Assembly: GCF_014199915.1 (NCBI RefSeq)
Contig: NZ_JACHOO010000005.1
Span: 124,001-188,000, forward strand
DNA: 64,000 nt
DNA from: Prosthecomicrobium pneumaticum
Lineage (GTDB): Bacteria > Pseudomonadota > Alphaproteobacteria > Rhizobiales > Kaistiaceae
Reading direction: 5' to 3'
Of the stretch, positions 1-64,000 are shown piece after piece. The position numbers and the translations under genes were made by a program. Numbering within the stretch: the stretch's first letter is position 1; each line of letters begins with the position of its first letter. The notes under the pieces are model-generated. The model saw only the letters and a program-made list of their open reading frames with translations, ran no database searches and was not told the DNA's origin.

Positions 1-365
1 CAGGCGACATTCGACACGACCTCGAGCTCCGGCCAGCCGGGCAGCATGGTCGCCCCCGTCGAGGAGGAGGCCGCGGCGAGCGGGGGGCCGAAGACGGCCG
101 CATAGTCGACGAGCTGTCGGCTCGACAGCGTCTGGTCGCGCAGAACGAAGACGCCATAGGTGGCGAGAGCCCGGCGCAGCAGCGCCCTGGTCGCGGCATC
201 GGGCGGCGTCGCGAGGTCGACGCCGTCGATCTCGGCGGCGATGAACTCGCCCTGAGGCCGGATCGCGAGCTCGGCCGATGGATCGGCGTCGAGCCCGAAG
301 GGCGGCAGGGCGACGACGCGGCCGCGCTCCGGCGCGGCCGTCCGGCGGTTCGGGAGAGCCCTCAT
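1..365 (-). CDS. TauD/TfdA-family 2-oxoglutarate dioxygenase, N-terminal part (cut by window edge)
   Basis: This is the first 121 codons of a minus-strand gene that runs off the left edge. The translation contains IAAEIDGVDLATPPD near residues 42-56, then YGVFVLRDQTLSSRQLVDYA and later ELEVVSNVA. This is the usual N-terminal layout of Fe(II)/2-oxoglutarate dioxygenases of the TauD/TfdA family, which oxidise small sulfonates, aryloxyalkanoates or similar acids. The iron-binding HxD motif would follow just beyond the edge, so activity and substrate cannot be judged. The ATG at 365 overlaps the stop of the small upstream ORF as ATGA, so the two are probably translationally coupled. Being next to transsulfuration genes hints at sulfur metabolism, which is only inference. 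Confidence 0.75.
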   Translation of the reverse strand, partial: MRALPNRRTAAPERGRVVALPPFGLDADPSAELAIRPQGEFIAAEIDGVDLATPPDAATRALLRRALATYGVFVLRDQTLSSRQLVDYAAVFGPPLAAASSSTGATMLPGWPELEVVSNVA

Positions 366-565
366 CGCCAGGCCCAATAGGCGAGCGACCACACGAGATC
401 CGAGCTATCTTCCCCGGCAGGATCGGACCCGCCGCCCGCCGGCGCCGCAGGGCGGCGGCTCCAGAACTTCCAGTTCGCCGGCGCCTTCTCCGGGACCGCT
501 CCCTCCTCGGATCGGTCGGCGATCAGGCGGCTCGGCACGCTGAGCACGCTCATTTCCAGCATCAT
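362..565 (-). CDS. small hypothetical protein coupled to the TauD-type gene
   Basis: This 67-residue ORF begins with two consecutive ATG codons and is preceded, on its own strand, by GGAGGG nine bases upstream. Its TGA overlaps the start of the dioxygenase gene as ATGA. It has basic and proline-rich stretches (SRRPAAPAGGG) and ends with an aromatic tail (DLVWSLAYWAWR). I recognise no domain and see no signal peptide. The ribosome binding site and the overlap are the only arguments that it is a real gene. It could be a short leader or coupling ORF rather than a functional protein. Confidence 0.45.
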   Translation of the reverse strand: MMLEMSVLSVPSRLIADRSEEGAVPEKAPANWKFWSRRPAAPAGGGSDPAGEDSSDLVWSLAYWAWR

Positions 566-833
566 TTCCCAAGCCCTCCGTATGCGCCTCGAAGGGCGCG
601 TTCATTCTCGATCGGGGCCGGGGCGCGGATGTCGGACACGCCCCACGATCAGGCTGATGCGTGTCGAAAGCCTTGTCAAGTATCTCGACATAACTGGTCG
701 GGATTAATACGGAACGACAGTGCCCGATGGCCGATTGCGATTCGCCAGGAAGCGACTAGATCGGGGAAGCAACCACGCTTCGGCGATGGGCGGGGCCGCC
801 TCCCCGACCGGCCGCGGCAGAACGGAGGCGACC

Positions 834-2240
834 ATGAGCGATCCGAAGGCGAGCCGGCCCGCGCCCCTGCGGCCCCCGGTCCGTTCGAGCCTCGACCTGA
901 TCGGCGGCACGCCGGTGGTCGAGCTCTCCCGCTTCGACACCGGACCCTGCCGGCTGTTCGTCAAGCTCGAGAGCCAGAACCCCGGCGGCTCGATCAAGGA
1001 CCGCATCGCTTTGTCGATGATCCGCGCCGCAGAGGCCGACGGACGGCTCAGGCCCGGCGGCACGATCGTCGAGGCGACGGCGGGCAATACCGGACTCGGC
1101 CTCGCCCAGGTCGGCCTGCCGCAGGGCTATCGGCTGATCCTCGTCGTTCCCGACAAGATGTCGCGCGAGAAGGTGCAGCATCTGCGCGCCCTCGGCGCCG
1201 AGGTGCGCACCACCCGCTCCGATGTCGGCAAGGGCCATCCCGACTATTACCAGGACATGGCCGAGCGGATCGCCGCCGAGGAAGGCGGCTTCTACGTCAA
1301 CCAGTTCGGCAATCCGGCCAATCCGGCGGCGCACGAGACGACGACCGGTCCGGAGATCTTCGAGCAACTCGGCGGCGATGTCGACGCGGTGGTGGTCGGC
1401 GTCGGCTCGGGCGGCACGCTGTCGGGCATCGGCCGCTACATGAAGCGCGTGTCGCCGAAGACCGAGATGGTGCTCGCCGATCCGAAGGGCTCGGTGCTCG
1501 CCCCGCTCGTCGAGCGCGGCGAGACGATCGAGCCAGGCGCTTGGGCGGTCGAGGGCATCGGCGAGGATTTCGTGCCCCCCAATTGCGACCTTTCCCTCGT
1601 TTCGAAGGCCTATACGATCGACGATGTCGAGAGTGTCGATACCGCCCGCGCCCTGCTCGCGAAGGAGGGCATTCTCGCCGGCTCCTCCTCGGGCACGCTG
1701 CTCGCCGCGGCGCTGCGCTATTGCCGCGCGCAGGCCGAGCCCAAGCGGGTCGTCACCTTCGTCTGCGACAGCGGCAACAAGTATCTCTCCAAGGTGTTCA
1801 ACGATGTCTGGCTGGCGCAGCAGGGCCTCGCGCACCGCACCCGCCACGGCGACCTGCGCGACCTGATCGCGAAGAGCTTCGCCGAGGGCGGCAGCGTCAC
1901 CGTCGCGCCGGACGAAACCATCGCCACCGCCTATGCCCGCATGCGCTCGGCCGATGTGTCGCAGCTGCCGGTGATCGAGAAGGGCCGGCTCGTCGGCCTG
2001 ATCGACGAGAGCGACCTCCTCGCCAAGCTCGGCGCGCCGGCCGGCGCGGCGCACGACTTCACCGCCCCGGTGCGCAGCGCGATGACGACGGCGCTGCACA
2101 CGATCGACGCCGCCGCGCCGCTCGCCGCGCTGTCGCCGATCTTCGAACGCAACGAAGTGGCGATCGTGATGGACGGCGACGAGTTCGTCGGCCTCATCAC
2201 CCGCATCGACCTGATCAACCATCTGAGGCTCGATCCGTGA
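834..2240 (+). CDS. cbs: cystathionine beta-synthase
   Basis: A 468-aa PLP enzyme that condenses serine (or an activated serine) with homocysteine to give cystathionine, the first step of reverse transsulfuration. The fold-type II catalytic domain occupies about residues 15-330. It shows LIGGTPVVEL, the PLP-binding lysine K55 in GGSIKDR, EATAGNTG and the phosphate-binding loop GVGSGGTLSG. Two CBS (Bateman) repeats follow at about 340-465, as expected for regulated CBS rather than plain cysteine synthase. The start at 834 is chosen because GGAGG lies six bases upstream; earlier in-frame ATGs lack this. Its stop overlaps the GTG of the next gene, so the two form one operon. Unregulated O-acetylserine sulfhydrylase is the alternative, made less likely by the Bateman repeats and the partner gene. 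Confidence 0.9.
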   Translation: MSDPKASRPAPLRPPVRSSLDLIGGTPVVELSRFDTGPCRLFVKLESQNPGGSIKDRIALSMIRAAEADGRLRPGGTIVEATAGNTGLGLAQVGLPQGYRLILVVPDKMSREKVQHLRALGAEVRTTRSDVGKGHPDYYQDMAERIAAEEGGFYVNQFGNPANPAAHETTTGPEIFEQLGGDVDAVVVGVGSGGTLSGIGRYMKRVSPKTEMVLADPKGSVLAPLVERGETIEPGAWAVEGIGEDFVPPNCDLSLVSKAYTIDDVESVDTARALLAKEGILAGSSSGTLLAAALRYCRAQAEPKRVVTFVCDSGNKYLSKVFNDVWLAQQGLAHRTRHGDLRDLIAKSFAEGGSVTVAPDETIATAYARMRSADVSQLPVIEKGRLVGLIDESDLLAKLGAPAGAAHDFTAPVRSAMTTALHTIDAAAPLAALSPIFERNEVAIVMDGDEFVGLITRIDLINHLRLDP

Positions 2241-3403
2241 CCCAGTCCGACCGACCGAACCGCCTGGCCTTCGACACCCGCACCATCCATGGCGGCCAGA
2301 GCCACGACCCGCTGACCGGCGCGGTGATGGTACCGATCTACGCCACCTCGACCTATGCGCAGGAGAGCCCGGGCGTCCACAAGGGCTTCGAATACGCCCG
2401 CTCGCAGAACCCGACGCGCTTCGCCTTCGAGCGGGCGATCGCCGATCTCGAGAGTGGCGAGGCGGGCTTTGCCTTCGCCTCCGGCCTCGCGGCGATCTCG
2501 ACGGTGCTCGAACTGCTCGATGCCGGCGCCCACATCGTCGCCACCGACGATCTCTATGGCGGCACGTTCCGCCTGCTCGAACGGGTGCGCAAGCGCTCGG
2601 CCGGCCTCTCGGTCTCCTTTGCCGATTTCACCGACCTCGCCGCGGTCGAGGCGGCGATCCGGCCGGAGACGCGCCTGCTGTGGGTCGAGAGCCCGACCAA
2701 TCCGATGCTGCGCATCATCGATCTCGAGGCGATCGCCGATCTCGCCCGCCGGCGCGGGCTTCTGACCGTCGCCGACAACACGTTCGCCAGCCCCTATGTC
2801 CAACGGCCGCTCGAACTCGGCATCGACATCGTCGTGCACTCGACGACCAAATATCTGAACGGCCATTCCGACATGGTGGGCGGCGCCGCCGTGGTGCGCG
2901 ACGCGGCGCTCGCCGAGAAGCTCAAATTCCTGCAGAACGCGATCGGCGCGATCTCCGGGCCGTTCGACAGCTTCCTCGCGCTGCGCGGCCTGAAGACGCT
3001 CGCGCTCCGGATGGAGCGGCACAGCCGCAACGGCCTCGCCATCGCCCGCTGGCTCGAGGGCCGGCGCGACGTCCGCCGCGTGCTCCATCCCGGGCTCGAA
3101 AGCCATCCGCAGCACGCCCTCGCGAAGCGGCAGATGCGCGCCTTCGGCGGCATGATCACGGTCGAACTCGACCGCGACCTCGCGGCGACGAAGCGGTTCC
3201 TCGAGCGGGTGCGGATCTTCGCGCTCGCCGAGAGCCTCGGCGGGGTCGAGAGCCTGATCGAGCATCCGGCCACCATGACGCACGCCTCGATCCCGGCGGA
3301 GACGCGACGGGCGATCGGCATCTCGGATTCGCTCGTCCGCATCTCGGCCGGCATCGAGGCGGAGGAGGATCTGATCGCCGATCTCGAGCAGGCGCTGCGC
3401 TGA
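2237..3403 (+). CDS. cystathionine gamma-lyase (Cys/Met PLP-dependent enzyme)
   Basis: A 388-aa fold-type I PLP enzyme that cleaves cystathionine to cysteine, 2-oxobutyrate and ammonia. Visible family marks are YSRSQNPT-like YARSQNPT near 53-60, ASGLAAIS, the ESPTNPMLRI block near 151-160, ADNTF near 179-183, and the PLP lysine K205 in HSTTKYLNG. The start is GTG at 2237, overlapping the TGA of the CBS gene (GTGA), so translation is coupled and the two genes complete reverse transsulfuration. Cystathionine gamma-synthase or MetC are sequence relatives that cannot be excluded by eye; the CBS partner favours the lyase. The gene converges on the next one with a 9-bp gap. Confidence 0.85.
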   Translation: MTQSDRPNRLAFDTRTIHGGQSHDPLTGAVMVPIYATSTYAQESPGVHKGFEYARSQNPTRFAFERAIADLESGEAGFAFASGLAAISTVLELLDAGAHIVATDDLYGGTFRLLERVRKRSAGLSVSFADFTDLAAVEAAIRPETRLLWVESPTNPMLRIIDLEAIADLARRRGLLTVADNTFASPYVQRPLELGIDIVVHSTTKYLNGHSDMVGGAAVVRDAALAEKLKFLQNAIGAISGPFDSFLALRGLKTLALRMERHSRNGLAIARWLEGRRDVRRVLHPGLESHPQHALAKRQMRAFGGMITVELDRDLAATKRFLERVRIFALAESLGGVESLIEHPATMTHASIPAETRRAIGISDSLVRISAGIEAEEDLIADLEQALR

Positions 3404-3412
3404 GCCGCGCGC

Positions 3413-3850
3413 TCACTCCTCGAGCGTGACGGTGTGGGCCTGGAGGTCGATGCGGACCGGAAGCATCTCCTCCGGTTCCATATTGCCCTCTTCGTCCATC
3501 AGCCGCACCGGCACGTCGAGGCGCAGCCCCCGCGCCGGATCATAGTCGCGCCGCGCCGCCGCCACATCGACGGTGGTGAAGCCGACGATCGCCCGGCACT
3601 GCGCGCCGCCGAGCGGATCGTCCGGATCGGGAAGCACGATGGCGATGCCGGCCGAGCAGCACGCCGGCTCGAGCATGTCGATGTTGTAGAGCGTGACGAG
3701 CCCGTCATAGACGGTCACCGCATTGTCGGCGACCGGGGCGGCGACGTTCGTCAGGCCGACGTGAAGGTCGTCACAAGGCACGAAATCCTCCGCCAGCGCG
3801 GGCGCCGCGGCGACCAGGAAGAGGGCGAGGAGGAGAGTGCGTCGGGGCAT
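3413..3850 (-). CDS. exported hypothetical protein with N-terminal signal peptide
   Basis: A 145-aa protein with a clear Sec signal peptide (hydrophobic LLLALFLVAAAPALA, cleavage probably after ALA near residue 20). The mature part is acidic, has three or four cysteines including a CC pair (LEPACCSAG), and would be periplasmic. I do not recognise the family. It sits tail to tail with the cystathionine gamma-lyase gene and is the last of a run of three small exported proteins on this strand. No function is proposed. Confidence 0.7.
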   Translation of the reverse strand: MPRRTLLLALFLVAAAPALAEDFVPCDDLHVGLTNVAAPVADNAVTVYDGLVTLYNIDMLEPACCSAGIAIVLPDPDDPLGGAQCRAIVGFTTVDVAAARRDYDPARGLRLDVPVRLMDEEGNMEPEEMLPVRIDLQAHTVTLEE

Positions 3851-3964
3851 TGGCGGCCGGGCTCGGTTGCGGATCGGCCGCAGGCTAACGCAGCGTCAGG
3901 CAGGCCGCCAGAGCCCTCACTGCCGCGACGGAACCACGGCCCGCCTTCCGGCCGGCCGCGCCGC

Positions 3965-4219
3965 TCAGTCGGCCTTCGCGGCGCGCGCCGCCGCGGCGCT
4001 TTCGAGCGCGGCGAGGCAGGCCGGCGAGAAGACGTCCGCCTTCTCGCGCGCGCATTGCAGGAGCCGGCCGCCGCCCGGCCGCACGCCGGCGCAGTGGGCG
4101 CGGAAATCCGCCTCGCAGAGACGGCGGATCTCGCCCCGGCTCTGGGCGGCGGCAACGGTGGGAAGAGCCGTCGGCAGAAGAACGAGCAGGGCGGTGGCGA
4201 ACCAGGTGGCACGGATCAT
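3965..4219 (-). CDS. small exported cysteine-containing protein
   Basis: An 84-aa protein starting at the ATG at 4219, preceded by GGAG about nine bases upstream; a longer upstream reading is low-complexity and has no such site. It has a signal peptide (FATALLVLLPTALPTVAAAQ) and a mature part with four cysteines in the pattern LCEADFRAHCAG...LLQCAREK...FSPACLAAL. This resembles the cysteine-rich repeat of small periplasmic alphaproteobacterial proteins, in which helices are pinned by disulfides. Function unknown. It neighbours other small exported proteins but is separated from each by more than 100 bp, so an operon is not obvious. Confidence 0.7.
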   Translation of the reverse strand: MIRATWFATALLVLLPTALPTVAAAQSRGEIRRLCEADFRAHCAGVRPGGGRLLQCAREKADVFSPACLAALESAAAARAAKAD

Positions 4220-4373
4220 CGAGAGGATCTCCGGAAGGGGACGGGAGGGTGTGCGGAACGGGCGCCGGCCGGCGAGGGACCCGGTCGCCGCGGAGGGGCG
4301 GCTCCCGCGACCGGACCGGTCGGGCGGCGCCCGTTCCGTCGACGCCCGCCGGCGGGCGGACGCCGGCCCGGGC

Positions 4374-4679
4374 TCAATAGCGGGTGAACGAGCCCGAGCG
4401 GTGGCGGACCACGCCGTTGCGGCGTGTGACGGTCCGGTCGTAGCTGAAGGAATCCGGACCGGTGCGGGTGATCGAGCCGTCCACCGTGCGGGTCCGGCCA
4501 TAGGGTCCGGTCGCCGAATAGGAGCGCTCGCAGTGGCCGTCGGCGCAGTATCCGGAGCCGTGCGCCTCGGAAAAGCCGCGCGGACCCCAGGCATAGACGT
4601 CGCGCTCCCAGGCCGCCGCACTGCCGGCCGAAAAGCCGAGCGCGACGAGGGCGAAGGCCGCGAGGGGGATCGTCTTCAT
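4374..4679 (-). CDS. exported hypothetical protein, aromatic and arginine rich
   Basis: A 101-aa protein beginning MKTIPLAAFALVALGF with a cleavable signal peptide ending near SAAAW. The mature part is rich in Gly, Ser, Tyr and Arg, with a YCADGHCERSYS segment and repeated RTxTRTGPDSF-like beta-strand stretches. The start at 4679 is preferred over the ATG four codons upstream because GGAG lies six bases before it. No family recognised. It is divergent from the response-regulator gene, with 162 bp between the two starts. Confidence 0.65.
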   Translation of the reverse strand: MKTIPLAAFALVALGFSAGSAAAWERDVYAWGPRGFSEAHGSGYCADGHCERSYSATGPYGRTRTVDGSITRTGPDSFSYDRTVTRRNGVVRHRSGSFTRY

Positions 4680-4841
4680 GGTTCTCTCCATCGTGGAAGG
4701 GCCGAATGGCGGCCCCGGTGCGGACGAGTGTCGCGGGCGGGCTTTGCCCGGCTTTTGCAGACGGGCGCTCTTTCGTTACGTTTTGTTGCAGCGGCCGCGG
4801 CCCCGCTTGCGGCCGGGCCGACCGGCGCTATCGTCGCCGCC

Positions 4842-5561
4842 ATGGCCGACACCATGCTCCTGATCGTCGAGGACGACCGCGAGATCCGCGCCCTGCTCGC
4901 CGATTTTCTCGGCCGGGAGGGCTTCGCGGTGGAGACGGCGGAGAGCGGCGCGGCGATGGACCGCCTGCTCGCCCGGCTGACCCCGGATCTCGTCCTGCTC
5001 GACCTGATGCTGCCGGGCGAAGACGGCCTGTCGATCTGCCGAAGGCTGCGCGCCCGCGACGCCGCGCTGCCGATCCTGATGCTGACGGCGAAGGACGAGG
5101 ACGTCGACCGCATCGTCGGCCTCGAACTCGGTGCCGACGACTATCTCGGCAAGCCGTTCAACCCGCGCGAGCTGCTCGCCCGCATCCGGGCGCTGTTGCG
5201 CCGCAGCCGCGCGAGCGAGGCGGCGGCTCGGCCGCTTCGACGACGGAAGCGTTTCGGCGGTCTGATCGTCGACCTCGATGCGCGGCGCGTCGAAGGCGAG
5301 GGCGGCGTCCGCCTGCCGCTGACGAGCGCGGAGTTCGACCTCCTCGCCTGCCTGATCGAGCATCCGCACCGCGTGCTGTCGCGCGACCAGTTGCTCGACT
5401 GGACGCGCGGCCGCGCCGCCGACCCGTTCGACCGCACGATCGACGTCACCGTCTCGCGGCTGCGGGCGAAGCTCAGCCAGGCCGCAGAACACGTGGACGG
5501 GCTGATCACCACGGTGCGCAATGCCGGCTATCTGTTCTCGGGCGATGTCGAGGACCTCTGA
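4842..5561 (+). CDS. OmpR/PhoB-family response regulator
   Basis: A 239-aa two-domain regulator. The receiver domain (about residues 4-118) has the acidic pair DD at 11-12, the phosphoacceptor D54 in LVLLDLMLPGEDG, T82 in MLTAKDE, and K104 in YLGKPFNPRE. The C-terminal winged helix (about 135-232) shows LTSAEFDLLACLIEHP, the LSRDQLLDWTRGR block and a YLF ending typical of OmpR. It presumably binds promoter DNA when phosphorylated by the kinase encoded two bases downstream. Regulon unknown; the nearest candidates are the small exported proteins on either side. Closest named relatives by motif are OmpR-type osmolarity or envelope regulators. Confidence 0.9.
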   Translation: MADTMLLIVEDDREIRALLADFLGREGFAVETAESGAAMDRLLARLTPDLVLLDLMLPGEDGLSICRRLRARDAALPILMLTAKDEDVDRIVGLELGADDYLGKPFNPRELLARIRALLRRSRASEAAARPLRRRKRFGGLIVDLDARRVEGEGGVRLPLTSAEFDLLACLIEHPHRVLSRDQLLDWTRGRAADPFDRTIDVTVSRLRAKLSQAAEHVDGLITTVRNAGYLFSGDVEDL

Positions 5562-5563
5562 GC

Positions 5564-6937
5564 ATGGCCCGGCTCGGCCTCGTCGGCCGCATCATGCTGA
5601 TCGTCACTGCGGCACTGGTGGCGATCCAGCTCGCCGCGCTCGCCGCCTCCTACGGCGAGCGGGACGGCTGGTTCGGGACCGGCCGCGGCGTGCCCGTGGT
5701 CGGTTCGGTGGTGGCGCTCGCCCGTCTGCTCGACCCGCTGACGCCCGCCGAACGCACCCTCGCTCTCGCGGCGGCGGAGGCGGGCGGGCTGACCGCCGCG
5801 ATCCTCGACGCGCCGCCCGTCGACGCCGATGAGGCCTATGAACTGCGGCGGGTCCGCGGCCTGCTCGAGCGCGGCCTCGCCGCGGAGGGGCTCGGGGGAC
5901 GCTTCGCCCGCGTTGACCTCGTGCCGGACGATGAGGACGACCCGATCGCCCGCGGCCCGCTGCGGCGGCTGATCGGGCGCCACGTCCGTGTCGTCGTCGG
6001 CCTCGCTGACGGACGCTATCTCGCCGTCGGCTTCGCCGACCGGCTGACGCTGCGCCTCTTCGGCCTGCCGCTCGGCTTCCTCGCCGGTCTGCTCGGCCTC
6101 GGCGTCGCCGCACTCGCCATCATGGCGGTGGCGCGCGAGATGCGGCCGCTCAGCCGGCTCGCCCGGCGCGTCGAGACGATCGGCACGACGACCGAGCCGC
6201 TGCCGCTCGAGCGAACGGGTGCCCGCGAGGTGCGCGCCCTGATCGAGGCGATCAACCGCATGCAGGCGCGCATCGCCGGCCTCGTCGACGGCCGCACGCT
6301 GATGCTCGGCGCCATCTCGCACGATCTGCGGACCTATCTGACCCGGCTGCGGCTGCGCGGCGAGATGATGCCGCAGGGGACGCTGCGCGACGGCGTGATG
6401 CGCGACGTGGAGGCGATGCGCGATCTCGTCGAGGACACGCTCCTCTTCGCCAAGGCGAGCCTCGAGCCGGACCGCAGCCCGACCGACGCCGCCGCCGTCG
6501 CGGCCGAGATCGTCGAGGCCCGGAGGGCGGCGGGCGCCGCCGCAGCGCTCGATGCGCCCGACGGGCCGGTTCCGGTGCCGCTCGGACGGCCGGCGCTCAC
6601 CCGCGTGCTCGACAATCTCGTCGACAACGCGCTCGCCTATGGCGGGGAGGCGAGCGTGCGGATCATCCGTGCAGCCGACGGCGCCGCGCTCCTGACCGTC
6701 GCCGACCGCGGCCCCGGCATCCCGGCCGCCGAGCGCGAGCGGGTATTCGAGCCCTTCTTCCGGCTCGAAGGCTCGCGCAGCCGCGAGCACGGCGGCACGG
6801 GTCTCGGTCTCACCATCGTGCGCCAGCTGGTCGCAGCGGCGGGCGGCGGCGTGACACTCGACGAACGGCCGGGCGGCGGGCTCCTCGCCGCCGTACGATT
6901 CCCGGCCGGCGGCGACGAGGGCCTCAGTCGCGGATGA
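5564..6937 (+). CDS. sensor histidine kinase (EnvZ/PhoR-like)
   Basis: A 457-aa membrane kinase. A first transmembrane segment covers about residues 8-30, a periplasmic sensor region about 31-160, and a second segment about 163-188. A HAMP linker follows, then the H box ISHDLRTYLTRL with H253 as phosphoacceptor. The ATPase domain shows the N box (DNLVDNALAY, N355), DRGPGIP near 381-387, the F box EPFFRL and GGTGLGLTIV. It should phosphorylate the regulator encoded immediately upstream. The stimulus is not readable; the periplasmic part matches no domain I know. Its 3' end overlaps the next, convergent gene by 14 bp. Confidence 0.9.
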   Translation: MARLGLVGRIMLIVTAALVAIQLAALAASYGERDGWFGTGRGVPVVGSVVALARLLDPLTPAERTLALAAAEAGGLTAAILDAPPVDADEAYELRRVRGLLERGLAAEGLGGRFARVDLVPDDEDDPIARGPLRRLIGRHVRVVVGLADGRYLAVGFADRLTLRLFGLPLGFLAGLLGLGVAALAIMAVAREMRPLSRLARRVETIGTTTEPLPLERTGAREVRALIEAINRMQARIAGLVDGRTLMLGAISHDLRTYLTRLRLRGEMMPQGTLRDGVMRDVEAMRDLVEDTLLFAKASLEPDRSPTDAAAVAAEIVEARRAAGAAAALDAPDGPVPVPLGRPALTRVLDNLVDNALAYGGEASVRIIRAADGAALLTVADRGPGIPAAERERVFEPFFRLEGSRSREHGGTGLGLTIVRQLVAAAGGGVTLDERPGGGLLAAVRFPAGGDEGLSRG

Positions 6938-7433
6938 TCGTGCCGTGCCGCACCCAGCGCCCGCCGTGCGGCCCGCGCACGACATAGCCGTAGCGGCAAC
7001 GCTCGTCGTTGCAGACGACGCCACCGCGCACCCGCGGTGCCGTGTTATAGCGGGGCCAGTCGCCATACCACGGGCGCCCGACATAATAGCGGTCCCAATA
7101 GGCGCGCGAGAAATCGACGGTGACGATGCCGACCGCAGGCGCCACGGCCGGACCGAGCACCACCGGCCGCCCCCGATAGAGCACTTCGAGATAGGCGGCG
7201 GCGACCCAGCCGCGCCAGCCGGCGAAGCCGACATCGCACCATGTCGCGCCGCGCACGCAGCCATAGGCGGTCACCCGCGCTCCGGCGGGCAGCGTCGTCA
7301 CCACCGGATAGCCGACGGACGGCCCGGCGCGCAGATTGACGTCGGTCACCGCGACGGCGCGGACCGCGGCCTCGGCGGTGCCGATTCCGGTGAACATCAG
7401 GAAGAGCGAGAGGAAGAGGCGTCGGACGAGCAT
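6924..7433 (-). CDS. exported SH3-domain protein
   Basis: A 169-aa protein starting at the ATG at 7433, with AGGAG seven bases upstream. A signal peptide (FLSLFLMFTGIGTAEAA) is followed by a bacterial SH3-type domain at about residues 25-85, with the signatures VNLRAGPSVGYPVV, LPAGARVTAYGC and GWRGWVAAAYLEV. The C-terminal half is Tyr/Trp/Arg-rich (YWDRYYVGRPWYGDW) and ends in a repeat of the form CRYGYVVRGPHGG. Proteins of this build act in the periplasm or at the envelope, often binding peptidoglycan or metal; no specific role can be assigned. It lies convergent to the histidine kinase gene. Confidence 0.75.
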   Translation of the reverse strand: MLVRRLFLSLFLMFTGIGTAEAAVRAVAVTDVNLRAGPSVGYPVVTTLPAGARVTAYGCVRGATWCDVGFAGWRGWVAAAYLEVLYRGRPVVLGPAVAPAVGIVTVDFSRAYWDRYYVGRPWYGDWPRYNTAPRVRGGVVCNDERCRYGYVVRGPHGGRWVRHGTIIRD

Positions 7434-7729
7434 GATGCGGCTCCTGTCGGATGAGCGCCCGCGGGCGCGGATCGGACGAGCCTGCCGCCGCACCTTTGCT
7501 GCGCGATGTCCGACGCGTGACGAGGTACTGCCGAATGTTGCAGCGCCGCAATCTGCACGGCTGTGCAGGGTCCCGAAAGGGACGGAAAGCCCGCGGCGCT
7601 CCGCGATTTCAATCATTTCGCCGGCTTATGACCGCCGGAGTCCGTCACAGTAGTGTTGCGCGGCTTCTCTAACTCCCCTCTTGTGCGCCGCGAAAAGGCG
7701 CTCGTCCACGTGCACTCCGAGGGGCACCG
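7434..7729. other. intergenic region upstream of ugpB
   Basis: These 296 bp separate the SH3-protein gene from ugpB and must hold divergent start signals. Near ugpB the only firm element is GAGGGG about six bases before its ATG. The ugp operon is PhoB-controlled in other bacteria. Here I find only a partial match to a Pho box half-site (CGTCACA near 7634), which I do not call. No ORF or RNA gene is evident. Confidence 0.4.
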
Positions 7730-9073
7730 ATGAAAGCCAAGCTCTTTGCTGCGGCCGCGCTCGCCGCGCTGTTCGCCGCCGGTCCGGCCGCGGCCGAAAA
7801 GACCAAGATCGACTTCTGGTTCGGCAATTCGGGCGATATCGCCAAGCGCGTCCAGGAGCAGTGCGATCGCTTCAACCAGTCGCAGGCCGACTATGAGGTC
7901 GTCTGCACCAGCCAGGGCTCCTACGACGCCTCGCTGCAGAACACCATCGCCGCCTTCCGCGCCGGCAAGCAGCCGACCATCGCCCAGGTGTCGGACGCCG
8001 GCACCCTCGACATCATGCTGTCCGGCGCCTTCTATCCGGCCAACAAGCTGATGGCCGACAACGGCATCGATGTCGACTGGAACGACTACTTCTCCGGCAT
8101 CCGCGCCTATTACGCGACGTCGAAGGGCGAGATGTATTCCTTCCCCTTCAACTCGTCGACGGCGCTGCTCTACTGGAACAAGGACGCCTATGGCAAGATC
8201 GGCAAGGATCACGCCCCGGCGACCTGGGAAGAGGCCGCGGCCGATTTCAAGGCGCTGAAGGAGGCCGGCTACGCCTGCCCGCTCGGCTTCAACATCTCGC
8301 GTGACGAGATGTGGCAGTACGAGGAGCAGTTCCTCGCGGTCCACGGCGAGCCGATCGCCACCAAGAACAACGGCTTCGGCGGTCTCGATGCCGAGCTGAT
8401 CTTCAACAAGGGCAAGTGGGTCCAGTTCGTCAAGGACCTCAAGGGCTGGTACGACGCCGGCTACGCCGTGATCAAGTCGAAGGACACCGGCCAGACCTTC
8501 GTCGAGGCCTTCGCCGCCGGCGACTGCCAGACGATCCTGACCTCGGTCGGCGACCACGGCAATATCGGCCGCACCGCCAAGGAAGGCATGAACTGGGGCG
8601 TCGCCATGCTCCCGGTCTATGAGGGCACCGCCCGCAAGAGCTCCTTCGTCGGCGGCGCCTCGCTCTGGGTGCTGTCGGGCAAGTCGGATGCCGAATACAA
8701 GGCCGCCGCCGCGTTCTTCCAGTTCATCGCGAAGCCGGAAGAGGCGCTCACCTGGTCGACCGTGACCGGCTACATCCCGGTCCGCAACTCCGGCTACGAA
8801 TACCTCGTCAAGAACGGCTTCTACGACAAGGCGCCGTATCAGGGCCGCGAACTGGCGATCAAGAGCCTGACCGCTTCGCCGGCCGACGGCACCACGCCGG
8901 GCGGCATCCGCCTCGGCGGCCTGCTGCAGATCCGCCAGGAGATCTCGAACGGCATGCAGGCGATCTTCGTCAACAATGCCGACATCCAGGCCTCGCTCGA
9001 CGAGGCCGCGGCGCGCGGCAACCAGATCCTGCGCCGGTTCGAAGAGACCTACGCCGGCAAAGAACTGCCGTAG
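7730..9073 (+). CDS. ugpB: sn-glycerol-3-phosphate ABC transporter, periplasmic binding protein
   Basis: A 447-aa solute-binding protein with a signal peptide (LFAAAALAALFAAGPAAA). The mature protein starts KTKIDFWFGNSGDIAKRVQE and carries the family landmarks FNSSTALLYWNKDAYGK, GFGGLDAELIFNKG and GASLWVLSG. UgpB captures glycerol-3-phosphate and glycerophosphodiesters for import as phosphate and carbon sources. It opens the ugp operon; a stable stem-loop follows it before ugpA, a common way to keep the binding protein in excess. Length and motifs match the family well. Confidence 0.9.
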   Translation: MKAKLFAAAALAALFAAGPAAAEKTKIDFWFGNSGDIAKRVQEQCDRFNQSQADYEVVCTSQGSYDASLQNTIAAFRAGKQPTIAQVSDAGTLDIMLSGAFYPANKLMADNGIDVDWNDYFSGIRAYYATSKGEMYSFPFNSSTALLYWNKDAYGKIGKDHAPATWEEAAADFKALKEAGYACPLGFNISRDEMWQYEEQFLAVHGEPIATKNNGFGGLDAELIFNKGKWVQFVKDLKGWYDAGYAVIKSKDTGQTFVEAFAAGDCQTILTSVGDHGNIGRTAKEGMNWGVAMLPVYEGTARKSSFVGGASLWVLSGKSDAEYKAAAAFFQFIAKPEEALTWSTVTGYIPVRNSGYEYLVKNGFYDKAPYQGRELAIKSLTASPADGTTPGGIRLGGLLQIRQEISNGMQAIFVNNADIQASLDEAAARGNQILRRFEETYAGKELP

Positions 9074-9082
9074 TCGATCGCC

Positions 9083-9112
9083 GGAGGCCGCGCCGTCCAC
9101 GGCCCGGCCTCC
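9083..9112 (+). terminator. stem-loop between ugpB and ugpA (attenuator or mRNA-stabilising hairpin)
   Basis: GGAGGCCG at 9083-9090 pairs with CGGCCTCC at 9105-9112. The loop itself contains a shorter GCCGT/ACGGC stem, and CTCTTT follows. The position just after the binding-protein stop suggests partial termination or protection of the ugpB message rather than the end of the operon. Confidence 0.5.
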
Positions 9113-9151
9113 CTCTTTCCCGCCCCGGCGGGACCGTCGGGCGGATCGCGG

Positions 9152-10108
9152 ATGAACCGACCGCCCGACGGACCCGCCCGGCGGCTGACGGGGCCCGAGG
9201 CGCACGAGCGACGGATCACCGAGTTGGAAAAGCGCGTCACCTTCTCCTCGACGACCATCGGCCTCCTCTTCGCCCTGCCGATGCTCGCCCTGATCTTCGT
9301 CTTCTTCTACTGGCCGAGCGGCCAGGCGCTGTTCTGGGCCTTCACGCTCGAACAGCCCTGGGGCGGCGGCAACCGCTTCGTCGGCTTCCGCAACTTCATT
9401 CAATTGCTCGAAGACCCGGTCTATTGGGGCTCGATCGCCCGCAGCCTCGTCTTCGGTCTGTCCTCCACCGTGCTCGCCATGGGCGTCGCGCTCCTGCTCG
9501 CCCTTTTCACCGACCGCGAGCTGCGCGGCTCGCGGCTCTATCGCACCGTCTTCGTCTGGCCCTACGCGATCGCCGCGCCGGCGCTCGGCCTCGCCTTCCG
9601 CTTCATCCTCGCGCCCGAGGCGGGCCTTCTCTCGCTGATCAACCATGCCTGGCCGGGCCTATGGAACCCGGCGCTCGACGGCAAGGACGCGATGATCGCC
9701 GTGATCGTCGCCTTCTCGTGGAAATATGTCGGTTACAATTTCATCTTCTTCCTCTCCGCGCTGCAGGGCATTCCCCGCGCGCAGATCGAGGCGGCGGCGA
9801 TGGACGGCGCGGGACCGCTCCGCCGGATGCGCGACATCCAGCTGCCGCTGCTGACGCCGACGCTGTTCTTCCTCCTCGTGATCAACATCACCGAGAGCTT
9901 CCAGGATTCCTTCGGCATCGTCGACATCATGACCCAGGGCGGCCCGGCCCGCGCCACCGAGCTGATGGTCTACAAGATCTATTTCGACGGCTTCAAGGGA
10001 CTCGACTATTCCGGCGCCGCTGCGCAGTCGATCATCCTGATGCTGCTCGTCATCATGCTGACCGTGCTGCAGTTCCGCTTCATCGAGCGGCGCGTGCACT
10101 ATAAGTGA
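9152..10108 (+). CDS. ugpA: sn-glycerol-3-phosphate ABC transporter permease UgpA
   Basis: A 318-aa inner-membrane permease with about six hydrophobic segments, the first at about residues 34-55. The cytoplasmic coupling (EAA) loop reads EAAAMDGAGPLRRMRDIQLP, which docks onto the UgpC ATPase. The stretch SFQDSFGIVDIMTQGGPA is characteristic of UgpA. The N-terminus before residue 30 is polar and extended, and the Shine-Dalgarno before 9152 is weak, so a later start is possible. Its stop overlaps a possible GTG of ugpE. Confidence 0.9.
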   Translation: MNRPPDGPARRLTGPEAHERRITELEKRVTFSSTTIGLLFALPMLALIFVFFYWPSGQALFWAFTLEQPWGGGNRFVGFRNFIQLLEDPVYWGSIARSLVFGLSSTVLAMGVALLLALFTDRELRGSRLYRTVFVWPYAIAAPALGLAFRFILAPEAGLLSLINHAWPGLWNPALDGKDAMIAVIVAFSWKYVGYNFIFFLSALQGIPRAQIEAAAMDGAGPLRRMRDIQLPLLTPTLFFLLVINITESFQDSFGIVDIMTQGGPARATELMVYKIYFDGFKGLDYSGAAAQSIILMLLVIMLTVLQFRFIERRVHYK

Positions 10109-10119
10109 ACGAGGCCGCC

Positions 10120-11034
10120 ATGGTCGAACGCACGCCGATCTTCAATGCCCTATGCCAGATCGTACTGTTGCTCGGGCTCGCGATGGCGCTGCTGCCCTTC
10201 GCGATCGTGATCATCGCCGCGACGCACGACCTGCGCACCGTCAACATCGTGCCGCTGCCGCTCACCCCGGGCAGCCATTTCCTCGACAATATCGCCGAGG
10301 CCTGGGTGCGCGCCGATCTCGGCCGCAAGCTCTTCAACAGCGTCGTCTTCGCCGGCTGCGTCGCGGCGGGCAAGGTGATCCTGTCGGCGATGGCCGCCTT
10401 CGCGATCGTCTATTTCCGCTTTCCGGGCCGCGCCGCGATCTTCTGGGCGATCTTCATCACGCTGATGCTGCCGCTCGAGGTGCGCATCGTGCCGACCTAC
10501 TCGGTGGCGGCGAATGCGCTGCAGCCCTTCCAGGCGATCTTCGACGTCGTCGGCCTGACCGGCCTCGTCGAGCGGCTGACCGGCTATCGGATCGCGCTCG
10601 AATGGCCGCTGCTCAATTCCTATCCCGGCCTCATCCTGCCGCTCGTCGCGACCGCCACCGGAACCTTCCTTTACCGCCAGTTCTACCTCACCATTCCCGA
10701 GGAGCTCGCCGAGGCGGCGAAGATGGACGGCTCCGGCCCGCTCCGCTTCTTCCTCGACATGCTGCTTCCACTCTCCCGGCCGAACATGATCGCGCTCTTC
10801 ACCATCATGTTCGTCTGGGCCTGGAACCAATATCTCTGGCCGCTCCTCGTCACCACCGACCCGAATTTCGGCATCGCCGTGACCGAGCTGAAGACGCTGA
10901 TCCCCTCCGAATTCGGCCTGCCGGACTGGAACGTCGCGATGGCCGGCACGCTCCTCATCATGCTGCCGCCGCTGGTGCTCGTGATCCTCATGCAGCGCTG
11001 GTTCGTCCGCGGCCTCATCGCCTCGGAGAAGTGA
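10120..11034 (+). CDS. ugpE: sn-glycerol-3-phosphate ABC transporter permease UgpE
   Basis: A 304-aa second permease of the Ugp importer, with about six membrane segments and the coupling motif EAAKMDGSGPLRFFLDMLLP. The C-terminus PPLVLVILMQRWFVRGLI is typical of UgpE. Two starts are possible: a GTG at 10105 overlapping the ugpA stop, and the ATG at 10120 with GAGG five bases before it. I prefer the ATG, which gives the usual MVE-type N-terminus. Its last 66 bp and the following start signal are duplicated 1.3 kb downstream, where the sulfotransferase insertion ends. Confidence 0.9.
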   Translation: MVERTPIFNALCQIVLLLGLAMALLPFAIVIIAATHDLRTVNIVPLPLTPGSHFLDNIAEAWVRADLGRKLFNSVVFAGCVAAGKVILSAMAAFAIVYFRFPGRAAIFWAIFITLMLPLEVRIVPTYSVAANALQPFQAIFDVVGLTGLVERLTGYRIALEWPLLNSYPGLILPLVATATGTFLYRQFYLTIPEELAEAAKMDGSGPLRFFLDMLLPLSRPNMIALFTIMFVWAWNQYLWPLLVTTDPNFGIAVTELKTLIPSEFGLPDWNVAMAGTLLIMLPPLVLVILMQRWFVRGLIASEK

Positions 11035-11047
11035 CGGCGTCATGGCC
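10969..11047 (+). repeat. direct repeat, left copy (ugpE end / ugpC start junction)
   Basis: This 79-bp stretch covers the last 22 codons of ugpE, its stop, and a vestigial ugpC start (CGTCATGGCC). It aligns without gaps to 12292-12370; I count 9 mismatches. The pair brackets the sulfotransferase gene and marks where foreign DNA split the ugp operon. Confidence 0.85.
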
Positions 11048-11239
11048 GCCCTCGCCTCCATCCCCGTCGGTGGCCGGCCTCGCCGGGCGGCCGACGCCCT
11101 CGACCGCACGCGGCTCCGGCGGTCCGCTGCGGACGGCCTCGCGCGGCGCGGCTATAGTCCGCTGCGGAAGGTCGGGGGCGACCTCCGCCGCAGGACACCG
11201 CGGGTGGCGTCCTGCGTCGATCGGGGCGGGGATGCAGAG

Positions 11240-12262
11240 ATGGCGATCACGCGCGAGGCGGTCGTGTGGGGATATCGGTTCGTGCTCGGCCGCGAGCCGG
11301 AATCCGAAGCCGCGATCAAATGGCACAGGCGGGCGGAGAGCGTCGCCGCGCTGCGCCGCACACTGATCTCTTCCGAGGAGTTCCGCGATCTCGTCCCGCC
11401 GGGACCCGATCGTGCCGGCGGCATGATCGCCGCGCCGCTGCAGCCGGCCGTTGTGTTCGTCCATATCCCGAAATGCGCCGGCACGACGCTGCATCACGCG
11501 CTGATGGCGCATTACGGAGCGGCCGCCTGTGCGGAGCGGCGGAACGGCCTCGGCAACTGGCCGGCGGCGGCGCTCGCGCAACACCGCTTCTTCTCGGGCC
11601 ATTTCGACATCGCGAGCCTCGTGCTGATCCCCGGGCCGGCTCCCTCCGTCGTGACCCTGCTGCGGCGTCCTGCGGAACGCCTCGTCTCGCTCTACCGGTT
11701 TCTGCGCTCGCACACGGCGATGTCGATCGCCCCTGTCGCGGAGAGCATGGGGCTGGCGCGGCTGGCGTGGGATCACGATCCGGTGTCCTTCTTCCGCCAC
11801 CCGGAGCTCGTGCGCCACCCCTCCATCAACAACGCCATGGTCCGCCAGCTCTCGGGACCGCTCCCGGACCGGCATTGGGAGGCCTGGCACCCGGCGCGGC
11901 CCCTCGGGCCTTCGCCGACCGACCGGGATCCGGAACGGGCGCTGCGGACCGCGATCGACCGGCTGAGCGACATGACGGCGTTCGGCCTCGTCGAACGGAT
12001 GGAGCGCTCGATCGCCCACATCTTCGCCGCCCTCGCTTTGCCGCCGCCGGCCTCGGTCGAGCGGCTGCGGGAGACGGATCGCATCGCGCGCGAAGAGCCG
12101 CTGCTCGCACCCGCTCCGCCGGTCGCCCGGACGCCGCAGCTGGCCGAGGCGCTCGCCCCGCACATCGATCTCGACGACCGCCTCTATGCCGCCGCCGCGG
12201 CGCTGTTCGAACGACGGGTCGGCGCGGACGCGCCGGCCTCCGAGCCTCCCGCCCGGCCATGA
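11240..12262 (+). CDS. sulfotransferase-family protein with N-terminal DUF4214-like segment, inserted in ugp operon
   Basis: A 340-aa protein. Residues about 5-45 (VVWGYRFVLGREPES...SSEEFRDL) look like a DUF4214 segment, often found on cell-surface or glycan-related proteins. The rest is a cytosolic sulfotransferase fold: the PAPS 5'-phosphosulfate loop FVHIPKCAGTTLHHAL near 71-86 and the 3'-phosphate region LLRRPAERLVSLYRFLRSH. It would transfer sulfate from PAPS to a glycan or other acceptor. The start at 11240 is chosen because family similarity begins there; the frame is open back to an ATG at 11042, but that stretch is low-complexity and that ATG is the relict ugpC start. It has no functional link to glycerol-phosphate import and appears to be an insertion. 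Confidence 0.8.
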   Translation: MAITREAVVWGYRFVLGREPESEAAIKWHRRAESVAALRRTLISSEEFRDLVPPGPDRAGGMIAAPLQPAVVFVHIPKCAGTTLHHALMAHYGAAACAERRNGLGNWPAAALAQHRFFSGHFDIASLVLIPGPAPSVVTLLRRPAERLVSLYRFLRSHTAMSIAPVAESMGLARLAWDHDPVSFFRHPELVRHPSINNAMVRQLSGPLPDRHWEAWHPARPLGPSPTDRDPERALRTAIDRLSDMTAFGLVERMERSIAHIFAALALPPPASVERLRETDRIAREEPLLAPAPPVARTPQLAEALAPHIDLDDRLYAAAAALFERRVGADAPASEPPARP

Positions 12263-12357
12263 TCTCGACCATGCCGAGCGCATCAACCCCGCCGCCGGTG
12301 CTCGTGATCCTCGTGCAGCACGCGTTCGTCCGCGGCCTCATCGCCACCGAGAAGTGA
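12259..12357 (+). pseudogene. duplicated 3' end of ugpE
   Basis: A 32-codon reading frame overlapping the sulfotransferase stop (ATGA). Its last 22 residues, [18 protein letters not shown] plus ATEK, match the last 22 of UgpE at 17 positions. Together with the ugpC start signal it forms the right copy of the direct repeat. It may still help couple translation into ugpC, as the original ugpE end did, but it cannot encode a permease. Confidence 0.8.
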
Positions 12358-12364
12358 GGGCATC

Positions 12365-12370
<6 letters not shown>
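12292..12370 (+). repeat. direct repeat, right copy (ugpE end / ugpC start junction)
   Basis: Ungapped partner of 10969-11047. It holds the ugpE tail remnant and the working ugpC start (ATCATGGCC at 12362-12370). Similarity fades just after the ATGG. The roughly 11% divergence means either an old duplication or acquisition of this copy from a related ugp operon. Confidence 0.85.
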
Positions 12371-13474
<1,104 letters not shown>

Positions 13475-13561
13475 ACGCCGGCGTCTTGATCTGCCGCAAG
13501 GCCGCGGCGGACCCGATCGGCGAGAGTTCCCCATCCACGAGGGACACGCCCAGGAGCCGCC

Positions 13562-14587
13562 ATGACCAACATGATGAAGGCCGCGGTCGTCCGCGCATTC
13601 GACAAGCCGCTCGTCATCGAAGAGCGCCCGGTGCCCGAGCCAGGCCCGAACCAGATCCTGGTGCGCATCGCCGCCACCGGCGTCTGCCACACCGATCTCC
13701 ACGCCGCGCGCGGCGACTGGCCGGTGAAGCCCAATCCGCCCTTCGTCCCCGGTCATGAGGGTGTCGGCACGGTGGTCGCCGCCGGGCGCGAGGTCCGCCG
13801 CGTCAAGGAAGGCGACCGCGTCGGCATCCCCTGGCTGCACACCGCCTGCGGCTACTGCCCGCACTGCCGCACCGGTTGGGAGACGCTCTGCGCCGACCAG
13901 AAGAACAGCGGCTATTCGGTCGACGGCTCCTTCGCCGAATATGCCCTCGCCGACCCGAATTATGTCGGCCACCTGCCGGATTCGCTCGAATGGGGTCCGG
14001 CGGCCCCGGTGCTCTGCGCCGGCGTGACGGTCTATAAGGGCCTCAAGGAAACCGAGGTGAAGCCCGGCGAATGGGTGGTCGTCTCCGGCGTCGGCGGGCT
14101 CGGCCACATGGCCGTGCAGTATGCGAAGGCGATGGGCATGCATGTCGCCGCGGTCGACGTCCACGCCGACAAGCTCGCCCTCGCCCGCTCGCTCGGCGCC
14201 GAGATCGCCCTCGACGCACGCGAGACCGACGTCGTCGCCGAGCTGCAGAAGACGATCGGCGGCGCCCATGGCGCGCTCGTCACCGCCGTGTCGCCCAAGG
14301 CCTTCGAGCAGGCCTTCGGCATGCTGCGCTCGCACGGCACGATGGCACTGGTCGGCCTGCCGCCGGGCATGATGGCGCTGCCGATCTTCGACACGGTGCT
14401 GAAGCGGATCACCGTGCGCGGCTCGATCGTCGGCACCCGCCAGGATCTCGAGGAGGCGCTCGCCTTCGCCGCCGACGGCGCCGTCGCGCCGCACTTCTCG
14501 TGGGACACGCTCGAGAACATCAACGCCATCTTCGCACGGATGGAGGAGGGCAAGATCGACGGCCGCATCGTGCTGCGCATGCAATAG
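13562..14587 (+). CDS. zinc-dependent alcohol dehydrogenase (AdhP-like)
   Basis: A 341-aa medium-chain dehydrogenase that interconverts alcohols such as ethanol with aldehydes using NAD. Catalytic zinc ligands are in GVCHTDLHAA and PGHEGVGTV; the structural zinc cysteines are in CGYCPHCRTGWETLC; the Rossmann motif is VSGVGGLGHMAVQYAK. The start at 13562 has AGGAG five bases upstream. It lies 87 bp after ugpC in the same direction but is unlikely to share its function. The 261 bp that follow, up to cas3, mark the border of the CRISPR-Cas locus. Confidence 0.88.
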   Translation: MTNMMKAAVVRAFDKPLVIEERPVPEPGPNQILVRIAATGVCHTDLHAARGDWPVKPNPPFVPGHEGVGTVVAAGREVRRVKEGDRVGIPWLHTACGYCPHCRTGWETLCADQKNSGYSVDGSFAEYALADPNYVGHLPDSLEWGPAAPVLCAGVTVYKGLKETEVKPGEWVVVSGVGGLGHMAVQYAKAMGMHVAAVDVHADKLALARSLGAEIALDARETDVVAELQKTIGGAHGALVTAVSPKAFEQAFGMLRSHGTMALVGLPPGMMALPIFDTVLKRITVRGSIVGTRQDLEEALAFAADGAVAPHFSWDTLENINAIFARMEEGKIDGRIVLRMQ

Positions 14588-14848
14588 GCCCGCGATCGCT
14601 TCCCGCCGGCCGAACCCGCGGCGACAAGCGGACCGGCCGGCACCACCCTCCCGCTCCGGCCGCGCCGCGCGGCCCGAATGCCTTCGAACCGGAGAGTGCG
14701 CATCGGACAACTTCCGGCCGTCTCCCGGATCCCTTACACTTCCTCCCATCGAGAATCGGCGTCGGCGCGGGGAGGGGCGCGCCGGAGCCGCACCGGCACG
14801 GACGATCCGGGCCGGCGTCCCGCGAACCCCCGCCGTGGGGCCGCGCCC

Positions 14849-17161
14849 ATGACGATCGTTTACGCCCATTCGCTGCCCGGCCGCCCGGTCGAGCATTGGG
14901 AGACGCTGCGCGCGCATGGCGAGGCCGTGGGCGACCTCGCCGCATCGTTCGGCGCGCCGTTCGGATGTTCGGAGATCCTGCGCCTCGCCGGGCGCCTGCA
15001 CGATCTCGGCAAGGTCTCGCCGGAGTTCCAGGACTATATCGCGGGGCTCCGCATCTCTGGCGGCGATCATTCCTCCGCCGGGGCGCGGCTCGCGCTCGAC
15101 CGCTATGGCGCCGTGCTCGGCGGCGTTCTCGCCGCGATCATCGCCGGGCATCATGCCGGCCTCGCCGATGGCGGCGACCTCACCCGGCGGATGGCTGCCT
15201 CGGCCGGGCGGGTCCCGGCGGACTGGGCGGCCCATATCGGCCCCTTGCCGGAGCCGGCCACCCTCATCCCGCGGCTGCGGCGGAAAGAGGGTCCGAAGCG
15301 CTTCGCGGAGAGCTTCCTCATCCGCATGCTGTTCTCCGCGCTCGTCGATGCCGACTTCATCGCCACCGAGCGCTTCTACGCCGCGCACGCCGGCGAGGCG
15401 GTCGAGCGCGGCGGCCATGCCGATCTCGCCCTGCTCGCCGACCGGCTCGCCGCCTTCATGGCGGCGAAGCGGTCCACCGCGCCGGAGACGCCGGTCAATG
15501 CGCACCGCGCCGCCATTCTCGATCACGCCGTCGCGAAGGCGGCGCTCGAACCGGGGCTCTTCAGCCTCACCGTGCCGACCGGCGGCGGCAAGACGCTCGC
15601 CTCGCTCTCCTTCGCGCTGCAACACGCCGTCCGCCACGGGCTCCGCCGCATCGTCTACGTCATTCCCTATACCTCGATCATCGAGCAGACGGCACAGGTG
15701 TTCCGCGAGGCGCTCGGCACGAAGGACGACATCCTCGAACACCATGCGAGCTTCGACTGGGAAGAAGCCGGCAGGACCCGCCCCGCCGATGACGAAGGGC
15801 GCGACGGCCTCGCCAAGCTGCAGCGGGCGGCGGAGAACTGGGACGTGCCGATCGTCGTCACCACGGCGGTGCAGTTCTTCGAGAGCCTCTTCGCGAACCG
15901 CACGTCGCGCTGCCGCAAGCTCCACAACATCGCCCAGAGCGTCGTCGTGCTCGACGAGGTGCAGACCCTGCCGCTGCCGCTCCTGATGCCGAGCCTCGCG
16001 GCGCTCGAGCAGCTCGCCTCGAGCTATCGTACCAGCGTCGTGCTCTGCACGGCGACGCAGCCGGCGCTCCGCCGCATCGACGACGCGCTGCGCGACGGAG
16101 CGGGCCGGCCGCTCGGCCTCGACCTGCCGGAGGAGCGCGAGCTGGCGCCCGATCCGCCGCGGCTCTACGCGGCGCTGCGGCGCGTGACGGTCGAGCGGCG
16201 GGCGGGGCCGACGAGCGATGCGGAGATCGCCGACCGCTTCGCCGAACAGGCGCAGATGCTCGCGATCGTCGACACGCGCCGGCACGCCCGCACCCTCTTC
16301 GAGGCGATCCGCGCGCTGCCCGGCGCCGTCCACCTCTCCACGCTGATGTGCGCCCGCCACCGCCGGATCGTGCTCGCCGAGCTCCGCAAGAGGCTGGAGG
16401 CCGGCGCGCCGGTGCGCCTCGTCGCCACCTCGCTCATCGAGGCGGGAGTCGACATCTCCTTTCCCGAGGTCTGGCGCGCCGCGGCCGGGATCGATTCGAT
16501 CGCGCAAGCCGCCGGCCGGGCGAACCGCGAGGGGGAGCTGCGCGATGCCGAGGACCGGCCGCGGCTCGGCCGCGTCGTGGTGTTCGAGCCGGCCGAGGGT
16601 TCTCTGCAGCAGGAGACCAGGCGGCGCTGGCAGGCGGCGCAGCCCGCCTTCCGCAGCCATGCCGATCCGCTCGGCCACGATGCGGTGAAGGCCTATTTCA
16701 CCGAGCTCTACTGGCAGATATCCGGCATGCCCAGCGCATTCGATACGGCGAAGGTCGGCGATTATCCGGGCATCCTCGCCGCGATCGCCGAGAGCGGCGC
16801 CGAGCCGCCCTTCCGCTCGGTCGCCGAAGCCTTCCGCATGATCGACGAGGAAGGCAACGAGCCGGTCGTCGTGCCCTGGCGCGCCAGCCCGGACGACCGC
16901 GACGCCGAAACGCTGATCGCACGCATCGCCGGCATGGAACGGCCGCGCACCGCCGATCTGCGGCGGCTGCAGTCCTATGTCGTGCCGGTCCCGAGGCGGG
17001 CGCGCGACGAATGGCTGGCGCGCCACGTGCTCGTCCCCGTCCACGCCGCGCTCGGCGACGCGCTGCTGCGCTTCCGCGACGACGCGCTCTACCGGCAGGA
17101 GACCGGGCTCGACGTCGAAGCGCCGACCTATCGCGGGGCGGCGGACAACGTTTTCCCGTGA
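14849..17161 (+). CDS. cas3: CRISPR-associated helicase-nuclease Cas3 (type I-C)
   Basis: A 770-aa fusion of an HD nuclease (Cas3'') and a superfamily 2 helicase (Cas3'), which degrades target DNA once Cascade has bound it. HD-domain ligands are visible as H23, LHDLGK (H51, D52), H74 and GHHAG near 100-104. The helicase has Walker A VPTGGGKTLAS at about 242-252, a DEVQ Walker B at 369-372, motif III CTATQPAL, and motifs V/VI in SLIEAGVDIS and QAAGRANREG. A C-terminal accessory region follows. The start at 14849 follows no strong Shine-Dalgarno, so a nearby alternative is possible. It heads the cas operon; cas5c starts 70 bp downstream. Confidence 0.93.
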   Translation: MTIVYAHSLPGRPVEHWETLRAHGEAVGDLAASFGAPFGCSEILRLAGRLHDLGKVSPEFQDYIAGLRISGGDHSSAGARLALDRYGAVLGGVLAAIIAGHHAGLADGGDLTRRMAASAGRVPADWAAHIGPLPEPATLIPRLRRKEGPKRFAESFLIRMLFSALVDADFIATERFYAAHAGEAVERGGHADLALLADRLAAFMAAKRSTAPETPVNAHRAAILDHAVAKAALEPGLFSLTVPTGGGKTLASLSFALQHAVRHGLRRIVYVIPYTSIIEQTAQVFREALGTKDDILEHHASFDWEEAGRTRPADDEGRDGLAKLQRAAENWDVPIVVTTAVQFFESLFANRTSRCRKLHNIAQSVVVLDEVQTLPLPLLMPSLAALEQLASSYRTSVVLCTATQPALRRIDDALRDGAGRPLGLDLPEERELAPDPPRLYAALRRVTVERRAGPTSDAEIADRFAEQAQMLAIVDTRRHARTLFEAIRALPGAVHLSTLMCARHRRIVLAELRKRLEAGAPVRLVATSLIEAGVDISFPEVWRAAAGIDSIAQAAGRANREGELRDAEDRPRLGRVVVFEPAEGSLQQETRRRWQAAQPAFRSHADPLGHDAVKAYFTELYWQISGMPSAFDTAKVGDYPGILAAIAESGAEPPFRSVAEAFRMIDEEGNEPVVVPWRASPDDRDAETLIARIAGMERPRTADLRRLQSYVVPVPRRARDEWLARHVLVPVHAALGDALLRFRDDALYRQETGLDVEAPTYRGAADNVFP

Positions 17162-17231
17162 CCGATGCCCCCTCGCACTTGTCCAACCCGAACCCTCTCC
17201 CTTAAGTTGTTCGTCGGGGAGGCGAGTCGCG

Positions 17232-17909
17232 ATGACGTATGGGGTGCGTCTGCACGTCTGGGGCGAACGGGCCTGTTTCACTCGGCCTGAAATGAAGGTG
17301 GAGCGCGTCTCCTACGACGTGATGACCCCTTCCGCGGCGCGCGGCATCGTCGAGGCGATCCACTGGAAGCCGGCGATCCGCTGGGTGATCGACCGCATCC
17401 ATGTCCTGAAGCCGATCCGGTTCCAGTCCTTCCGGCGCAACGAGGTCGGCGCGCGGGCGAGTACGGCGAACGCCGCGAAGGCGATGCGCGCCGGCACGAC
17501 GGCCGGGCTCGGCCTCGTCGCCGAGGACAACCGGCAGCAGCGCGCGACGCTTTTCCTCACCGATGTCGCCTATGTGATCGAGGCGCATTTCGAGATGACC
17601 GGGCGGGCCGGTCCGGAGGACAACGAGGCCAAGCATCTCGCCATGTTCAACCGCCGCGCCGCGGCCGGCCAGTGCTTCCACCGGCCCTCGCTCGGCACGC
17701 GCGAATGCATCGCCGATTTCGCGCTCCTCGCGCCCGGCGCGGCGCTGCCGGCGAGCGAACTGCCGCAGGACCAACGCAATCGCGATCTCGGCTGGATGCT
17801 CCACGACATCGACTTCGCCGACGGCGCGACCTCGCGCTTCTTCCACGCCCGGCTGACCGACGGCGTGCTCGACGTCAGGGCCTGCCTCGCCGGAGGCACG
17901 GTGTCGTGA
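17232..17909 (+). CDS. cas5c: Cas5c, pre-crRNA-processing Cascade subunit
   Basis: A 225-aa RAMP protein (Cas5d/Cas5c). In type I-C systems, which lack Cas6, it cleaves the repeat RNA and then stays on the crRNA 5' handle in Cascade. It begins YGVRLHVWGERACFTRPEMK and has VERVSYDVMTPSAARGIVEA and RFQSFRRNEVG, all typical of the family; HDIDF and RFFHARL appear near the C-terminus. GGGGAGG precedes the ATG by about nine bases. Its TGA overlaps the GTG of cas8c. Confidence 0.93.
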   Translation: MTYGVRLHVWGERACFTRPEMKVERVSYDVMTPSAARGIVEAIHWKPAIRWVIDRIHVLKPIRFQSFRRNEVGARASTANAAKAMRAGTTAGLGLVAEDNRQQRATLFLTDVAYVIEAHFEMTGRAGPEDNEAKHLAMFNRRAAAGQCFHRPSLGTRECIADFALLAPGAALPASELPQDQRNRDLGWMLHDIDFADGATSRFFHARLTDGVLDVRACLAGGTVS

Positions 17910-19738
17910 CGGTCCTCGAGGCGCTCGACCGCTATTACCACCGGATGGCGGCGCGGGGCGACGTCACGCCGCCGGGCTGGTCCGTGGAGCCGGTCGGCGT
18001 GGTCATCGTCCTCGGCCTCGACGGCAGCATCGTCGACGTGTTCGAGCGCCTCGACGAGAAGGGCAAGCGCGGCCTGCCGATGCGCGTCCCGAAATGGTTC
18101 AGCCGGCAGGGCCAGGGCTCTACGCCCTTCCTCTTCTGGGACAACACCGCCTATGCCCTCGGTGTCAGCACCAAGGACCCGGGCAAGACCCAGCGCGACC
18201 ACGAGGCCTTCAAGGCGCTGCATCGTCGCGTCTTGACCGGCCGAACAGACCCGGCGCTCGTCGCCCTGAACCGGTTCCTCGAACAGTGGACCCCCGACCA
18301 GTTCGTCGCCCCGCGCTTCAGCGAGAAGATGATGGCCTACAACGTGGCCTTTCAGCTGGAGGGCACGGACCGACAGCTCATTCACCAGCGGCCGGCCGCG
18401 ATCGCCCTGTGCGACGAGTTGAGGGCGGAGACGGCCGCGACGGTTACCGCCTTCTGTCTGGTGTCGGGGCGTCGGCTGCCGGTGGCCCGTCTTCATCCTT
18501 CGGTCAAGGGCGTCAACGGCGCGCAATCTTCCGGAGCCGCGCTCGTCTCGTTCAATCTCGAGGCCTTCACCTCCTATGGCAAGACGCAGGGCGACAACGC
18601 GCCGACCTCCGAGGCCGCCGCCTTCCGCTATGGCGCCGCCCTCAACGGCCTGCTGGAGCGGGCGAGCCGCAACCGGCTCGCGCACGGCATCGGCGACGCG
18701 ACGGTGGTGTTCTGGGCGGATACATCGGCCGCGACCGACGAGGCGTCGGCGCGGGCGGCCGAGCTGTTCTTCGCCGCCGTCGTGGAGCCGCCCGACGAGG
18801 CCGAGGAGGCGAAGAAGATCCGCGACCAGCTCGCCGCCGTTGCGCAAGGCCGCGGCCTCGCCTCGCTCGACGCCCGGCTCGACCCGGACACCCGCTTCCA
18901 CGTGCTCGGCCTCGCGCCCAATGCGGCGCGGCTGTCGGTGCGCTTCTGGCTGACGGATACGTTCGGCGCCTTCGTCGAACGGCTCGCCGCGCATCACCGC
19001 GATCTGGCGATCGAGCCGAGCCCCTGGGGCGAGCGGCCGCCCTCGATCGGCCGGCTGCTCGTCAAGACGACGGCGATGCAGGAGAAATACGAGAACATCC
19101 CGCCGCTCCTCGCCGGCGAGGTCGCCCGCGCCGTGCTCGCCGGCACGCGCTATCCGCGCGCCCTGCTCGCCGCGGCGATCATGCGGCTGCGGGCCGGCGA
19201 CGACGCCGCGACCGGCTGGCACGCCGCCGCGATCAAGGCGGTGCTCGCCCGCGACGCGCGGCGGCCCCGCAAAGAGCGAAATGAGCACGATGAACCGCAA
19301 AGCCCGCAAGACGCCAAGGAGAAGCCGCCCGTGAGTCTCCACAGGGAGAATGCCGACCCCGCCTATCAGCTCGGCCGCCTGTTCGCCGCCTTCGAAACGG
19401 CGCAGCGCATGGCGCTCGGCAAGGTCAACGCCACCATCCGCGACCGCTATTTCGGCGCCGCCTCGGCGACCCCGGCGACGGTGTTCCCGCTCCTGATGCG
19501 GGGCGTGCAGAACCATCTCGGCAAGCTGCGCAAGGAGCGCAAGGGCGCCTGGCTCGAACGCGAGATCGAGGAGATCACCGACCGGCTCGACGACCACCTG
19601 CCGCGCGCGCTGTCGCTCGAAAAGCAGGGCCGCTTCGTGCTCGGCTATTACCACCAGCGCAAGGGCCAGTTCGTCGGCCGCGAGGCCGAGGCGGAGCTCG
19701 CGACGACCGATGCAGAGGACGACGACCATGACGCCTGA
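17906..19738 (+). CDS. cas8c: Cas8c (Csd1), large Cascade subunit
   Basis: A 610-aa Csd1-family protein, the PAM-recognising large subunit of type I-C Cascade. It starts at a GTG overlapping the cas5c stop (GTGA), giving VTVLEALDRYYHRM, the usual Csd1 beginning. Other family stretches are PFLFWDNTAYALGV, the central SFNLEAFTSYGKTQGDNAPT, VVFWAD, and the helical C-terminus AYQLGRLFAAFETAQ followed by GYYHQRKGQF. The last part is likely also made alone as Cas11c from an internal start (separate entry). It overlaps cas7 by 11 bp. Confidence 0.92.
   Translation: MTVLEALDRYYHRMAARGDVTPPGWSVEPVGVVIVLGLDGSIVDVFERLDEKGKRGLPMRVPKWFSRQGQGSTPFLFWDNTAYALGVSTKDPGKTQRDHEAFKALHRRVLTGRTDPALVALNRFLEQWTPDQFVAPRFSEKMMAYNVAFQLEGTDRQLIHQRPAAIALCDELRAETAATVTAFCLVSGRRLPVARLHPSVKGVNGAQSSGAALVSFNLEAFTSYGKTQGDNAPTSEAAAFRYGAALNGLLERASRNRLAHGIGDATVVFWADTSAATDEASARAAELFFAAVVEPPDEAEEAKKIRDQLAAVAQGRGLASLDARLDPDTRFHVLGLAPNAARLSVRFWLTDTFGAFVERLAAHHRDLAIEPSPWGERPPSIGRLLVKTTAMQEKYENIPPLLAGEVARAVLAGTRYPRALLAAAIMRLRAGDDAATGWHAAAIKAVLARDARRPRKERNEHDEPQSPQDAKEKPPVSLHRENADPAYQLGRLFAAFETAQRMALGKVNATIRDRYFGAASATPATVFPLLMRGVQNHLGKLRKERKGAWLEREIEEITDRLDDHLPRALSLEKQGRFVLGYYHQRKGQFVGREAEAELATTDAEDDDHDA
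19331..19738 (+). CDS. cas11c: Cas11c, small subunit translated from an internal start in cas8c
   Basis: Seen: an in-frame GTG at 19331 (after 475 cas8c codons) preceded by AGGAG with nine bases between, an arrangement found by eye only here in the cas8c 3' half. It would yield a 135-aa helical protein starting VSLHRENADPAYQLGRLF. Known: type I-C systems make a Cas11 small subunit from an internal cas8c start, and it lines the Cascade belly. The preceding linker (ARKTPRRSRP-like in other frames, KEKPP in this one) is low-complexity, as expected between domains. Whether the site is used is inference. Confidence 0.65.
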   Translation: MSLHRENADPAYQLGRLFAAFETAQRMALGKVNATIRDRYFGAASATPATVFPLLMRGVQNHLGKLRKERKGAWLEREIEEITDRLDDHLPRALSLEKQGRFVLGYYHQRKGQFVGREAEAELATTDAEDDDHDA

Positions 19739-20669
19739 AGGGAACGGCCTCGCGCAGCGGCACGAATTCGTGCTCTATTTCGACGTGGCGAACGGCAATC
19801 CGAACGGCGACCCCGACGCCGGCAACATGCCCCGCCTCGATCCCGAGACCAACAAGGGCCTCGTCTCCGACGTCGCGCTGAAGCGCAAGATCCGCAACTA
19901 TGTCGCCCTCGCCCGGCCCGACACGCCGGGCCACGAGATCTATATGCGCGACGGCGCGACGCTCAATCTCGAGCACAAGCGCGCCTGGGCGGCCGTGCTG
20001 CCCGACGTCTCGAAGACCGACGAGTTCAAGAAGCTGCCGAAGGACGAGGCGAAGGCGCGCGCGCTGACCGCCTGGATGTGCGCCAATTTCTGGGACATCC
20101 GCAGCTTCGGCGCGGTGATGACGACGGGCGTCAATGCCGGCCAGGTGCGCGGCCCGGTGCAGATCGGCTTCGCCCGCTCGATCGACCCGATCCTGCCGCT
20201 CGAAATCTCGATCACCCGCCTCGCCGCGACGACCGAGGCCGACGCCGACGCGAAGGGCGGCCGCACCATGGGCCGCAAGCACATCGTGCCCTATGGCCTC
20301 TACCGCGCGCACGGCTTCGTCTCCGCCCCGCTCGCCTCCCATCCGACGAAGGGCACCGGCTTCTCGCAGGCCGATCTCGATCTGCTCTTCGAGGCGCTCG
20401 CCAACATGTTCGAGCACGACCGCTCGGCGGCGCGCGGCGAGATGGCGACGCGCAAGCTCGTCATCTTCCGCCACGCCTGCGCGCTCGGCAACGCCAAGGC
20501 GAACGAGCTGTTCGACCGTGTCGAGACCTGGCGGCTCTTCCGCGGCGAGCGCCACCGCCCCGGCGACGAGCGCCTCGACAACGCCCCGCCGCCGCGGAGC
20601 TTCGCCGATTACGCGATCACCGTCGACCGCGACGGCCTGCCCGAGGGCATCGAGGTGGTCGAGAGGTAG
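19728..20669 (+). CDS. cas7: Cas7 (Csd2), Cascade backbone subunit
   Basis: A 313-aa Csd2/Csh2-family protein that polymerises along the crRNA in Cascade. Near the start it reads RHEFVLYFDVANGNPNGDPD, then AGNMPRLDPETNKG, DVALKRKIRNYV, FWDIRSFGAVM and QVRGPVQIGFARSIDP, all classic for this family. The ATG at 19728 overlaps the end of cas8c by 11 bp. It ends three bases before the GIY-YIG gene. Confidence 0.94.
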   Translation: MTPEGNGLAQRHEFVLYFDVANGNPNGDPDAGNMPRLDPETNKGLVSDVALKRKIRNYVALARPDTPGHEIYMRDGATLNLEHKRAWAAVLPDVSKTDEFKKLPKDEAKARALTAWMCANFWDIRSFGAVMTTGVNAGQVRGPVQIGFARSIDPILPLEISITRLAATTEADADAKGGRTMGRKHIVPYGLYRAHGFVSAPLASHPTKGTGFSQADLDLLFEALANMFEHDRSAARGEMATRKLVIFRHACALGNAKANELFDRVETWRLFRGERHRPGDERLDNAPPPRSFADYAITVDRDGLPEGIEVVER

Positions 20670-20672
20670 GGC

Positions 20673-21011
20673 ATGCCGATCGTCTACAAGATAACCTATC
20701 CTAACGGAAAAATATACGTCGGAATGGACCTGACGGATAGTATAAACTATTTCGGAAGCGCGAATGATCAGCTCATCGCTCGCGATTTTACAACGGAACA
20801 AAGACGATCGTTCACCGTTACGAGGGATACTCTCCGGGAGGCCGTGTCTGCGTCGCGGACCGAGTGCATTGCGGTAGAGAACCGGTTCATACGCGAACTG
20901 CGCTCAAACGACCCAACGATCGGTTACAATCGCATACCACGTTACAATCCGGGTGAGACGCCGCTCGCGACCTTTGATCCGACGACCCGGCCGGCCGAGA
21001 CGATGACCTGA
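20673..21011 (+). CDS. small GIY-YIG nuclease-like protein embedded in the cas operon
   Basis: A 112-aa protein lying three bases after cas7 and three bases before cas4, in the same direction. The N-terminus PIVYKITYPNGKIYVGMDLT fits the GIY-YIG core (VYK for GIY, IYVG for YIG). Downstream, AVENRFIREL supplies a glutamate (E69) where the family has its metal-binding Glu, and a GYN triplet (84-86) closes the domain. The catalytic Arg may be R44 or R45 (EQRRSFT), less certain. I count 164 G+C in 20701-21000 (55%) and only 53 in 20701-20820 (44%), against 70-77% in flanking cas genes, so it was acquired from elsewhere. It is not a standard type I-C component. Possible roles: spacer trimming with Cas4-Cas1-Cas2, an extra effector nuclease, or a passenger. 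Confidence 0.75.
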   Translation: MPIVYKITYPNGKIYVGMDLTDSINYFGSANDQLIARDFTTEQRRSFTVTRDTLREAVSASRTECIAVENRFIRELRSNDPTIGYNRIPRYNPGETPLATFDPTTRPAETMT

Positions 21012-21014
21012 CCC

Positions 21015-21659
21015 ATGCCCGCCTCCCCGATCGATGCGGCGACGGAGGAGGCGCTGGTCCCGCTCTCGGCGCTGCAGCATTATCTCTTCTGTCCGCGGCA
21101 ATGCGCGCTCATCCATGTCGAGCAGCTCTGGGCCGAGGATGCGGCGACGATGGAAGGGCGGCTGCTGCACGAGAAGGCGGATGCGGGCCGGCCGGAGACG
21201 CGGCCGCGCCTGCGCATCGCGCGCGGCCTCGCGCTGCGCTCGGTGGCGCTCGGCGTCGCCGGCAAGGCCGATGTCGTCGAGTTCCACGGCCCGGCGCCGG
21301 GCACGCCCTTTCCGGTCGAATACAAGCGCGGCAAGCCGAAGGCCCACCGCGCCGACGAGGTGCAGCTCTGCGCTCAGGCGATCTGCCTCGAGGAGGCGTT
21401 CGGCGTCGCGGTCCCCGAGGGCGCGCTGTTCTACGGCGAGACCCGCCGCCGGCTCGGCGTGCCCTTCGACGCGGCGCTGCGCGCGCTGACGGCCGAGGTG
21501 GCCGTCGCCACCCGCGCCCTGATCGCCGCCGCCGCAACGCCGCCGCCGGTCTACGGGCCGGGCTGCCGGCGATGCTCGCTCGAAGCGCTCTGTCGGCCCG
21601 CACGGCTCGAAAGGCCACCCGCCGTGGCGCGCTGGCTCGCCGCGCAGATCGGAGCGTGA
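21015..21659 (+). CDS. cas4: Cas4, prespacer-processing nuclease
   Basis: A 214-aa RecB-like iron-sulfur nuclease that trims new spacers and selects PAM-bearing ends. Iron-sulfur cysteines are C26/C30 (YLFCPRQC) near the N-terminus and C184, C187 and C193 (GPGCRRCSLEALC) near the C-terminus. RecB nuclease residues appear as D86 in GKADVVEF, E102 and K104 in VEYKRGK, and Q117 in VQLCAQA. It is tightly packed between the GIY-YIG gene and cas1. Confidence 0.93.
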   Translation: MPASPIDAATEEALVPLSALQHYLFCPRQCALIHVEQLWAEDAATMEGRLLHEKADAGRPETRPRLRIARGLALRSVALGVAGKADVVEFHGPAPGTPFPVEYKRGKPKAHRADEVQLCAQAICLEEAFGVAVPEGALFYGETRRRLGVPFDAALRALTAEVAVATRALIAAAATPPPVYGPGCRRCSLEALCRPARLERPPAVARWLAAQIGA

Positions 21660-21664
21660 CCCCG

Positions 21665-22705
21665 ATGCGGCGCATGCTCAACACGATCTATGTGACGGGC
21701 GAGGACGCCTGGCTGCGCAAGGACGGCGCCAATCTCGTGGTCGAGGTCGACGGGACGGAACGCGGCCGCGTGCCGCTCCACATGCTCGAGGGGGTCGTCA
21801 GCTTCGGCCGGCCCGGGGCCTCGCCGGCCCTTCTCGCCGCCTGCGCCGAGGCGGGCATCACCATCTCGCATCTCGATCCGAACGGGCGGTTTCTCGCTCG
21901 CGTCGAAGGCCCGCGCAGCGGCAATGTCGTGTTGCGCCGGGCGCAGTTCCGCGCCGCCGACGACGCCGGGCGCGCGGTGCCGATCGTGCGCGGCATCGTC
22001 GCCGCCAAGGTGGCGAACCAGCGCACGGTGATCCGCCGCGCGCTGCGCGATCACGGCGACGGCCTGGCGGAGGAGGCCCGGCAGGCGCTCGAGACGGCCG
22101 AGCGCCGGCTGACCGATGTCGCCCGCCGCAGCCTCGCCGCGCCCGCTGTGGCGCTGCTGCGGGGCATCGAGGGCGAGGCGGCGCAGGTCTATTTCGGCGT
22201 GTTCGGCCATTTGCTGCGCAGCGACGATCCCGCCTTCGCCTTTGGCGGCCGCTCCCGCCGGCCGCCGCTCGACCGGGTGAACGCGCTGCTCTCCTTCTTC
22301 TACGCGATGCTCGGCCATGACTGCCGCTCGGCGCTCGAGGCGCACGGCCTCGACCCGCAGGTCGGCTTCCTGCACGCCGACCGGCCCGGCCGCGCCGGCC
22401 TCGCGCTCGACCTGATGGAAGAGCTCCGCCCCGTCCTCGCCGACCGGCTGGCGCTCAGCCTCGTCAACCGCCGCCAGTTGGCCGCGGACGATTTCATTCT
22501 CGAAGAGGCCGGCGGCGTGCGGCTGACCGACGACGCCCGCAAGCGCGTTCTCGTCGCCTGGCAGGAGCGCAAGCGCGACGAGCTCACCCATCCCTTTCTC
22601 GGCGAACCGATGCCGCTCGGGCTCGTCGCCCATGCGCAGGCGCAGCTCCTCGCCCGCCATCTGCGCGGCGATCTCGACGGCTATCCGGGCTTCGTGTGGA
22701 AATGA
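21665..22705 (+). CDS. cas1: Cas1 integrase
   Basis: A 346-aa integrase that, with Cas2, inserts spacers next to the leader. The type I-C start MRRMLNTIYVTGEDAWL is clear. The metal-binding active site is visible as E171 in GIEGEAAQVYF, H237 in GFLHADRPGR, and D249/E252 in LALDLMEELRP. The second in-frame ATG (21674) is an equally good start. It follows cas4 after five bases and precedes cas2 by three. Confidence 0.95.
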   Translation: MRRMLNTIYVTGEDAWLRKDGANLVVEVDGTERGRVPLHMLEGVVSFGRPGASPALLAACAEAGITISHLDPNGRFLARVEGPRSGNVVLRRAQFRAADDAGRAVPIVRGIVAAKVANQRTVIRRALRDHGDGLAEEARQALETAERRLTDVARRSLAAPAVALLRGIEGEAAQVYFGVFGHLLRSDDPAFAFGGRSRRPPLDRVNALLSFFYAMLGHDCRSALEAHGLDPQVGFLHADRPGRAGLALDLMEELRPVLADRLALSLVNRRQLAADDFILEEAGGVRLTDDARKRVLVAWQERKRDELTHPFLGEPMPLGLVAHAQAQLLARHLRGDLDGYPGFVWK

Positions 22706-22708
22706 CGC

Positions 22709-22999
22709 ATGCTGATGCTCGTCGCCTATGACGTCCGCACCGAGACCGCCGCCGGCCGCCGGCGTCTGCGCCGCGTCGCGCGCGCCTGCCTCGATTACGG
22801 CCAGCGGGTGCAGAATTCCGTGTTCGAATGCGAGGTCGATCCGGCGCAATGGGCGGCGCTGCGCGCCCGGCTGATCGCCGAGATCGACGCGGCGGCCGAC
22901 AGTCTGCGCTTCTACCGGCTCGGCGCGGAGGGCAGGCGCCGCGTCGAGCACATCGGCGCCGAGCCGACGCTCGATCTCGACGGCCCGCTCGTCTTCTGA
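22709..22999 (+). CDS. cas2: Cas2
   Basis: A 96-aa ferredoxin-fold protein that dimerises and bridges two Cas1 dimers in the spacer-integration complex. It starts MLMLVAYDVRTETAAG, with the conserved D8, then RVARACLDYGQRVQNSVFEC, typical of subtype I-C. It is the last cas gene; the leader begins right after it. Confidence 0.95.
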   Translation: MLMLVAYDVRTETAAGRRRLRRVARACLDYGQRVQNSVFECEVDPAQWAALRARLIAEIDAAADSLRFYRLGAEGRRRVEHIGAEPTLDLDGPLVF

Positions 23000-23197
23000 A
23001 CGTGCGAACCGCAAGGGGCGGCGCGAACCACGAGCGCACACGATCCGCCCGAGCGGTTCGCGCGGCCTCCAACCCCTTGCCGCGCCTCGCCCTCTCTCGC
23101 CGTCGGGCGCCGCCCGCCCCGCCCGCGGGCGCCGGCCGGCCGGGTTCGCGCATCCCGTGCGATTTCTCTTTCCCGGGCAGCATGTTACGAAGAAGGG
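23000..23197 (+). promoter_or_regulatory. CRISPR leader
   Basis: The 198 bp between cas2 and the first repeat lie on the side where all repeats are perfect, so this is the active, leader end. The last stretch before the array is less GC-rich (ATTTCTCTTTCC near 23162, ATGTTACGAAGAAGGGG just before the repeat), as in many leaders. A 9-bp inverted repeat GCGCGAACC (23021-23029) / GGTTCGCGC (23055-23063) lies about 140 bp upstream of the first repeat; a related GCGAACCGC sits at 23004. I cannot place a promoter with confidence. Confidence 0.7.
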
Positions 23198-24818
23198 GTC
23201 GCCCCTCACACAGGGGCGTGGATCGAAACAGGTCGCCCGCTACAAAGGAAGCGACCTGCTCATGTCGCCCCTCACACAGGGGCGTGGATCGAAACGATCG
23301 CCTCCAGGTCGCACCCCGACATCAGCCGAAGTCGCCCCTCACACAGGGGCGTGGATCGAAACATTGCCGACCTGCCACCCAAGTGCTCCCAAAGGGTCGC
23401 CCCTCACACAGGGGCGTGGATCGAAACGATCCAAGGATGATCTTCGCCGCGGCGGATGCCGGGTCGCCCCTCACACAGGGGCGTGGATCGAAACGGGGGA
23501 TTGCTCTCGCGGACGAGAACGCCCCTCGGTCGCCCCTCACACAGGGGCGTGGATCGAAACATCTCATCAGCCTCTGCACCGGAGGCGGAGGGCTGTCGCC
23601 CCTCACACAGGGGCGTGGATCGAAACACTGACGTGCCGCCCTCCGAACTGCGGAGCGAGGAGTCGCCCCTCACACAGGGGCGTGGATCGAAACCAAGCGC
23701 GGCCGCATCCGCCGCGGCGGGTGGTCGTCGCCCCTCACACAGGGGCGTGGATCGAAACTGCGCCATCTCCTGATAGATGCGGATGCCCTGCCGTCGCCCC
23801 TCACACAGGGGCGTGGATCGAAACCCGAACCCACGGCCGGCCAGGATCAGCCATATCGTCGCCCCTCACACAGGGGCGTGGATCGAAACATCGTGGCCAG
23901 GAAGACGCCTCGCAGGACCGCGGTCGCCCCTCACACAGGGGCGTGGATCGAAACGATCCACCGCCCGGCGAGAAGAGGGGCGGCCCCTGTCGCCCCTCAC
24001 ACAGGGGCGTGGATCGAAACCATTTCGGCGTGTCGCGTGGCGCGCTGACCGGAGGTCGCCCCTCACACAGGGGCGTGGATCGAAACAGGGTCCGGACCGA
24101 ACTGGCGCCGGTCGACACGTGGTCGCCCCTCACACAGGGGCGTGGATCGAAACCTCGCCCGGCCGATCGTGTCGCAGACCGAGGCCGACGTCGCCCCTCA
24201 CACAGGGGCGTGGATCGAAACTCCCGCGTCCCGCCTCGGGTCAGAGCGATATCGGTCGCCCCTCACACAGGGGCGTGGATCGAAACTCGACTTCCCGCAT
24301 GCGCAGGCGCGTGACCACCTGTCGCCCCTCACACAGGGGCGTGGATCGAAACACGGTGAAGAACAAGGACCAGGCCGACGCGGTCGGGTCGCCCCTCACA
24401 CAGGGGCGTGGATCGAAACTGCGCCGGTGGCGCGCCGCGATCGTCGCCGCTGATGTCGCCCCTCACACAGGGGCGTGGATCGAAACACCGGATTTGTCGC
24501 CCTTCCCGCGCCGGCGTCAAGTCGCCCCTCACACAGGGGCGTGGATCGAAACCTCGATCCGGGGTGCCGCTGGCTGATCCACTATGGTCGCCCCTCACAC
24601 AGGGGCGTGGATCGAAACGCGATGCAGGCCGAGGCCGAGGTGATCGCTGCCGGGTCGCCCCTCACACAGGGGCGTGGATCGAAACTATACATCAGGGCAG
24701 CATGGCCGAGGCGGGCAAGGTCGCCCCTCACACAGGGGCGTGGATCGAAACTGCCCCTATAAGAGCAACGCGGAATGGCGATGGCTGTCGCCCCTCACAC
24801 AGGGGCGTGGATCGAAAC

Positions 24819-24852
24819 TTAGGGGGGTGTGGGGGGACCTCTTATTGGGGGA
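24819..24852 (+). other. G-run-rich spacer
   Basis: Spacer 25 contains G runs of six, six and five within 34 bp, unlike the balanced, coding-like composition of its neighbours. Its source is likely non-coding or simple-sequence DNA of an invader. Confidence 0.6.
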
Positions 24853-25295
24853 GTCGCCCCTCACACAGGGGCGTGGATCGAAACTCTTGCGAAGGCGATT
24901 TGCCATGTCTGTTGCTGCGTCGCCCCTCACACAGGGGCGTGGATCGAAACTGGCAGCTCAAGATCCAGGTCGCATAGACGGTCGAGTCGCCCCTCACACA
25001 GGGGCGTGGATCGAAACCGTAAAGGATTCGATCAACCGCGCCCGAGAGAAGGTCGCCCCTCACACAGGGGCGTGGATCGAAACAATTCGCCGGACGAGTT
25101 GACGTCGGCCGCATCGGTCGCCCCTCACACAGGGGCGTGGATCGAAACATCGACAAGCACCAGCGCAACGCGGCCTTCCCGTCGCCCCTCACACAGGGGC
25201 GTGGATCGAAACACCAAGGTGCTGCCGCCGGAGTCGAAGAACGGCTGGTCGCCCCTCACACAGGGGCGTGGATCGAAACACGGCAGGCATAATAA

Positions 25296-25478
<183 letters not shown>

Positions 25479-26539
25479 TGAGGTCGAAAAGGCGTTTCTG
25501 CTGGAAGAACGTGGTCGCCCCTCACACAGGGGCGTGGATCGAAACCTCTACGCGACGCGGGTGCGGCCCTCGGATACGGGTCGCCCCTCACACAGGGGCG
25601 TGGATCGAAACGCGGCGTCGGCGAGCACCTTGCGCTGGTCCTCGGGGTCGCCCCTCACACAGGGGCGTGGATCGAAACCATGGCGCGGTATCCGCGGTAT
25701 CGGCGAGCAGGTGTCGCCCCTCACACAGGGGCGTGGATCGAAACTCGTGAGCACGCTACGTGCACTACGAGTGCACTAGTCGCCCCTCACACAGGGGCGT
25801 GGATCGAAACGGTATGACGGCGCTGCCTACGAAAGCTGGAAAGCGTCGCCCCTCACACAGGGGCGTGGATCGAAACCGCGGCGTCGCATTGGGCGTGGAC
25901 GACATCCGATGTCGCCCCTCACACAGGGGCGTGGATCGAAACATGCCGCGCGGGAGCGGGATGGCATTGCGCTCGCGTCGCCCCTCACACAGGGGCGTGG
26001 ATCGAAACCGTTCCGGGCGTTCGCGGGAGGAAGCGGCCGGCGTGTCGCCCCTCACACAGGGGCGTGGATCGAAACGACGGCCGAGCCTGGCGTGGCCTCG
26101 TGGATGGCCGTCGCCCCTCACACAGGGGCGTGGATCGAAACACACAGCACAATCTCGCGCGCTGCGGCGACAGCGGTCGCCCCTCACACAGGGGCGTGGA
26201 TCGAAACTTCCCGGATCAGGCCAATCTCCGCATGATGGCGCGGTCGCCCCTCACACAGGGGCGTGGATCGAAACGACATAGACGCGGTGCGGCGGCAGAT
26301 GCGCGATGGGTCGCCCCTCACACAGGGGCGTGGATCGAAACCGCGGGCGCCCTGTCGTGTGGGCCGCGGACGCGGCCGTCGCCCCTCACACAGGGGCGTG
26401 GATCGAAACTCGTCCGCGCCGGGAATCGCGCGGCTGACCGTGGTCGCCCCTCACACAGGGGCGTGGATCGAAACACGGCGGAAGAGGTCGGTGACTCGCA
26501 GGAGGGCGTCGCCCCTCACACAGGGGCGTGGATCGAAAC

Positions 26540-26572
26540 GCGAGCCGGCCCGTGGCGCGGGCCGGCACCTTT
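26540..26572 (+). other. spacer 51 with a terminator-like hairpin
   Basis: Within this spacer GCCGGCCCG (26545-26553) pairs perfectly with CGGGCCGGC (26559-26567), with a five-base loop and a short T run at the end. It looks like a captured intrinsic terminator. In the pre-crRNA this stem could compete with the repeat hairpins. Confidence 0.7.
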
Positions 26573-26604
26573 GTCGCCCCTCACACAGGGGCGTGGATCG
26601 AAAC

Positions 26605-26639
26605 TGGTAGCCGCGCGGGCGCTTGCCCGCCCACGCGGT
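26605..26639 (+). other. spacer 52 with an internal hairpin
   Basis: GCGGGC and GCCCGC, separated by GCTT, form a tight stem in this spacer, and outer CCGCG/CGCGG segments extend it. It directly follows the other hairpin spacer, so both may come from one locus or be coincidence. Confidence 0.6.
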
Positions 26640-26771
26640 GTCGCCCCTCACACAGGGGCGTGGATCGAAACACGGTCGGCGCGACCTCCTGAAGCGTCCC
26701 GAACCGTCGCCCCTCACACAGGGGCGTGGATCGAAACAGCTCTGCCACGGGCACCGGGTCGAAATGCTCCT

Positions 26772-26818
26772 GTCGCCCCTCACGACGCTGGCGGCGATCG
26801 AGGGGCGTGGATCGAAAC
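26772..26818 (+). repeat. CRISPR repeat 55 with a 15-bp net insertion in its loop
   Basis: The repeat reads GTCGCCCCTCAC, then 17 bases (GACGCTGGCGGCGATCG) in place of the usual AC, then AGGGGCGTGG and ATCGAAAC. It is 47 bp instead of 32. Both hairpin arms (GCCCC and GGGGC) and the 3' handle are untouched; only the loop has grown. Spacers on both sides have normal lengths (34 and 33 bp). Confidence 0.95.
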
Positions 26819-27131
26819 CAGAAGGCGGCCTGACCATGTCGAACGCTGTTGGTCGCCCCTCACACAGGGGCGTGGATCGAAACCCGGCCTGGTCGGCCGC
26901 GGCGAATGCCTGCGATTGGTCGCCCCTCACACAGGGGCGTGGATCGAAACAGCCTCGATGCGGTGATCGCCGGGCTATCAGGCGTCGCCCCTCGCACAGG
27001 GGCGTGGATCGAGCGGGGGATGAAGTCCCGATCGCCGTCGAGCCGTCCCCCGGCCCGGTCGACACGGCGGAAACGGGTGGCGGCGGCGGGTGGATTCGGT
27101 AGGGTTTGGGCGGGAAAAGGGGGAGAAGACG

Positions 27132-27770
27132 ATGCCGCTGCAGAACCGGGTGACGCCCGATGGCGTTCTCATCGCCGATCCCGCCCGCGGCCTCCTGATG
27201 GGCAATCGCGGCATCCTGCACGACGACACGCGGCGGCTCGGCGCCGCGCTCTGGCGTCACACGAACTGGGTCGCCTGCCGGCTCGCCTTCAAGGACCGGC
27301 GGCGCCCGGTGATGGCGCCGGGCCGCTACACCGAACTGTTCTTCCTCGACGAGGCGGTGGCCTTCGCCGCCGGCCACCGGCCCTGCGCCGAATGCCGGCG
27401 CGACGACTATCGCCGCTTCACCGCGGCCTTCCGCGAAGGCACGGGGCTGCGACCGGACAATGCCGCCGCGCTCGACCGCGTGCTGCACGCCGCCCGCGTC
27501 GTGCCGCGGCGCCGGATGCAGAGGACGCACGAAGCGCGGCTCGCCGATCTCCCCGACGGCGTGTTCCTGCGGCGCGCGCCGGAGGGGCCGCCGCTGCTCC
27601 TCACGGCCGGCCGGCTCCACCCTTACGCGCCCGCCGGCTATGGCGCCGCGCTGCCGGCCCCGCGCGAGGACGGCCTCGTCACGGTGCTCACCCCGGCGCC
27701 GGTGGTGGCGGCGCTCGCCGCCGGCTACCGGCCGCTCCTCCATCCGAGCCTCGGCGCGGCGGGCGGATAG
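27132..27770 (+). CDS. conserved hypothetical protein with CxxC motif
   Basis: A 212-aa protein; the start at 27132 is preceded by GGGGGAG about seven bases upstream. It opens LQNRVTPDGVLIADPARG and has ELFFLDEAVAFAAGHRPCAE followed by CRRDDYRRF. The G-H-R-P-C-x-x-C element is reminiscent of the zinc-binding segment of Ada-type proteins, but the rest does not match Ada. I recall similar uncharacterised proteins in alphaproteobacteria and actinobacteria, without a known function. It starts 116 bp after the CRISPR array and is probably ordinary flanking chromosome. Confidence 0.7.
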   Translation: MPLQNRVTPDGVLIADPARGLLMGNRGILHDDTRRLGAALWRHTNWVACRLAFKDRRRPVMAPGRYTELFFLDEAVAFAAGHRPCAECRRDDYRRFTAAFREGTGLRPDNAAALDRVLHAARVVPRRRMQRTHEARLADLPDGVFLRRAPEGPPLLLTAGRLHPYAPAGYGAALPAPREDGLVTVLTPAPVVAALAAGYRPLLHPSLGAAGG

Positions 27771-27848
27771 CGCCCCGTCCCGCGGGGGGCGATCGCGCCG
27801 GCCCGCGGGGGCGACGCGCGGCGCTCCCGCCGCGGCGCCTGCGCGAAA

Positions 27849-29135
27849 CTAAGGCCGGAAGCCGAGCGCGGCGCGGCCGGCGAAGGAGGCCGCGCTGCCG
27901 AGCGCCTCCTCGATGCGCAGCATCTCGTTCCATTTCGCCATCCGCTCCGAGCGCGAGAAGGAGCCGACCTTGAACTGGCCGGCATCCCAGCCGACGGCGA
28001 GATGGGCGATCGTCACGTCCTCGGTCTCGCCCGAACGGGCGGAGACGATGGTGCCGAAACCGGCCGCCTTGCCGGCGTCGAGCGCCGCCTTCGTCTCGGT
28101 CACCGTGCCGGCCTGGTTGGGCTTCAGGAGCACCGCGGTCGCCGCGCCGGCCGCCGCGGCGTCGGCGACACGGGCGGCGTTGGTGACGAGGAAATCGTCG
28201 CCGATCACCTGGCAGCGGCCGCCATAGCGGGCGGTGAAGGCGGCGAAGCCGGCGGCATCGTCCTCGGCGACGGGATCCTCGACCGAGAGGATCGGATAGG
28301 CCTCGATCCAGCCGCCGACCAGGTCGATCATGCCGGCCGTATCGAGCGCGCGGTCGTCGAGCGCCAGCCGGTAGGCGCCGCCGCGGCCGAATTCGGAGGC
28401 CGCGATGTCGAGCGAGATGGCGACCTCGTCCGGCGCCCGGAAGCCGGCATCGGCGATCGCCGCAACGAGCGCCTCGAGCGCCGCCTCGTTGCTCGCGAAG
28501 GCCGGCCAGAAGCCGCCCTCGTCGGCGACGCCCTGCAGCGTGCCGGCCTGCTTCATGGCGAGACCGGCGGCGCGGTAGATCTCGGCCGTCCAGTCGAGCG
28601 CCTCGCCGAACGAGCCGGCGCCGGGGCACATCACCATGAAGTCCTGCACGTCGACGCGCCGTGCGGCATGGGCGCCGCCGCCGAAGATCTGGATTTCGGG
28701 CAGCGGCACGCGGACCGGCCGGTCGCCGGCGAGATGCCGCCAGAGCGGCTGGCCGGCGGCGGCGGCCGCGGCGTGCAGCACCGCCATCGAGGTGGCGACG
28801 ATCGCATTGCCGCCGAGCCGGGCCTTGTTCGCCGTGCCGTCGACGACGATCATCCGCTCGTCGACCGTCTGCTGATCGGCGGCGTCGAGCCAGCGGATCG
28901 CCGCGGCGATCTCGCCCGAGACCGCCGCGACCGCGCCCGTGACGTCGAGCCCGCCAAAGGCGGCGCCGCCATCGCGCCGGTCGACCGCCTCGCCCGAGCC
29001 GGTCGAGGCACCGGCCGGCGCGATCGCCCGGCCGAGCGCGCCGCCGGCGAGCCGCACCTCGGCCTCGACCGTCGGCCGGCCGCGCGAATCCCAGACGCGC
29101 CGCCCGCGGACGCTCTCGATCCTCGTATCGCTCAC
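27849..29135 (-). CDS. divergent enolase (phosphopyruvate hydratase) paralogue
   Basis: A 428-aa enolase-superfamily protein of normal enolase length. Kept: H156 in GGGAHAARRVD, E206 in VADEGGF, metal ligands D243, E286 (SVEDP) and D313 (GDD), base K338 in LLKPNQAGT, and SGETED. Changed: the usual S-H-R-S-G-E reads S-A-R-S-G-E, so the conserved active-site histidine is A366. The lid loop reads GASTGSGEA rather than GASTGEHEA. It starts at a GTG overlapping the stop of the upstream kinase gene, with AGGAG eight bases before. The changes and the kinase partner suggest a specialised enolase acting on another phosphorylated acid rather than the glycolytic enzyme; this is inference. Confidence 0.85.
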   Translation of the reverse strand: MSDTRIESVRGRRVWDSRGRPTVEAEVRLAGGALGRAIAPAGASTGSGEAVDRRDGGAAFGGLDVTGAVAAVSGEIAAAIRWLDAADQQTVDERMIVVDGTANKARLGGNAIVATSMAVLHAAAAAAGQPLWRHLAGDRPVRVPLPEIQIFGGGAHAARRVDVQDFMVMCPGAGSFGEALDWTAEIYRAAGLAMKQAGTLQGVADEGGFWPAFASNEAALEALVAAIADAGFRAPDEVAISLDIAASEFGRGGAYRLALDDRALDTAGMIDLVGGWIEAYPILSVEDPVAEDDAAGFAAFTARYGGRCQVIGDDFLVTNAARVADAAAAGAATAVLLKPNQAGTVTETKAALDAGKAAGFGTIVSARSGETEDVTIAHLAVGWDAGQFKVGSFSRSERMAKWNEMLRIEEALGSAASFAGRAALGFRP

Positions 29136-30151
29136 CCGGAAAGCTCCTCTGACCATTCCTGCCGGATCGTCGACAGCCGCAGCGGCGGCGCCGCGATCAT
29201 CGGCAGCGCGGTGCGCCGCACGCGCGCCTTGTCCGCCTCCTCCGTCACATATTCGACCGGCGATTTGCCGTCGACGCGGGCGAGGAAGAGGCCGGGCAGG
29301 AGGCGCGCCGCCCGCATCTCGAGCGCGTCGCGCGCCTCGTGCCGGATCGCCGCCAGATAGCTCTCGGCGAGCGCGTCGAAGGAGACGAGATAGCCGTCGC
29401 GCGCCGCAGGGTTCCACAGGCATTTGAGCAGCAGATGGTTGAGGCAGAAGGCGAGATCGAAGGCCGGATCGCCGTACCAGGCGCATTCGGCGTCGAGGAG
29501 CACCGGCCCCTTCGGCCCGCAGAGGATGTTCTTCGGGCTGACATCGCCATGGACGAGCGCGGCGTGGCGGGCGAGCGTCTCGGCCGACAGCGTGCGCAGC
29601 AGCGGCGCGACGGAAGGGTGCGCCTCGGCCGCCGCCTCGAGATAGGGCTCGAGCCGGATGGCATGGAACACCGCGTCGTTCGCAAAGCGCGCCGCGACGT
29701 CGGCACGGCCCGCGGTGGCGTCGTGCACGGCGGCGATCGTCCGCCCGACGATCGCGGCGAAGGCGGGATCGGCGCGGCCGACGCGCAGCTCCGCCTTCCA
29801 GACCGGATGGCTCTGCGGATCGAGGAAATCCATCGCGAAGGCGTTCGCCTGCGGCGCGACCGCGAGCACGCGCGGCACGGCGTCGGGCACCACCCGGGCG
29901 GCCTCTTCGAGCCAGGCGACCTCGCTGCCGCTCCTCGACACCGGCGCCTCCCAGGTCCGCGCGACGCGGAGCCGCCCGAGCGCCCGCTTGACCGCGAAGG
30001 TGCGGCCGTCCGCCGTCACCCGCCAGATGTCGGAGGCGACGCCGCCGGTGAGCGGCGCGGCGTCGATCGCCGTCCCGGCCGATGCGAGGCCGGCCTCGAC
30101 GAGCCAGCGCGCGAGCGCGGGGTCGAGCCCGCCGGAGAGCGGCTCTTCCAT
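29132..30151 (-). CDS. aminoglycoside/choline-kinase-like phosphotransferase
   Basis: A 339-aa protein of the APH/choline kinase fold. The catalytic loop is LVHGDVSPKNILCG and the metal-binding motif is LLDAECAWYGDPAFDLAF; TFAVKRAL supplies the ATP-binding lysine. Such kinases phosphorylate small hydroxyl compounds (choline, homoserine, methylthioribose, sugars, antibiotics). The start at 30151 has GGAGG seven bases upstream; an upstream extension to 30310 is polar and rejected. It overlaps the enolase paralogue (GTGA), so the kinase probably makes the phosphate ester the enolase-like protein then dehydrates. The substrate is unknown. Confidence 0.82.
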   Translation of the reverse strand: MEEPLSGGLDPALARWLVEAGLASAGTAIDAAPLTGGVASDIWRVTADGRTFAVKRALGRLRVARTWEAPVSRSGSEVAWLEEAARVVPDAVPRVLAVAPQANAFAMDFLDPQSHPVWKAELRVGRADPAFAAIVGRTIAAVHDATAGRADVAARFANDAVFHAIRLEPYLEAAAEAHPSVAPLLRTLSAETLARHAALVHGDVSPKNILCGPKGPVLLDAECAWYGDPAFDLAFCLNHLLLKCLWNPAARDGYLVSFDALAESYLAAIRHEARDALEMRAARLLPGLFLARVDGKSPVEYVTEEADKARVRRTALPMIAAPPLRLSTIRQEWSEELSG

Positions 30152-30416
30152 CTCCTCACCTCCCTCCGCCTTCTTCCGGGCGACCGCCTCCGTTCTAGCC
30201 TTTCGCGCGCGTTCGTCCACCCCTCGCTCGCCTTGACCGGCGCACCGAAATCGGCCATGAGCATCGGCCATGACGGCACGTTCGATCTCTATTTTCTGCG
30301 GGATCATCATTACCGGCTAGCGCAAGCTGGCTGCGGCCGTTCCCTCTCGCCCATCCCGAAGAGACGAACGCCCCGGCCGGCGGCGATCGATCTGTCACGG
30401 GCTCGCGAGACGAAGA

Positions 30417-31973
<1,557 letters not shown>

Positions 31974-32009
31974 CGACGCTTCTCCGACAGAAGACGGCTC
32001 GGCTGCACG

Positions 32010-32041
32010 CCCCCCTCTCCAACTCTCCCCCACAAGGGGGG
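32010..32041 (+). repeat. REP-like element, left arm
   Basis: A 32-bp CT/G-rich palindromic element (CCCCCCTCTCC...CACAAGGGGGG). It is the inverted partner of 32117-32148; by my count 29 of 32 positions agree. Each arm can itself fold (CCCCC...GGGGG). Confidence 0.8.
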
Positions 32042-32116
32042 AGAGAGCTTGGGGGGAGAGAGCTTGGCCGCTCCCGTCTCGATCGCCGCGCCTCCGTGCC
32101 GCGCCACCTGCCCCCT

Positions 32117-32148
32117 CCCCCCTTGTGGGGGAGGGCTGGGGAGGGGGG
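32117..32148 (-). repeat. REP-like element, right arm
   Basis: Inverted copy of 32010-32041, 75 bp away. The pair forms a REPIN-like unit between cysS and the DUF559 gene. Similar CCCCCTTGTGGGGGAGG elements are common intergenic repeats in alphaproteobacteria. Confidence 0.8.
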
Positions 32149-32193
32149 CGGCCGGGCGCAACCGTCCGGAGCAGCACCACGACCGGATGAATC

Positions 32194-32583
32194 ATGCCCC
32201 ATCGCGTGACCGGCGATCGCCAACGCGTGGCGGCGAAGCGCCTGCGCTCCGAGATGACCGATGCGGAGCGGGCGGTCTGGAACCTCGTGCGCGCTCACCG
32301 GCTGAACGGCCTCGGCTTTCGGCGGCAAGTTCCGATCGGCAGCTATGTGGTCGACTTCTGTTGCCATGAGGCGAGGCTGGTGCTCGAGATCGACGGCAGC
32401 CAGCACGCCGAGGACGAGGCCGTGCGGGACGCGGTGCGGACGCGGTCGCTCGAAGAAGAAGGCTACCGCGTGATCCGCTTCTGGAACGCGGATGTGCTCC
32501 GAAACATCGGGGGTGTCGCCGAAACGATCCTTGCGATGGCGCCGCCGCGTACGACTGCACCGGACGGAGCGGAGGCCCCATGA
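32194..32583 (+). CDS. DUF559 endonuclease-like protein
   Basis: A 129-aa protein of the DUF559/Vsr-like PD-(D/E)xK fold. The candidate active site is VVDFCCHEARLVLEIDGSQH, matching D...E-x-D in the family, and EEGYRVIRFWNADVLRN is the typical C-terminal block. Family members are small single-domain proteins of unknown role, often multicopy in alphaproteobacteria and often beside palindromic repeats, as here (32010-32148). It overlaps the next gene by ATGA. Function unproven. Confidence 0.82.
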   Translation: MPHRVTGDRQRVAAKRLRSEMTDAERAVWNLVRAHRLNGLGFRRQVPIGSYVVDFCCHEARLVLEIDGSQHAEDEAVRDAVRTRSLEEEGYRVIRFWNADVLRNIGGVAETILAMAPPRTTAPDGAEAP

Positions 32584-33107
32584 CCGCGCCCGTCCTCACC
32601 GGCGGCTGCCAATGCGGCGCGGTGCGCTTTCGCGTCACCGGCGCATTGCCGCCGCCCTCGATCTGCCATTGCCGCATGTGCCAGAAGCAGTTCGGCGCGT
32701 TCTACGGCCCCTTCGTCAATGTGACCATGGCCGAACTCGTCTGGACACGCGGCGCGCGCAAGCGCTTTCAGTCTTCCAATATCGGCCATCGCGGCTTTTG
32801 CGGCGATTGCGGCACGCCGCTCACCTATGAGGTGCCGGGCGAGATCGCGCTCGCCATTGGGGCGTTCGATACGCCGGCGGTGCTGAAGCCCGCCATCCAG
32901 TTCGCCGTAGAGGCGAAGCTCCCCTTCGTCGACGCGCTCGGCGGCCTGCCCGCGCGCACCGGCGCCGAGGACGAAGCGCTCCACCCGGTGCTCCGGACGA
33001 TCGTCTCCTATCAGCACCCCGATCACGACACGGCCGCATGGCCCGACGAGCGACCGGCCTCGGTGTCGGACTCGAGAACGGAAGACCCCCGGAAAGGGCG
33101 GATGTGA
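32580..33107 (+). CDS. GFA-family zinc protein
   Basis: A 175-aa member of the glutathione-dependent formaldehyde-activating (Gfa/CENP-V) family. Zinc-binding cysteines are in GGCQCGAVRF, ICHCRMCQKQFGAF and GFCGDCGTPL. Most members are annotated from Gfa but have no shown formaldehyde activity. The ATG overlaps the DUF559 stop and the gene ends three bases before cimA, so it is probably cotranscribed with both without a shared role. Confidence 0.85.
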   Translation: MTAPVLTGGCQCGAVRFRVTGALPPPSICHCRMCQKQFGAFYGPFVNVTMAELVWTRGARKRFQSSNIGHRGFCGDCGTPLTYEVPGEIALAIGAFDTPAVLKPAIQFAVEAKLPFVDALGGLPARTGAEDEALHPVLRTIVSYQHPDHDTAAWPDERPASVSDSRTEDPRKGRM

Positions 33108-33110
33108 GCG

Positions 33111-34712
33111 ATGCCCAAGGAACGTCTCTATCTCTTCGACACGACGCTGCGCGACGGGGCGCAGACGCCGGGAATCGATTTCTCGCTCGAGGACAAGGCG
33201 GCGATCGCCCGCATGCTCGATGCGCTCGGCATCGATTATGTCGAGGGCGGCTATCCCGGCGCCAATCCGAGCGATACCGCCTTCTTCACCGAGAAGCGGA
33301 CCCGCAAGGCCGTCTTCACCGCCTTCGGCATGACGAAACGGATCGGCGTCTCGGCCTCGAACGATCCCGGCCTCGCCGCGCTCTTCGCGGCGAAGGCGGA
33401 TGCGATCTGCTTCGTCGCCAAGAGCTGGGACTATCAGGTCGCGGTGGCGCTCGGGGCGACCAATGCCGACAATCTCGAGGCGATCCGCGCCTCGGTCGAA
33501 GCGGCCTCGGCCGCCGGCCGCGAGGTGCTCGTCGATTGCGAGCATTTCTTCGACGGCTACAAGGCCAATCCCGACTATGCGCTCGCCTGCGCCCGCACGG
33601 CTCACGAGGCCGGGGCGCGCTGGGTGGTGCTGTGCGACACCAATGGCGGCACACAGCCCGCCGAGATCGAGGCGATCGTCGCCGCGGTGACCGCCCATGT
33701 TCCCGGCGACCGTCTCGGCATCCACGCCCATAACGACACCGAGCAGGCGGTCGCCAATTCGCTCGCCGCGGTGCGGGCGGGCGTGCGCCAGATCCAGGGC
33801 ACGCTGAACGGCATCGGCGAGCGCTGCGGCAACGCCAATCTCGTCTCGCTGATCCCCACCCTGCTCCTGAAGCCCGTCTATGCCGACCGCTTCGAGACGG
33901 GCGTCACCGCCGAGGCGCTCGAAGGCCTTTCCGCCCTGTCGCGCCGCTTCGACGAGATGCTCAACCGCGCGCCCAACCGGCAGGCGCCCTATGTCGGCGA
34001 GTCCGCCTTCGCGACCAAAGCGGGCATCCACGCCTCGGCGCTCGTCAAGGACCCGAAGACCTATGAGCACGTGCCCCCGGAGAGCGTCGGAAACCGCCGC
34101 CGCGTGCTCGTCTCCGATCAGGCCGGCAAGTCGAACCTGATGTCCGAGCTCAGCCGGATGGGCATCGCCGTCGACCGCGCCGATCCGCGGCTCGACCGGC
34201 TGCTCGCCGAGGTGAAGGAGCGCGAGGCGGCCGGCTATGCCTATGAGGCGGCCGACGCCTCGCTCGAACTGCTCGCCCGCCGCACGCTCGGCGCGGTGCC
34301 GGATTTCTTCACGGTCGAGAGCTTCCACGTCTCCGTCGAGCGGCGCTTCAACGCCGTCGGCAAGCTGATCAGCGTCTCCGAGGCGGTGGTGAAGCTGTGG
34401 GTCGGCGGCGAGCGGCTGTTGACCGTCGCCGAGGGCAACGGTCCGGTCAACGCGCTCGACCGGGCGCTCCGGAAGGATCTCGGCGTCTATCAGGACGCCA
34501 TCCGAGACCTCGAACTCGCCGATTACAAGGTGCGCATCCTGAATGGCGGCACCGAGGCGGTCACCCGCGTGCTGATCGAGAGCCGGGACGGCGACGGCGA
34601 GACCTGGTCGACCATCGGCGTCTCGGAAAACGTCGTCGACGCCTCCTTCGAGGCGCTGATGGATTCGCTCGTCTTCAAGCTCCTGAAGAGCGGCTGCGTC
34701 CCGGCGGAATGA
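33111..34712 (+). CDS. cimA: citramalate synthase
   Basis: A 533-aa member of the DRE-TIM metallolyase family. It condenses acetyl-CoA with pyruvate to (R)-citramalate, starting the threonine-independent route to 2-oxobutyrate and isoleucine. The start LYLFDTTLRDGAQTPGIDFS contains the DTTLRDG motif; metal ligands are in LGIHAHNDTEQAVANS and GTLNGIGERCGNANL. The C-terminal LeuA-dimer-like regulatory domain (about 390-530) suggests feedback control. The length and the GYPGANPSD segment favour CimA over 2-isopropylmalate or homocitrate synthase. Confidence 0.9.
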   Translation: MPKERLYLFDTTLRDGAQTPGIDFSLEDKAAIARMLDALGIDYVEGGYPGANPSDTAFFTEKRTRKAVFTAFGMTKRIGVSASNDPGLAALFAAKADAICFVAKSWDYQVAVALGATNADNLEAIRASVEAASAAGREVLVDCEHFFDGYKANPDYALACARTAHEAGARWVVLCDTNGGTQPAEIEAIVAAVTAHVPGDRLGIHAHNDTEQAVANSLAAVRAGVRQIQGTLNGIGERCGNANLVSLIPTLLLKPVYADRFETGVTAEALEGLSALSRRFDEMLNRAPNRQAPYVGESAFATKAGIHASALVKDPKTYEHVPPESVGNRRRVLVSDQAGKSNLMSELSRMGIAVDRADPRLDRLLAEVKEREAAGYAYEAADASLELLARRTLGAVPDFFTVESFHVSVERRFNAVGKLISVSEAVVKLWVGGERLLTVAEGNGPVNALDRALRKDLGVYQDAIRDLELADYKVRILNGGTEAVTRVLIESRDGDGETWSTIGVSENVVDASFEALMDSLVFKLLKSGCVPAE

Positions 34713-34723
34713 CCGCCGGGCCC

Positions 34724-37700
34724 TCACCCTTCGAGCAAATCCGACACGAGACCCGCGGCAACGACGATCCGCGCCACGGTCGGCGCCTCGGCGAGGATTC
34801 CGTCGAGCCGTTTGGCGATCCGTGCGGCGCGTTCCGCACGGGCCGCCCACCAGACGCCGAGCGGATCGTCCTCGGAGCCGCCCGCGCCGGCGCGGATCAC
34901 CTCGAGCGCCAGCCGGCGGTGGACGCGCGACAGCGTTTCGAGCGCGCGGTCGATCGCGGCCGCCTCGTCCGGATCACGCGGGCCGAGCCTATGGGCCGCG
35001 CGGGCCAGCCGGTCGAGGGCGAAGCGTTCGGCGAGCGCGGCGTGAACGCGGGCGGCTTCCGCGACCGGAACGTCGCCCTGGCGGGCGATCGTCTCGATCT
35101 CGGGCAGGGCGGCGAGCCGCGGCAGCAGCGCGAAGCGGCGGGCGAGCGCCGGCGGAAGCCCGGCGGCGGCGAGCGCCTCGGCATCGGCGGCGGCTTCCGG
35201 GTCGAGCGGCGCCTCGCCGGCGAGCGCATCGCGCGCCCCGGCGAGCGCGCCGGCATCGAGCCCCGCCGCGGCGGCGAGGCCACCCTGCCGCAGCAGGCGG
35301 CCGAGCGCGTCGGTGAGCACGTCCTGCACCCGGGCGTAGAGGGTCACCTGCAGCGTGCCGGGGATGCGGCCGTCGAGCCCGTCGAGGGCGTCGTCGAGCG
35401 CATCGAGCCCGAGCGCGCCGCGCACGATCAGGAACCCGCGGGCGATCTCGGCCGGTGCCGTGCCGGTCCGTTCGGCGACGCGGGTGACGAGGGTCGGACC
35501 GCCCCGGTTGACGATCTCATTGGCGAGAACCGTCGAGACGATCTCGCGCCGCAGCCGGTGACCGGCGATCTCGTCCGCGAAGCGTTCCCGCATCTCGGCC
35601 GGGAAATAGCCGGCGAGCATCGGCGCGAGCGCCGGCTCGTCCGGCAGGCCGGAGGCGACGAGGTCGGAGAACAGCGCGATCTTGGCAAAGGCGAGCAGCA
35701 CGCCGAGCTCGGGCCGGGTGAGGCCGCGGCCGGCAGCGGCGCGGGCGGCGAGCCGCGCATCGTCGGCGAGCGATTCGACCGCCCGGTCGAGCAGGCCGCG
35801 GGCTTCGAGATCGGCCATCAGCGCCGTCTCGAAGCGCAGCTCCGCCGGTCCGCGTCGCTCGGCGAGCGACAGCGCGAGCGTCTGGCGGTAGTTGTTGGCG
35901 AGCACCAGCGCCGCCACTGACTCCGTCATCGCGGCGAGCAGGGCGTTGCGCGCCGGCCGGTCGAGCCGTCCCGCCCGCTCGGCGGCGGCGAGCGCGATCT
36001 TGACGTTCACCTCGAGGTCGGAGGTGTTGACGCCGGCCGAATTGTCGATCGCGTCGGAGTTCACCCGGCCGCCGGCGAGGGCATATTCGATGCGGCCCTT
36101 CTGCGTCATGCCGAGATTGGCGCCCTCGCCGACCACCCGCGCGCCGATCTCCGCGCCGGTGATGCGCAGCGCGTCGTTCGCCTTGTCGCCCACCTGCGCG
36201 TCGGTCTCGTCGGCGGCGCGGACATAGGTGCCGATGCCGCCGAAGAAGAGGAGATCGACCTTCGCCTTCAGGATCGCCCGGATCAGCGCCGCCGGAGCGA
36301 GCCGTTCCTCGGCGATGCCGAGCGCGGCGCGCGCCTCCGGCGACAGGACGATCGCCTTCTCCCTGCGGGAGAACACGCCGCCGCCCTTCGAGATCAGCGC
36401 CCGGTCGTAATCCTGCCAGGAGGAGCGGGGGAGCGCAAAGAGGCGCCGCCGCTCGGCGAAGCTCGCCGCCGGGTCGGGATCGGGGTCGATGAAGATGTCG
36501 CGGTGATCGAACGCGGCGACGAGCCGCGTCGTCCGCTCGCGCAGCAGGCCGTTGCCGAACACGTCGCCCGACATGTCGCCGACGCCGACCGCGGTGAAGG
36601 GAGCCGTGCCGATGTCGACGTCCAGCTCGCGGAAATGGCGCTTCACCGCCTCCCAGGCGCCGCGGGCGGTGATGCCCATCGCCTTGTGGTCATAGCCGGC
36701 CGAGCCGCCCGAGGCGAAGGCGTCGCCGAGCCAGAAGCCGCGCGCCTCGGCGAGGGCGTTCGCCGTGTCGGAGAAGGTCGCCGTGCCCTTGTCGGCGGCG
36801 ACGACGAGATAGGGGTCGTCGCCGTCCGCCCGTTCGACCGCATCGGGCGGCACGATCGCATCGCCCTCGATATCGTCGGTGAGGTCGAGCAGCGTCGCGA
36901 TGAAGAGCTTGTAGGCCGCCTTGCCCTCGGCCGCGATGGCGTCACGGTCGGTGGCGGGCAGCTTCTTCGGCACGAAGCCGCCCTTCGCGCCGACCGGCAC
37001 GATGACGGCGTTCTTCACCTGCTGCGCCTTGACGAGGCCGAGGATCTCGGTGCGGAAATCCTGCGGCCGGTCGGACCAGCGTATGCCGCCGCGCGCCACC
37101 GGGCCGAAGCGCAGATGCAGGCCCTCGACGCGCGGACCGGAGAGGAAGATCTCGCGATGGGGCCGCGGCGCCGGCACGCCCTCGATGCGCCGGGGATCGA
37201 GTTTGAAGGCGATCACCGGCGGCGCCGCGCCCGCGGCATCGCGGCGGAAGAAATTGGTGCGCACGATGCCGTCGACGACCGACAGCACGCGGCGCAGGAT
37301 CGTATCCTCGTCGAGGCTCGCCACCTGGTCGAGCGCGGCGATGATCGCCGCACGGGCCGCGTCCGCCGCGGCCGGATCGGCGGCGCCGGGCGCGAAACGG
37401 GCGGTGACGCACTCGACGAGCCGCCGGGCGATGCCGGCATGGCGCACCAGCGTCGCGGCGATGTAATCGGGCGCATAGGCGATGCCGATCTGGCGCAGGT
37501 AGCGCACGAGCGTGCGCAGCAGCGCGACGGCGCGCCAGTCGAGCCCGGCCGCGACGACGAGCCCGTCGAGCCCGTCGCTCTCCGTCTCTCCGGCGACCAC
37601 GGCGCGAAACGCCTCCTCGAGCAGCCGGTCGGTGTCGCCGCCGCCCGCCCGGCCGAGCGCCGGCTCGAGCGTCATGTCGTGCACGACGACCGGCGCACCG

Positions 37701-39493
37701 CCCTCGACCGTCGCCACCTCGTAGGAGTTCTCGTCGATGACGCGGAAGCCGAAATTCTCGAGCAGCGGCACCCGCAGCGACAGGGTCAACGGACCGCCGA
37801 AATGCATCAGCCGCAACAGGATGGCGGCGTCGTCGCGACCGGGGCTCTGGGTGAAGTCGACCGCGACCGGCCGGGCCGGACCGAGGCTCTCGAGCACGGC
37901 GACATCGTCGGCCGCGGTTTCCGGCCCGTGCCGGTCGCGATAGGCGGCCGAGAAGGCGCGGCTGTAGCGCGCGGCGAGCCGGCGCGCCTCGGCGGCCGGG
38001 TGGCGCCGCGACAGCGCCTCGGTGAGGCCGTCGATCCAGCCGAGCGACAGCGCGCCGACGAGCTCCTCGAGGCGGGCTCGGGAGGGCTCCGGCGCCGGCG
38101 GGCCGGAGCGTTCGACGACGACATGCAGCCGGGTCAGGCTGCCCTCCGGCTCGCTCGTCCGCAGGGAACCGACCGTGCCCGCATAGGCGGCGGCGAGATG
38201 GGTGGCGATCTTGTCGCCGAGCGCCGCGTCGTAGCGTTCGCGCGGCAGGAAGACGAGGATGGAGACGAAGCGGTCGAAGCGGTCGCGTCGGGCGAGTACG
38301 CGGATGCGCGGCCGCTCGCCGAGCTCGCGCACCAGCGAGGCCTGCTCGAACAGCGTCTCCTCGTCGATCTGGAACAGCTCGTCACGCGGCCAGGATTCGA
38401 GCACGTCGACGAGCGCCTTGCCGGAATGGCTCGACGGGGCGAAGCCGGAGCGGGCGACGATGCGGTCGATCTTGCGCGCGACGAGCGGAATGGTGCGCGC
38501 CGAGCGCGTATAGGCGGTCGAGGCGAGCAGGCCGACGATGCGCAATTCGCCGACGAGGCGGCCCGCGGCGTCGTAGCGCTTCACGCCGACATAATCCATC
38601 GGCACCCGCCGGTGGATGCGCGAGACGATGTTCGATTTGGTGATGACGAGCGGGTCCGGCTCGAGCAGGAAGGCGCGGATCTCCGGCGTCGTCGTCACAT
38701 AGCGGTCGCCGCGGCTCAGCACCCGCGTCTCCTCGACGGAGAGGATGCCGAGGGCGCCGGTCGCGGCGCGACGCATCGCGGTGCCGTCGAAATCATAGGA
38801 CCGCATGCCGAGGAAGACGAAATTGTCGGCCGCCAGCCATTCGAGGAGGGCGATCGATTCGCGCACCCGCTCGGCGGCGATCGTCGTTTCGGGCAGGCCG
38901 CGCAGACTGTCGATCGCCGCATCGAGCGCGGCGAGCATCGGCTTCCAGTCCTCGACCGCGCGGCGCACCTCGCCGAGCCCGTCCTCGAGCGCGGCCACGA
39001 GCCGCCCCGCGGCGGCCGGCTCGACGCGGCCGATCTCGATATGGATCAGGCTCTCGCGGACCGCATCCGGCGCGCCCTCGGCGTCGAGGTCGAGGAGTTC
39101 GCCCTCCGCCGTGCGGCGGACGTGGAGAATGGGATGGGCGACGAGGCGCACATCGCTCGTCGCCGCGGCGATCTCGCCCATCACCGAATCGAGCAGGAAG
39201 GGCATGTCGTCGTTGACGATCTCGATCACCGTCCGGTCGGCGAGCGCGGCGCCGGCGGGATCGGCCACCCGGACCGCAGGACGCCCGGGCGGGCGGCGGG
39301 CGAGATGGGCGTAGGTCGCCGCCGCGATGCGCCCGAGCGCGGCGGCCGGCAGGTCGGCGAGATCCTCGCGGGCCACGCCCGCGAACAGCCGCCGGGCGAA
39401 GCCGGCCGGCACGGCGGCGGCGACCGAAGCGGCCTCGATCGCCGCGAGCGGGTCGTCGCTTGCGCCCTCGATCACCGGCTCATATTGCGCCAT
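34724..39493 (-). CDS. NAD-specific glutamate dehydrogenase, large (about 180 kDa) type
   Basis: A 1589-aa enzyme that deaminates glutamate to 2-oxoglutarate with NAD, a catabolic role. The N-terminal half (ACT-like regulatory segments, e.g. [15 protein letters not shown]) precedes the dehydrogenase core, which shows [20 protein letters not shown], then [15 protein letters not shown] with the catalytic lysine, and [15 protein letters not shown] for the dinucleotide-binding part. The start at 39493 has GGAGG eight bases upstream; further upstream coding potential belongs to no protein. It converges on cimA with an 11-bp gap. The length is standard for alphaproteobacterial enzymes. Confidence 0.93.
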   Translation of the reverse strand: [1589 protein letters not shown]

Positions 39494-39615
39494 GGTCTCA
39501 ACCTCCCGGGTCTCCGCCGTTCTGCGCCGGCGGGCTTTCGCGAGGCTAGCGGTCGAGCGTGACGAGCCCAAGGCATGGCGCGCGGCAGGGCGACCCCGCC
39601 GCGCGGCGCGTCGTC

Positions 39616-40803
39616 TCAGGCGACTTCGGCCGTCCGCGGGTCGACGACCCGGACCCGCTGCCGGGTGGCGAAGAGGAGAAAGAGCGCGGCCGCTTCGAAC
39701 AGGGCCCCGATGAGGCCGACCGCCTCGACGGACGCGATGTCGATCGCGAAGGCCCCGGCGGCGGCGCCGAGCGCGGTGCCGAGATAGATCGCCGAGGAAT
39801 TGAGCGACAGGGTGATCGCCGCCCGCTCCGGCGCGAGCGAGACGAGCCGCACCTGCTGGACCGAGGGGAAGGCCCAGCCGAACAGGCCCCAGACGAGGGT
39901 GAGCGCCGCCGCCGCCGCGAGCCCGGCCGTTCCCGGCGCCACCTCGACGATCACCGCGAGGCCGAGGAAGGCGACGATCAGCACGACGAGCACGAGGCCG
40001 AGGAAGCGCTGGCGGTCCCACCGGTCCGCGGCATAGCCGCCGAGCAGATTGCCGACCGCGCCGCCGAGCCCCATCAGGAAAAGGAAGGCGGCGACCGTCT
40101 CGCCCGAGGCGCCGAAGCCGGCGATCAGATAGGCGCCCATATAGGTGTTGACGGAGAAGGCGCCGGCGAGGGCGAGCACGGTGAGCGCGAGCACACGCAG
40201 CACGTCGGGCCGCCGCGCCACCGCGAACCGTTCGGCGAGGCCGACATGCGGCGGATTGGCGACCTTCGGCAGGGCGGCGGCGATGCCGGCGAGCGCGAGC
40301 GCAGCGAGACCGGCGACGACGACGAAGGTCGCCCGCCAGCCGTGCCGCTCCGCGAGCATGGTGCCGAGCGGGACGCCGATGACGATCGCCACCGTCATGC
40401 CGGCATAGACGATCGACAGCGCCCGGCCGCGCTTCTCGGGCGGCACCGCGAGCGCGGCATAGCCGCTCGCCGCCGGCATGAAGGTGGCGGCCGCGAGCGC
40501 CATCAGCACGCGTGACAGCGCGAGGAGCGCGTAGTTCGGGGAGAGGGCCGCGAGGAGGTTGGCGAGCGCGAAGGCGGCGAGCGCGCCGACGAGCAGCGGC
40601 TTGCGCGGCAGCGCCGCCGTCGCAACCGCCATCAGCGGCGCGCCGAAGGCATAGGTGAGCGCGAAGATGGTGACGAGATGGCCGGCGAGCGGGATCGACA
40701 CGCCGAGATCGGCGGCCATCGCCGGCAGGATGCCGGCGATCATGAAGGCCTCGGTGCCGAGCGCGAAGGCGCCGAGGGAAAGCCAGATCAGCGAGCGCAG
40801 CAT
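39616..40803 (-). CDS. MFS transporter (DHA1-type efflux)
   Basis: A 395-aa protein with about 12 hydrophobic segments. The signature SRVLMALAAATFMPAASGYA after the fourth segment and ALSIVYAGMTVAIVIGVPLG (motif C region) fit drug:proton antiporters of the DHA1 group, such as the arabinose/chloramphenicol exporter-like proteins. It starts FALGTEAFMIAGILPAMAAD, common in that subfamily. It is transcribed divergently from an ArsR-type regulator across a 108-bp spacer carrying two copies of an operator-like sequence, so expression is probably derepressed by a compound or signal the exporter handles. Substrate unknown. Confidence 0.88.
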   Translation of the reverse strand: MLRSLIWLSLGAFALGTEAFMIAGILPAMAADLGVSIPLAGHLVTIFALTYAFGAPLMAVATAALPRKPLLVGALAAFALANLLAALSPNYALLALSRVLMALAAATFMPAASGYAALAVPPEKRGRALSIVYAGMTVAIVIGVPLGTMLAERHGWRATFVVVAGLAALALAGIAAALPKVANPPHVGLAERFAVARRPDVLRVLALTVLALAGAFSVNTYMGAYLIAGFGASGETVAAFLFLMGLGGAVGNLLGGYAADRWDRQRFLGLVLVVLIVAFLGLAVIVEVAPGTAGLAAAAALTLVWGLFGWAFPSVQQVRLVSLAPERAAITLSLNSSAIYLGTALGAAAGAFAIDIASVEAVGLIGALFEAAALFLLFATRQRVRVVDPRTAEVA

Positions 40804-40816
40804 GGCATGTCCATGG

Positions 40817-40834
40817 GTTCAGGAGTTGTTGAAC
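40817..40834. promoter_or_regulatory. operator-like palindrome 1 (GTTCA-N8-TGAAC)
   Basis: GTTCAGGAGTTGTTGAAC has matching 5-bp ends. It lies 14 bp upstream of the MFS start, where a repressor would block transcription or initiation. A second site with the same ends and spacing is at 40865-40882. Confidence 0.65.
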
Positions 40835-40864
40835 AATAGGAGCCGAAACGGCATCCGTCAATCA

Positions 40865-40882
40865 GTTCATCAACTCTTGAAC
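40865..40882. promoter_or_regulatory. operator-like palindrome 2 (GTTCA-N8-TGAAC)
   Basis: GTTCATCAACTCTTGAAC repeats the ends and spacing of the first site, 48 bp away (start to start) and about 30 bp before the regulator ATG. The paired layout suggests autoregulation plus control of the exporter by the adjacent ArsR-type protein. Confidence 0.65.
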
Positions 40883-40911
40883 TCCTGCATCCGGATCGCT
40901 AGCTTGGCACC

Positions 40912-41265
40912 ATGGCCAAGGAACTCCACCATCCGACCCGCGAGCAGATCGACCTCTCCGCCGTCCTCGATGCGCTCAGCGATCCGATCCGCCGCCAGAT
41001 CGTCGCGCGGCTGCGCCACACCGGCGAAGAGGCGTGCTCCTGCTTCGGCGAGTTCGCCTCGAAGACCAACCTCACCTATCACGCGGCGCGGCTGCGCGAG
41101 GCGGGCGTCACCCGCACGCGGATCGACGGGCCGCGGCGGATGATCTCGCTGCGCGCCGCCGATCTCGAGGCGCGCTTCCCGGGCCTGCTCGAGGCCATCG
41201 TCGCCGGCACCGAGGCCGAGACCGGACGGAGCGCACCGGCGCAGGCCGAGCCGGCAGAGGCCTGA
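40912..41265 (+). CDS. ArsR-type winged-helix transcriptional regulator
   Basis: A 117-aa protein. The winged helix covers about residues 15-85: LDALSDPIRRQIVARL, an ACSCFGEFASK segment, then TNLTYHAARLREAGVTRTRI as recognition helix and wing. The two cysteines at 42 and 44 (ACSC) could sense metal or redox state, but the classic ArsR CVC metal site is not obvious. It is divergent from the MFS exporter and probably represses it through the two GTTCA-N8-TGAAC sites. Confidence 0.85.
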   Translation: MAKELHHPTREQIDLSAVLDALSDPIRRQIVARLRHTGEEACSCFGEFASKTNLTYHAARLREAGVTRTRIDGPRRMISLRAADLEARFPGLLEAIVAGTEAETGRSAPAQAEPAEA

Positions 41266-41333
41266 GCGGCGGTTTGCAAGCCGCCGCCGCGGCGCTACAT
41301 GAGGAGCGTCGCCGACCCGCCGAGGATGCTCCC

Positions 41334-42590
41334 ATGACCACGCCCCCCGATGTCTCCGCCGCGATCGATCCGGACAAGCTCGACCGGCTGGCGGAGGTCG
41401 CGGTCAAGGTCGGCCTCAGGCTCGAGCGGGGCCAGGATCTCTTTCTCACCGCGCCGATCGCCGCGCTGCCGCTCGTCCGCCGGATCGCCGCGCATGCCTA
41501 TGCGGCGGGAGCCGGCCTCGTCACGCCGCTCTTCTCCGACGAGGAGGTGACGCTCGCGCGCTATCGCCACGCTCCGGCCGAGAGTTTCGACCGCGCGCCG
41601 GCCTGGCTCTATGAGGGCGTCGCCAAGGCCTTCTCCGCCAACACGGCCCGGCTCGCCATCGTCGGCGACAATCCGATGCTCCTGTCGGGCGAGGACCCGC
41701 AAAAGGTGTCGCGCGCCAACAAGGCGAACGCCCTCGCCTATCAGCCGGCACTCGAGAAGATCGCCGGTTTCGACATCAACTGGAACATCGTCGCCTATCC
41801 CGGCACCGCCTGGGCGCGGCAGGTCTTCCCCGATCTCGGCGAGGCGGAGGCGGTCGGCAAGCTCGCCGAGGCGATCTTCGCCGCCTCGCGCGTCGACGTC
41901 GCCGATCCGGTCGGCGCCTGGGCGGCGCACAATGCCGAACTGAAGCGCCGCACGCAGTGGCTGAACGCGCAGCGCTTCGATGCGCTCCACTATGTCGGGC
42001 CGGGCACCGATCTCGTCATCGGTCTCGCCGACGATCACGAATGGCAGGGCGGCGCCTCGACGGCGAAGAACGGCATCACCTGCAATCCGAACATCCCGAC
42101 CGAGGAGGTGTTCACCACGCCGCACGCCCGCCGCGTCGAGGGCCATGTCGCGAGTACGAAGCCGCTCTCCTATCAGGGCACGCTGATCGACGACATCGCG
42201 GTCCGCTTCGAAGGCGGCCGGATCGTCGAGGCGCGCGCGAGACGGGGCGAGGACGTGCTGCAGAAAGTGCTCGACACCGATGACGGCGCCCGCCGGCTCG
42301 GCGAGGTGGCCCTCGTGCCGCATTCCTCGCCGATCTCGAAGGGCGGCCTCCTCTTCTACAACACGCTGTTCGACGAGAACGCCGCCTGCCACATCGCGCT
42401 CGGCCAGTGCTATTCGAAGTGCTTCCTCGACGGCGCCTCGCTCTCGCCCGACGAAATCGCGGCGAAGGGCGGCAACAAGAGCCTCATCCACATCGACTGG
42501 ATGATCGGCTCGGGGACGCTCGACATCGACGGACTGCGGCCCGACGGCAGCCGCGTGCCGGTGTTCCGCGCCGGCGAATGGGCCGCCTGA
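41334..42590 (+). CDS. M29-family aminopeptidase
   Basis: A 418-aa metallopeptidase of the aminopeptidase T/S (M29) family, cytosolic, releasing N-terminal residues from peptides. Family stretches are NIVAYPGTAWARQVFPD, CNPNIPTEEVFTTPH, RRLGEVALVPHSSPI and GLLFYNTLFDENAACHIALG, which hold the metal-binding Glu and His residues. It lies 68 bp downstream of the ArsR-type gene and could be read with it; no functional link is evident. It converges on kduD over a strong stem-loop. Confidence 0.9.
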   Translation: MTTPPDVSAAIDPDKLDRLAEVAVKVGLRLERGQDLFLTAPIAALPLVRRIAAHAYAAGAGLVTPLFSDEEVTLARYRHAPAESFDRAPAWLYEGVAKAFSANTARLAIVGDNPMLLSGEDPQKVSRANKANALAYQPALEKIAGFDINWNIVAYPGTAWARQVFPDLGEAEAVGKLAEAIFAASRVDVADPVGAWAAHNAELKRRTQWLNAQRFDALHYVGPGTDLVIGLADDHEWQGGASTAKNGITCNPNIPTEEVFTTPHARRVEGHVASTKPLSYQGTLIDDIAVRFEGGRIVEARARRGEDVLQKVLDTDDGARRLGEVALVPHSSPISKGGLLFYNTLFDENAACHIALGQCYSKCFLDGASLSPDEIAAKGGNKSLIHIDWMIGSGTLDIDGLRPDGSRVPVFRAGEWAA

Positions 42591-42614
42591 GGAAACACCG
42601 CGGCGCGCCGGACC

Positions 42615-42652
42615 GGCTTCCCGTGCCCGCCCCCGCGGAGACACGGGAAGCC
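42615..42652. terminator. stem-loop between convergent genes, likely bidirectional terminator
   Basis: GGCTTCCCGTG (42615-42625) pairs perfectly with CACGGGAAGCC (42642-42652), an 11-bp stem in the 67-bp gap between the M29 gene and kduD. There is no T run on either side, so it may need other factors or only stabilise 3' ends. Confidence 0.55.
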
Positions 42653-42657
42653 GCCGC

Positions 42658-43416
42658 TCAGCGCGCGAGCCAGCCGCCGTCGACCGGCAGCACCGCGCCG
42701 TGCACATAGTCGGAGGCCGGCGCGAGCAGGAACACCGCCGCGCCGCCCATGTCCTCCGGCCGGCCCCAGCGCCCGGCCGGGATGCGGCCGAGAATCGCCG
42801 CGCTGCGGTCCGGATCGGCGCGCAGCGCCGCCGTATTGTTGCTCTCGACATAGCCGGGCGCGAGCGCGTTGACGTTGATGCCGTTGGCCGCCCATTCCCC
42901 GGCGAGAAGCCGCGTCAGGCCGACCACGCCGTGCTTCGACGCGGTGTAGGACGCGACCCGGATGCCGCCCTGGAAGGCGAGCACCGAGGCGATGTTGACG
43001 ATCTTGCCCGGCCGGCGGGCGGCGATCGCGCTGCGGCCGAAGGCCTGGCAGAGCGTGAAGACCGTCTTCAGATTGGTATCGATCACCGCGTCCCAGTCCG
43101 TCTCGGTGAGATCGACCGCATCGGCGCGGCGAATGATGCCGGCATTGTTGACGAGTCCGTCGATCGGCCCTTCCGCCGTCTCGACCGCCTCGAACATCGC
43201 CCGTGCAGCGGCCGGATCGGCGAGGTCGCAGGCGACCGCCACGAAGATACCCCCCGCCGTATCGATCCGCTCCGCGGTCTCGTCCATCGCCGAGCGGCCG
43301 ACGCCGATCACGGTTGCGCCGGCCGCCGCCACCGCGATCGCGATGCCCTGGCCGATGCCGGTATTGGCGCCGGTCACCATCACGCGGCGGCCGGCGAGGC
43401 TGAAGGGACCGGTCAC
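42658..43416 (-). CDS. kduD: 2-dehydro-3-deoxy-D-gluconate 5-dehydrogenase (KduD-type SDR)
   Basis: A 252-aa short-chain dehydrogenase that reduces 3-deoxy-D-glycero-2,5-hexodiulosonate to 2-keto-3-deoxygluconate. The dinucleotide motif is TGANTGIGQGIA, NNAGIIRRADAVD is a strong KduD signature, and the catalytic pair is in ASYTASKHGV. It starts at a GTG overlapping the kduI stop, so translation is coupled. It is the last gene of the hexuronate operon. Confidence 0.9.
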   Translation of the reverse strand: MTGPFSLAGRRVMVTGANTGIGQGIAIAVAAAGATVIGVGRSAMDETAERIDTAGGIFVAVACDLADPAAARAMFEAVETAEGPIDGLVNNAGIIRRADAVDLTETDWDAVIDTNLKTVFTLCQAFGRSAIAARRPGKIVNIASVLAFQGGIRVASYTASKHGVVGLTRLLAGEWAANGINVNALAPGYVESNNTAALRADPDRSAAILGRIPAGRWGRPEDMGGAAVFLLAPASDYVHGAVLPVDGGWLAR

Positions 43417-44261
43417 CGCATCGTCTCCAGCGGCACCGGGTCCATGTCGGCATAGTCGACATTGTCGCCCGCCATCGCCCAGATGAAGGCGTAGCGCGCC
43501 GTGCCGCAGCCGGAATGGATCGACCAGGGCGGCGACAGCACCGCCTCCTCGTTCGCCATCACGATGTGGCGCGTCTCGGCCGGCTCGCCGAGGAAATGGA
43601 AGACGCGGGCGGCCGGGGCGAGGTCGAAATAGAGATAGACCTCCATCCGCCGGTCGTGGACATGCGCCGGCATGGTGTTCCATACCGAGCCGGGCGCGAG
43701 TTCGGTCAGGCCCACGACGAGCTGGCAGGTCGTCACGGTCTCCGGCCGAAGATAGTGGAAGATCGAGCGGGCGTTCGACGTCTCGGCGCTGCCGAGATCC
43801 CGGCGCGCCGCCTCGTCGGCGCGCACGACGCGGGTCGGATGGGTGGCGTGCGCCGGCGCGCTCAGGAGGTAGAACTTCGCCGGTGCCTCGTCGGAAGCAG
43901 AGGCGAAGGCGACCGCAGAACCCCGGCCGACATAGATCATGTCGCGCGAACCGAGCGGATGGGCCGTGCCGTCGACGGTCACGCTGCCGGCGCCGCCGAT
44001 GTTGAGCGCGATCAGCTCGCGCCGGTCGAGGAAGGCCGCCGTGCCGGTCGGCCTGATCGGGGCGAGCGGAAGCGGCGCCGTGCCCGGCATCGCCCCGCCG
44101 ACGATCATGCGGTCGTAATGGGTGTAGGTGAGCGCGACGCGGCCGGGCTCGAAGAGGCCGCCGATGCGGAAGGCGTCCCGCAGCGCGGCGCTCCCCATGG
44201 CGGCGGCGGTCGCCGGATCGACCGCATGGCGGATCGTGGTGCGGACGGCGTCCTCGGTCAT
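43413..44261 (-). CDS. kduI: 5-dehydro-4-deoxy-D-glucuronate isomerase
   Basis: A 282-aa cupin-type zinc isomerase converting 4-deoxy-L-threo-5-hexosulose uronate, a product of pectin or alginate-like polyuronide breakdown, to the KduD substrate. Family marks are DRRELIALNIGGAGSV, KFYLLSAPAHATHPT, and the metal site in PAHVHDRRMEVYLYFDL plus PPWSIHSGCGT. It sits between the GntR regulator and kduD. Its presence means the cell can use unsaturated uronides as well as free hexuronates. Confidence 0.95.
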   Translation of the reverse strand: MTEDAVRTTIRHAVDPATAAAMGSAALRDAFRIGGLFEPGRVALTYTHYDRMIVGGAMPGTAPLPLAPIRPTGTAAFLDRRELIALNIGGAGSVTVDGTAHPLGSRDMIYVGRGSAVAFASASDEAPAKFYLLSAPAHATHPTRVVRADEAARRDLGSAETSNARSIFHYLRPETVTTCQLVVGLTELAPGSVWNTMPAHVHDRRMEVYLYFDLAPAARVFHFLGEPAETRHIVMANEEAVLSPPWSIHSGCGTARYAFIWAMAGDNVDYADMDPVPLETMR

Positions 44262-44272
44262 CGGGGGGCTCC

Positions 44273-45055
44273 TCAGGTCGGACGTTCGCCGCGGCCGATG
44301 GCCGGGGCGGGATCGGGGGTGGCGTCGGGCGCGTGGAGCCGGGCGCTGTAACGCGCGAGGCTCCCGCCGAGATGGGCGCGCATGGCGGCGCGGGCGGCGT
44401 CCGGATCGCCGGCGGCGATCGCCCGCAGGATGGCGCGATGCTCGCGCTGCAGGCCTTCCTGATAGGCCCGGCTCAGGACGGCGTCGGTGCCCCAGGGCGA
44501 GGTGACGTCGCAGGGTATGGCCCGGCGGCCGAGCGCGTCGAGCACCTGGACGTAATAGGGATTGTTGGTGGCGACGGCGATCGCGCGGTGGAACTCGAAA
44601 TCCGCCCGGCCGGTCGCCTCGCCGCGGGCGAGCAGCCGGTCGAACTCGATCACCGCCTCGTGGATCGCCGCCTCCTGCGCGGCGTTGCGGCGCTCGGCGG
44701 CGAGCGCGGCGCTCTCGATCTCGAGCCCCATCCGCACCTCGAGCACATTGAGCGCATGGGAGATCCGCGCGCCGCCCTCGAGGCCGATCGACTGGAAGGC
44801 CGCGGTGGCGCGCTCGCGCACGAAGACACCGACCCCCTGCCGCGCTTCGACCAGACCGTCGGCGGCGAGCGCGGCGATCGCCTCCCGCACCACCGTGCGG
44901 CTGACACCGAAGCTCGCCGAGAGCTGCGCCTCGCTCGGCAGCTTCTGGCCGGGCCGCGGCTCCCCGCCCGCAATCTGCCGGCGCAGCGTCGCGGTGAGCC
45001 GCTCGGCGAGCTTGGGCCTGCGGCCCGACAGGGCGATGGCGGGAGAATCGGCCAA
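44273..45055 (-). CDS. GntR-family (FadR/UxuR-like) regulator of the hexuronate operon
   Basis: A 260-aa repressor with an N-terminal winged helix (LAERLTATLRRQIAGGEPRP, GVSRTVVREAIAALAADGLV, GVGVFV) and a C-terminal all-helical FCD ligand domain containing the DFEFHRAIA metal/ligand motif. The start is a TTG at 45055 with AGGAG nine bases upstream; no in-frame ATG fits. It lies inside the operon it probably controls, between the TRAP permease and kduI. Likely inducers are hexuronate intermediates. Confidence 0.88.
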   Translation of the reverse strand: MADSPAIALSGRRPKLAERLTATLRRQIAGGEPRPGQKLPSEAQLSASFGVSRTVVREAIAALAADGLVEARQGVGVFVRERATAAFQSIGLEGGARISHALNVLEVRMGLEIESAALAAERRNAAQEAAIHEAVIEFDRLLARGEATGRADFEFHRAIAVATNNPYYVQVLDALGRRAIPCDVTSPWGTDAVLSRAYQEGLQREHRAILRAIAAGDPDAARAAMRAHLGGSLARYSARLHAPDATPDPAPAIGRGERPT

Positions 45056-45067
45056 GATGCATCGCTC

Positions 45068-46348
45068 CTAGCGGAACACGCCGGGCAGCCACAGCGAGAG
45101 CGCCGGCACATAGGTGACGAGCCCGAGCACGACGAGCCCGGCGCAGTAGAACGGCCAGATCGAACGCATCGCCTGCCAGACGGTGATCCGTCCGACCGCG
45201 CAGGCGACGAACTGCACGGCGCCGACCGGCGGCGTGTTGAGGCCGATGCCGAGATTGAGGATCATGATCACCCCGAAATGCACCGGATCGATGCCGTAGG
45301 CAGTGACCACCGGCAGGAAGATCGGCGTCGTGATGATGATCATCGGTCCCATGTCCATGAAGGTACCGAGCACGAGCATCAGCACGTTGAGCAGGAGGAG
45401 GATCACGAGCGGGTTCTGCGAGACGCCGTTCAGCCAGTCGACGAGCTGCGCCGGCACCCGCATATAGGCCATCAGCCAGGAGAAGGCGGCCGCGCAGCCG
45501 ATGATCAGGAGCACCATCGCCGTGGTGCGCACCGCGCCGAGCGTCGCCGCGACGAAGCTCTTCCAGCCGAGCGAGCGGTAGACGAAGAGTGTGACGAGGA
45601 GCGCATAGAACACCGCGATGCAGGAGCTTTCGGTCGCGGTGAAGACGCCGGAGCGGACGCCGCCGAAGATGATGGCGATCAGCAGAAGGCCCGGCAGTGC
45701 CGCGAGCAGATGGCCCCCCACGCGGGCGAAGCCGGGGAAGACGCCCGTCGGATAGCCCCGCCGCCGCGCGACGACATAGGCGGTCACCATCAGCGCCGCG
45801 GCGAACAGAAGGCCCGGCACGATGCCGGCGGTGAAGAGATCGGCGATCGAGATCTTACCCCCCGCCGAGATCGAATAGATGATCATGTTGTGCGAGGGCG
45901 GCAGCAGCAGCGCGATCAGCGCCGCCATCGAGGTGACGTTGACGGCGTAGTCGGCGCCATAGCCGCGCGCCTTCATCTGCGGGATCATCAGCCCGCCGAC
46001 GGCCGCCGCTTCCGCCACCGCCGAACCGGAGATGCCGCCGAACAGGGTCGACGCAGCGATGTTGACCTGGCCGAGCCCGCCGCGCAGATGGCCGACGAGC
46101 GCGCCCGCGAAAGCGACGATCCGCTGCGCGATGCCGCCGCGCACCATCAGGTCGCCGGCATAGATGAAAAAGGGCACGGCGAGCAGGGTGAAGACGCTCA
46201 TCCCCGAATTGATCTGCTGGAACACGACGAGCGGCGGCAGGCCCATATAGAGCACGGTGGCGAAGCTCGCGACGCCGAGACAGAAGGCGATCGGCGTGCC
46301 GATCAGCATCAGGAGCGTGAAGCTGCCGAAGAGGATCCAGGCCGCCAT
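45068..46348 (-). CDS. TRAP transporter large permease (DctM-like)
   Basis: A 426-aa membrane protein with about 12-13 hydrophobic segments, the ion-coupled subunit of a tripartite ATP-independent periplasmic transporter. Typical stretches are LLAVPFFIYAGDLMVRGGIA, LFGGISGSAVAEAAAVG, LLLPPSHNMIIYS, and ILNLGIGLNTPPVGAVQF. The ATG at 46348 is one base after the stop of the small permease. The neighbourhood implies hexuronate or oligo-uronide uptake. Confidence 0.92.
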   Translation of the reverse strand: MAAWILFGSFTLLMLIGTPIAFCLGVASFATVLYMGLPPLVVFQQINSGMSVFTLLAVPFFIYAGDLMVRGGIAQRIVAFAGALVGHLRGGLGQVNIAASTLFGGISGSAVAEAAAVGGLMIPQMKARGYGADYAVNVTSMAALIALLLPPSHNMIIYSISAGGKISIADLFTAGIVPGLLFAAALMVTAYVVARRRGYPTGVFPGFARVGGHLLAALPGLLLIAIIFGGVRSGVFTATESSCIAVFYALLVTLFVYRSLGWKSFVAATLGAVRTTAMVLLIIGCAAAFSWLMAYMRVPAQLVDWLNGVSQNPLVILLLLNVLMLVLGTFMDMGPMIIITTPIFLPVVTAYGIDPVHFGVIMILNLGIGLNTPPVGAVQFVACAVGRITVWQAMRSIWPFYCAGLVVLGLVTYVPALSLWLPGVFR

Positions 46349-46349
46349 G

Positions 46350-46916
46350 TCAGGCCCCTCCCGCCTGTTCGCGTTCGGTCGCGCCGGCCTCGGGTTCGGC
46401 ATCGACATCGACGCCGGAGAAGCGCAGCACCAGCCGCTCGAGCGCGAACAGCGCGATCAGCGCGCCGCCGCCGACGAGCGGCAGGTAGCGGATGCCCTCC
46501 GGCACGCCGAGCGCCGGCAGCCGCGCCGCCCATTGCAGCCGGACGAGCTGGATGCCGTAGACGACCATGCCGACCGCGAAGGCGAGCACGACGAGGTCCG
46601 ACACGGCGCGCAGATATTTCTTGGCGCCCGGCGGCAGCGCATAGAGCAGCACGTCGAAGCCGAGATGATAGTTCTCGCGCACCCCGACCGCCGCGCCGAG
46701 GAAGATGAACCAGCTCATGGTGATCACCGCGGTGATCTCGGTCCAGCTGTTCGACCAGTTGAGCACGTAGCGGCAGAACACCTGCCAGAACACGATCGCC
46801 GTCATCGCAACGAGGCCGACCCCGGCGAGATGGAGAGCCGCGTCGCAGAGGGTCCCGAGCGCACGGACCGCAGGGGCGCGCGCCGGCGGGGATCCGGCAT
46901 CGGATGTCTTCGGCAA
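46350..46916 (-). CDS. TRAP transporter small permease (DctQ-like)
   Basis: A 188-aa protein with four hydrophobic segments (first LHLAGVGLVAMTAIVFWQVF) and the family stretch RYVLNWSNSWTEITAVITMS, then AAVGVRENYHLGFDVL. The best start is a TTG at 46916, with GAGGAG about eight bases upstream; no ATG precedes the first membrane segment in frame. A long upstream extension over the binding-protein gene is rejected. It bridges binding protein and large permease. Confidence 0.82.
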   Translation of the reverse strand: MPKTSDAGSPPARAPAVRALGTLCDAALHLAGVGLVAMTAIVFWQVFCRYVLNWSNSWTEITAVITMSWFIFLGAAVGVRENYHLGFDVLLYALPPGAKKYLRAVSDLVVLAFAVGMVVYGIQLVRLQWAARLPALGVPEGIRYLPLVGGGALIALFALERLVLRFSGVDVDAEPEAGATEREQAGGA

Positions 46917-46999
46917 GTTCGACGCTCCTCGAACGGTCGGCGGACGCGGGATCGCAGGCGGATGGCGGCGCGGGCGCCGCCATCCTCGGAGAGCGGCCG

Positions 47000-47977
47000 C
47001 TATTCGACGGCGCGGATCCGCTCGACCAAGGCCTTCAGCGCCGGGTCGGTGACGTGCTTGGCATAGACCGGCTCCATCGCGGCGATGAAGGCGGCCTTGT
47101 CGGGGGTGGTGATCGTCGAGCCGGATGCCTCGACCGCGGCGCGCGACTTGGCGACCTGGGCGTCCCACAGCTCCCACTGCCTGGCGACGCTGTCCTTCGC
47201 GGCCTGGCGGACGACCGCCTGATCCTCCGGCGACAGGCGGTCGAAGGAGAGCTTCGACATGACGAGCACTTCAGGCACGATCAGATGTTCGTCGAGCGCG
47301 TAATATTTCGCGACCTCGGCGTGCTTCGCCGTGTCGTAGCTCGGGAAATTGTTCTCCGCGCCGTCGATCACGCCGGTCTCGAGGCCGGAATAGACCTCGC
47401 CATAGGGCATCGGCGTCGCCGAGGCGCCGAGCGCGGCGACCATGTCGACGAAGATGTCCGACTGCATGACGCGGAACTTCATGCCCTCGAGGTCGGCGGC
47501 CGCGGCGATCGGCTTCTTCGTGTTGTAGAAGGAACGGGCGCCACCGTCATAGAAGGCGAGACCGACGACGCCGTGCGGCTCGAAGGCGGCGAGGATCTCG
47601 TCGCCGATCGGGCCGTTCATCACCGTGCGGGCGTGCTCGACCGAGCGGAAGATGTAGGGCAGCGACGGCACCGTGGTCGCCGGGATCAGCCCGTTCCACG
47701 GGCCGAGCGAGGTGCGGTTGAGGTCGATCACCCCGGTGCGCACCTGCTCGATCGTATCGGCCTCCTGGCCGAGCTGGGCGGAGTGGTAGACCTCCACCGT
47801 ATAGCGTCCCTCGGTCCGCTCCTTGACGAGCTCACCGAAATACTTGACCGCCTCGACGGTCGGATAGCCGTCGGGATGGGTGTCCGACGACCGCAGAACG
47901 GTCTGCGCGCCGGCGGTGCCAGCGGCGAGCAACAGGGCCAGCGCGGTCGCGGCGGCCCGTTTGGTGAACGGCAACAT
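47000..47977 (-). CDS. TRAP transporter solute-binding protein (DctP-like)
   Basis: A 325-aa periplasmic binding protein with signal peptide FTKRAAATALALLLAAGTAG and a mature start near AQTVLRSSDTHPDGYP. The conserved ligand region shows KFRVMQSDIFVDMVAALGAS and GEVYSGLETGVIDGAENN, where the first Arg binds the substrate carboxylate. GGGAGG precedes the ATG by about eight bases. The gene lies next to uxaC, fitting a hexuronate ligand. Confidence 0.92.
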   Translation of the reverse strand: MLPFTKRAAATALALLLAAGTAGAQTVLRSSDTHPDGYPTVEAVKYFGELVKERTEGRYTVEVYHSAQLGQEADTIEQVRTGVIDLNRTSLGPWNGLIPATTVPSLPYIFRSVEHARTVMNGPIGDEILAAFEPHGVVGLAFYDGGARSFYNTKKPIAAAADLEGMKFRVMQSDIFVDMVAALGASATPMPYGEVYSGLETGVIDGAENNFPSYDTAKHAEVAKYYALDEHLIVPEVLVMSKLSFDRLSPEDQAVVRQAAKDSVARQWELWDAQVAKSRAAVEASGSTITTPDKAAFIAAMEPVYAKHVTDPALKALVERIRAVE

Positions 47978-48015
47978 GGTCTCTCCTCCCCATTTGCACA
48001 CGGGCTTGTCGCCCC

Positions 48016-49443
48016 TCAGAGCCGATACGCCTCCTTCGCCAGCGTATAGGCGAGCTCATGCGCCAGCTCGTGAGCCTCGTCCTCCCTGAGGCGGTGTTCC
48101 GCGACGAGGCGCGCGAGAAAGGCGCAGTCGACCCGCCGGGCGATGTCGTGCCGGGCGGGAATGGACGGAAAGGCGCGGGTGTCGTCATTGAAGCCGACCG
48201 TGTTGTAGAAGCCGGCGGTCTCCGTCGTCATCTCGCGGAAGCGGCGCATGCCCTCGGCGCTGTCGTGGAACCACCAGGCCGGGCCGAGCTTCAGCGCCGG
48301 ATAGACCCCGGCGAGCGGCGCCAACTCACGGGCATAGCTGCTCTCGTCGAGCGTGAAGAGGATGACGCCGAGCGTCGGCTCGAGCCCGACCGCGTCGAGC
48401 AGCGGCTTCAGCGCGGCGACGTAATCCGTGCGGGTCGGGATGTCGAACCCCTTGTCGCGGCCGAACCGGGCGAGCATCGCCGGCGAATGGTTCCGCCAGG
48501 ACCCGGGATGGATCTGCAGGACGAGCCCGTCATCGAGGCTCATTTTCGCCATCTCGGTCAGCATCTGGGCGCGGAAGCGCGCCCGCTCCCCTGCATCCGC
48601 GCGACCCGTGCGGACCCTGTCGAACAGCGCCGCCGCCTCGTCCCCGGCGAGGTTCTCGGTCGCGGCGGTGGGATGGCCGTGGTCCGAGGAGGTGGCGCCG
48701 AAGCTCCTGAAGAACGCCCGGCGGGCGCGGTGGGCGTCGAGATAGCCCTGCCAGAGGCCGGTATCGCAACCGGTCAGTTCGCCGAGCCGGTCGAGATTGC
48801 CGGCAAACCCCTCGAAATCGGGATCGACCACCGCGTCCGGCCGGTAGGCGGTGACGACCCGTCCGGTCCAGCCGCTCTCGCGGATCATCCGGTGCCAGCG
48901 GAGATCGTCGAGCGCCCCTTCCGTTGTCGCGATCACCTCGATGTTGAAGCGCTCGAAGAGCGCGCGCGGTCTGAACTCCGGTTCGGCGAGGCGTTCCGCG
49001 ACGGTGTCGTAGGCGGCATCGGCGGTCTCCGGGGAGAGCGGCGCCGCGACGCCGAAGAGCGTGCCGAGCACATAATCCATCCACAGCCGGGTCGGCGTGC
49101 CGCGGAAGAGCCGGTAGTGCCGCGCGAAGAGCCGCCAGATCGCCCGCCCGTCGGTCTCGACCGGCGCGCCGTCGCGGCGCGGCACGCCGAGCGCCTCGAG
49201 CGGCACGCCCTGACTGAACAGCATCCGGAAGATATAGTGGTCCGGCACGATCAGAAGTTGCGCCGGATCGGGAAACGGCTCGTTCAGCGCATACCAGCGC
49301 GGATCGGTGTGGCCGTGCGGGCTGACGATCGGCATATGCGCGACCGCGCCGTAGAGCGCGCGGGCGAGGCCGCGCATGGCGGGCTCGGCCGGAAACAGAA
49401 CGTCGCGGTCGACGAGTGCGGTCACGCTGTGCCACTCCTCCAT
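48016..49443 (-). CDS. uxaC: uronate isomerase
   Basis: A 475-aa amidohydrolase-fold isomerase converting D-glucuronate to D-fructuronate and D-galacturonate to D-tagaturonate. Marks are VSPHGHTDPRWYALNEPFPD near the N-terminus (the HxH-like site), WHRMIRESGWTGRVV, and NTVGFNDDTRAFPSIPARHD near the C-terminus. I use the ATG at 49443 (MEEWHSVTALV); a TTG 15 codons upstream is possible but falls in the divergent control region. It is the first gene of the leftward hexuronate operon. Confidence 0.93.
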   Translation of the reverse strand: MEEWHSVTALVDRDVLFPAEPAMRGLARALYGAVAHMPIVSPHGHTDPRWYALNEPFPDPAQLLIVPDHYIFRMLFSQGVPLEALGVPRRDGAPVETDGRAIWRLFARHYRLFRGTPTRLWMDYVLGTLFGVAAPLSPETADAAYDTVAERLAEPEFRPRALFERFNIEVIATTEGALDDLRWHRMIRESGWTGRVVTAYRPDAVVDPDFEGFAGNLDRLGELTGCDTGLWQGYLDAHRARRAFFRSFGATSSDHGHPTAATENLAGDEAAALFDRVRTGRADAGERARFRAQMLTEMAKMSLDDGLVLQIHPGSWRNHSPAMLARFGRDKGFDIPTRTDYVAALKPLLDAVGLEPTLGVILFTLDESSYARELAPLAGVYPALKLGPAWWFHDSAEGMRRFREMTTETAGFYNTVGFNDDTRAFPSIPARHDIARRVDCAFLARLVAEHRLREDEAHELAHELAYTLAKEAYRL

Positions 49444-49584
49444 GGCAACCCGAGGGTGAGGCGAAGGCTCGGGCCTGTCAACAGACAACTTCGTCTAGCT
49501 TGTATGATGACTGGTTTGCACGCGGCGTCCACCCGGTGTAGGGAGGAGGGGCCGCGGGCGAGGGCGGCAAGGGAGGATGCGGCC
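49444..49584. promoter_or_regulatory. divergent control region between uxaC and uxuB
   Basis: This 141-bp spacer must drive both halves of the hexuronate locus. A TATGAT (49503-49508) can serve as a plus-strand -10. The surrounding CTTGTATGATGACTGG and CTGTCAACAGACAAC are the only operator-like stretches, plausible for the GntR-type regulator, but I cannot match them to a defined consensus. GGAGG lies eight bases before the uxuB ATG. Confidence 0.45.
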
Positions 49585-51054
49585 ATGAGCGGTCGGACCG
49601 GGCTTTCGAACGCCACGCTCGGCGCGGCGAAGGCCGTTCGCCCGGCCTATGACCGGAGTGCGGTGACGGCCGGCATCGTCCATCTCGGCGTCGGCGCCTT
49701 CCACCGCGCGCATCAGGCGGTCTATGTCGACGAATGCCTCGCCGCCGGCGAGACGGGCTGGGGCATCACCGCCGTGTCGCTGCGCAGCCCGGCGACGCGC
49801 GACGCACTGGCCCCGCAGGACGGGCTCTATACCCTCGCCGTGCAGGACGCCTCGGGCGAGGCGCTGCGCGTCATCGGGTCGATCGGCGCGCTGCTCGTCG
49901 CGCCGGAGGATCCGGCCGCCCTGCTTGGTCGCCTTGCCGATCCGGCGACCCGCATCGTCACCCTGACCGTCACCGAGAAGGCGTATCTGCGCGGTGCGGG
50001 CGGCGATCTCGATCTCGGCCATGCCGACATCGCCTGGGATCTCGCTCATCCGGAAGCGCCGCGCACCGTGCACGGCTTCCTCGTCGGCGCCCTCGCGGCG
50101 CGGCGCGCGGCCGGCGTGCCGCCCTTCACCGTGCTCTGCTGCGACAATCTCCCCTCGAATGGCGAAACGGTGCGGCGGCTCGTGCTGCAATTCGCGAAGG
50201 CGCGCGATTCCGTCCTCGCCGCGGCACTCGCCGAGACGGTCGCCTTCCCCTCCACCATGGTCGACCGGATCGTGCCGGCGACCACCGACGAGGATCGCGC
50301 CCGCATCGCCGCGTCGCTCGGCCTCGACGACGCCTGGCCGGTCAAGGCCGAGCCGTTCCGGCAATGGGTGGTCGAGGACCGGTTCACGCTCGGCCGGCCG
50401 GCCTGGGAACACTTCGGCGTCACCATGGTCGCCGATGTCCGGCCTTACGAGGAGATGAAGCTCAGGCTCCTCAACGGCGCCCATTCGGGCCTCTCCTATC
50501 TCGGCCTGCTCGCCGGTCGGGCGAGCGTCTCCGCGGCCTTCGGCGACCCGGCGATCCGCCGTTTCGTCGACGGGCTGTGGGACGAGGCGATTCCGAGCCT
50601 GCCGGCGGACGCCGGGCTCGATCCGCAGGCCTATGTCGGCGCACTCGCCGAGCGCTTCTCCAACCCGGCGCTCGTCCATCGCACCGCCCAGATCGCCAAT
50701 GACGGCAGCCAGAAACTGCCGCAGCGCGTGCTCGCCTCGGCCCGCGCCGCCGTCGAGGCGGGCCGGCCGGCGCGCCATCTGACGCTCGCCGTCGCCGCCT
50801 GGATCGCCGCCTGTGCCGCCCGCGGCCGCAGCCTGCCGGCCGGGCATTTCACCGATCCGCTCGATGCCCCGCTCGACGCGATCCTCGCCGGCGATCCGCC
50901 CGCCGAGGCGGCGGTCGCCGCGGTCTTCGCCGCGGCGGGTTTCGATGCGGTGCTCGGCCCGACGCGCGACCCGCTCACCGCGCTCACCGCGCAGCATCTC
51001 ACGATCCTGCGGACCGAGGACGCCGCGGCGGCGATCGCTGCCGCGGCAGGCTGA
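49585..51054 (+). CDS. uxuB: fructuronate reductase / mannitol dehydrogenase family (UxuB-like)
   Basis: A 489-aa long-chain polyol dehydrogenase reducing D-fructuronate to D-mannonate with NADH. Marks: IVHLGVGAFHRAHQAVYVDE at the N-terminus, TLTVTEKAYLRG, SCDN-like LCCDNLPSNGETVRRLVL, and EMKLRLLNGAHSGLSYLGLL with the catalytic lysine. Preceded by GGAGG. Divergent from uxaC, whose product is its substrate. Mannitol or arabitol dehydrogenase are relatives; the context favours fructuronate. No mannonate dehydratase (uxuA) is in the window. Confidence 0.88.
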   Translation: MSGRTGLSNATLGAAKAVRPAYDRSAVTAGIVHLGVGAFHRAHQAVYVDECLAAGETGWGITAVSLRSPATRDALAPQDGLYTLAVQDASGEALRVIGSIGALLVAPEDPAALLGRLADPATRIVTLTVTEKAYLRGAGGDLDLGHADIAWDLAHPEAPRTVHGFLVGALAARRAAGVPPFTVLCCDNLPSNGETVRRLVLQFAKARDSVLAAALAETVAFPSTMVDRIVPATTDEDRARIAASLGLDDAWPVKAEPFRQWVVEDRFTLGRPAWEHFGVTMVADVRPYEEMKLRLLNGAHSGLSYLGLLAGRASVSAAFGDPAIRRFVDGLWDEAIPSLPADAGLDPQAYVGALAERFSNPALVHRTAQIANDGSQKLPQRVLASARAAVEAGRPARHLTLAVAAWIAACAARGRSLPAGHFTDPLDAPLDAILAGDPPAEAAVAAVFAAAGFDAVLGPTRDPLTALTAQHLTILRTEDAAAAIAAAAG

Positions 51055-51065
51055 AGGAGCCGGCG

Positions 51066-52094
51066 ATGGCACGCATCGGTATCGGCGTCGTCGGGCTCGG
51101 CATGGCCTCGACACCGCACGCGCTGAGCCTCGCCGATCTTTCCGACCGCGCCGAGGTCGTCGCGGCCTACAGTCCGTCCGCGGCGCGGCGTGCCGCCTTC
51201 GCCGCACGCTTCCCCCTGCCGCTCGCCACCTCGCTCGACGCGGTGCTCGGCGATCCGCGTATCGCCGCCCTCCTCGTCCTCACCCCGCCCAGCAGCCATG
51301 GCGAACTGGTCGCGGCGGCGGCCGCGGCCGGCAAGCACGTGCTGCTCGAAAAGCCGCTCGAGACGACGACCGCCCGCGCCCTGACGATGGTCGAGACCGC
51401 GGAGGCCGCCGGCATCACCCTCGCCATCTGCCTGCAGCACCGCTTCCGCCCGGTCGCGGAGGCGCTCGGCGCGATCGTCGCCGAAGGACGGCTCGGCACG
51501 CTCGTCTCCGCCTCGGCCCGGCTCTCCAACTGGCGGCCGCAGAGCTATTACGACGAACCCGGCCGCGGCACCCGGGCCCGCGACGGCGGCGGCGTCCTGC
51601 TGACCCAGGGCATCCACACGCTCGACCTGCTGATCGCCCTCGCCGGCCCGCCGGTCGAGGCGATCGCCTATGCGACGACGACGCCGGTCCATCAGATGGA
51701 GACCGAGGATCTCGTCGCCGGCGCTGTGCGCTTCGGCAATGGCGCGCTCGGCACGGTCGCCGCGACGACCTGCGCCTATCCCGGCGCACCGGACGCGATC
51801 GAACTGATCGGCACGCAGGGCACCGCCCGGATCGAGGGGGCGAGCCTCGTCGCGGCCTTCCACGACGGCAGCACCGTGCAGATCGAGGATGGCGGCCCGG
51901 GCGGCGGCGCCGGCGCCGACCCGATGGCCTTCCCACACCAGCACCACAGGGCCGTGCTCGCCGATTTCCTCGACGCGGTCGAGACGGGTCGGCCGCCGCG
52001 CGTCTCCGGCCGCACCGCGCTCGCCGTGCACCGCCTGATCGACGCGCTGCTGCGCTCGGCCGAGACGGGCCGGGGCGAGCCGATCGAGGGCTGA
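51066..52094 (+). CDS. Gfo/Idh/MocA-family oxidoreductase
   Basis: A 342-aa NAD(P)-dependent sugar or uronate oxidoreductase. The N-terminal Rossmann motif is IGIGVVGLGMASTPHA, the catalytic lysine is in HVLLEKPLETT, and the C-terminal domain has GGVLLTQGIHTLDLLIAL with the usual histidine. It follows uxuB by 11 bp and is probably cotranscribed, so a role with uronic or aldonic acids is likely. The substrate cannot be read. Confidence 0.87.
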   Translation: MARIGIGVVGLGMASTPHALSLADLSDRAEVVAAYSPSAARRAAFAARFPLPLATSLDAVLGDPRIAALLVLTPPSSHGELVAAAAAAGKHVLLEKPLETTTARALTMVETAEAAGITLAICLQHRFRPVAEALGAIVAEGRLGTLVSASARLSNWRPQSYYDEPGRGTRARDGGGVLLTQGIHTLDLLIALAGPPVEAIAYATTTPVHQMETEDLVAGAVRFGNGALGTVAATTCAYPGAPDAIELIGTQGTARIEGASLVAAFHDGSTVQIEDGGPGGGAGADPMAFPHQHHRAVLADFLDAVETGRPPRVSGRTALAVHRLIDALLRSAETGRGEPIEG

Positions 52095-52407
52095 TCCGGC
52101 CTCTCCCCTCCTGCCCGTTCCAGCGAAGCGCCGCGCTCGCATCGCGTAGCCGGCGCGATCGCTCGCGCGTCCCGTCGCTCTGTTTCGGTTTCCGCATCCG
52201 GCTGCCGCCGGCGCGATGGGCGCCTGCGCAGGCGGCCCCATCCCTGCAAGACGTACGGCCGAATCCTCGTTTTGCACGCAATCCCGCTCGAAACCGCGCC
52301 AGATCGCTCATGACTTAGGCACAGTATGCCGGTGCGCAGCAAAGCGGCATTTCATTGACAGTGATATTCCCTTGGCATACCATCTGAATTCCAGAAGGGA
52401 ACTGGGC
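52095..52407 (+). promoter_or_regulatory. 313-bp intergenic region with a promoter for the downstream ABC operon
   Basis: TTGACA at 52355-52360, a 17-bp spacer, and TACCAT at 52378-52383 form a good sigma-70 promoter 25 bp before the binding-protein gene. Its -10 lies in GGCATACCATC, which may also be a regulator half-site. Further upstream the sequence is GC-rich and I see no ORF or RNA gene. Confidence 0.65.
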
Positions 52408-53418
52408 ATGAGGGAACAGATGAATCGCGTTTTCAGGAGTGTCGCCGCGCCGCTCTTCGGCCTCGCCGTCGCCGCAGCGCTCGCCGCGCCGACCATGGCG
52501 GCCGAGGCCGAGAAGGTCAGCGTGCGGCTCGCTTTCACCGCCGGCGGCATCGATGCGCCGATCTTCGTCGCGGCCGGCAAGGGCTATTTCGCCGCCGAGG
52601 GCCTCGACGTGACGATCGTCGACGGTGACGGCAGCACCGGCACCATCCAGGCGGTCGGCAACGGCTCGTTCAACATCGGCATTGCCGGCCTCGGCGCACT
52701 CGCCCAGGCCTCGGCGACCGCCGGCTTCGACATCATCACGGCGGTCGCCGGCCTCGTCCAGAAGGACCCGTCGTCGATCATCGCGCTGAAGGGCTCCGGC
52801 ATCACCAAGCCGAAGGACATCGAGGGCAAGCGCTTCGCGACCGAGGCGGGCAATCTCTCCGACGGCATGATCACCGCTTTCGCCGAAGCGAACGGCATCG
52901 ACATGAACACGGTGAAGATCATCGTCACCGACGCCTATCAGCAGGCGCTCCTGAAGGGCGATGCCGATTTCATCAATGGCTGGGCCAATCCGGACGGCGA
53001 CCACATCGCCGCCCACGCGCCGATCGAGGAGCCGATCCTCTTCGCCGACCACGGCGTCAACATCCTCGGCTCGAGCGTCATCGTGCGGAAGGATTATCTC
53101 GCCGGCCACGAGGCGGTGGTCCGCGGCTTCCTGAAGGCGCTCACCAAGGCGCATGACGACGTGCTCGCCGACCCGGCCGAGGCGCTCAAATACTTCATGC
53201 AGTATCGGCCGGACTTCAACGCCGAAGCGATCGCCGGCGAGATCAAGGTGATGGAGAAATACCGCAAGACGGCGCGGACGATCGACAAGCCGTTCGGCTA
53301 TGTCGATGCCGAGGATCTCTCCCAGACCATTTCTCTTCTGGAGAAATACAGCGGCATGCCGAAGGGCTTCGTGAAGCCCGAGATGATCTATACCGGCGCC
53401 TACCTGCCGACGCCCTGA
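52408..53418 (+). CDS. ABC transporter substrate-binding protein (SsuA/NMT1/THI5-like)
   Basis: A 336-aa periplasmic protein with signal peptide (SVAAPLFGLAVAAALAAPTMAA). The mature N-terminus KVSVRLAFTAGGIDAPIFVA and AAGKGYFAAEGLDVTIVDG are the standard opening of the NitT/TauT/SsuA class, which binds nitrate, sulfonates, thiamine precursors or other small organics. It opens a gene set that also encodes the ATPase (54352) and permease (55182). Substrate unknown; the enzymes between the transporter genes suggest a keto- or amino-acid-like compound. Confidence 0.88.
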   Translation: MREQMNRVFRSVAAPLFGLAVAAALAAPTMAAEAEKVSVRLAFTAGGIDAPIFVAAGKGYFAAEGLDVTIVDGDGSTGTIQAVGNGSFNIGIAGLGALAQASATAGFDIITAVAGLVQKDPSSIIALKGSGITKPKDIEGKRFATEAGNLSDGMITAFAEANGIDMNTVKIIVTDAYQQALLKGDADFINGWANPDGDHIAAHAPIEEPILFADHGVNILGSSVIVRKDYLAGHEAVVRGFLKALTKAHDDVLADPAEALKYFMQYRPDFNAEAIAGEIKVMEKYRKTARTIDKPFGYVDAEDLSQTISLLEKYSGMPKGFVKPEMIYTGAYLPTP

Positions 53419-53486
53419 CCGGCAAGCGCAAACGAAGGGCGCCGCGCGAGCCACGGCGCCCGCTCCATCAGCCTCGGAAGACGATC

Positions 53487-54275
53487 ATGGATCTCGGTCT
53501 CGCCGGCAGGACGGCGCTGGTGCTCGGCGGCAGCCAGGGGCTCGGCCTCGGCGTGGCGCGCGCCTTGCTGGAGGAAGGCGCAGAGGTGGCGATCGCCTCG
53601 CGCTCGCTCGAAGGATTGTCGGCGGCCCGCGCCGGCCTCGCCGAGGCGCTGCGGCCGCGCTGCCGGCTCGTCGTCGCCGATCTCGGCGCGCCGGGGGCGG
53701 GCGAGACGATCGCCGCCGCGGCGCGACAGGAGGTGGGTGAGATCGACATTCTCGTCAACAACAGCGGCGGCCCGCCGACCGGCCTGCCGAGCGGCGTCTC
53801 GCCGGCGGAGATGCAGGCGCAGTTCGGCAGGATGGTCGAGCCGCTGATCGCGCTCACGCTGGCGCTCCTGCCCGGAATGCGGGCGCGCCGCTTCGGCCGC
53901 ATCCTCACCATCGCCTCGAGCGGGGTCGTCCAGCCGATCCCGCACCTGCCGATCTCGAACAGCCTGCGCAGCGCGCTGGTCGGCTTCATGAAGACGCTCG
54001 CCGGCGAGGTGGCGAAGGACGGCGTGACCGTCAACGTGCTCGCCCCCGGCCGCATCGCCACCGACCGCACCCGCACGCTCGACGCTGCGGCTGCCGTCCG
54101 CTCCGGCCGGTCGGAAGCCGAGGTGGCGAAAGAATCCGCCGCCGGCATTCCGGCCGGCCGCTACGGCACCGTCGAGGAGTTCGGCGCCGTCGCGGCCTTC
54201 CTCGCGGGGCGCGGCGCCAGCTACGTCACCGGCTCGGTCATCCGGGTCGATGGCGGGGCGATCCGGTCGATCTGA
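53487..54275 (+). CDS. atypical short-chain dehydrogenase lacking the Tyr-Lys pair
   Basis: A 262-aa SDR-fold protein. Kept are the dinucleotide loop LGGSQGLGLGVA, NNSGGPPTG near 91-98 and the serine strand IASSGV near 142-147. The expected catalytic YxxxK reads S157-N-S-L-R161, so Tyr is Ser and Lys is Arg. This is seen in a FabG-like subgroup (BKR_2-like), whose chemistry is not standard SDR reduction. It lies 68 bp after the binding-protein gene inside the transporter operon. It may bind NAD(P) but use another mechanism. Confidence 0.82.
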   Translation: MDLGLAGRTALVLGGSQGLGLGVARALLEEGAEVAIASRSLEGLSAARAGLAEALRPRCRLVVADLGAPGAGETIAAAARQEVGEIDILVNNSGGPPTGLPSGVSPAEMQAQFGRMVEPLIALTLALLPGMRARRFGRILTIASSGVVQPIPHLPISNSLRSALVGFMKTLAGEVAKDGVTVNVLAPGRIATDRTRTLDAAAAVRSGRSEAEVAKESAAGIPAGRYGTVEEFGAVAAFLAGRGASYVTGSVIRVDGGAIRSI

Positions 54276-54351
54276 GCCGGCGCCCGGAAGCGCGGCACGG
54301 CCGCGACAAGAAGACGATTCGGCCGAGGCCGAGGGAACGAGGGTGAACGAC

Positions 54352-55179
54352 ATGTCCATGGCCAACGCCGTCCCATCTCCAGCGACCGCCGTCCCGGACC
54401 CGGCACACATCGCGATCGCCGGCGTCTCGAAGACGTTCAGGAGCCGCACGGGCGAGGTGCACGCCCTCAAGGACATCCATCTCGACATCCGCCGCGGCGA
54501 GTTCGTCTCGGTGCTCGGGCCGTCGGGCTGCGGCAAGAGCACGCTGATGATGCTCGTCTCCGGCCTCGTGCCGGCGAGCCGCGGCACGATCACCGTCGGC
54601 GACAAGACGATCGACCGGCCGAACGCCGATGTCGGCATCGTCTTCCAGCAGGACGTGCTGCTCGGCTGGCGGAGCGCCCTGCAGAACGTCATGATGCAGG
54701 CGGAGATCCGCAAGACGGACCTCGAGGCGGCCCGCGAGCGGGCCCGCCAGCTCCTCAAGATGGTGTCGCTCGAGGGCTTCGAGGACGCCTATCCGAAGGA
54801 GCTCTCCGGCGGCATGCGCCAGCGCGTCTCGATCTGCCGCGCCCTCCTCCACAAGCCGCCGCTCCTTCTGATGGACGAGCCCTTCGGCGCGCTCGACGCG
54901 ATGACCCGCGACCAGCTGCAGCTCGACCTGATGCGGCTCTGCGCCGACAACGAGATGACCGTCTTCTTCATCACCCACTCGATCACCGAGGCGGTGTTCC
55001 TCTCGGACCGGGTGGTGGTGATGTCGCCGCGGCCGGGTCGCATCGAGCGGATCCTCGAGATCGACCTGCCGCGCCCGCGCCGCCTGGCGATGCGGGAGGA
55101 CACCAAGTTCACCCACTACACGCGCGAGCTGACCGACATCTTCCGCGGACTCGGCGTGCTGCGCGAGGAGGAGGTCTGA
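54352..55179 (+). CDS. ABC transporter ATP-binding protein (SsuB/TauB-like)
   Basis: A 275-aa ATPase with Walker [16 protein letters not shown] loop VFQQDVLLGWRSAL, signature ELSGGMRQRVSICRAL, Walker B LLLMDEPFGALDAMTRDQ and the switch histidine in FFITHSITEAV. Starts compete: GTG 54343, ATG 54352 and ATG 54358; I use 54352. It energises the permease encoded two bases downstream together with the binding protein at 52408. Confidence 0.9.
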   Translation: MSMANAVPSPATAVPDPAHIAIAGVSKTFRSRTGEVHALKDIHLDIRRGEFVSVLGPSGCGKSTLMMLVSGLVPASRGTITVGDKTIDRPNADVGIVFQQDVLLGWRSALQNVMMQAEIRKTDLEAARERARQLLKMVSLEGFEDAYPKELSGGMRQRVSICRALLHKPPLLLMDEPFGALDAMTRDQLQLDLMRLCADNEMTVFFITHSITEAVFLSDRVVVMSPRPGRIERILEIDLPRPRRLAMREDTKFTHYTRELTDIFRGLGVLREEEV

Positions 55180-55181
55180 CC

Positions 55182-56000
55182 ATGGCCGCGATCACCGAAG
55201 CGGGCGCCGACGCCCGCCCCAAATCGCCGCTCCGCTTCCTGTCGGCGGTGTCGCCGGCGATCTGGACGCTCATTGCGCTGGTGATCTTCTGGGAGATCGC
55301 CGTCCGGGTGACGAAGACGCCGGTCTTCATCCTGCCGGCGCCGTCCCGCATCGCCGAGGTGTTCGCCGCCACCTGGCCGCGGCTGATGATCAATGCCGGC
55401 CTCACCCTCTCCGAGGTGCTGATCGGCTTCTCCTGCGCGGTCGCGATCGGCGTGCCGCTCGCCGTGCTGATCACCTATTCCCGCCTCGCGGAACGCTGCG
55501 TCTATCCGCTCATCGTCGCCTCCCAGACGATTCCGAAGGTCGCGATCGCGCCGCTGATGCTCGCCTGGTTCGGCTATGGCCTGACGCCGAAGGTGGTCAT
55601 CGTCATCCTGCTCTCCTTCTTCCCGATCGTCATCAATGCGGTGGTCGGCCTCAAATCCTCGACCGCCGAGATGCTCTATCTCGCGCAGTCGATGGGAGCC
55701 TCGGGCTGGCAGACCTTCTGGAAATTCCGCCTGCCGCAGGCCCTGCCGAACATCTTCGCAGGGCTCAAGCTCGCCACCGTGCTGTCGGTGATCGGCGCGG
55801 TCGTCGCCGAGTTCATCGGCGCCGACCAGGGTCTCGGCTATCTGATCGTCGTCGCCGGCGCGAGCTTCGACATCGCCCGCCAGTTCGCCGCGATCATCAT
55901 GATCTCGGCGATCGGCATGGTGTTCTTCGCCGTCATCGAGCTCGCCGAACGGATCGTCGTGCCCTGGCGCGACACCAACACCATCCACGCCGAGGCCTGA
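55182..56000 (+). CDS. ABC transporter permease (SsuC/TauC-like)
   Basis: A 272-aa inner-membrane protein with about six hydrophobic segments. The ATPase-docking loop reads EMLYLAQSMGASGWQTFWKF. Segments such as VFILPAPSRIAEVF and QTIPKVAIAPLMLAWFGYG are usual in nitrate/sulfonate/taurine-class permeases. The ATG follows the ATPase stop by two bases. Confidence 0.9.
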   Translation: MAAITEAGADARPKSPLRFLSAVSPAIWTLIALVIFWEIAVRVTKTPVFILPAPSRIAEVFAATWPRLMINAGLTLSEVLIGFSCAVAIGVPLAVLITYSRLAERCVYPLIVASQTIPKVAIAPLMLAWFGYGLTPKVVIVILLSFFPIVINAVVGLKSSTAEMLYLAQSMGASGWQTFWKFRLPQALPNIFAGLKLATVLSVIGAVVAEFIGADQGLGYLIVVAGASFDIARQFAAIIMISAIGMVFFAVIELAERIVVPWRDTNTIHAEA

Positions 56001-56096
56001 GGCACTCGATCGGAGGGGCCGGCCGCCGCTGCGGCCGCGCCCCTGCCCCGAACCAGAAGCCGGCGCGATGCCCGGCCGCACAATCGAGGAAATCCC

Positions 56097-57038
56097 ATGT
56101 CCGTCCGCATCGACGAGACCGCCTCCGGCGTCTACGTCATCGCCGTCACGCCCTTCACCGAGACGGGCGCCCTCGACGAGGCGAGCATCGACCGCGTCAC
56201 CGATTTCTATCTGGAGAAGGGTGTTTCCGGCCTCACCATCCTCGGCATGATGGGCGAGTCGCACAAGCTTTCCTCCGAGGAGAGCCGGGCGACGATGCGG
56301 CGCTATCTGAAGCGCGTCGACGGCCGGGTGCCGGTGGTGGTCGGCGTCTCGGCGCCGGGCACCGACCCGCTCGTCGCGTTTGCGCGCGAGGCGATGGACG
56401 AGGGTGCGGCCGGCGTCATGGTGGCGCCCGTGCCGACGGTGCGCACCGAGGAACAGATCCACGGCTATTTCGCCGGCGTGCTCGACCGGCTCGGCGACAT
56501 CCCGGTCGTCGTCCAGGACTATCCGCTGACGACCGGGGTCAACATCTCGGTGGCGACCCTGCTCCGCCTCTTCGAGGCCTATCCCTCGATCGTCATGCTG
56601 AAGCACGAGGACTGCCCCGGCCATGCGAAGCTCGGCCGGATCCGCAATGCGCCCGGCCGGCGCCTGTCGATCCTGGTCGGCAATGGCGGCCTCTATCTGC
56701 CGCAGGAGATGCGGCGCGGCGCCGACGGCGCGATGACGGGCTTCGCCTATCCCGAAATGCTCGTCGAGGTCTGCGCCCTGTTCGCGAAGGGCGAGGCGGA
56801 GCGCGCCGAGGACCTTTTCGATCTCTATCTGCCGCTGCTCCGCCACGAAGCGCAGCCCGGCATCGGCATCGCGCTGCGCAAGGAGACGCTCCGCCGCCGC
56901 GGCGCGATCGGCTCGGCGCATGTCCGCCATCCCGGACCGAAGCTCGGACCCGACGATCACGCCGAGCTCGGCCAGTTGATCGCCCGGCTGGAGCGGCGCC
57001 TTTCCGCCGGCCGGACGATGCGCGCAGCGGCGGGCTGA
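56097..57038 (+). CDS. DapA-superfamily aldolase/dehydratase
   Basis: A 313-aa TIM-barrel protein of the dihydrodipicolinate synthase/N-acetylneuraminate lyase superfamily. The Schiff-base lysine is K169 in VMLKHEDCPG and the catalytic tyrosine Y142 in VVQDYPLTTGV; GMMGESHKLSSEE is the substrate-binding loop. It is not the lysine-pathway DapA by context: it sits in a transporter operon before a RidA-like gene, so it probably splits or dehydrates the imported compound or its derivative (2-keto-3-deoxy acid-like). Substrate unknown. Confidence 0.85.
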   Translation: MSVRIDETASGVYVIAVTPFTETGALDEASIDRVTDFYLEKGVSGLTILGMMGESHKLSSEESRATMRRYLKRVDGRVPVVVGVSAPGTDPLVAFAREAMDEGAAGVMVAPVPTVRTEEQIHGYFAGVLDRLGDIPVVVQDYPLTTGVNISVATLLRLFEAYPSIVMLKHEDCPGHAKLGRIRNAPGRRLSILVGNGGLYLPQEMRRGADGAMTGFAYPEMLVEVCALFAKGEAERAEDLFDLYLPLLRHEAQPGIGIALRKETLRRRGAIGSAHVRHPGPKLGPDDHAELGQLIARLERRLSAGRTMRAAAG

Positions 57039-57044
57039 GCCGCC

Positions 57045-57488
57045 ATGCCTCCGGCCGGCTTCGTCCTGCCGCCGCCGCCCCGCGCCGCCGGCTTCTATCG
57101 CCCGGTCGTGGTGGCGAACGGCTTCGCCTTCCTGTCGGGCTTCGGCCCGCGCGCCGCTGATGGCGGTCCGGTCGCCGGCATCGTCGGCGGCGACATGACG
57201 GTCGAGACGGCACGGGCGCATGCCCGCGAGGTCGGCCTCCTGATGCTCGCCGCGCTCGTCGATACGCTCGGCACGCTCGACCGGATCCGCCAGGTGATGA
57301 AGGTGACCGGTATGATCAACGCGGCGCCGGGCTTCGGCCTGCATCCGCGCGTGCTCGACGGCTGTTCGGAGGTGCTCGTCGAGGCGCTCGGGTCGCGCGG
57401 CGAACACGCCCGGGCGGCCTATGGCGTGGCCTCGCTGCCCTTCGGCACTCCGCTCTCGATCGAGGCCGTCTGCCTGGTGGCGGACTAG
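57045..57488 (+). CDS. RidA/YjgF-family protein
   Basis: A 147-aa protein with the RidA layout: an early NGFAFLSGFGP strand, a helix with TARAHAREVGLLMLAALVDT, RIRQVMKVTGMINAAPGF, and AYGVASLPFGTPLSIEAVCL near the end. RidA-type proteins hydrolyse reactive imines or enamines, and relatives act in degradation of amino-compounds. The gene starts six bases after the DapA-like gene, closing the operon. Confidence 0.85.
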   Translation: MPPAGFVLPPPPRAAGFYRPVVVANGFAFLSGFGPRAADGGPVAGIVGGDMTVETARAHAREVGLLMLAALVDTLGTLDRIRQVMKVTGMINAAPGFGLHPRVLDGCSEVLVEALGSRGEHARAAYGVASLPFGTPLSIEAVCLVAD

Positions 57489-57605
57489 CGCGCGGCGCCC
57501 TCGGGCACGTGCAACCGCGCCGAAAACCGCGCGGCGAGGGGCGTTGCGACCATCCGGCGCAGGCCGGCGGGCGGGCGGCGCGACCAAAGTCGGAAGTTTG
57601 CCGCC

Positions 57606-57633
57606 TTGCTGGGGTCCGGCCGCTTCGCATAAT
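57606..57633 (+). promoter_or_regulatory. putative promoter of acs
   Basis: TTGCTG (57606-57611), 16 bp, then CATAAT (57628-57633), about 48 bp before the acs ATG. A GGCCGGC/GCCGGCC hairpin (57642-57659) lies in the predicted leader just before the GGGAGG ribosome binding site and could modulate translation. Confidence 0.5.
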
Positions 57634-57680
57634 AACGCGAAAGGCCGGCGACGGCCGGCCGCGAGGGAGGAAGCGGACCG

Positions 57681-59633
<1,953 letters not shown>

Positions 59634-59678
59634 GACGAACCCGCCGTCCCGGCGGCATGGCGATCCGACGCGGCGATC

Positions 59679-59732
59679 GCGACGTCCCCTTGAACCCGGA
59701 GCATTCCCCGGGGTTTAACAAGGGGACGTCGC
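59679..59732. repeat. 54-bp palindrome between acs and the VOC gene
   Basis: GCGACGTCCCCTTG (59679-59692) is perfectly complementary to CAAGGGGACGTCGC (59719-59732). Inside, AACCC and GGGTT add an inner stem. No T run follows, so it is a poor intrinsic terminator. It may be an intergenic palindromic element or a regulatory stem before the VOC gene, 31 bp downstream. Confidence 0.75.
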
Positions 59733-59763
59733 AGATGAGCGTCGAACGATCGGGAGACCCGCC

Positions 59764-60201
59764 ATGCAAGGCATCACCGGCTATGGCCATGCCGGCCTGA
59801 AGGTGCGCGACATCGAGCGGTCGCTCGCCTTCTGGCGCGACCGGCTGGGGCTTTCGGAGATGATGCGGCTGCATCACGACGACGGCCGGTTGATGCTCGT
59901 CTATCTGCGCATCACCGACACGCAATATCTCGAACTGTTCCCGAACGGCGCCGACGAGACGGCACCGCCGGCGCACGCGACCGGCGTCAACCATCTCTGC
60001 CTGACCGTCGACGATCTCGACGAGGTCGTCGAGCGGATCGAGGCGGCCGGAATAAGTCTCACCATCCCGGTCAAGCTCGGCCTCGACGGCAACCGCCAGG
60101 CCTGGTTCGAGGATCCGGACGGCAACCGGATCGAACTGATGGAGATGGCGCCCGCCTCGCTTCAGGCAAAGGCGATCCGCCGCCTCGCCGCGGAGCGCTG
60201 A
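59764..60201 (+). CDS. VOC-family (glyoxalase/dioxygenase superfamily) protein
   Basis: A 145-aa single-domain pair of beta-alpha-beta-beta-beta units. It begins ITGYGHAGLKVRDIERSLAF, has FWRDRLGLSEMMR, LELFPNGADETAPP, GVNHLCLTVDDLDEV and closes with WFEDPDGNRIELMEMAP. The metal-binding His and Glu positions typical of VOC enzymes (GHAGL, YLELF, NHLCL, IELME) are present. Role could be lactoylglutathione lyase-like or an isomerase; not decidable. GGGAG lies before the ATG. Confidence 0.85.
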   Translation: MQGITGYGHAGLKVRDIERSLAFWRDRLGLSEMMRLHHDDGRLMLVYLRITDTQYLELFPNGADETAPPAHATGVNHLCLTVDDLDEVVERIEAAGISLTIPVKLGLDGNRQAWFEDPDGNRIELMEMAPASLQAKAIRRLAAER

Positions 60202-60244
60202 GGCGGTCGGCGCAGGGCGGCGGCGGCGCGCGCGGCCGGCCCGC

Positions 60245-61048
60245 TCAGGCCGACAGCGTGGCGATCACCGGCACATGGTCGGATGGACGCTGCCAGCCGC
60301 GCGCCGCGCGCACCACCTCGATACCGGCGAGCCGGGGGCCGAGCGGCGGCGTCACCCAGATGTGATCGAGCCGGCGGCCGCGATCGGAGGCCGCCCAGTC
60401 CTGCGCCCGGTAGCTCCACCAGGTGTAGAGCTTCTCCTCGATCGGCACGAAGCGGCGCACCGCGTCGATCCAGCCGCCGGCGATGCGGATCGCCTCCAGC
60501 CCCTCCGTCTCGACCGGGGTGTGCGAGACGACGTTGAGAAGTTGCCTGTGCGACCAGACGTCGGTCTCGTAGGGCGCGATGTTGAGGTCGCCGACGAGGA
60601 TCGCCGGGCGGTCGGTCTCAGGACCGGTCAGCCAGTCGCGCATCTCGGCGATGAAACCGAGCTTGTGCGCGAATTTCGGGTTGATCGCAGGGTCAGGCTC
60701 GTCGCCGCCGGCCGGGACGTAGAAATTGTGCAGGGTGACCGGGCCACCGCGATCGTCGACGACGACGGCGATGTGGCGGGCGTCCTCGATGCCGTAGAAA
60801 TAGCGCCGGCTCGTCTCGACGAAGGGCCGCTTCGAGACGATGGCGACGCCGTGATAGCCCTTCTGGCCGTGCACCACCTGATGGACATAGCCGAGCGCGC
60901 GCAAGGGCGCCGCCGGGAACTGATCGTCCCGGCACTTGATCTCCTGCAGGCACAGCACGTCGGGCCGCCAGCGCTCGAGAAAGTCGCGCACGAGGTCGAT
61001 CCTGAGGCGGACGGAATTGATGTTCCAGGTGGCGATCGAGAGCGTCAT
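60245..61048 (-). CDS. xthA: exodeoxyribonuclease III / AP endonuclease
   Basis: A 267-aa EEP-family nuclease for base-excision repair. Motifs: LSIATWNINSVRLR at the start, LCLQEIKC with the metal Glu, GYHGVAIVSKRP, VGDLNIAPYETDVW, YTWWSYRAQDWAASDRG with RLDHIW, and SDHVPVIATL at the end, holding the catalytic Asp-His. It lies downstream of lolA on the same strand with a terminator between, an arrangement I know from Rhizobiales. Confidence 0.94.
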   Translation of the reverse strand: MTLSIATWNINSVRLRIDLVRDFLERWRPDVLCLQEIKCRDDQFPAAPLRALGYVHQVVHGQKGYHGVAIVSKRPFVETSRRYFYGIEDARHIAVVVDDRGGPVTLHNFYVPAGGDEPDPAINPKFAHKLGFIAEMRDWLTGPETDRPAILVGDLNIAPYETDVWSHRQLLNVVSHTPVETEGLEAIRIAGGWIDAVRRFVPIEEKLYTWWSYRAQDWAASDRGRRLDHIWVTPPLGPRLAGIEVVRAARGWQRPSDHVPVIATLSA

Positions 61049-61102
61049 GCGGCAAGCGGAACGGACGGAGGACGGGCGACTGCTTCTATCTCGCGGGCGG
61101 AC

Positions 61103-61140
61103 AAAAGAAAACGCCCAGCCCCGGGGGGAGGCTGGGCGTT
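61103..61140 (-). terminator. intrinsic terminator (minus strand)
   Basis: AACGCCCAGCC (61110-61120) pairs perfectly with GGCTGGGCGTT (61130-61140). On the minus strand the stem is followed by TTTCTTTTGT. It ends transcripts coming from lolA or from the candidate small RNA just upstream of it. Confidence 0.88.
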
Positions 61141-61232
61141 CGCGCTCTCGCGCTTGGCACCGCTTGTCGCGATGCCGGCGGGTCGTCCTCGGCGAGACGG
61201 GGGGCACTACCGATGTCAGAACGACCCGCTGT
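61105..61232 (-). ncRNA. candidate small RNA between lolA and xthA
   Basis: On the minus strand, TTGAAA (61262-61267), a 17-bp spacer and ATCTCT (61239-61244) form a possible promoter. About 128 nt later lies a strong terminator. Between them three stems can form: a 9-bp GCGGGTCGT/ACGACCCGC pair (61178-61186 with 61221-61229), a GGCA..TGCC stem over 61156-61176, and a small GCGC/GCGC hairpin. The loop of the first carries CCCCCC, suited to pairing with Shine-Dalgarno sites. A suhB-type or other Rhizobiales intergenic RNA is possible; it could also be just the lolA 3' untranslated region. Confidence 0.45.
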
Positions 61233-61301
61233 GACCAAAGAGATGGGGGGCGGCCGCGGCCTTTCAAGAGTTTCCCGATCACGGAATCGGGAGCGGTCCC
61301 G

Positions 61302-61967
61302 CTATTTGTTGGTGCCGGTGCGGAACCGGTAATAATCGATCTTGAAGTACTCGGGATCGGCCTTCTTGCCGGTCTCGACATTGTAGATGGCGACGGAGGT
61401 GTCGAGCCCCTGCGGGTCGGTCACCACCCACTGCTTGAGCTCATAGGTCTTGGCGTCGAAGATCAGGCGCAGCTTGCCGTCGCCGAAGGCGGATTCCTGC
61501 ACCAGCACGAGGGTGATGAGATCGGGCTCCTCGATCACCTGGCGGACGATGTTGGCGGAGGTCAGGTCGATCCGGTCGGAGAGCAGATAGCGCAGCGGCG
61601 TCTTCGACAGCGGGTAGAGATCCTGCGTCATCATCGAGCGGTCCTGCACCGCCACCTGGCTGCCGTCGGCGATGACGTCCATCTTGACGGGCGCCTTGTA
61701 GTGGAAGCGGATCTTGCCCGGCCGCTCGATGAAGAAGACCCCTTCGGACTGCTCGCCATTCGGGCCGAACTGGATGAACTCGCCCTGCATCTGACGGATG
61801 CCGTCGAAATAGGTGTTGATCTTGCCGAGCGCCTCCTGCTGCTGCGGCGTGAACTGCGCCGCGGCGGGCAGGGCGGCGAGGAGCAGGACGAGGCAGGCGG
61901 CGGCAAACACACCGACGGCACCGCCAAAGCGGGTGGGCGAAAGGAGGCGGTCGGACAAGGGCGTCAT
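61302..61967 (-). CDS. lolA: outer-membrane lipoprotein carrier protein LolA
   Basis: A 221-aa periplasmic chaperone carrying lipoproteins from LolCDE to the outer membrane. The start at 61967 precedes a long N-terminal region and signal peptide (GVFAAACLVLLLAALPAAA). The mature part shows INTYFDGIRQMQGEFIQFGP, GVFFIERPGKIRFHYKAPV and WVVTDPQGLDTSVAIYNVE, typical of alphaproteobacterial LolA. An upstream in-frame extension runs through repeat-like sequence and is rejected. Confidence 0.9.
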   Translation of the reverse strand: MTPLSDRLLSPTRFGGAVGVFAAACLVLLLAALPAAAQFTPQQQEALGKINTYFDGIRQMQGEFIQFGPNGEQSEGVFFIERPGKIRFHYKAPVKMDVIADGSQVAVQDRSMMTQDLYPLSKTPLRYLLSDRIDLTSANIVRQVIEEPDLITLVLVQESAFGDGKLRLIFDAKTYELKQWVVTDPQGLDTSVAIYNVETGKKADPEYFKIDYYRFRTGTNK

Positions 61968-62343
61968 CCCTGAAGCGTTTCGAGCGAGTTTCGGCCGCCA
62001 ATCTAGGAACGGTTTCCGGCGATTTTTCGGCCCGCCGCCCAACGCCGCGGCGGCGCGCCGGTTGCCGTGCACGGCAGGAGGCTCTTCCTTCGCCGAAGGA
62101 AGGCCTTCACCCTGCCCTCTCCCGCGAGCGGGAGAGGGGATACCGAGCGGCGCACTCATCCGTTTCCGTTCGCCGATCCCACCCATCCCCGGCCGCCATT
62201 TCCACGCGACCGAAATCGCCCCCCTCTCCCGCGGGGCGGCAGCGGGGCGCGATGTCGCGGTGCGCGGGAGGAAGGGATCCCGGGCGATGCGCTCGTCCTT
62301 TCGACGCAGCGTCGGCCGCTGCGCGTGCCGGGAGGCGGCCGTG
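61968..62343. other. 376-bp intergenic region with a REP-like palindrome
   Basis: The space between the lolA start and the transaldolase stop holds no gene I can support. It contains the palindrome at 62115-62138 and a related half-element CCCCTCTCCCGCGGGGC near 62220. The remainder is GC-rich and featureless by eye. Confidence 0.6.
62115..62138. repeat. REP-like palindrome
   Basis: CCCTCTCCCGC (62115-62125), a GA loop, and GCGGGAGAGGG (62128-62138): a perfect 11-bp stem of a kind widespread between genes of many proteobacteria. Confidence 0.8.
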
Positions 62344-63000
62344 TCAGAGGATCGACTGGCCGGTCTTCTTCCAGTCGGCGACGAAGGCTTCGAGGCCCTT
62401 GTCGGTCAGCGGATGCTTGACGAGGCTCTTGATGACGGCCGGCGGCGCGGTGATCACGTCGGCGCCGGCGAGCGCCGACTGCTTGACATGGTTCGGCGAA
62501 CGGATCGAGGCGGCGAGGATCTCGGTGCCGAAATCCGGGTAGTTGTCGTAGATCGTCCGGATCTCCTGGATCAGCTCCATGCCGTCGAGATGGATGTCGT
62601 CGAGCCGGCCGATGAAGGGGGAGATGAAGGTCGCGCCGGCCTTCGCGGCGAGCAGCGCCTGGTTGGCCGAGAAGCAGAGCGTGACATTGACCATCCGGCC
62701 CTCGGCCGAGAAGGTGCGGCAGGCCTTCAGCCCGTCCCAGGTGAGCGGCACCTTGATCGTCACGTTCTCGGCGATCCTCGCGAGCTCACGGCCCTCGGCG
62801 AGCATGCCCTCGTAATCCGTCGCGGCGACCTCGGCCGAAACCGGGCCCTCGACGATCTTGCAGATCTCGGCGATCACTTCCTTGAAGTTGCGGCCGGACT
62901 TCGCGATGAGCGACGGGTTGGTCGTGACGCCGTCGAGCAGGCCGGTCTCCGCCAGCTCGGCGATGTCGTTGATCTCCGCAGTGTCGACGAAGAACTTCAT
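62344..63000 (-). CDS. transaldolase, short (fructose-6-phosphate aldolase-like) type
   Basis: A 218-aa TIM-barrel aldolase. It opens [20 protein letters not shown] and [18 protein letters not shown], with the Schiff-base lysine K83 in [13 protein letters not shown] and [30 protein letters not shown] further on. This compact form is annotated transaldolase in most alphaproteobacteria; some relatives cleave fructose-6-phosphate instead. It is divergent from priA across a 106-bp spacer. Confidence 0.92.
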
Positions 63001-63106
63001 TTTGTGCTCCTTGGGCCTGCGCGGCCGGTCGTTTCCTATCGGGCTTTCCTTTATCCGAAATGGGGGCCATCGTCAGCCCGGATCAAGGGCGAAAGAGGAG
63101 CAGGCT

Positions 63107-64000
63107 TTGGACGTGCCGACCGTCTCGGTGCTCGTGCCGGTCGCGGTCGACACCTGTTACACGTACCGCGTCCCGCCGGGCATGGCGCTCGCGCCGGGCG
63201 ATATCGTCGCCGTGCCGCTCGGCCCGCGCACGGTTCTCGGCGCCGTGTGGGACGATCCGGTCGATGGCTCGGTCGGCCATAACCGGCTGCGGCCGGTGGC
63301 GCATCGCTACGATGCCGCCCCGCTCGAGCGGTCGCTGCGCGCCTTCGTCGACTGGGTCGCCGCCTATACGCTCAATCCGCGCGGCATGGTGCTGCGCATG
63401 GTGCTGCGCAGCCCCCAGGCGCTCGAGGCGGAGCGGGCGCTGGCGCTTCTCGCCCGCATCGGCCCGCCGCCGGAACGGCTGACGCCGGCGCGCGAAAAAG
63501 TGCTCGCCGCGCTCGGCGCCGGCCCGCCCCGGTCGAAGGCGGCGCTCGCCGCCGCCGCCGGCGTTTCGCCCGGCGTCGTCGACGGCCTCGTCGCCGCGGG
63601 AACGCTCGGCCTCGTCGCCGTGAAGCCGCCGCCCGCCGTCGCCCCGCCCGATCCCGATCACGGCGCCCGGCCGCTCGGCCCGGAGCAGCGTGCCGCCGCC
63701 GATGCGCTGATGGCGGCGATCGGCACCGGCGGCTATTCGGTCAGCCTCGTCGACGGCGTCACCGGCTCGGGCAAGACCGAGGTCTATTTCGAGGCGATCG
63801 CGGCGACGCTGCGCAAGGGAGGGCAGGCGCTCGTCCTCCTGCCCGAGATCGCGCTCACCGGCGATTTCCTCGACCGTTTCGCCCGTCGCTTCGGTGCGCG
63901 GCCGGCCGAATGGCACTCCGAGGTGCCCGCGAAGAGCCGCGAGCGGGTCTGGCGCGGCGTCGCCGACGGCTCGATCCGGGCGGTCGCCGGCGCCCGCTCG
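63107..64000 (+). CDS. priA: primosomal protein N' (PriA helicase), N-terminal part (cut by window edge)
   Basis: The first 298 codons of the replication-restart helicase. The N-terminal DNA-binding domain opens TVSVLVPVAVDTCYTYRVPP and GDIVAVPLGPR; the helicase begins near residue 210, with Walker A LVDGVTGSGKTEVYFEAI and LVLLPEIALTGDFLDRF, then AEWHSEVP. A TTG at 63107 with AGGAG six bases upstream is the most likely start; a GTG two codons later is the alternative. The DEAH box and zinc region lie beyond the window edge. Confidence 0.92.
   Translation, partial: MDVPTVSVLVPVAVDTCYTYRVPPGMALAPGDIVAVPLGPRTVLGAVWDDPVDGSVGHNRLRPVAHRYDAAPLERSLRAFVDWVAAYTLNPRGMVLRMVLRSPQALEAERALALLARIGPPPERLTPAREKVLAALGAGPPRSKAALAAAAGVSPGVVDGLVAAGTLGLVAVKPPPAVAPPDPDHGARPLGPEQRAAADALMAAIGTGGYSVSLVDGVTGSGKTEVYFEAIAATLRKGGQALVLLPEIALTGDFLDRFARRFGARPAEWHSEVPAKSRERVWRGVADGSIRAVAGARS

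Follow-up and report, generated by a model that had tools for sequence, protein, structure and literature searches.

The lolA-xth gap of Caulobacter crescentus encodes RusT (CCNA_R0199), a 118-nt Hfq-bound small RNA (sRNA) with four stem-loops (Vogt 2024; PMC11005374). The sections of that report on which we draw place the seed in the AUCCCCU loop of stem-loop 2 (SL2), at nt 45-57 and including C53, and describe compensatory changes that restored regulation in two of three reporters. The Hfq site is stem-loop 3 (SL3), nt 73-84. RusT rises on iron starvation or zinc and is repressed by NtrX; it in turn represses TonB-dependent receptors and OmpW, and the rusT deletion strain grows normally under iron starvation and zinc stress. 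RusT homologues were reported in Caulobacteraceae (PMC11005374).

Three other RNAs bear comparison with the RNA studied here. EcpR1 (SmelC291; Rfam Atu_C6, RF02500) resembles it as a conserved Hyphomicrobiales trans-acting sRNA with a GC-rich loop and a terminator. In Sinorhizobium meliloti it lies, according to the parts of its description used here, between divK-pleD and rpmG and has the loop UCCGCCGCAUCU (PMC4414408). 6C RNA (RF01066) shares a CCCCCC loop in a GC-rich hairpin. PmaR of Agrobacterium, which we liken by description, acts on mRNAs through an accessible C-rich loop; the passages of the PmaR paper cited here depict a spoon-like molecule with a single long stem that regulates most targets positively and mostly away from the ribosome-binding site (PMC6234868).

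We investigated the lolA-xthA gap in the window, a 64-kb stretch of Prosthecomicrobium pneumaticum DNA, where the original prediction had placed a non-coding RNA on the minus strand at 61105-61267. Our results bear this out: judged by its conservation, a short gene for a non-coding RNA does lie in this gap. We put at roughly three in four the probability that it is an independent gene for a trans-acting sRNA of ~128 nt, orthologous to Caulobacter RusT by position and descent but divergent from it. The original prediction did not name RusT, and this identification was added by the later analysis.

The RNA of the lolA-xthA gap and its conservation

The region 61105-61267 lies in the non-coding gap between lolA and xthA, both of which are also on the minus strand. 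Its minus strand folds at -83.9 kcal/mol, compared with -65.5 ± 4.0 kcal/mol in 200 dinucleotide shuffles (z -4.55), none of which equalled it; the predicted 128-nt RNA folds at -76.1 kcal/mol. The fold consists of three hairpins followed by a 14-pair intrinsic terminator and a U-rich tail, with UUUUCUUUUG directly after the terminator. C6 runs occur three times, in the promoter spacer, the stem-loop 1 (SL1) loop and the terminator loop. The features of the locus are as follows.

61302..61967, minus strand: lolA, upstream neighbour (Pfam LolA 3.6e-32; start codon approximate, ORF to 62186)
61262..61267, minus strand: -35 box TTGAAA, its TTGA kept across loci
61240..61245, minus strand: CATCTC, a weak, probable -10 box (matched by eye to TATCTT/TATCTA in relatives)
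61105..61232, minus strand: predicted sRNA, ~128 nt, proposed RusT-locus homologue (from fold and covariation; start from promoter, end from terminator)
61178..61229, minus strand: SL1 (fold; 11-pair outer helix covaries, 5-pair inner helix near-constant)
61194..61208, minus strand: SL1 loop AGUGCCCCCCGUCUC, the most conserved element and proposed pairing site
61156..61176, minus strand: SL2 (fold; 8 of 8 pairs with double changes; loop without the C-rich RusT-type seed of sister families)
61142..61153, minus strand: SL3, small GCGC hairpin (fold; corresponds to the Hfq-site hairpin of RusT in position alone)
61110..61140, minus strand: stem-loop 4 (SL4), intrinsic terminator with C-rich loop (fold; 94.6% of cells paired across order loci)
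61102..61111, minus strand: U-rich tail, the sequence after SL4
60245..61048, minus strand: xthA (exonuclease III), downstream neighbour (Pfam Exo_endo_phos 2.5e-32)

Searching by DNA similarity at E<=0.01, we obtained matches from 39 of 61 genomes, the window's own included, the weak matches being partly chance, and lolA and/or xthA were present in 28 of 30 loci from this search. We built a covariance model, R1, from 20 members of the order Hyphomicrobiales, including the window sequence and excluding any Caulobacter sequence. R1 matched 39 of the 40 loci searched, its own 20 source loci among these. Over the order it matched 110 of 297 genomes at E<=0.01, where about 3 matches are expected by chance, and 98 of these at E<=1e-4; 12 of the 110 had supplied sequences to R1, and the E-values, coming from a short calibration, are rough. 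A second R1 match in the window's genome (G000:C1:301513-301658, E 0.003) was set aside as chance-like, inside coding-like sequence.

The stems are preserved by compensatory change. Across 42 order loci (40 distinct), 90.3% of paired cells remained paired, compared with 78.7 ± 0.5% in shuffles and at most 42.3% in slid versions. Double-change cells numbered 202 (70.7 in shuffles, at most 42 when slid), 28 pairs showed double changes (21.1 in shuffles), and the covariation score was 0.401 (slid controls at most 0.105). These figures are favoured by the design, since the scored structure was mapped from the window's own fold and the alignment was fitted to R1, whose structure is near-identical. 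The terminator pairs of R1 are one base out of register, giving a poor 54.1% paired when counted with the R1 structure, and terminator pairing was therefore re-counted with the corrected structure on the R1-fitted alignment.

Covariation is carried by the outer SL1 helix, in which each of the 11 pairs has one or more sequences with both partners changed, together with SL2 and the terminator. The apical SL1 helix (5 pairs) is near-constant, with zero double changes, and lacks covariation support because it hardly varies at all; the inner two pairs of SL3 were 56.4% paired across the order, which is weak support. The three stems and strong terminator of the original prediction correspond to SL1-SL3 and SL4, and the conservation of stems in relatives, on which that prediction had staked itself, was found. 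Its CCCCCC loop is the C6 run of the SL1 loop. In 20 sequences (L001 numbering in alignment A1) the invariant SL1 positions are G26, G27, T28, G30, C33-C38 and G39-T42. RNA lengths across the 42 loci vary freely modulo 3, which argues against a conserved peptide.

Two side observations concern the surrounding DNA. Palindromic sequence of the CCCTCTCCCGC...GCGGGAGAGGG type lies 5' of lolA at 62080-62250, and GGGAGAGG-type repeats resembling these palindromes sit between the RNA and xthA in locus L013.

Relationship to RusT and the two C-rich loops

The window RNA occupies the same gap and strand as RusT, is of similar size (~128 versus 118 nt), has a TTGA-type -35 box and a C-rich unpaired loop, and is predicted to form four stem-loops of which the last is an intrinsic terminator. 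We collected Caulobacteraceae loci by sequence pattern (106 stretches, 80 of them listed). lolA and xthA flank the RNA in all ten named Caulobacteraceae loci examined, and four of the ten are strains in the RusT paper's alignment (C. hibisci KACC 18849, C. zeae 410, C. endophyticus 774 and C. radicis 695). Seven Caulobacter sequences fold into four hairpins, matching the published structure. If the RNA of C. vibrioides DSM 9893 is numbered by counting 118 nt back from its terminator, both nt 45-57 and C53 map to the AUCCCCU stretch and nt 72-87 to the GAGAG...CUUUC hairpin.

R1 contains no Caulobacter sequence. When it was run on 79 kb from 11 sources, seven of them with rusT, searched with no filters, the top six matches lay on or overlapped rusT: C. 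hibisci (24.3 bits, E 7e-4), C. vibrioides OR37 (18.1), C. zeae (17.0), Phenylobacterium kunshanense (16.3, poorly aligned), C. vibrioides DSM 9893 (13.6) and P. deserti (13.5, poorly aligned). In L120, the remaining rusT source, rusT scored 9.2 bits, under chance matches, and only four rusT matches had E<0.05.

For the reverse search we made a second model, R2, exclusively with RusT sequences of the Caulobacteraceae type, 21 in all, both named and unnamed. Its best match was the R1-defined RNA in 18 of 18 sources; the highest of these scores was 42.1 bits, in another family, and the lowest 12.7 bits, in one member of the window's family. Within the window, R2 ranked the RNA first (19.9 bits, E 1.9e-4; next match 15.1 bits), with an alignment mostly over the terminator and SL3 and with SL2 misaligned. 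Under the stricter filters of a genome-wide search of the class, the window's genome yielded no R2 match (E<=0.01).

In this class sample R1 matched 11 of 289 genomes, the window's own included. R2 matched 35, many of them apparently at bare terminators, so this number is not a count of real homologues. The two models coincided in six of the ten other R1-matched genomes (G183, G287, G203, G199, G063 and G280), and lolA and/or xthA adjoin the shared sites in all six; R2 had no match in G298, G290 and G186 and matched elsewhere in G069. One or both genes adjoin 10 of the 30 R2 class loci examined. Matches that look like bare terminators, with neither gene nearby, include L229, L230, L232, L234-L236, L239 and others.

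Taken on sequence evidence, the sRNA reading can be made specific: the window RNA would be a divergent RusT homologue, linked to RusT through intermediates, the direct match being weak. Membership in RusT is not strict, judged by the same evidence, as the SL2-loop seed AUCCCCU with its C53, a defining feature, is gone from the window's family. SL3 also differs, being GC-rich in the window RNA and GAGAGAC...CUUUC in RusT.

Another RNA, CC2171 (RF01867), was considered as a Caulobacter marker and dropped, as it is spread over the class, with matches at E<=0.001 in 61 of 289 genomes, of which 10 exceeded the cut-off. Among 14 control genomes only Caulobacter vibrioides matches it. It scores above the cut-off in the window's own genome, outside the window (G000:C2:622049-622211, locus L048).

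How are the two C-rich loops distributed? A C-rich SL2 loop is present in all 25 aligned order loci outside the window's family and in none of 23 inside it (17 aligned and six further members that were left out of the alignment and checked separately for this loop), as scored with a pattern drawn up after inspection of the sequences. L002 and L022, in the window's family, have a GUCCCC-type SL2 loop. The SL1 motif AGYGCCCCCCGUCU is kept in the window's family and is absent from all 66 distinct RusT sequences of the Caulobacteraceae type, which were chosen by their SL2 motif; the 5' hairpin of one Caulobacteraceae-type locus, L120, does contain a C6 run, in a different context. Ten R1-found loci of other families (L032-L041) carry a C6-C8 run in the SL1 loop, which reads GUUGCCCCCCCGCU or near variants in eight and has another context in L038 and L040, and their SL2 loops are ACCCCUCCC, AUCCCCUCCC, AUCCCCUCUC or AUCCCCUACC.

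One reading of this distribution, which we consider evenly balanced between true and false, is that RusT, rather than being peculiar to Caulobacter, represents a single branch of an ancient sRNA of alphaproteobacteria, that this sRNA has two C-rich modules for targeting, SL1 and SL2, and that lineages switched module at a fixed locus. The SL1 module would be AGYGCCCCCCGUCU in Hyphomicrobiales and GUUGCCCCCCCGCU with its variants in other families, and the SL2 module AUCCCCUCCC with its variants. On this view Caulobacteraceae, which lack the SL1 motif, retain only the SL2 module, the window's family retains only SL1, and both are present in the other examined members.

Proposed mode of action

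The original prediction read the RNA as a trans-acting sRNA, and the conserved stems, loop and -35 box, together with its behaviour as an independent gene, support that reading. Most likely it is a base-pairing sRNA that uses SL1. With the SL2 seed of RusT gone from the window's family, the likely pairing site is the near-invariant SL1 loop. We propose that the RNA is transcribed from about 61232, the predicted start, probably under stress control, and that it would pair with G-rich stretches of mRNAs, most likely near start codons. By analogy with the action of RusT on TonB-dependent receptors and OmpW, pairing would lower translation. PmaR raises most of its targets and can act away from the ribosome-binding site, and the direction of regulation is therefore the least certain step of this proposal.

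The C-rich terminator loop may be an extra pairing site, perhaps assisting the SL1 loop. Terminator loops of this kind (CCUCCCCCCGG) occur in family f2 (for example L190) as well as in the window's family, and those of families f30 and f31 (for example L197 and L026) are poorer in C. Help from Hfq is possible, an hfq gene being present in the genome, and stays putative, as the window RNA does not preserve the sequence at which Hfq binds RusT SL3.

The genome has four matches to TonB-dependent receptors. Duplexes of the SL1 loop with these four, whose starts are uncertain, gave -9.4 to -19.7, compared with -14.6 ± 3.2 (best -22.8) for 42 roughly called genes of the window, and this target prediction showed no clear rise of the receptors above background.

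A C-rich loop could instead act mainly by binding a protein or another RNA, as in sponging or sequestration, rather than by pairing with mRNAs. The near-invariance of the SL1 loop across the order, perhaps beyond what drifting targets require, would suit such a role, as would the absence of the SL1 motif from Caulobacteraceae-type RusT, and a sponge RNA has been published in Caulobacter, to go by the part of that report considered here (PMC12559287). However, the C-rich loops of RusT (PMC11005374) and PmaR (PMC6234868) are described, in the sections cited, as acting on mRNAs, and nothing in our analysis points to a protein partner. We regard this alternative as improbable and favour base pairing with mRNAs through SL1.

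Neighbouring transcripts and known RNA families

Is the RNA its own gene, or part of the lolA or xthA transcript? A TTGA lies 40-75 nt 5' of the RNA core in 34 of 37 scored loci, compared with about 11% in shuffles, and the three misses are L016, at a contig end, L025 and L037 (L034 and L036 are outside the 37, as the core pattern gave no match there). In order-level members possessing it, the distance from TTGA to the core is 51-60 nt. A strict sigma-70 consensus scan of 60500-62000 returned no promoter, the -10 box is weak, and a looser promoter score was barely above shuffles (7.6 versus 6.95, sd 0.93). Together, TTGAAA at 61267-61262 and the weak CATCTC at 61245-61240 predict a start near 61232, in agreement with the start originally proposed.

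We counted neighbours in 58 loci within the flank examined (up to 1.5 kb); 19 of the 30 loci of the R1 order search entered this count, the other 11 being repeats of genomes already included. Upstream, 49 loci have lolA on the same strand, and downstream, 37 have xthA on the same strand (36 plus L195, the latter by its true coordinates): 30 loci have both, 19 lolA only, 7 xthA only (one at a contig end) and 2 neither. The RNA thus persists where xthA or lolA is not found alongside, and it is probably its own gene. Its -35 box, its terminator and its occurrence without either close neighbour speak against its being no more than the 3' end of lolA or a leader of xthA.

The better of these two alternatives is that the RNA is the 3' end of the lolA mRNA, either an elaborate terminator or a processed 3'UTR-derived sRNA with no promoter of its own. 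The frequency of lolA upstream is what this would predict, and the gap between lolA and the RNA in order-level loci is mostly 65-215 nt. It is nevertheless unlikely, given the TTGA box kept at a narrow distance from the core and the six loci with no lolA in the flank (L003, L035, L038, L040, L204 and L214). Caulobacter rusT, moreover, has its own promoter, PrusT, in the sections of the RusT paper cited (PMC11005374). In L007, 558 nt resembling an inserted gene separate lolA from the RNA, and both the RNA and its -35 box are intact there.

That xthA follows on the same strand in 37 loci might instead suggest a role in cis, as an xthA leader or attenuator or as a riboswitch. We consider this very unlikely: a strong terminator stands between the RNA and xthA, the distance between them ranges from 5 to 979 nt, 19 loci have lolA and no xthA in the flank, and Rfam riboswitches gave no match. 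An independent gene therefore remains our preferred reading.

The original prediction had pointed to Rfam, including suhB and the alpha-r families, and here the search came back empty, with no Rfam 15 family at gathering score in the whole window. By E-value, 60900-61400 gave five matches, all sub-threshold, and the window RNA thus reaches no Rfam 15 family. The same kind of search (E<=0.1) on eight RNA-bearing loci, two of them named Caulobacter, gave none. The best of the five matches, 6C RNA at 24.6 bits and EcpR1 at 16.1 bits, are all that speaks for identity with either RNA, which we consider next to impossible, as both are far under the required 47 and 60 bits, the 6C alignment is limited to SL3 and the terminator, and EcpR1, in the parts of its description used here, differs in locus and loop and was dropped.

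The RNA appears to be missing from part of the order. The nearest plasmid-record relatives of the window's XthA are from Shinella, Sinorhizobium, Rhizobium and Methylobacterium (59-65%), a similarity by which we assign the window to Hyphomicrobiales. No recognisable RNA was found in the lolA-xthA spacers of Shinella (~150 nt) and one Rhizobium record (L219, L220), and R1 gave only 9-bit matches, at chance level, on the Shinella spacer. These two lolA-linked loci suggest that the RNA was lost in Rhizobiaceae. The Sinorhizobium record examined has xthA without adjoining lolA, and in the Methylobacterium record the two genes stand 1.6 kb apart, with R1 scores of at most 7.3 bits.

A 2011 paper on sRNA families of Rhizobiales, based on Sinorhizobium, names neither lolA nor xthA in the portion of its main text considered here, and the fact that the RNA is not visible in the two Rhizobiaceae spacers may explain this absence. 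The sections used here of a Methylosinus transcript map list EcpR1 and alpha-r45 by Rfam and leave the window RNA unmentioned. In the open-access literature, 17-base pieces of the core were absent from full texts, the RusT paper was the only relevant one combining lolA or xthA with an sRNA, and no description of the RNA outside Caulobacteraceae was found.

Our work links a widely conserved Hyphomicrobiales RNA, absent from Rfam 15, to RusT, one of the few functionally studied Hfq-dependent sRNAs in alphaproteobacteria, and covariance models are now at hand for annotating the lolA-xthA RNA. If the two-module reading is true, SL1 would be an uncharacterised and strongly conserved targeting module, and the locus would offer a natural experiment in which an sRNA swaps its targeting loop while its place in the genome stays fixed.
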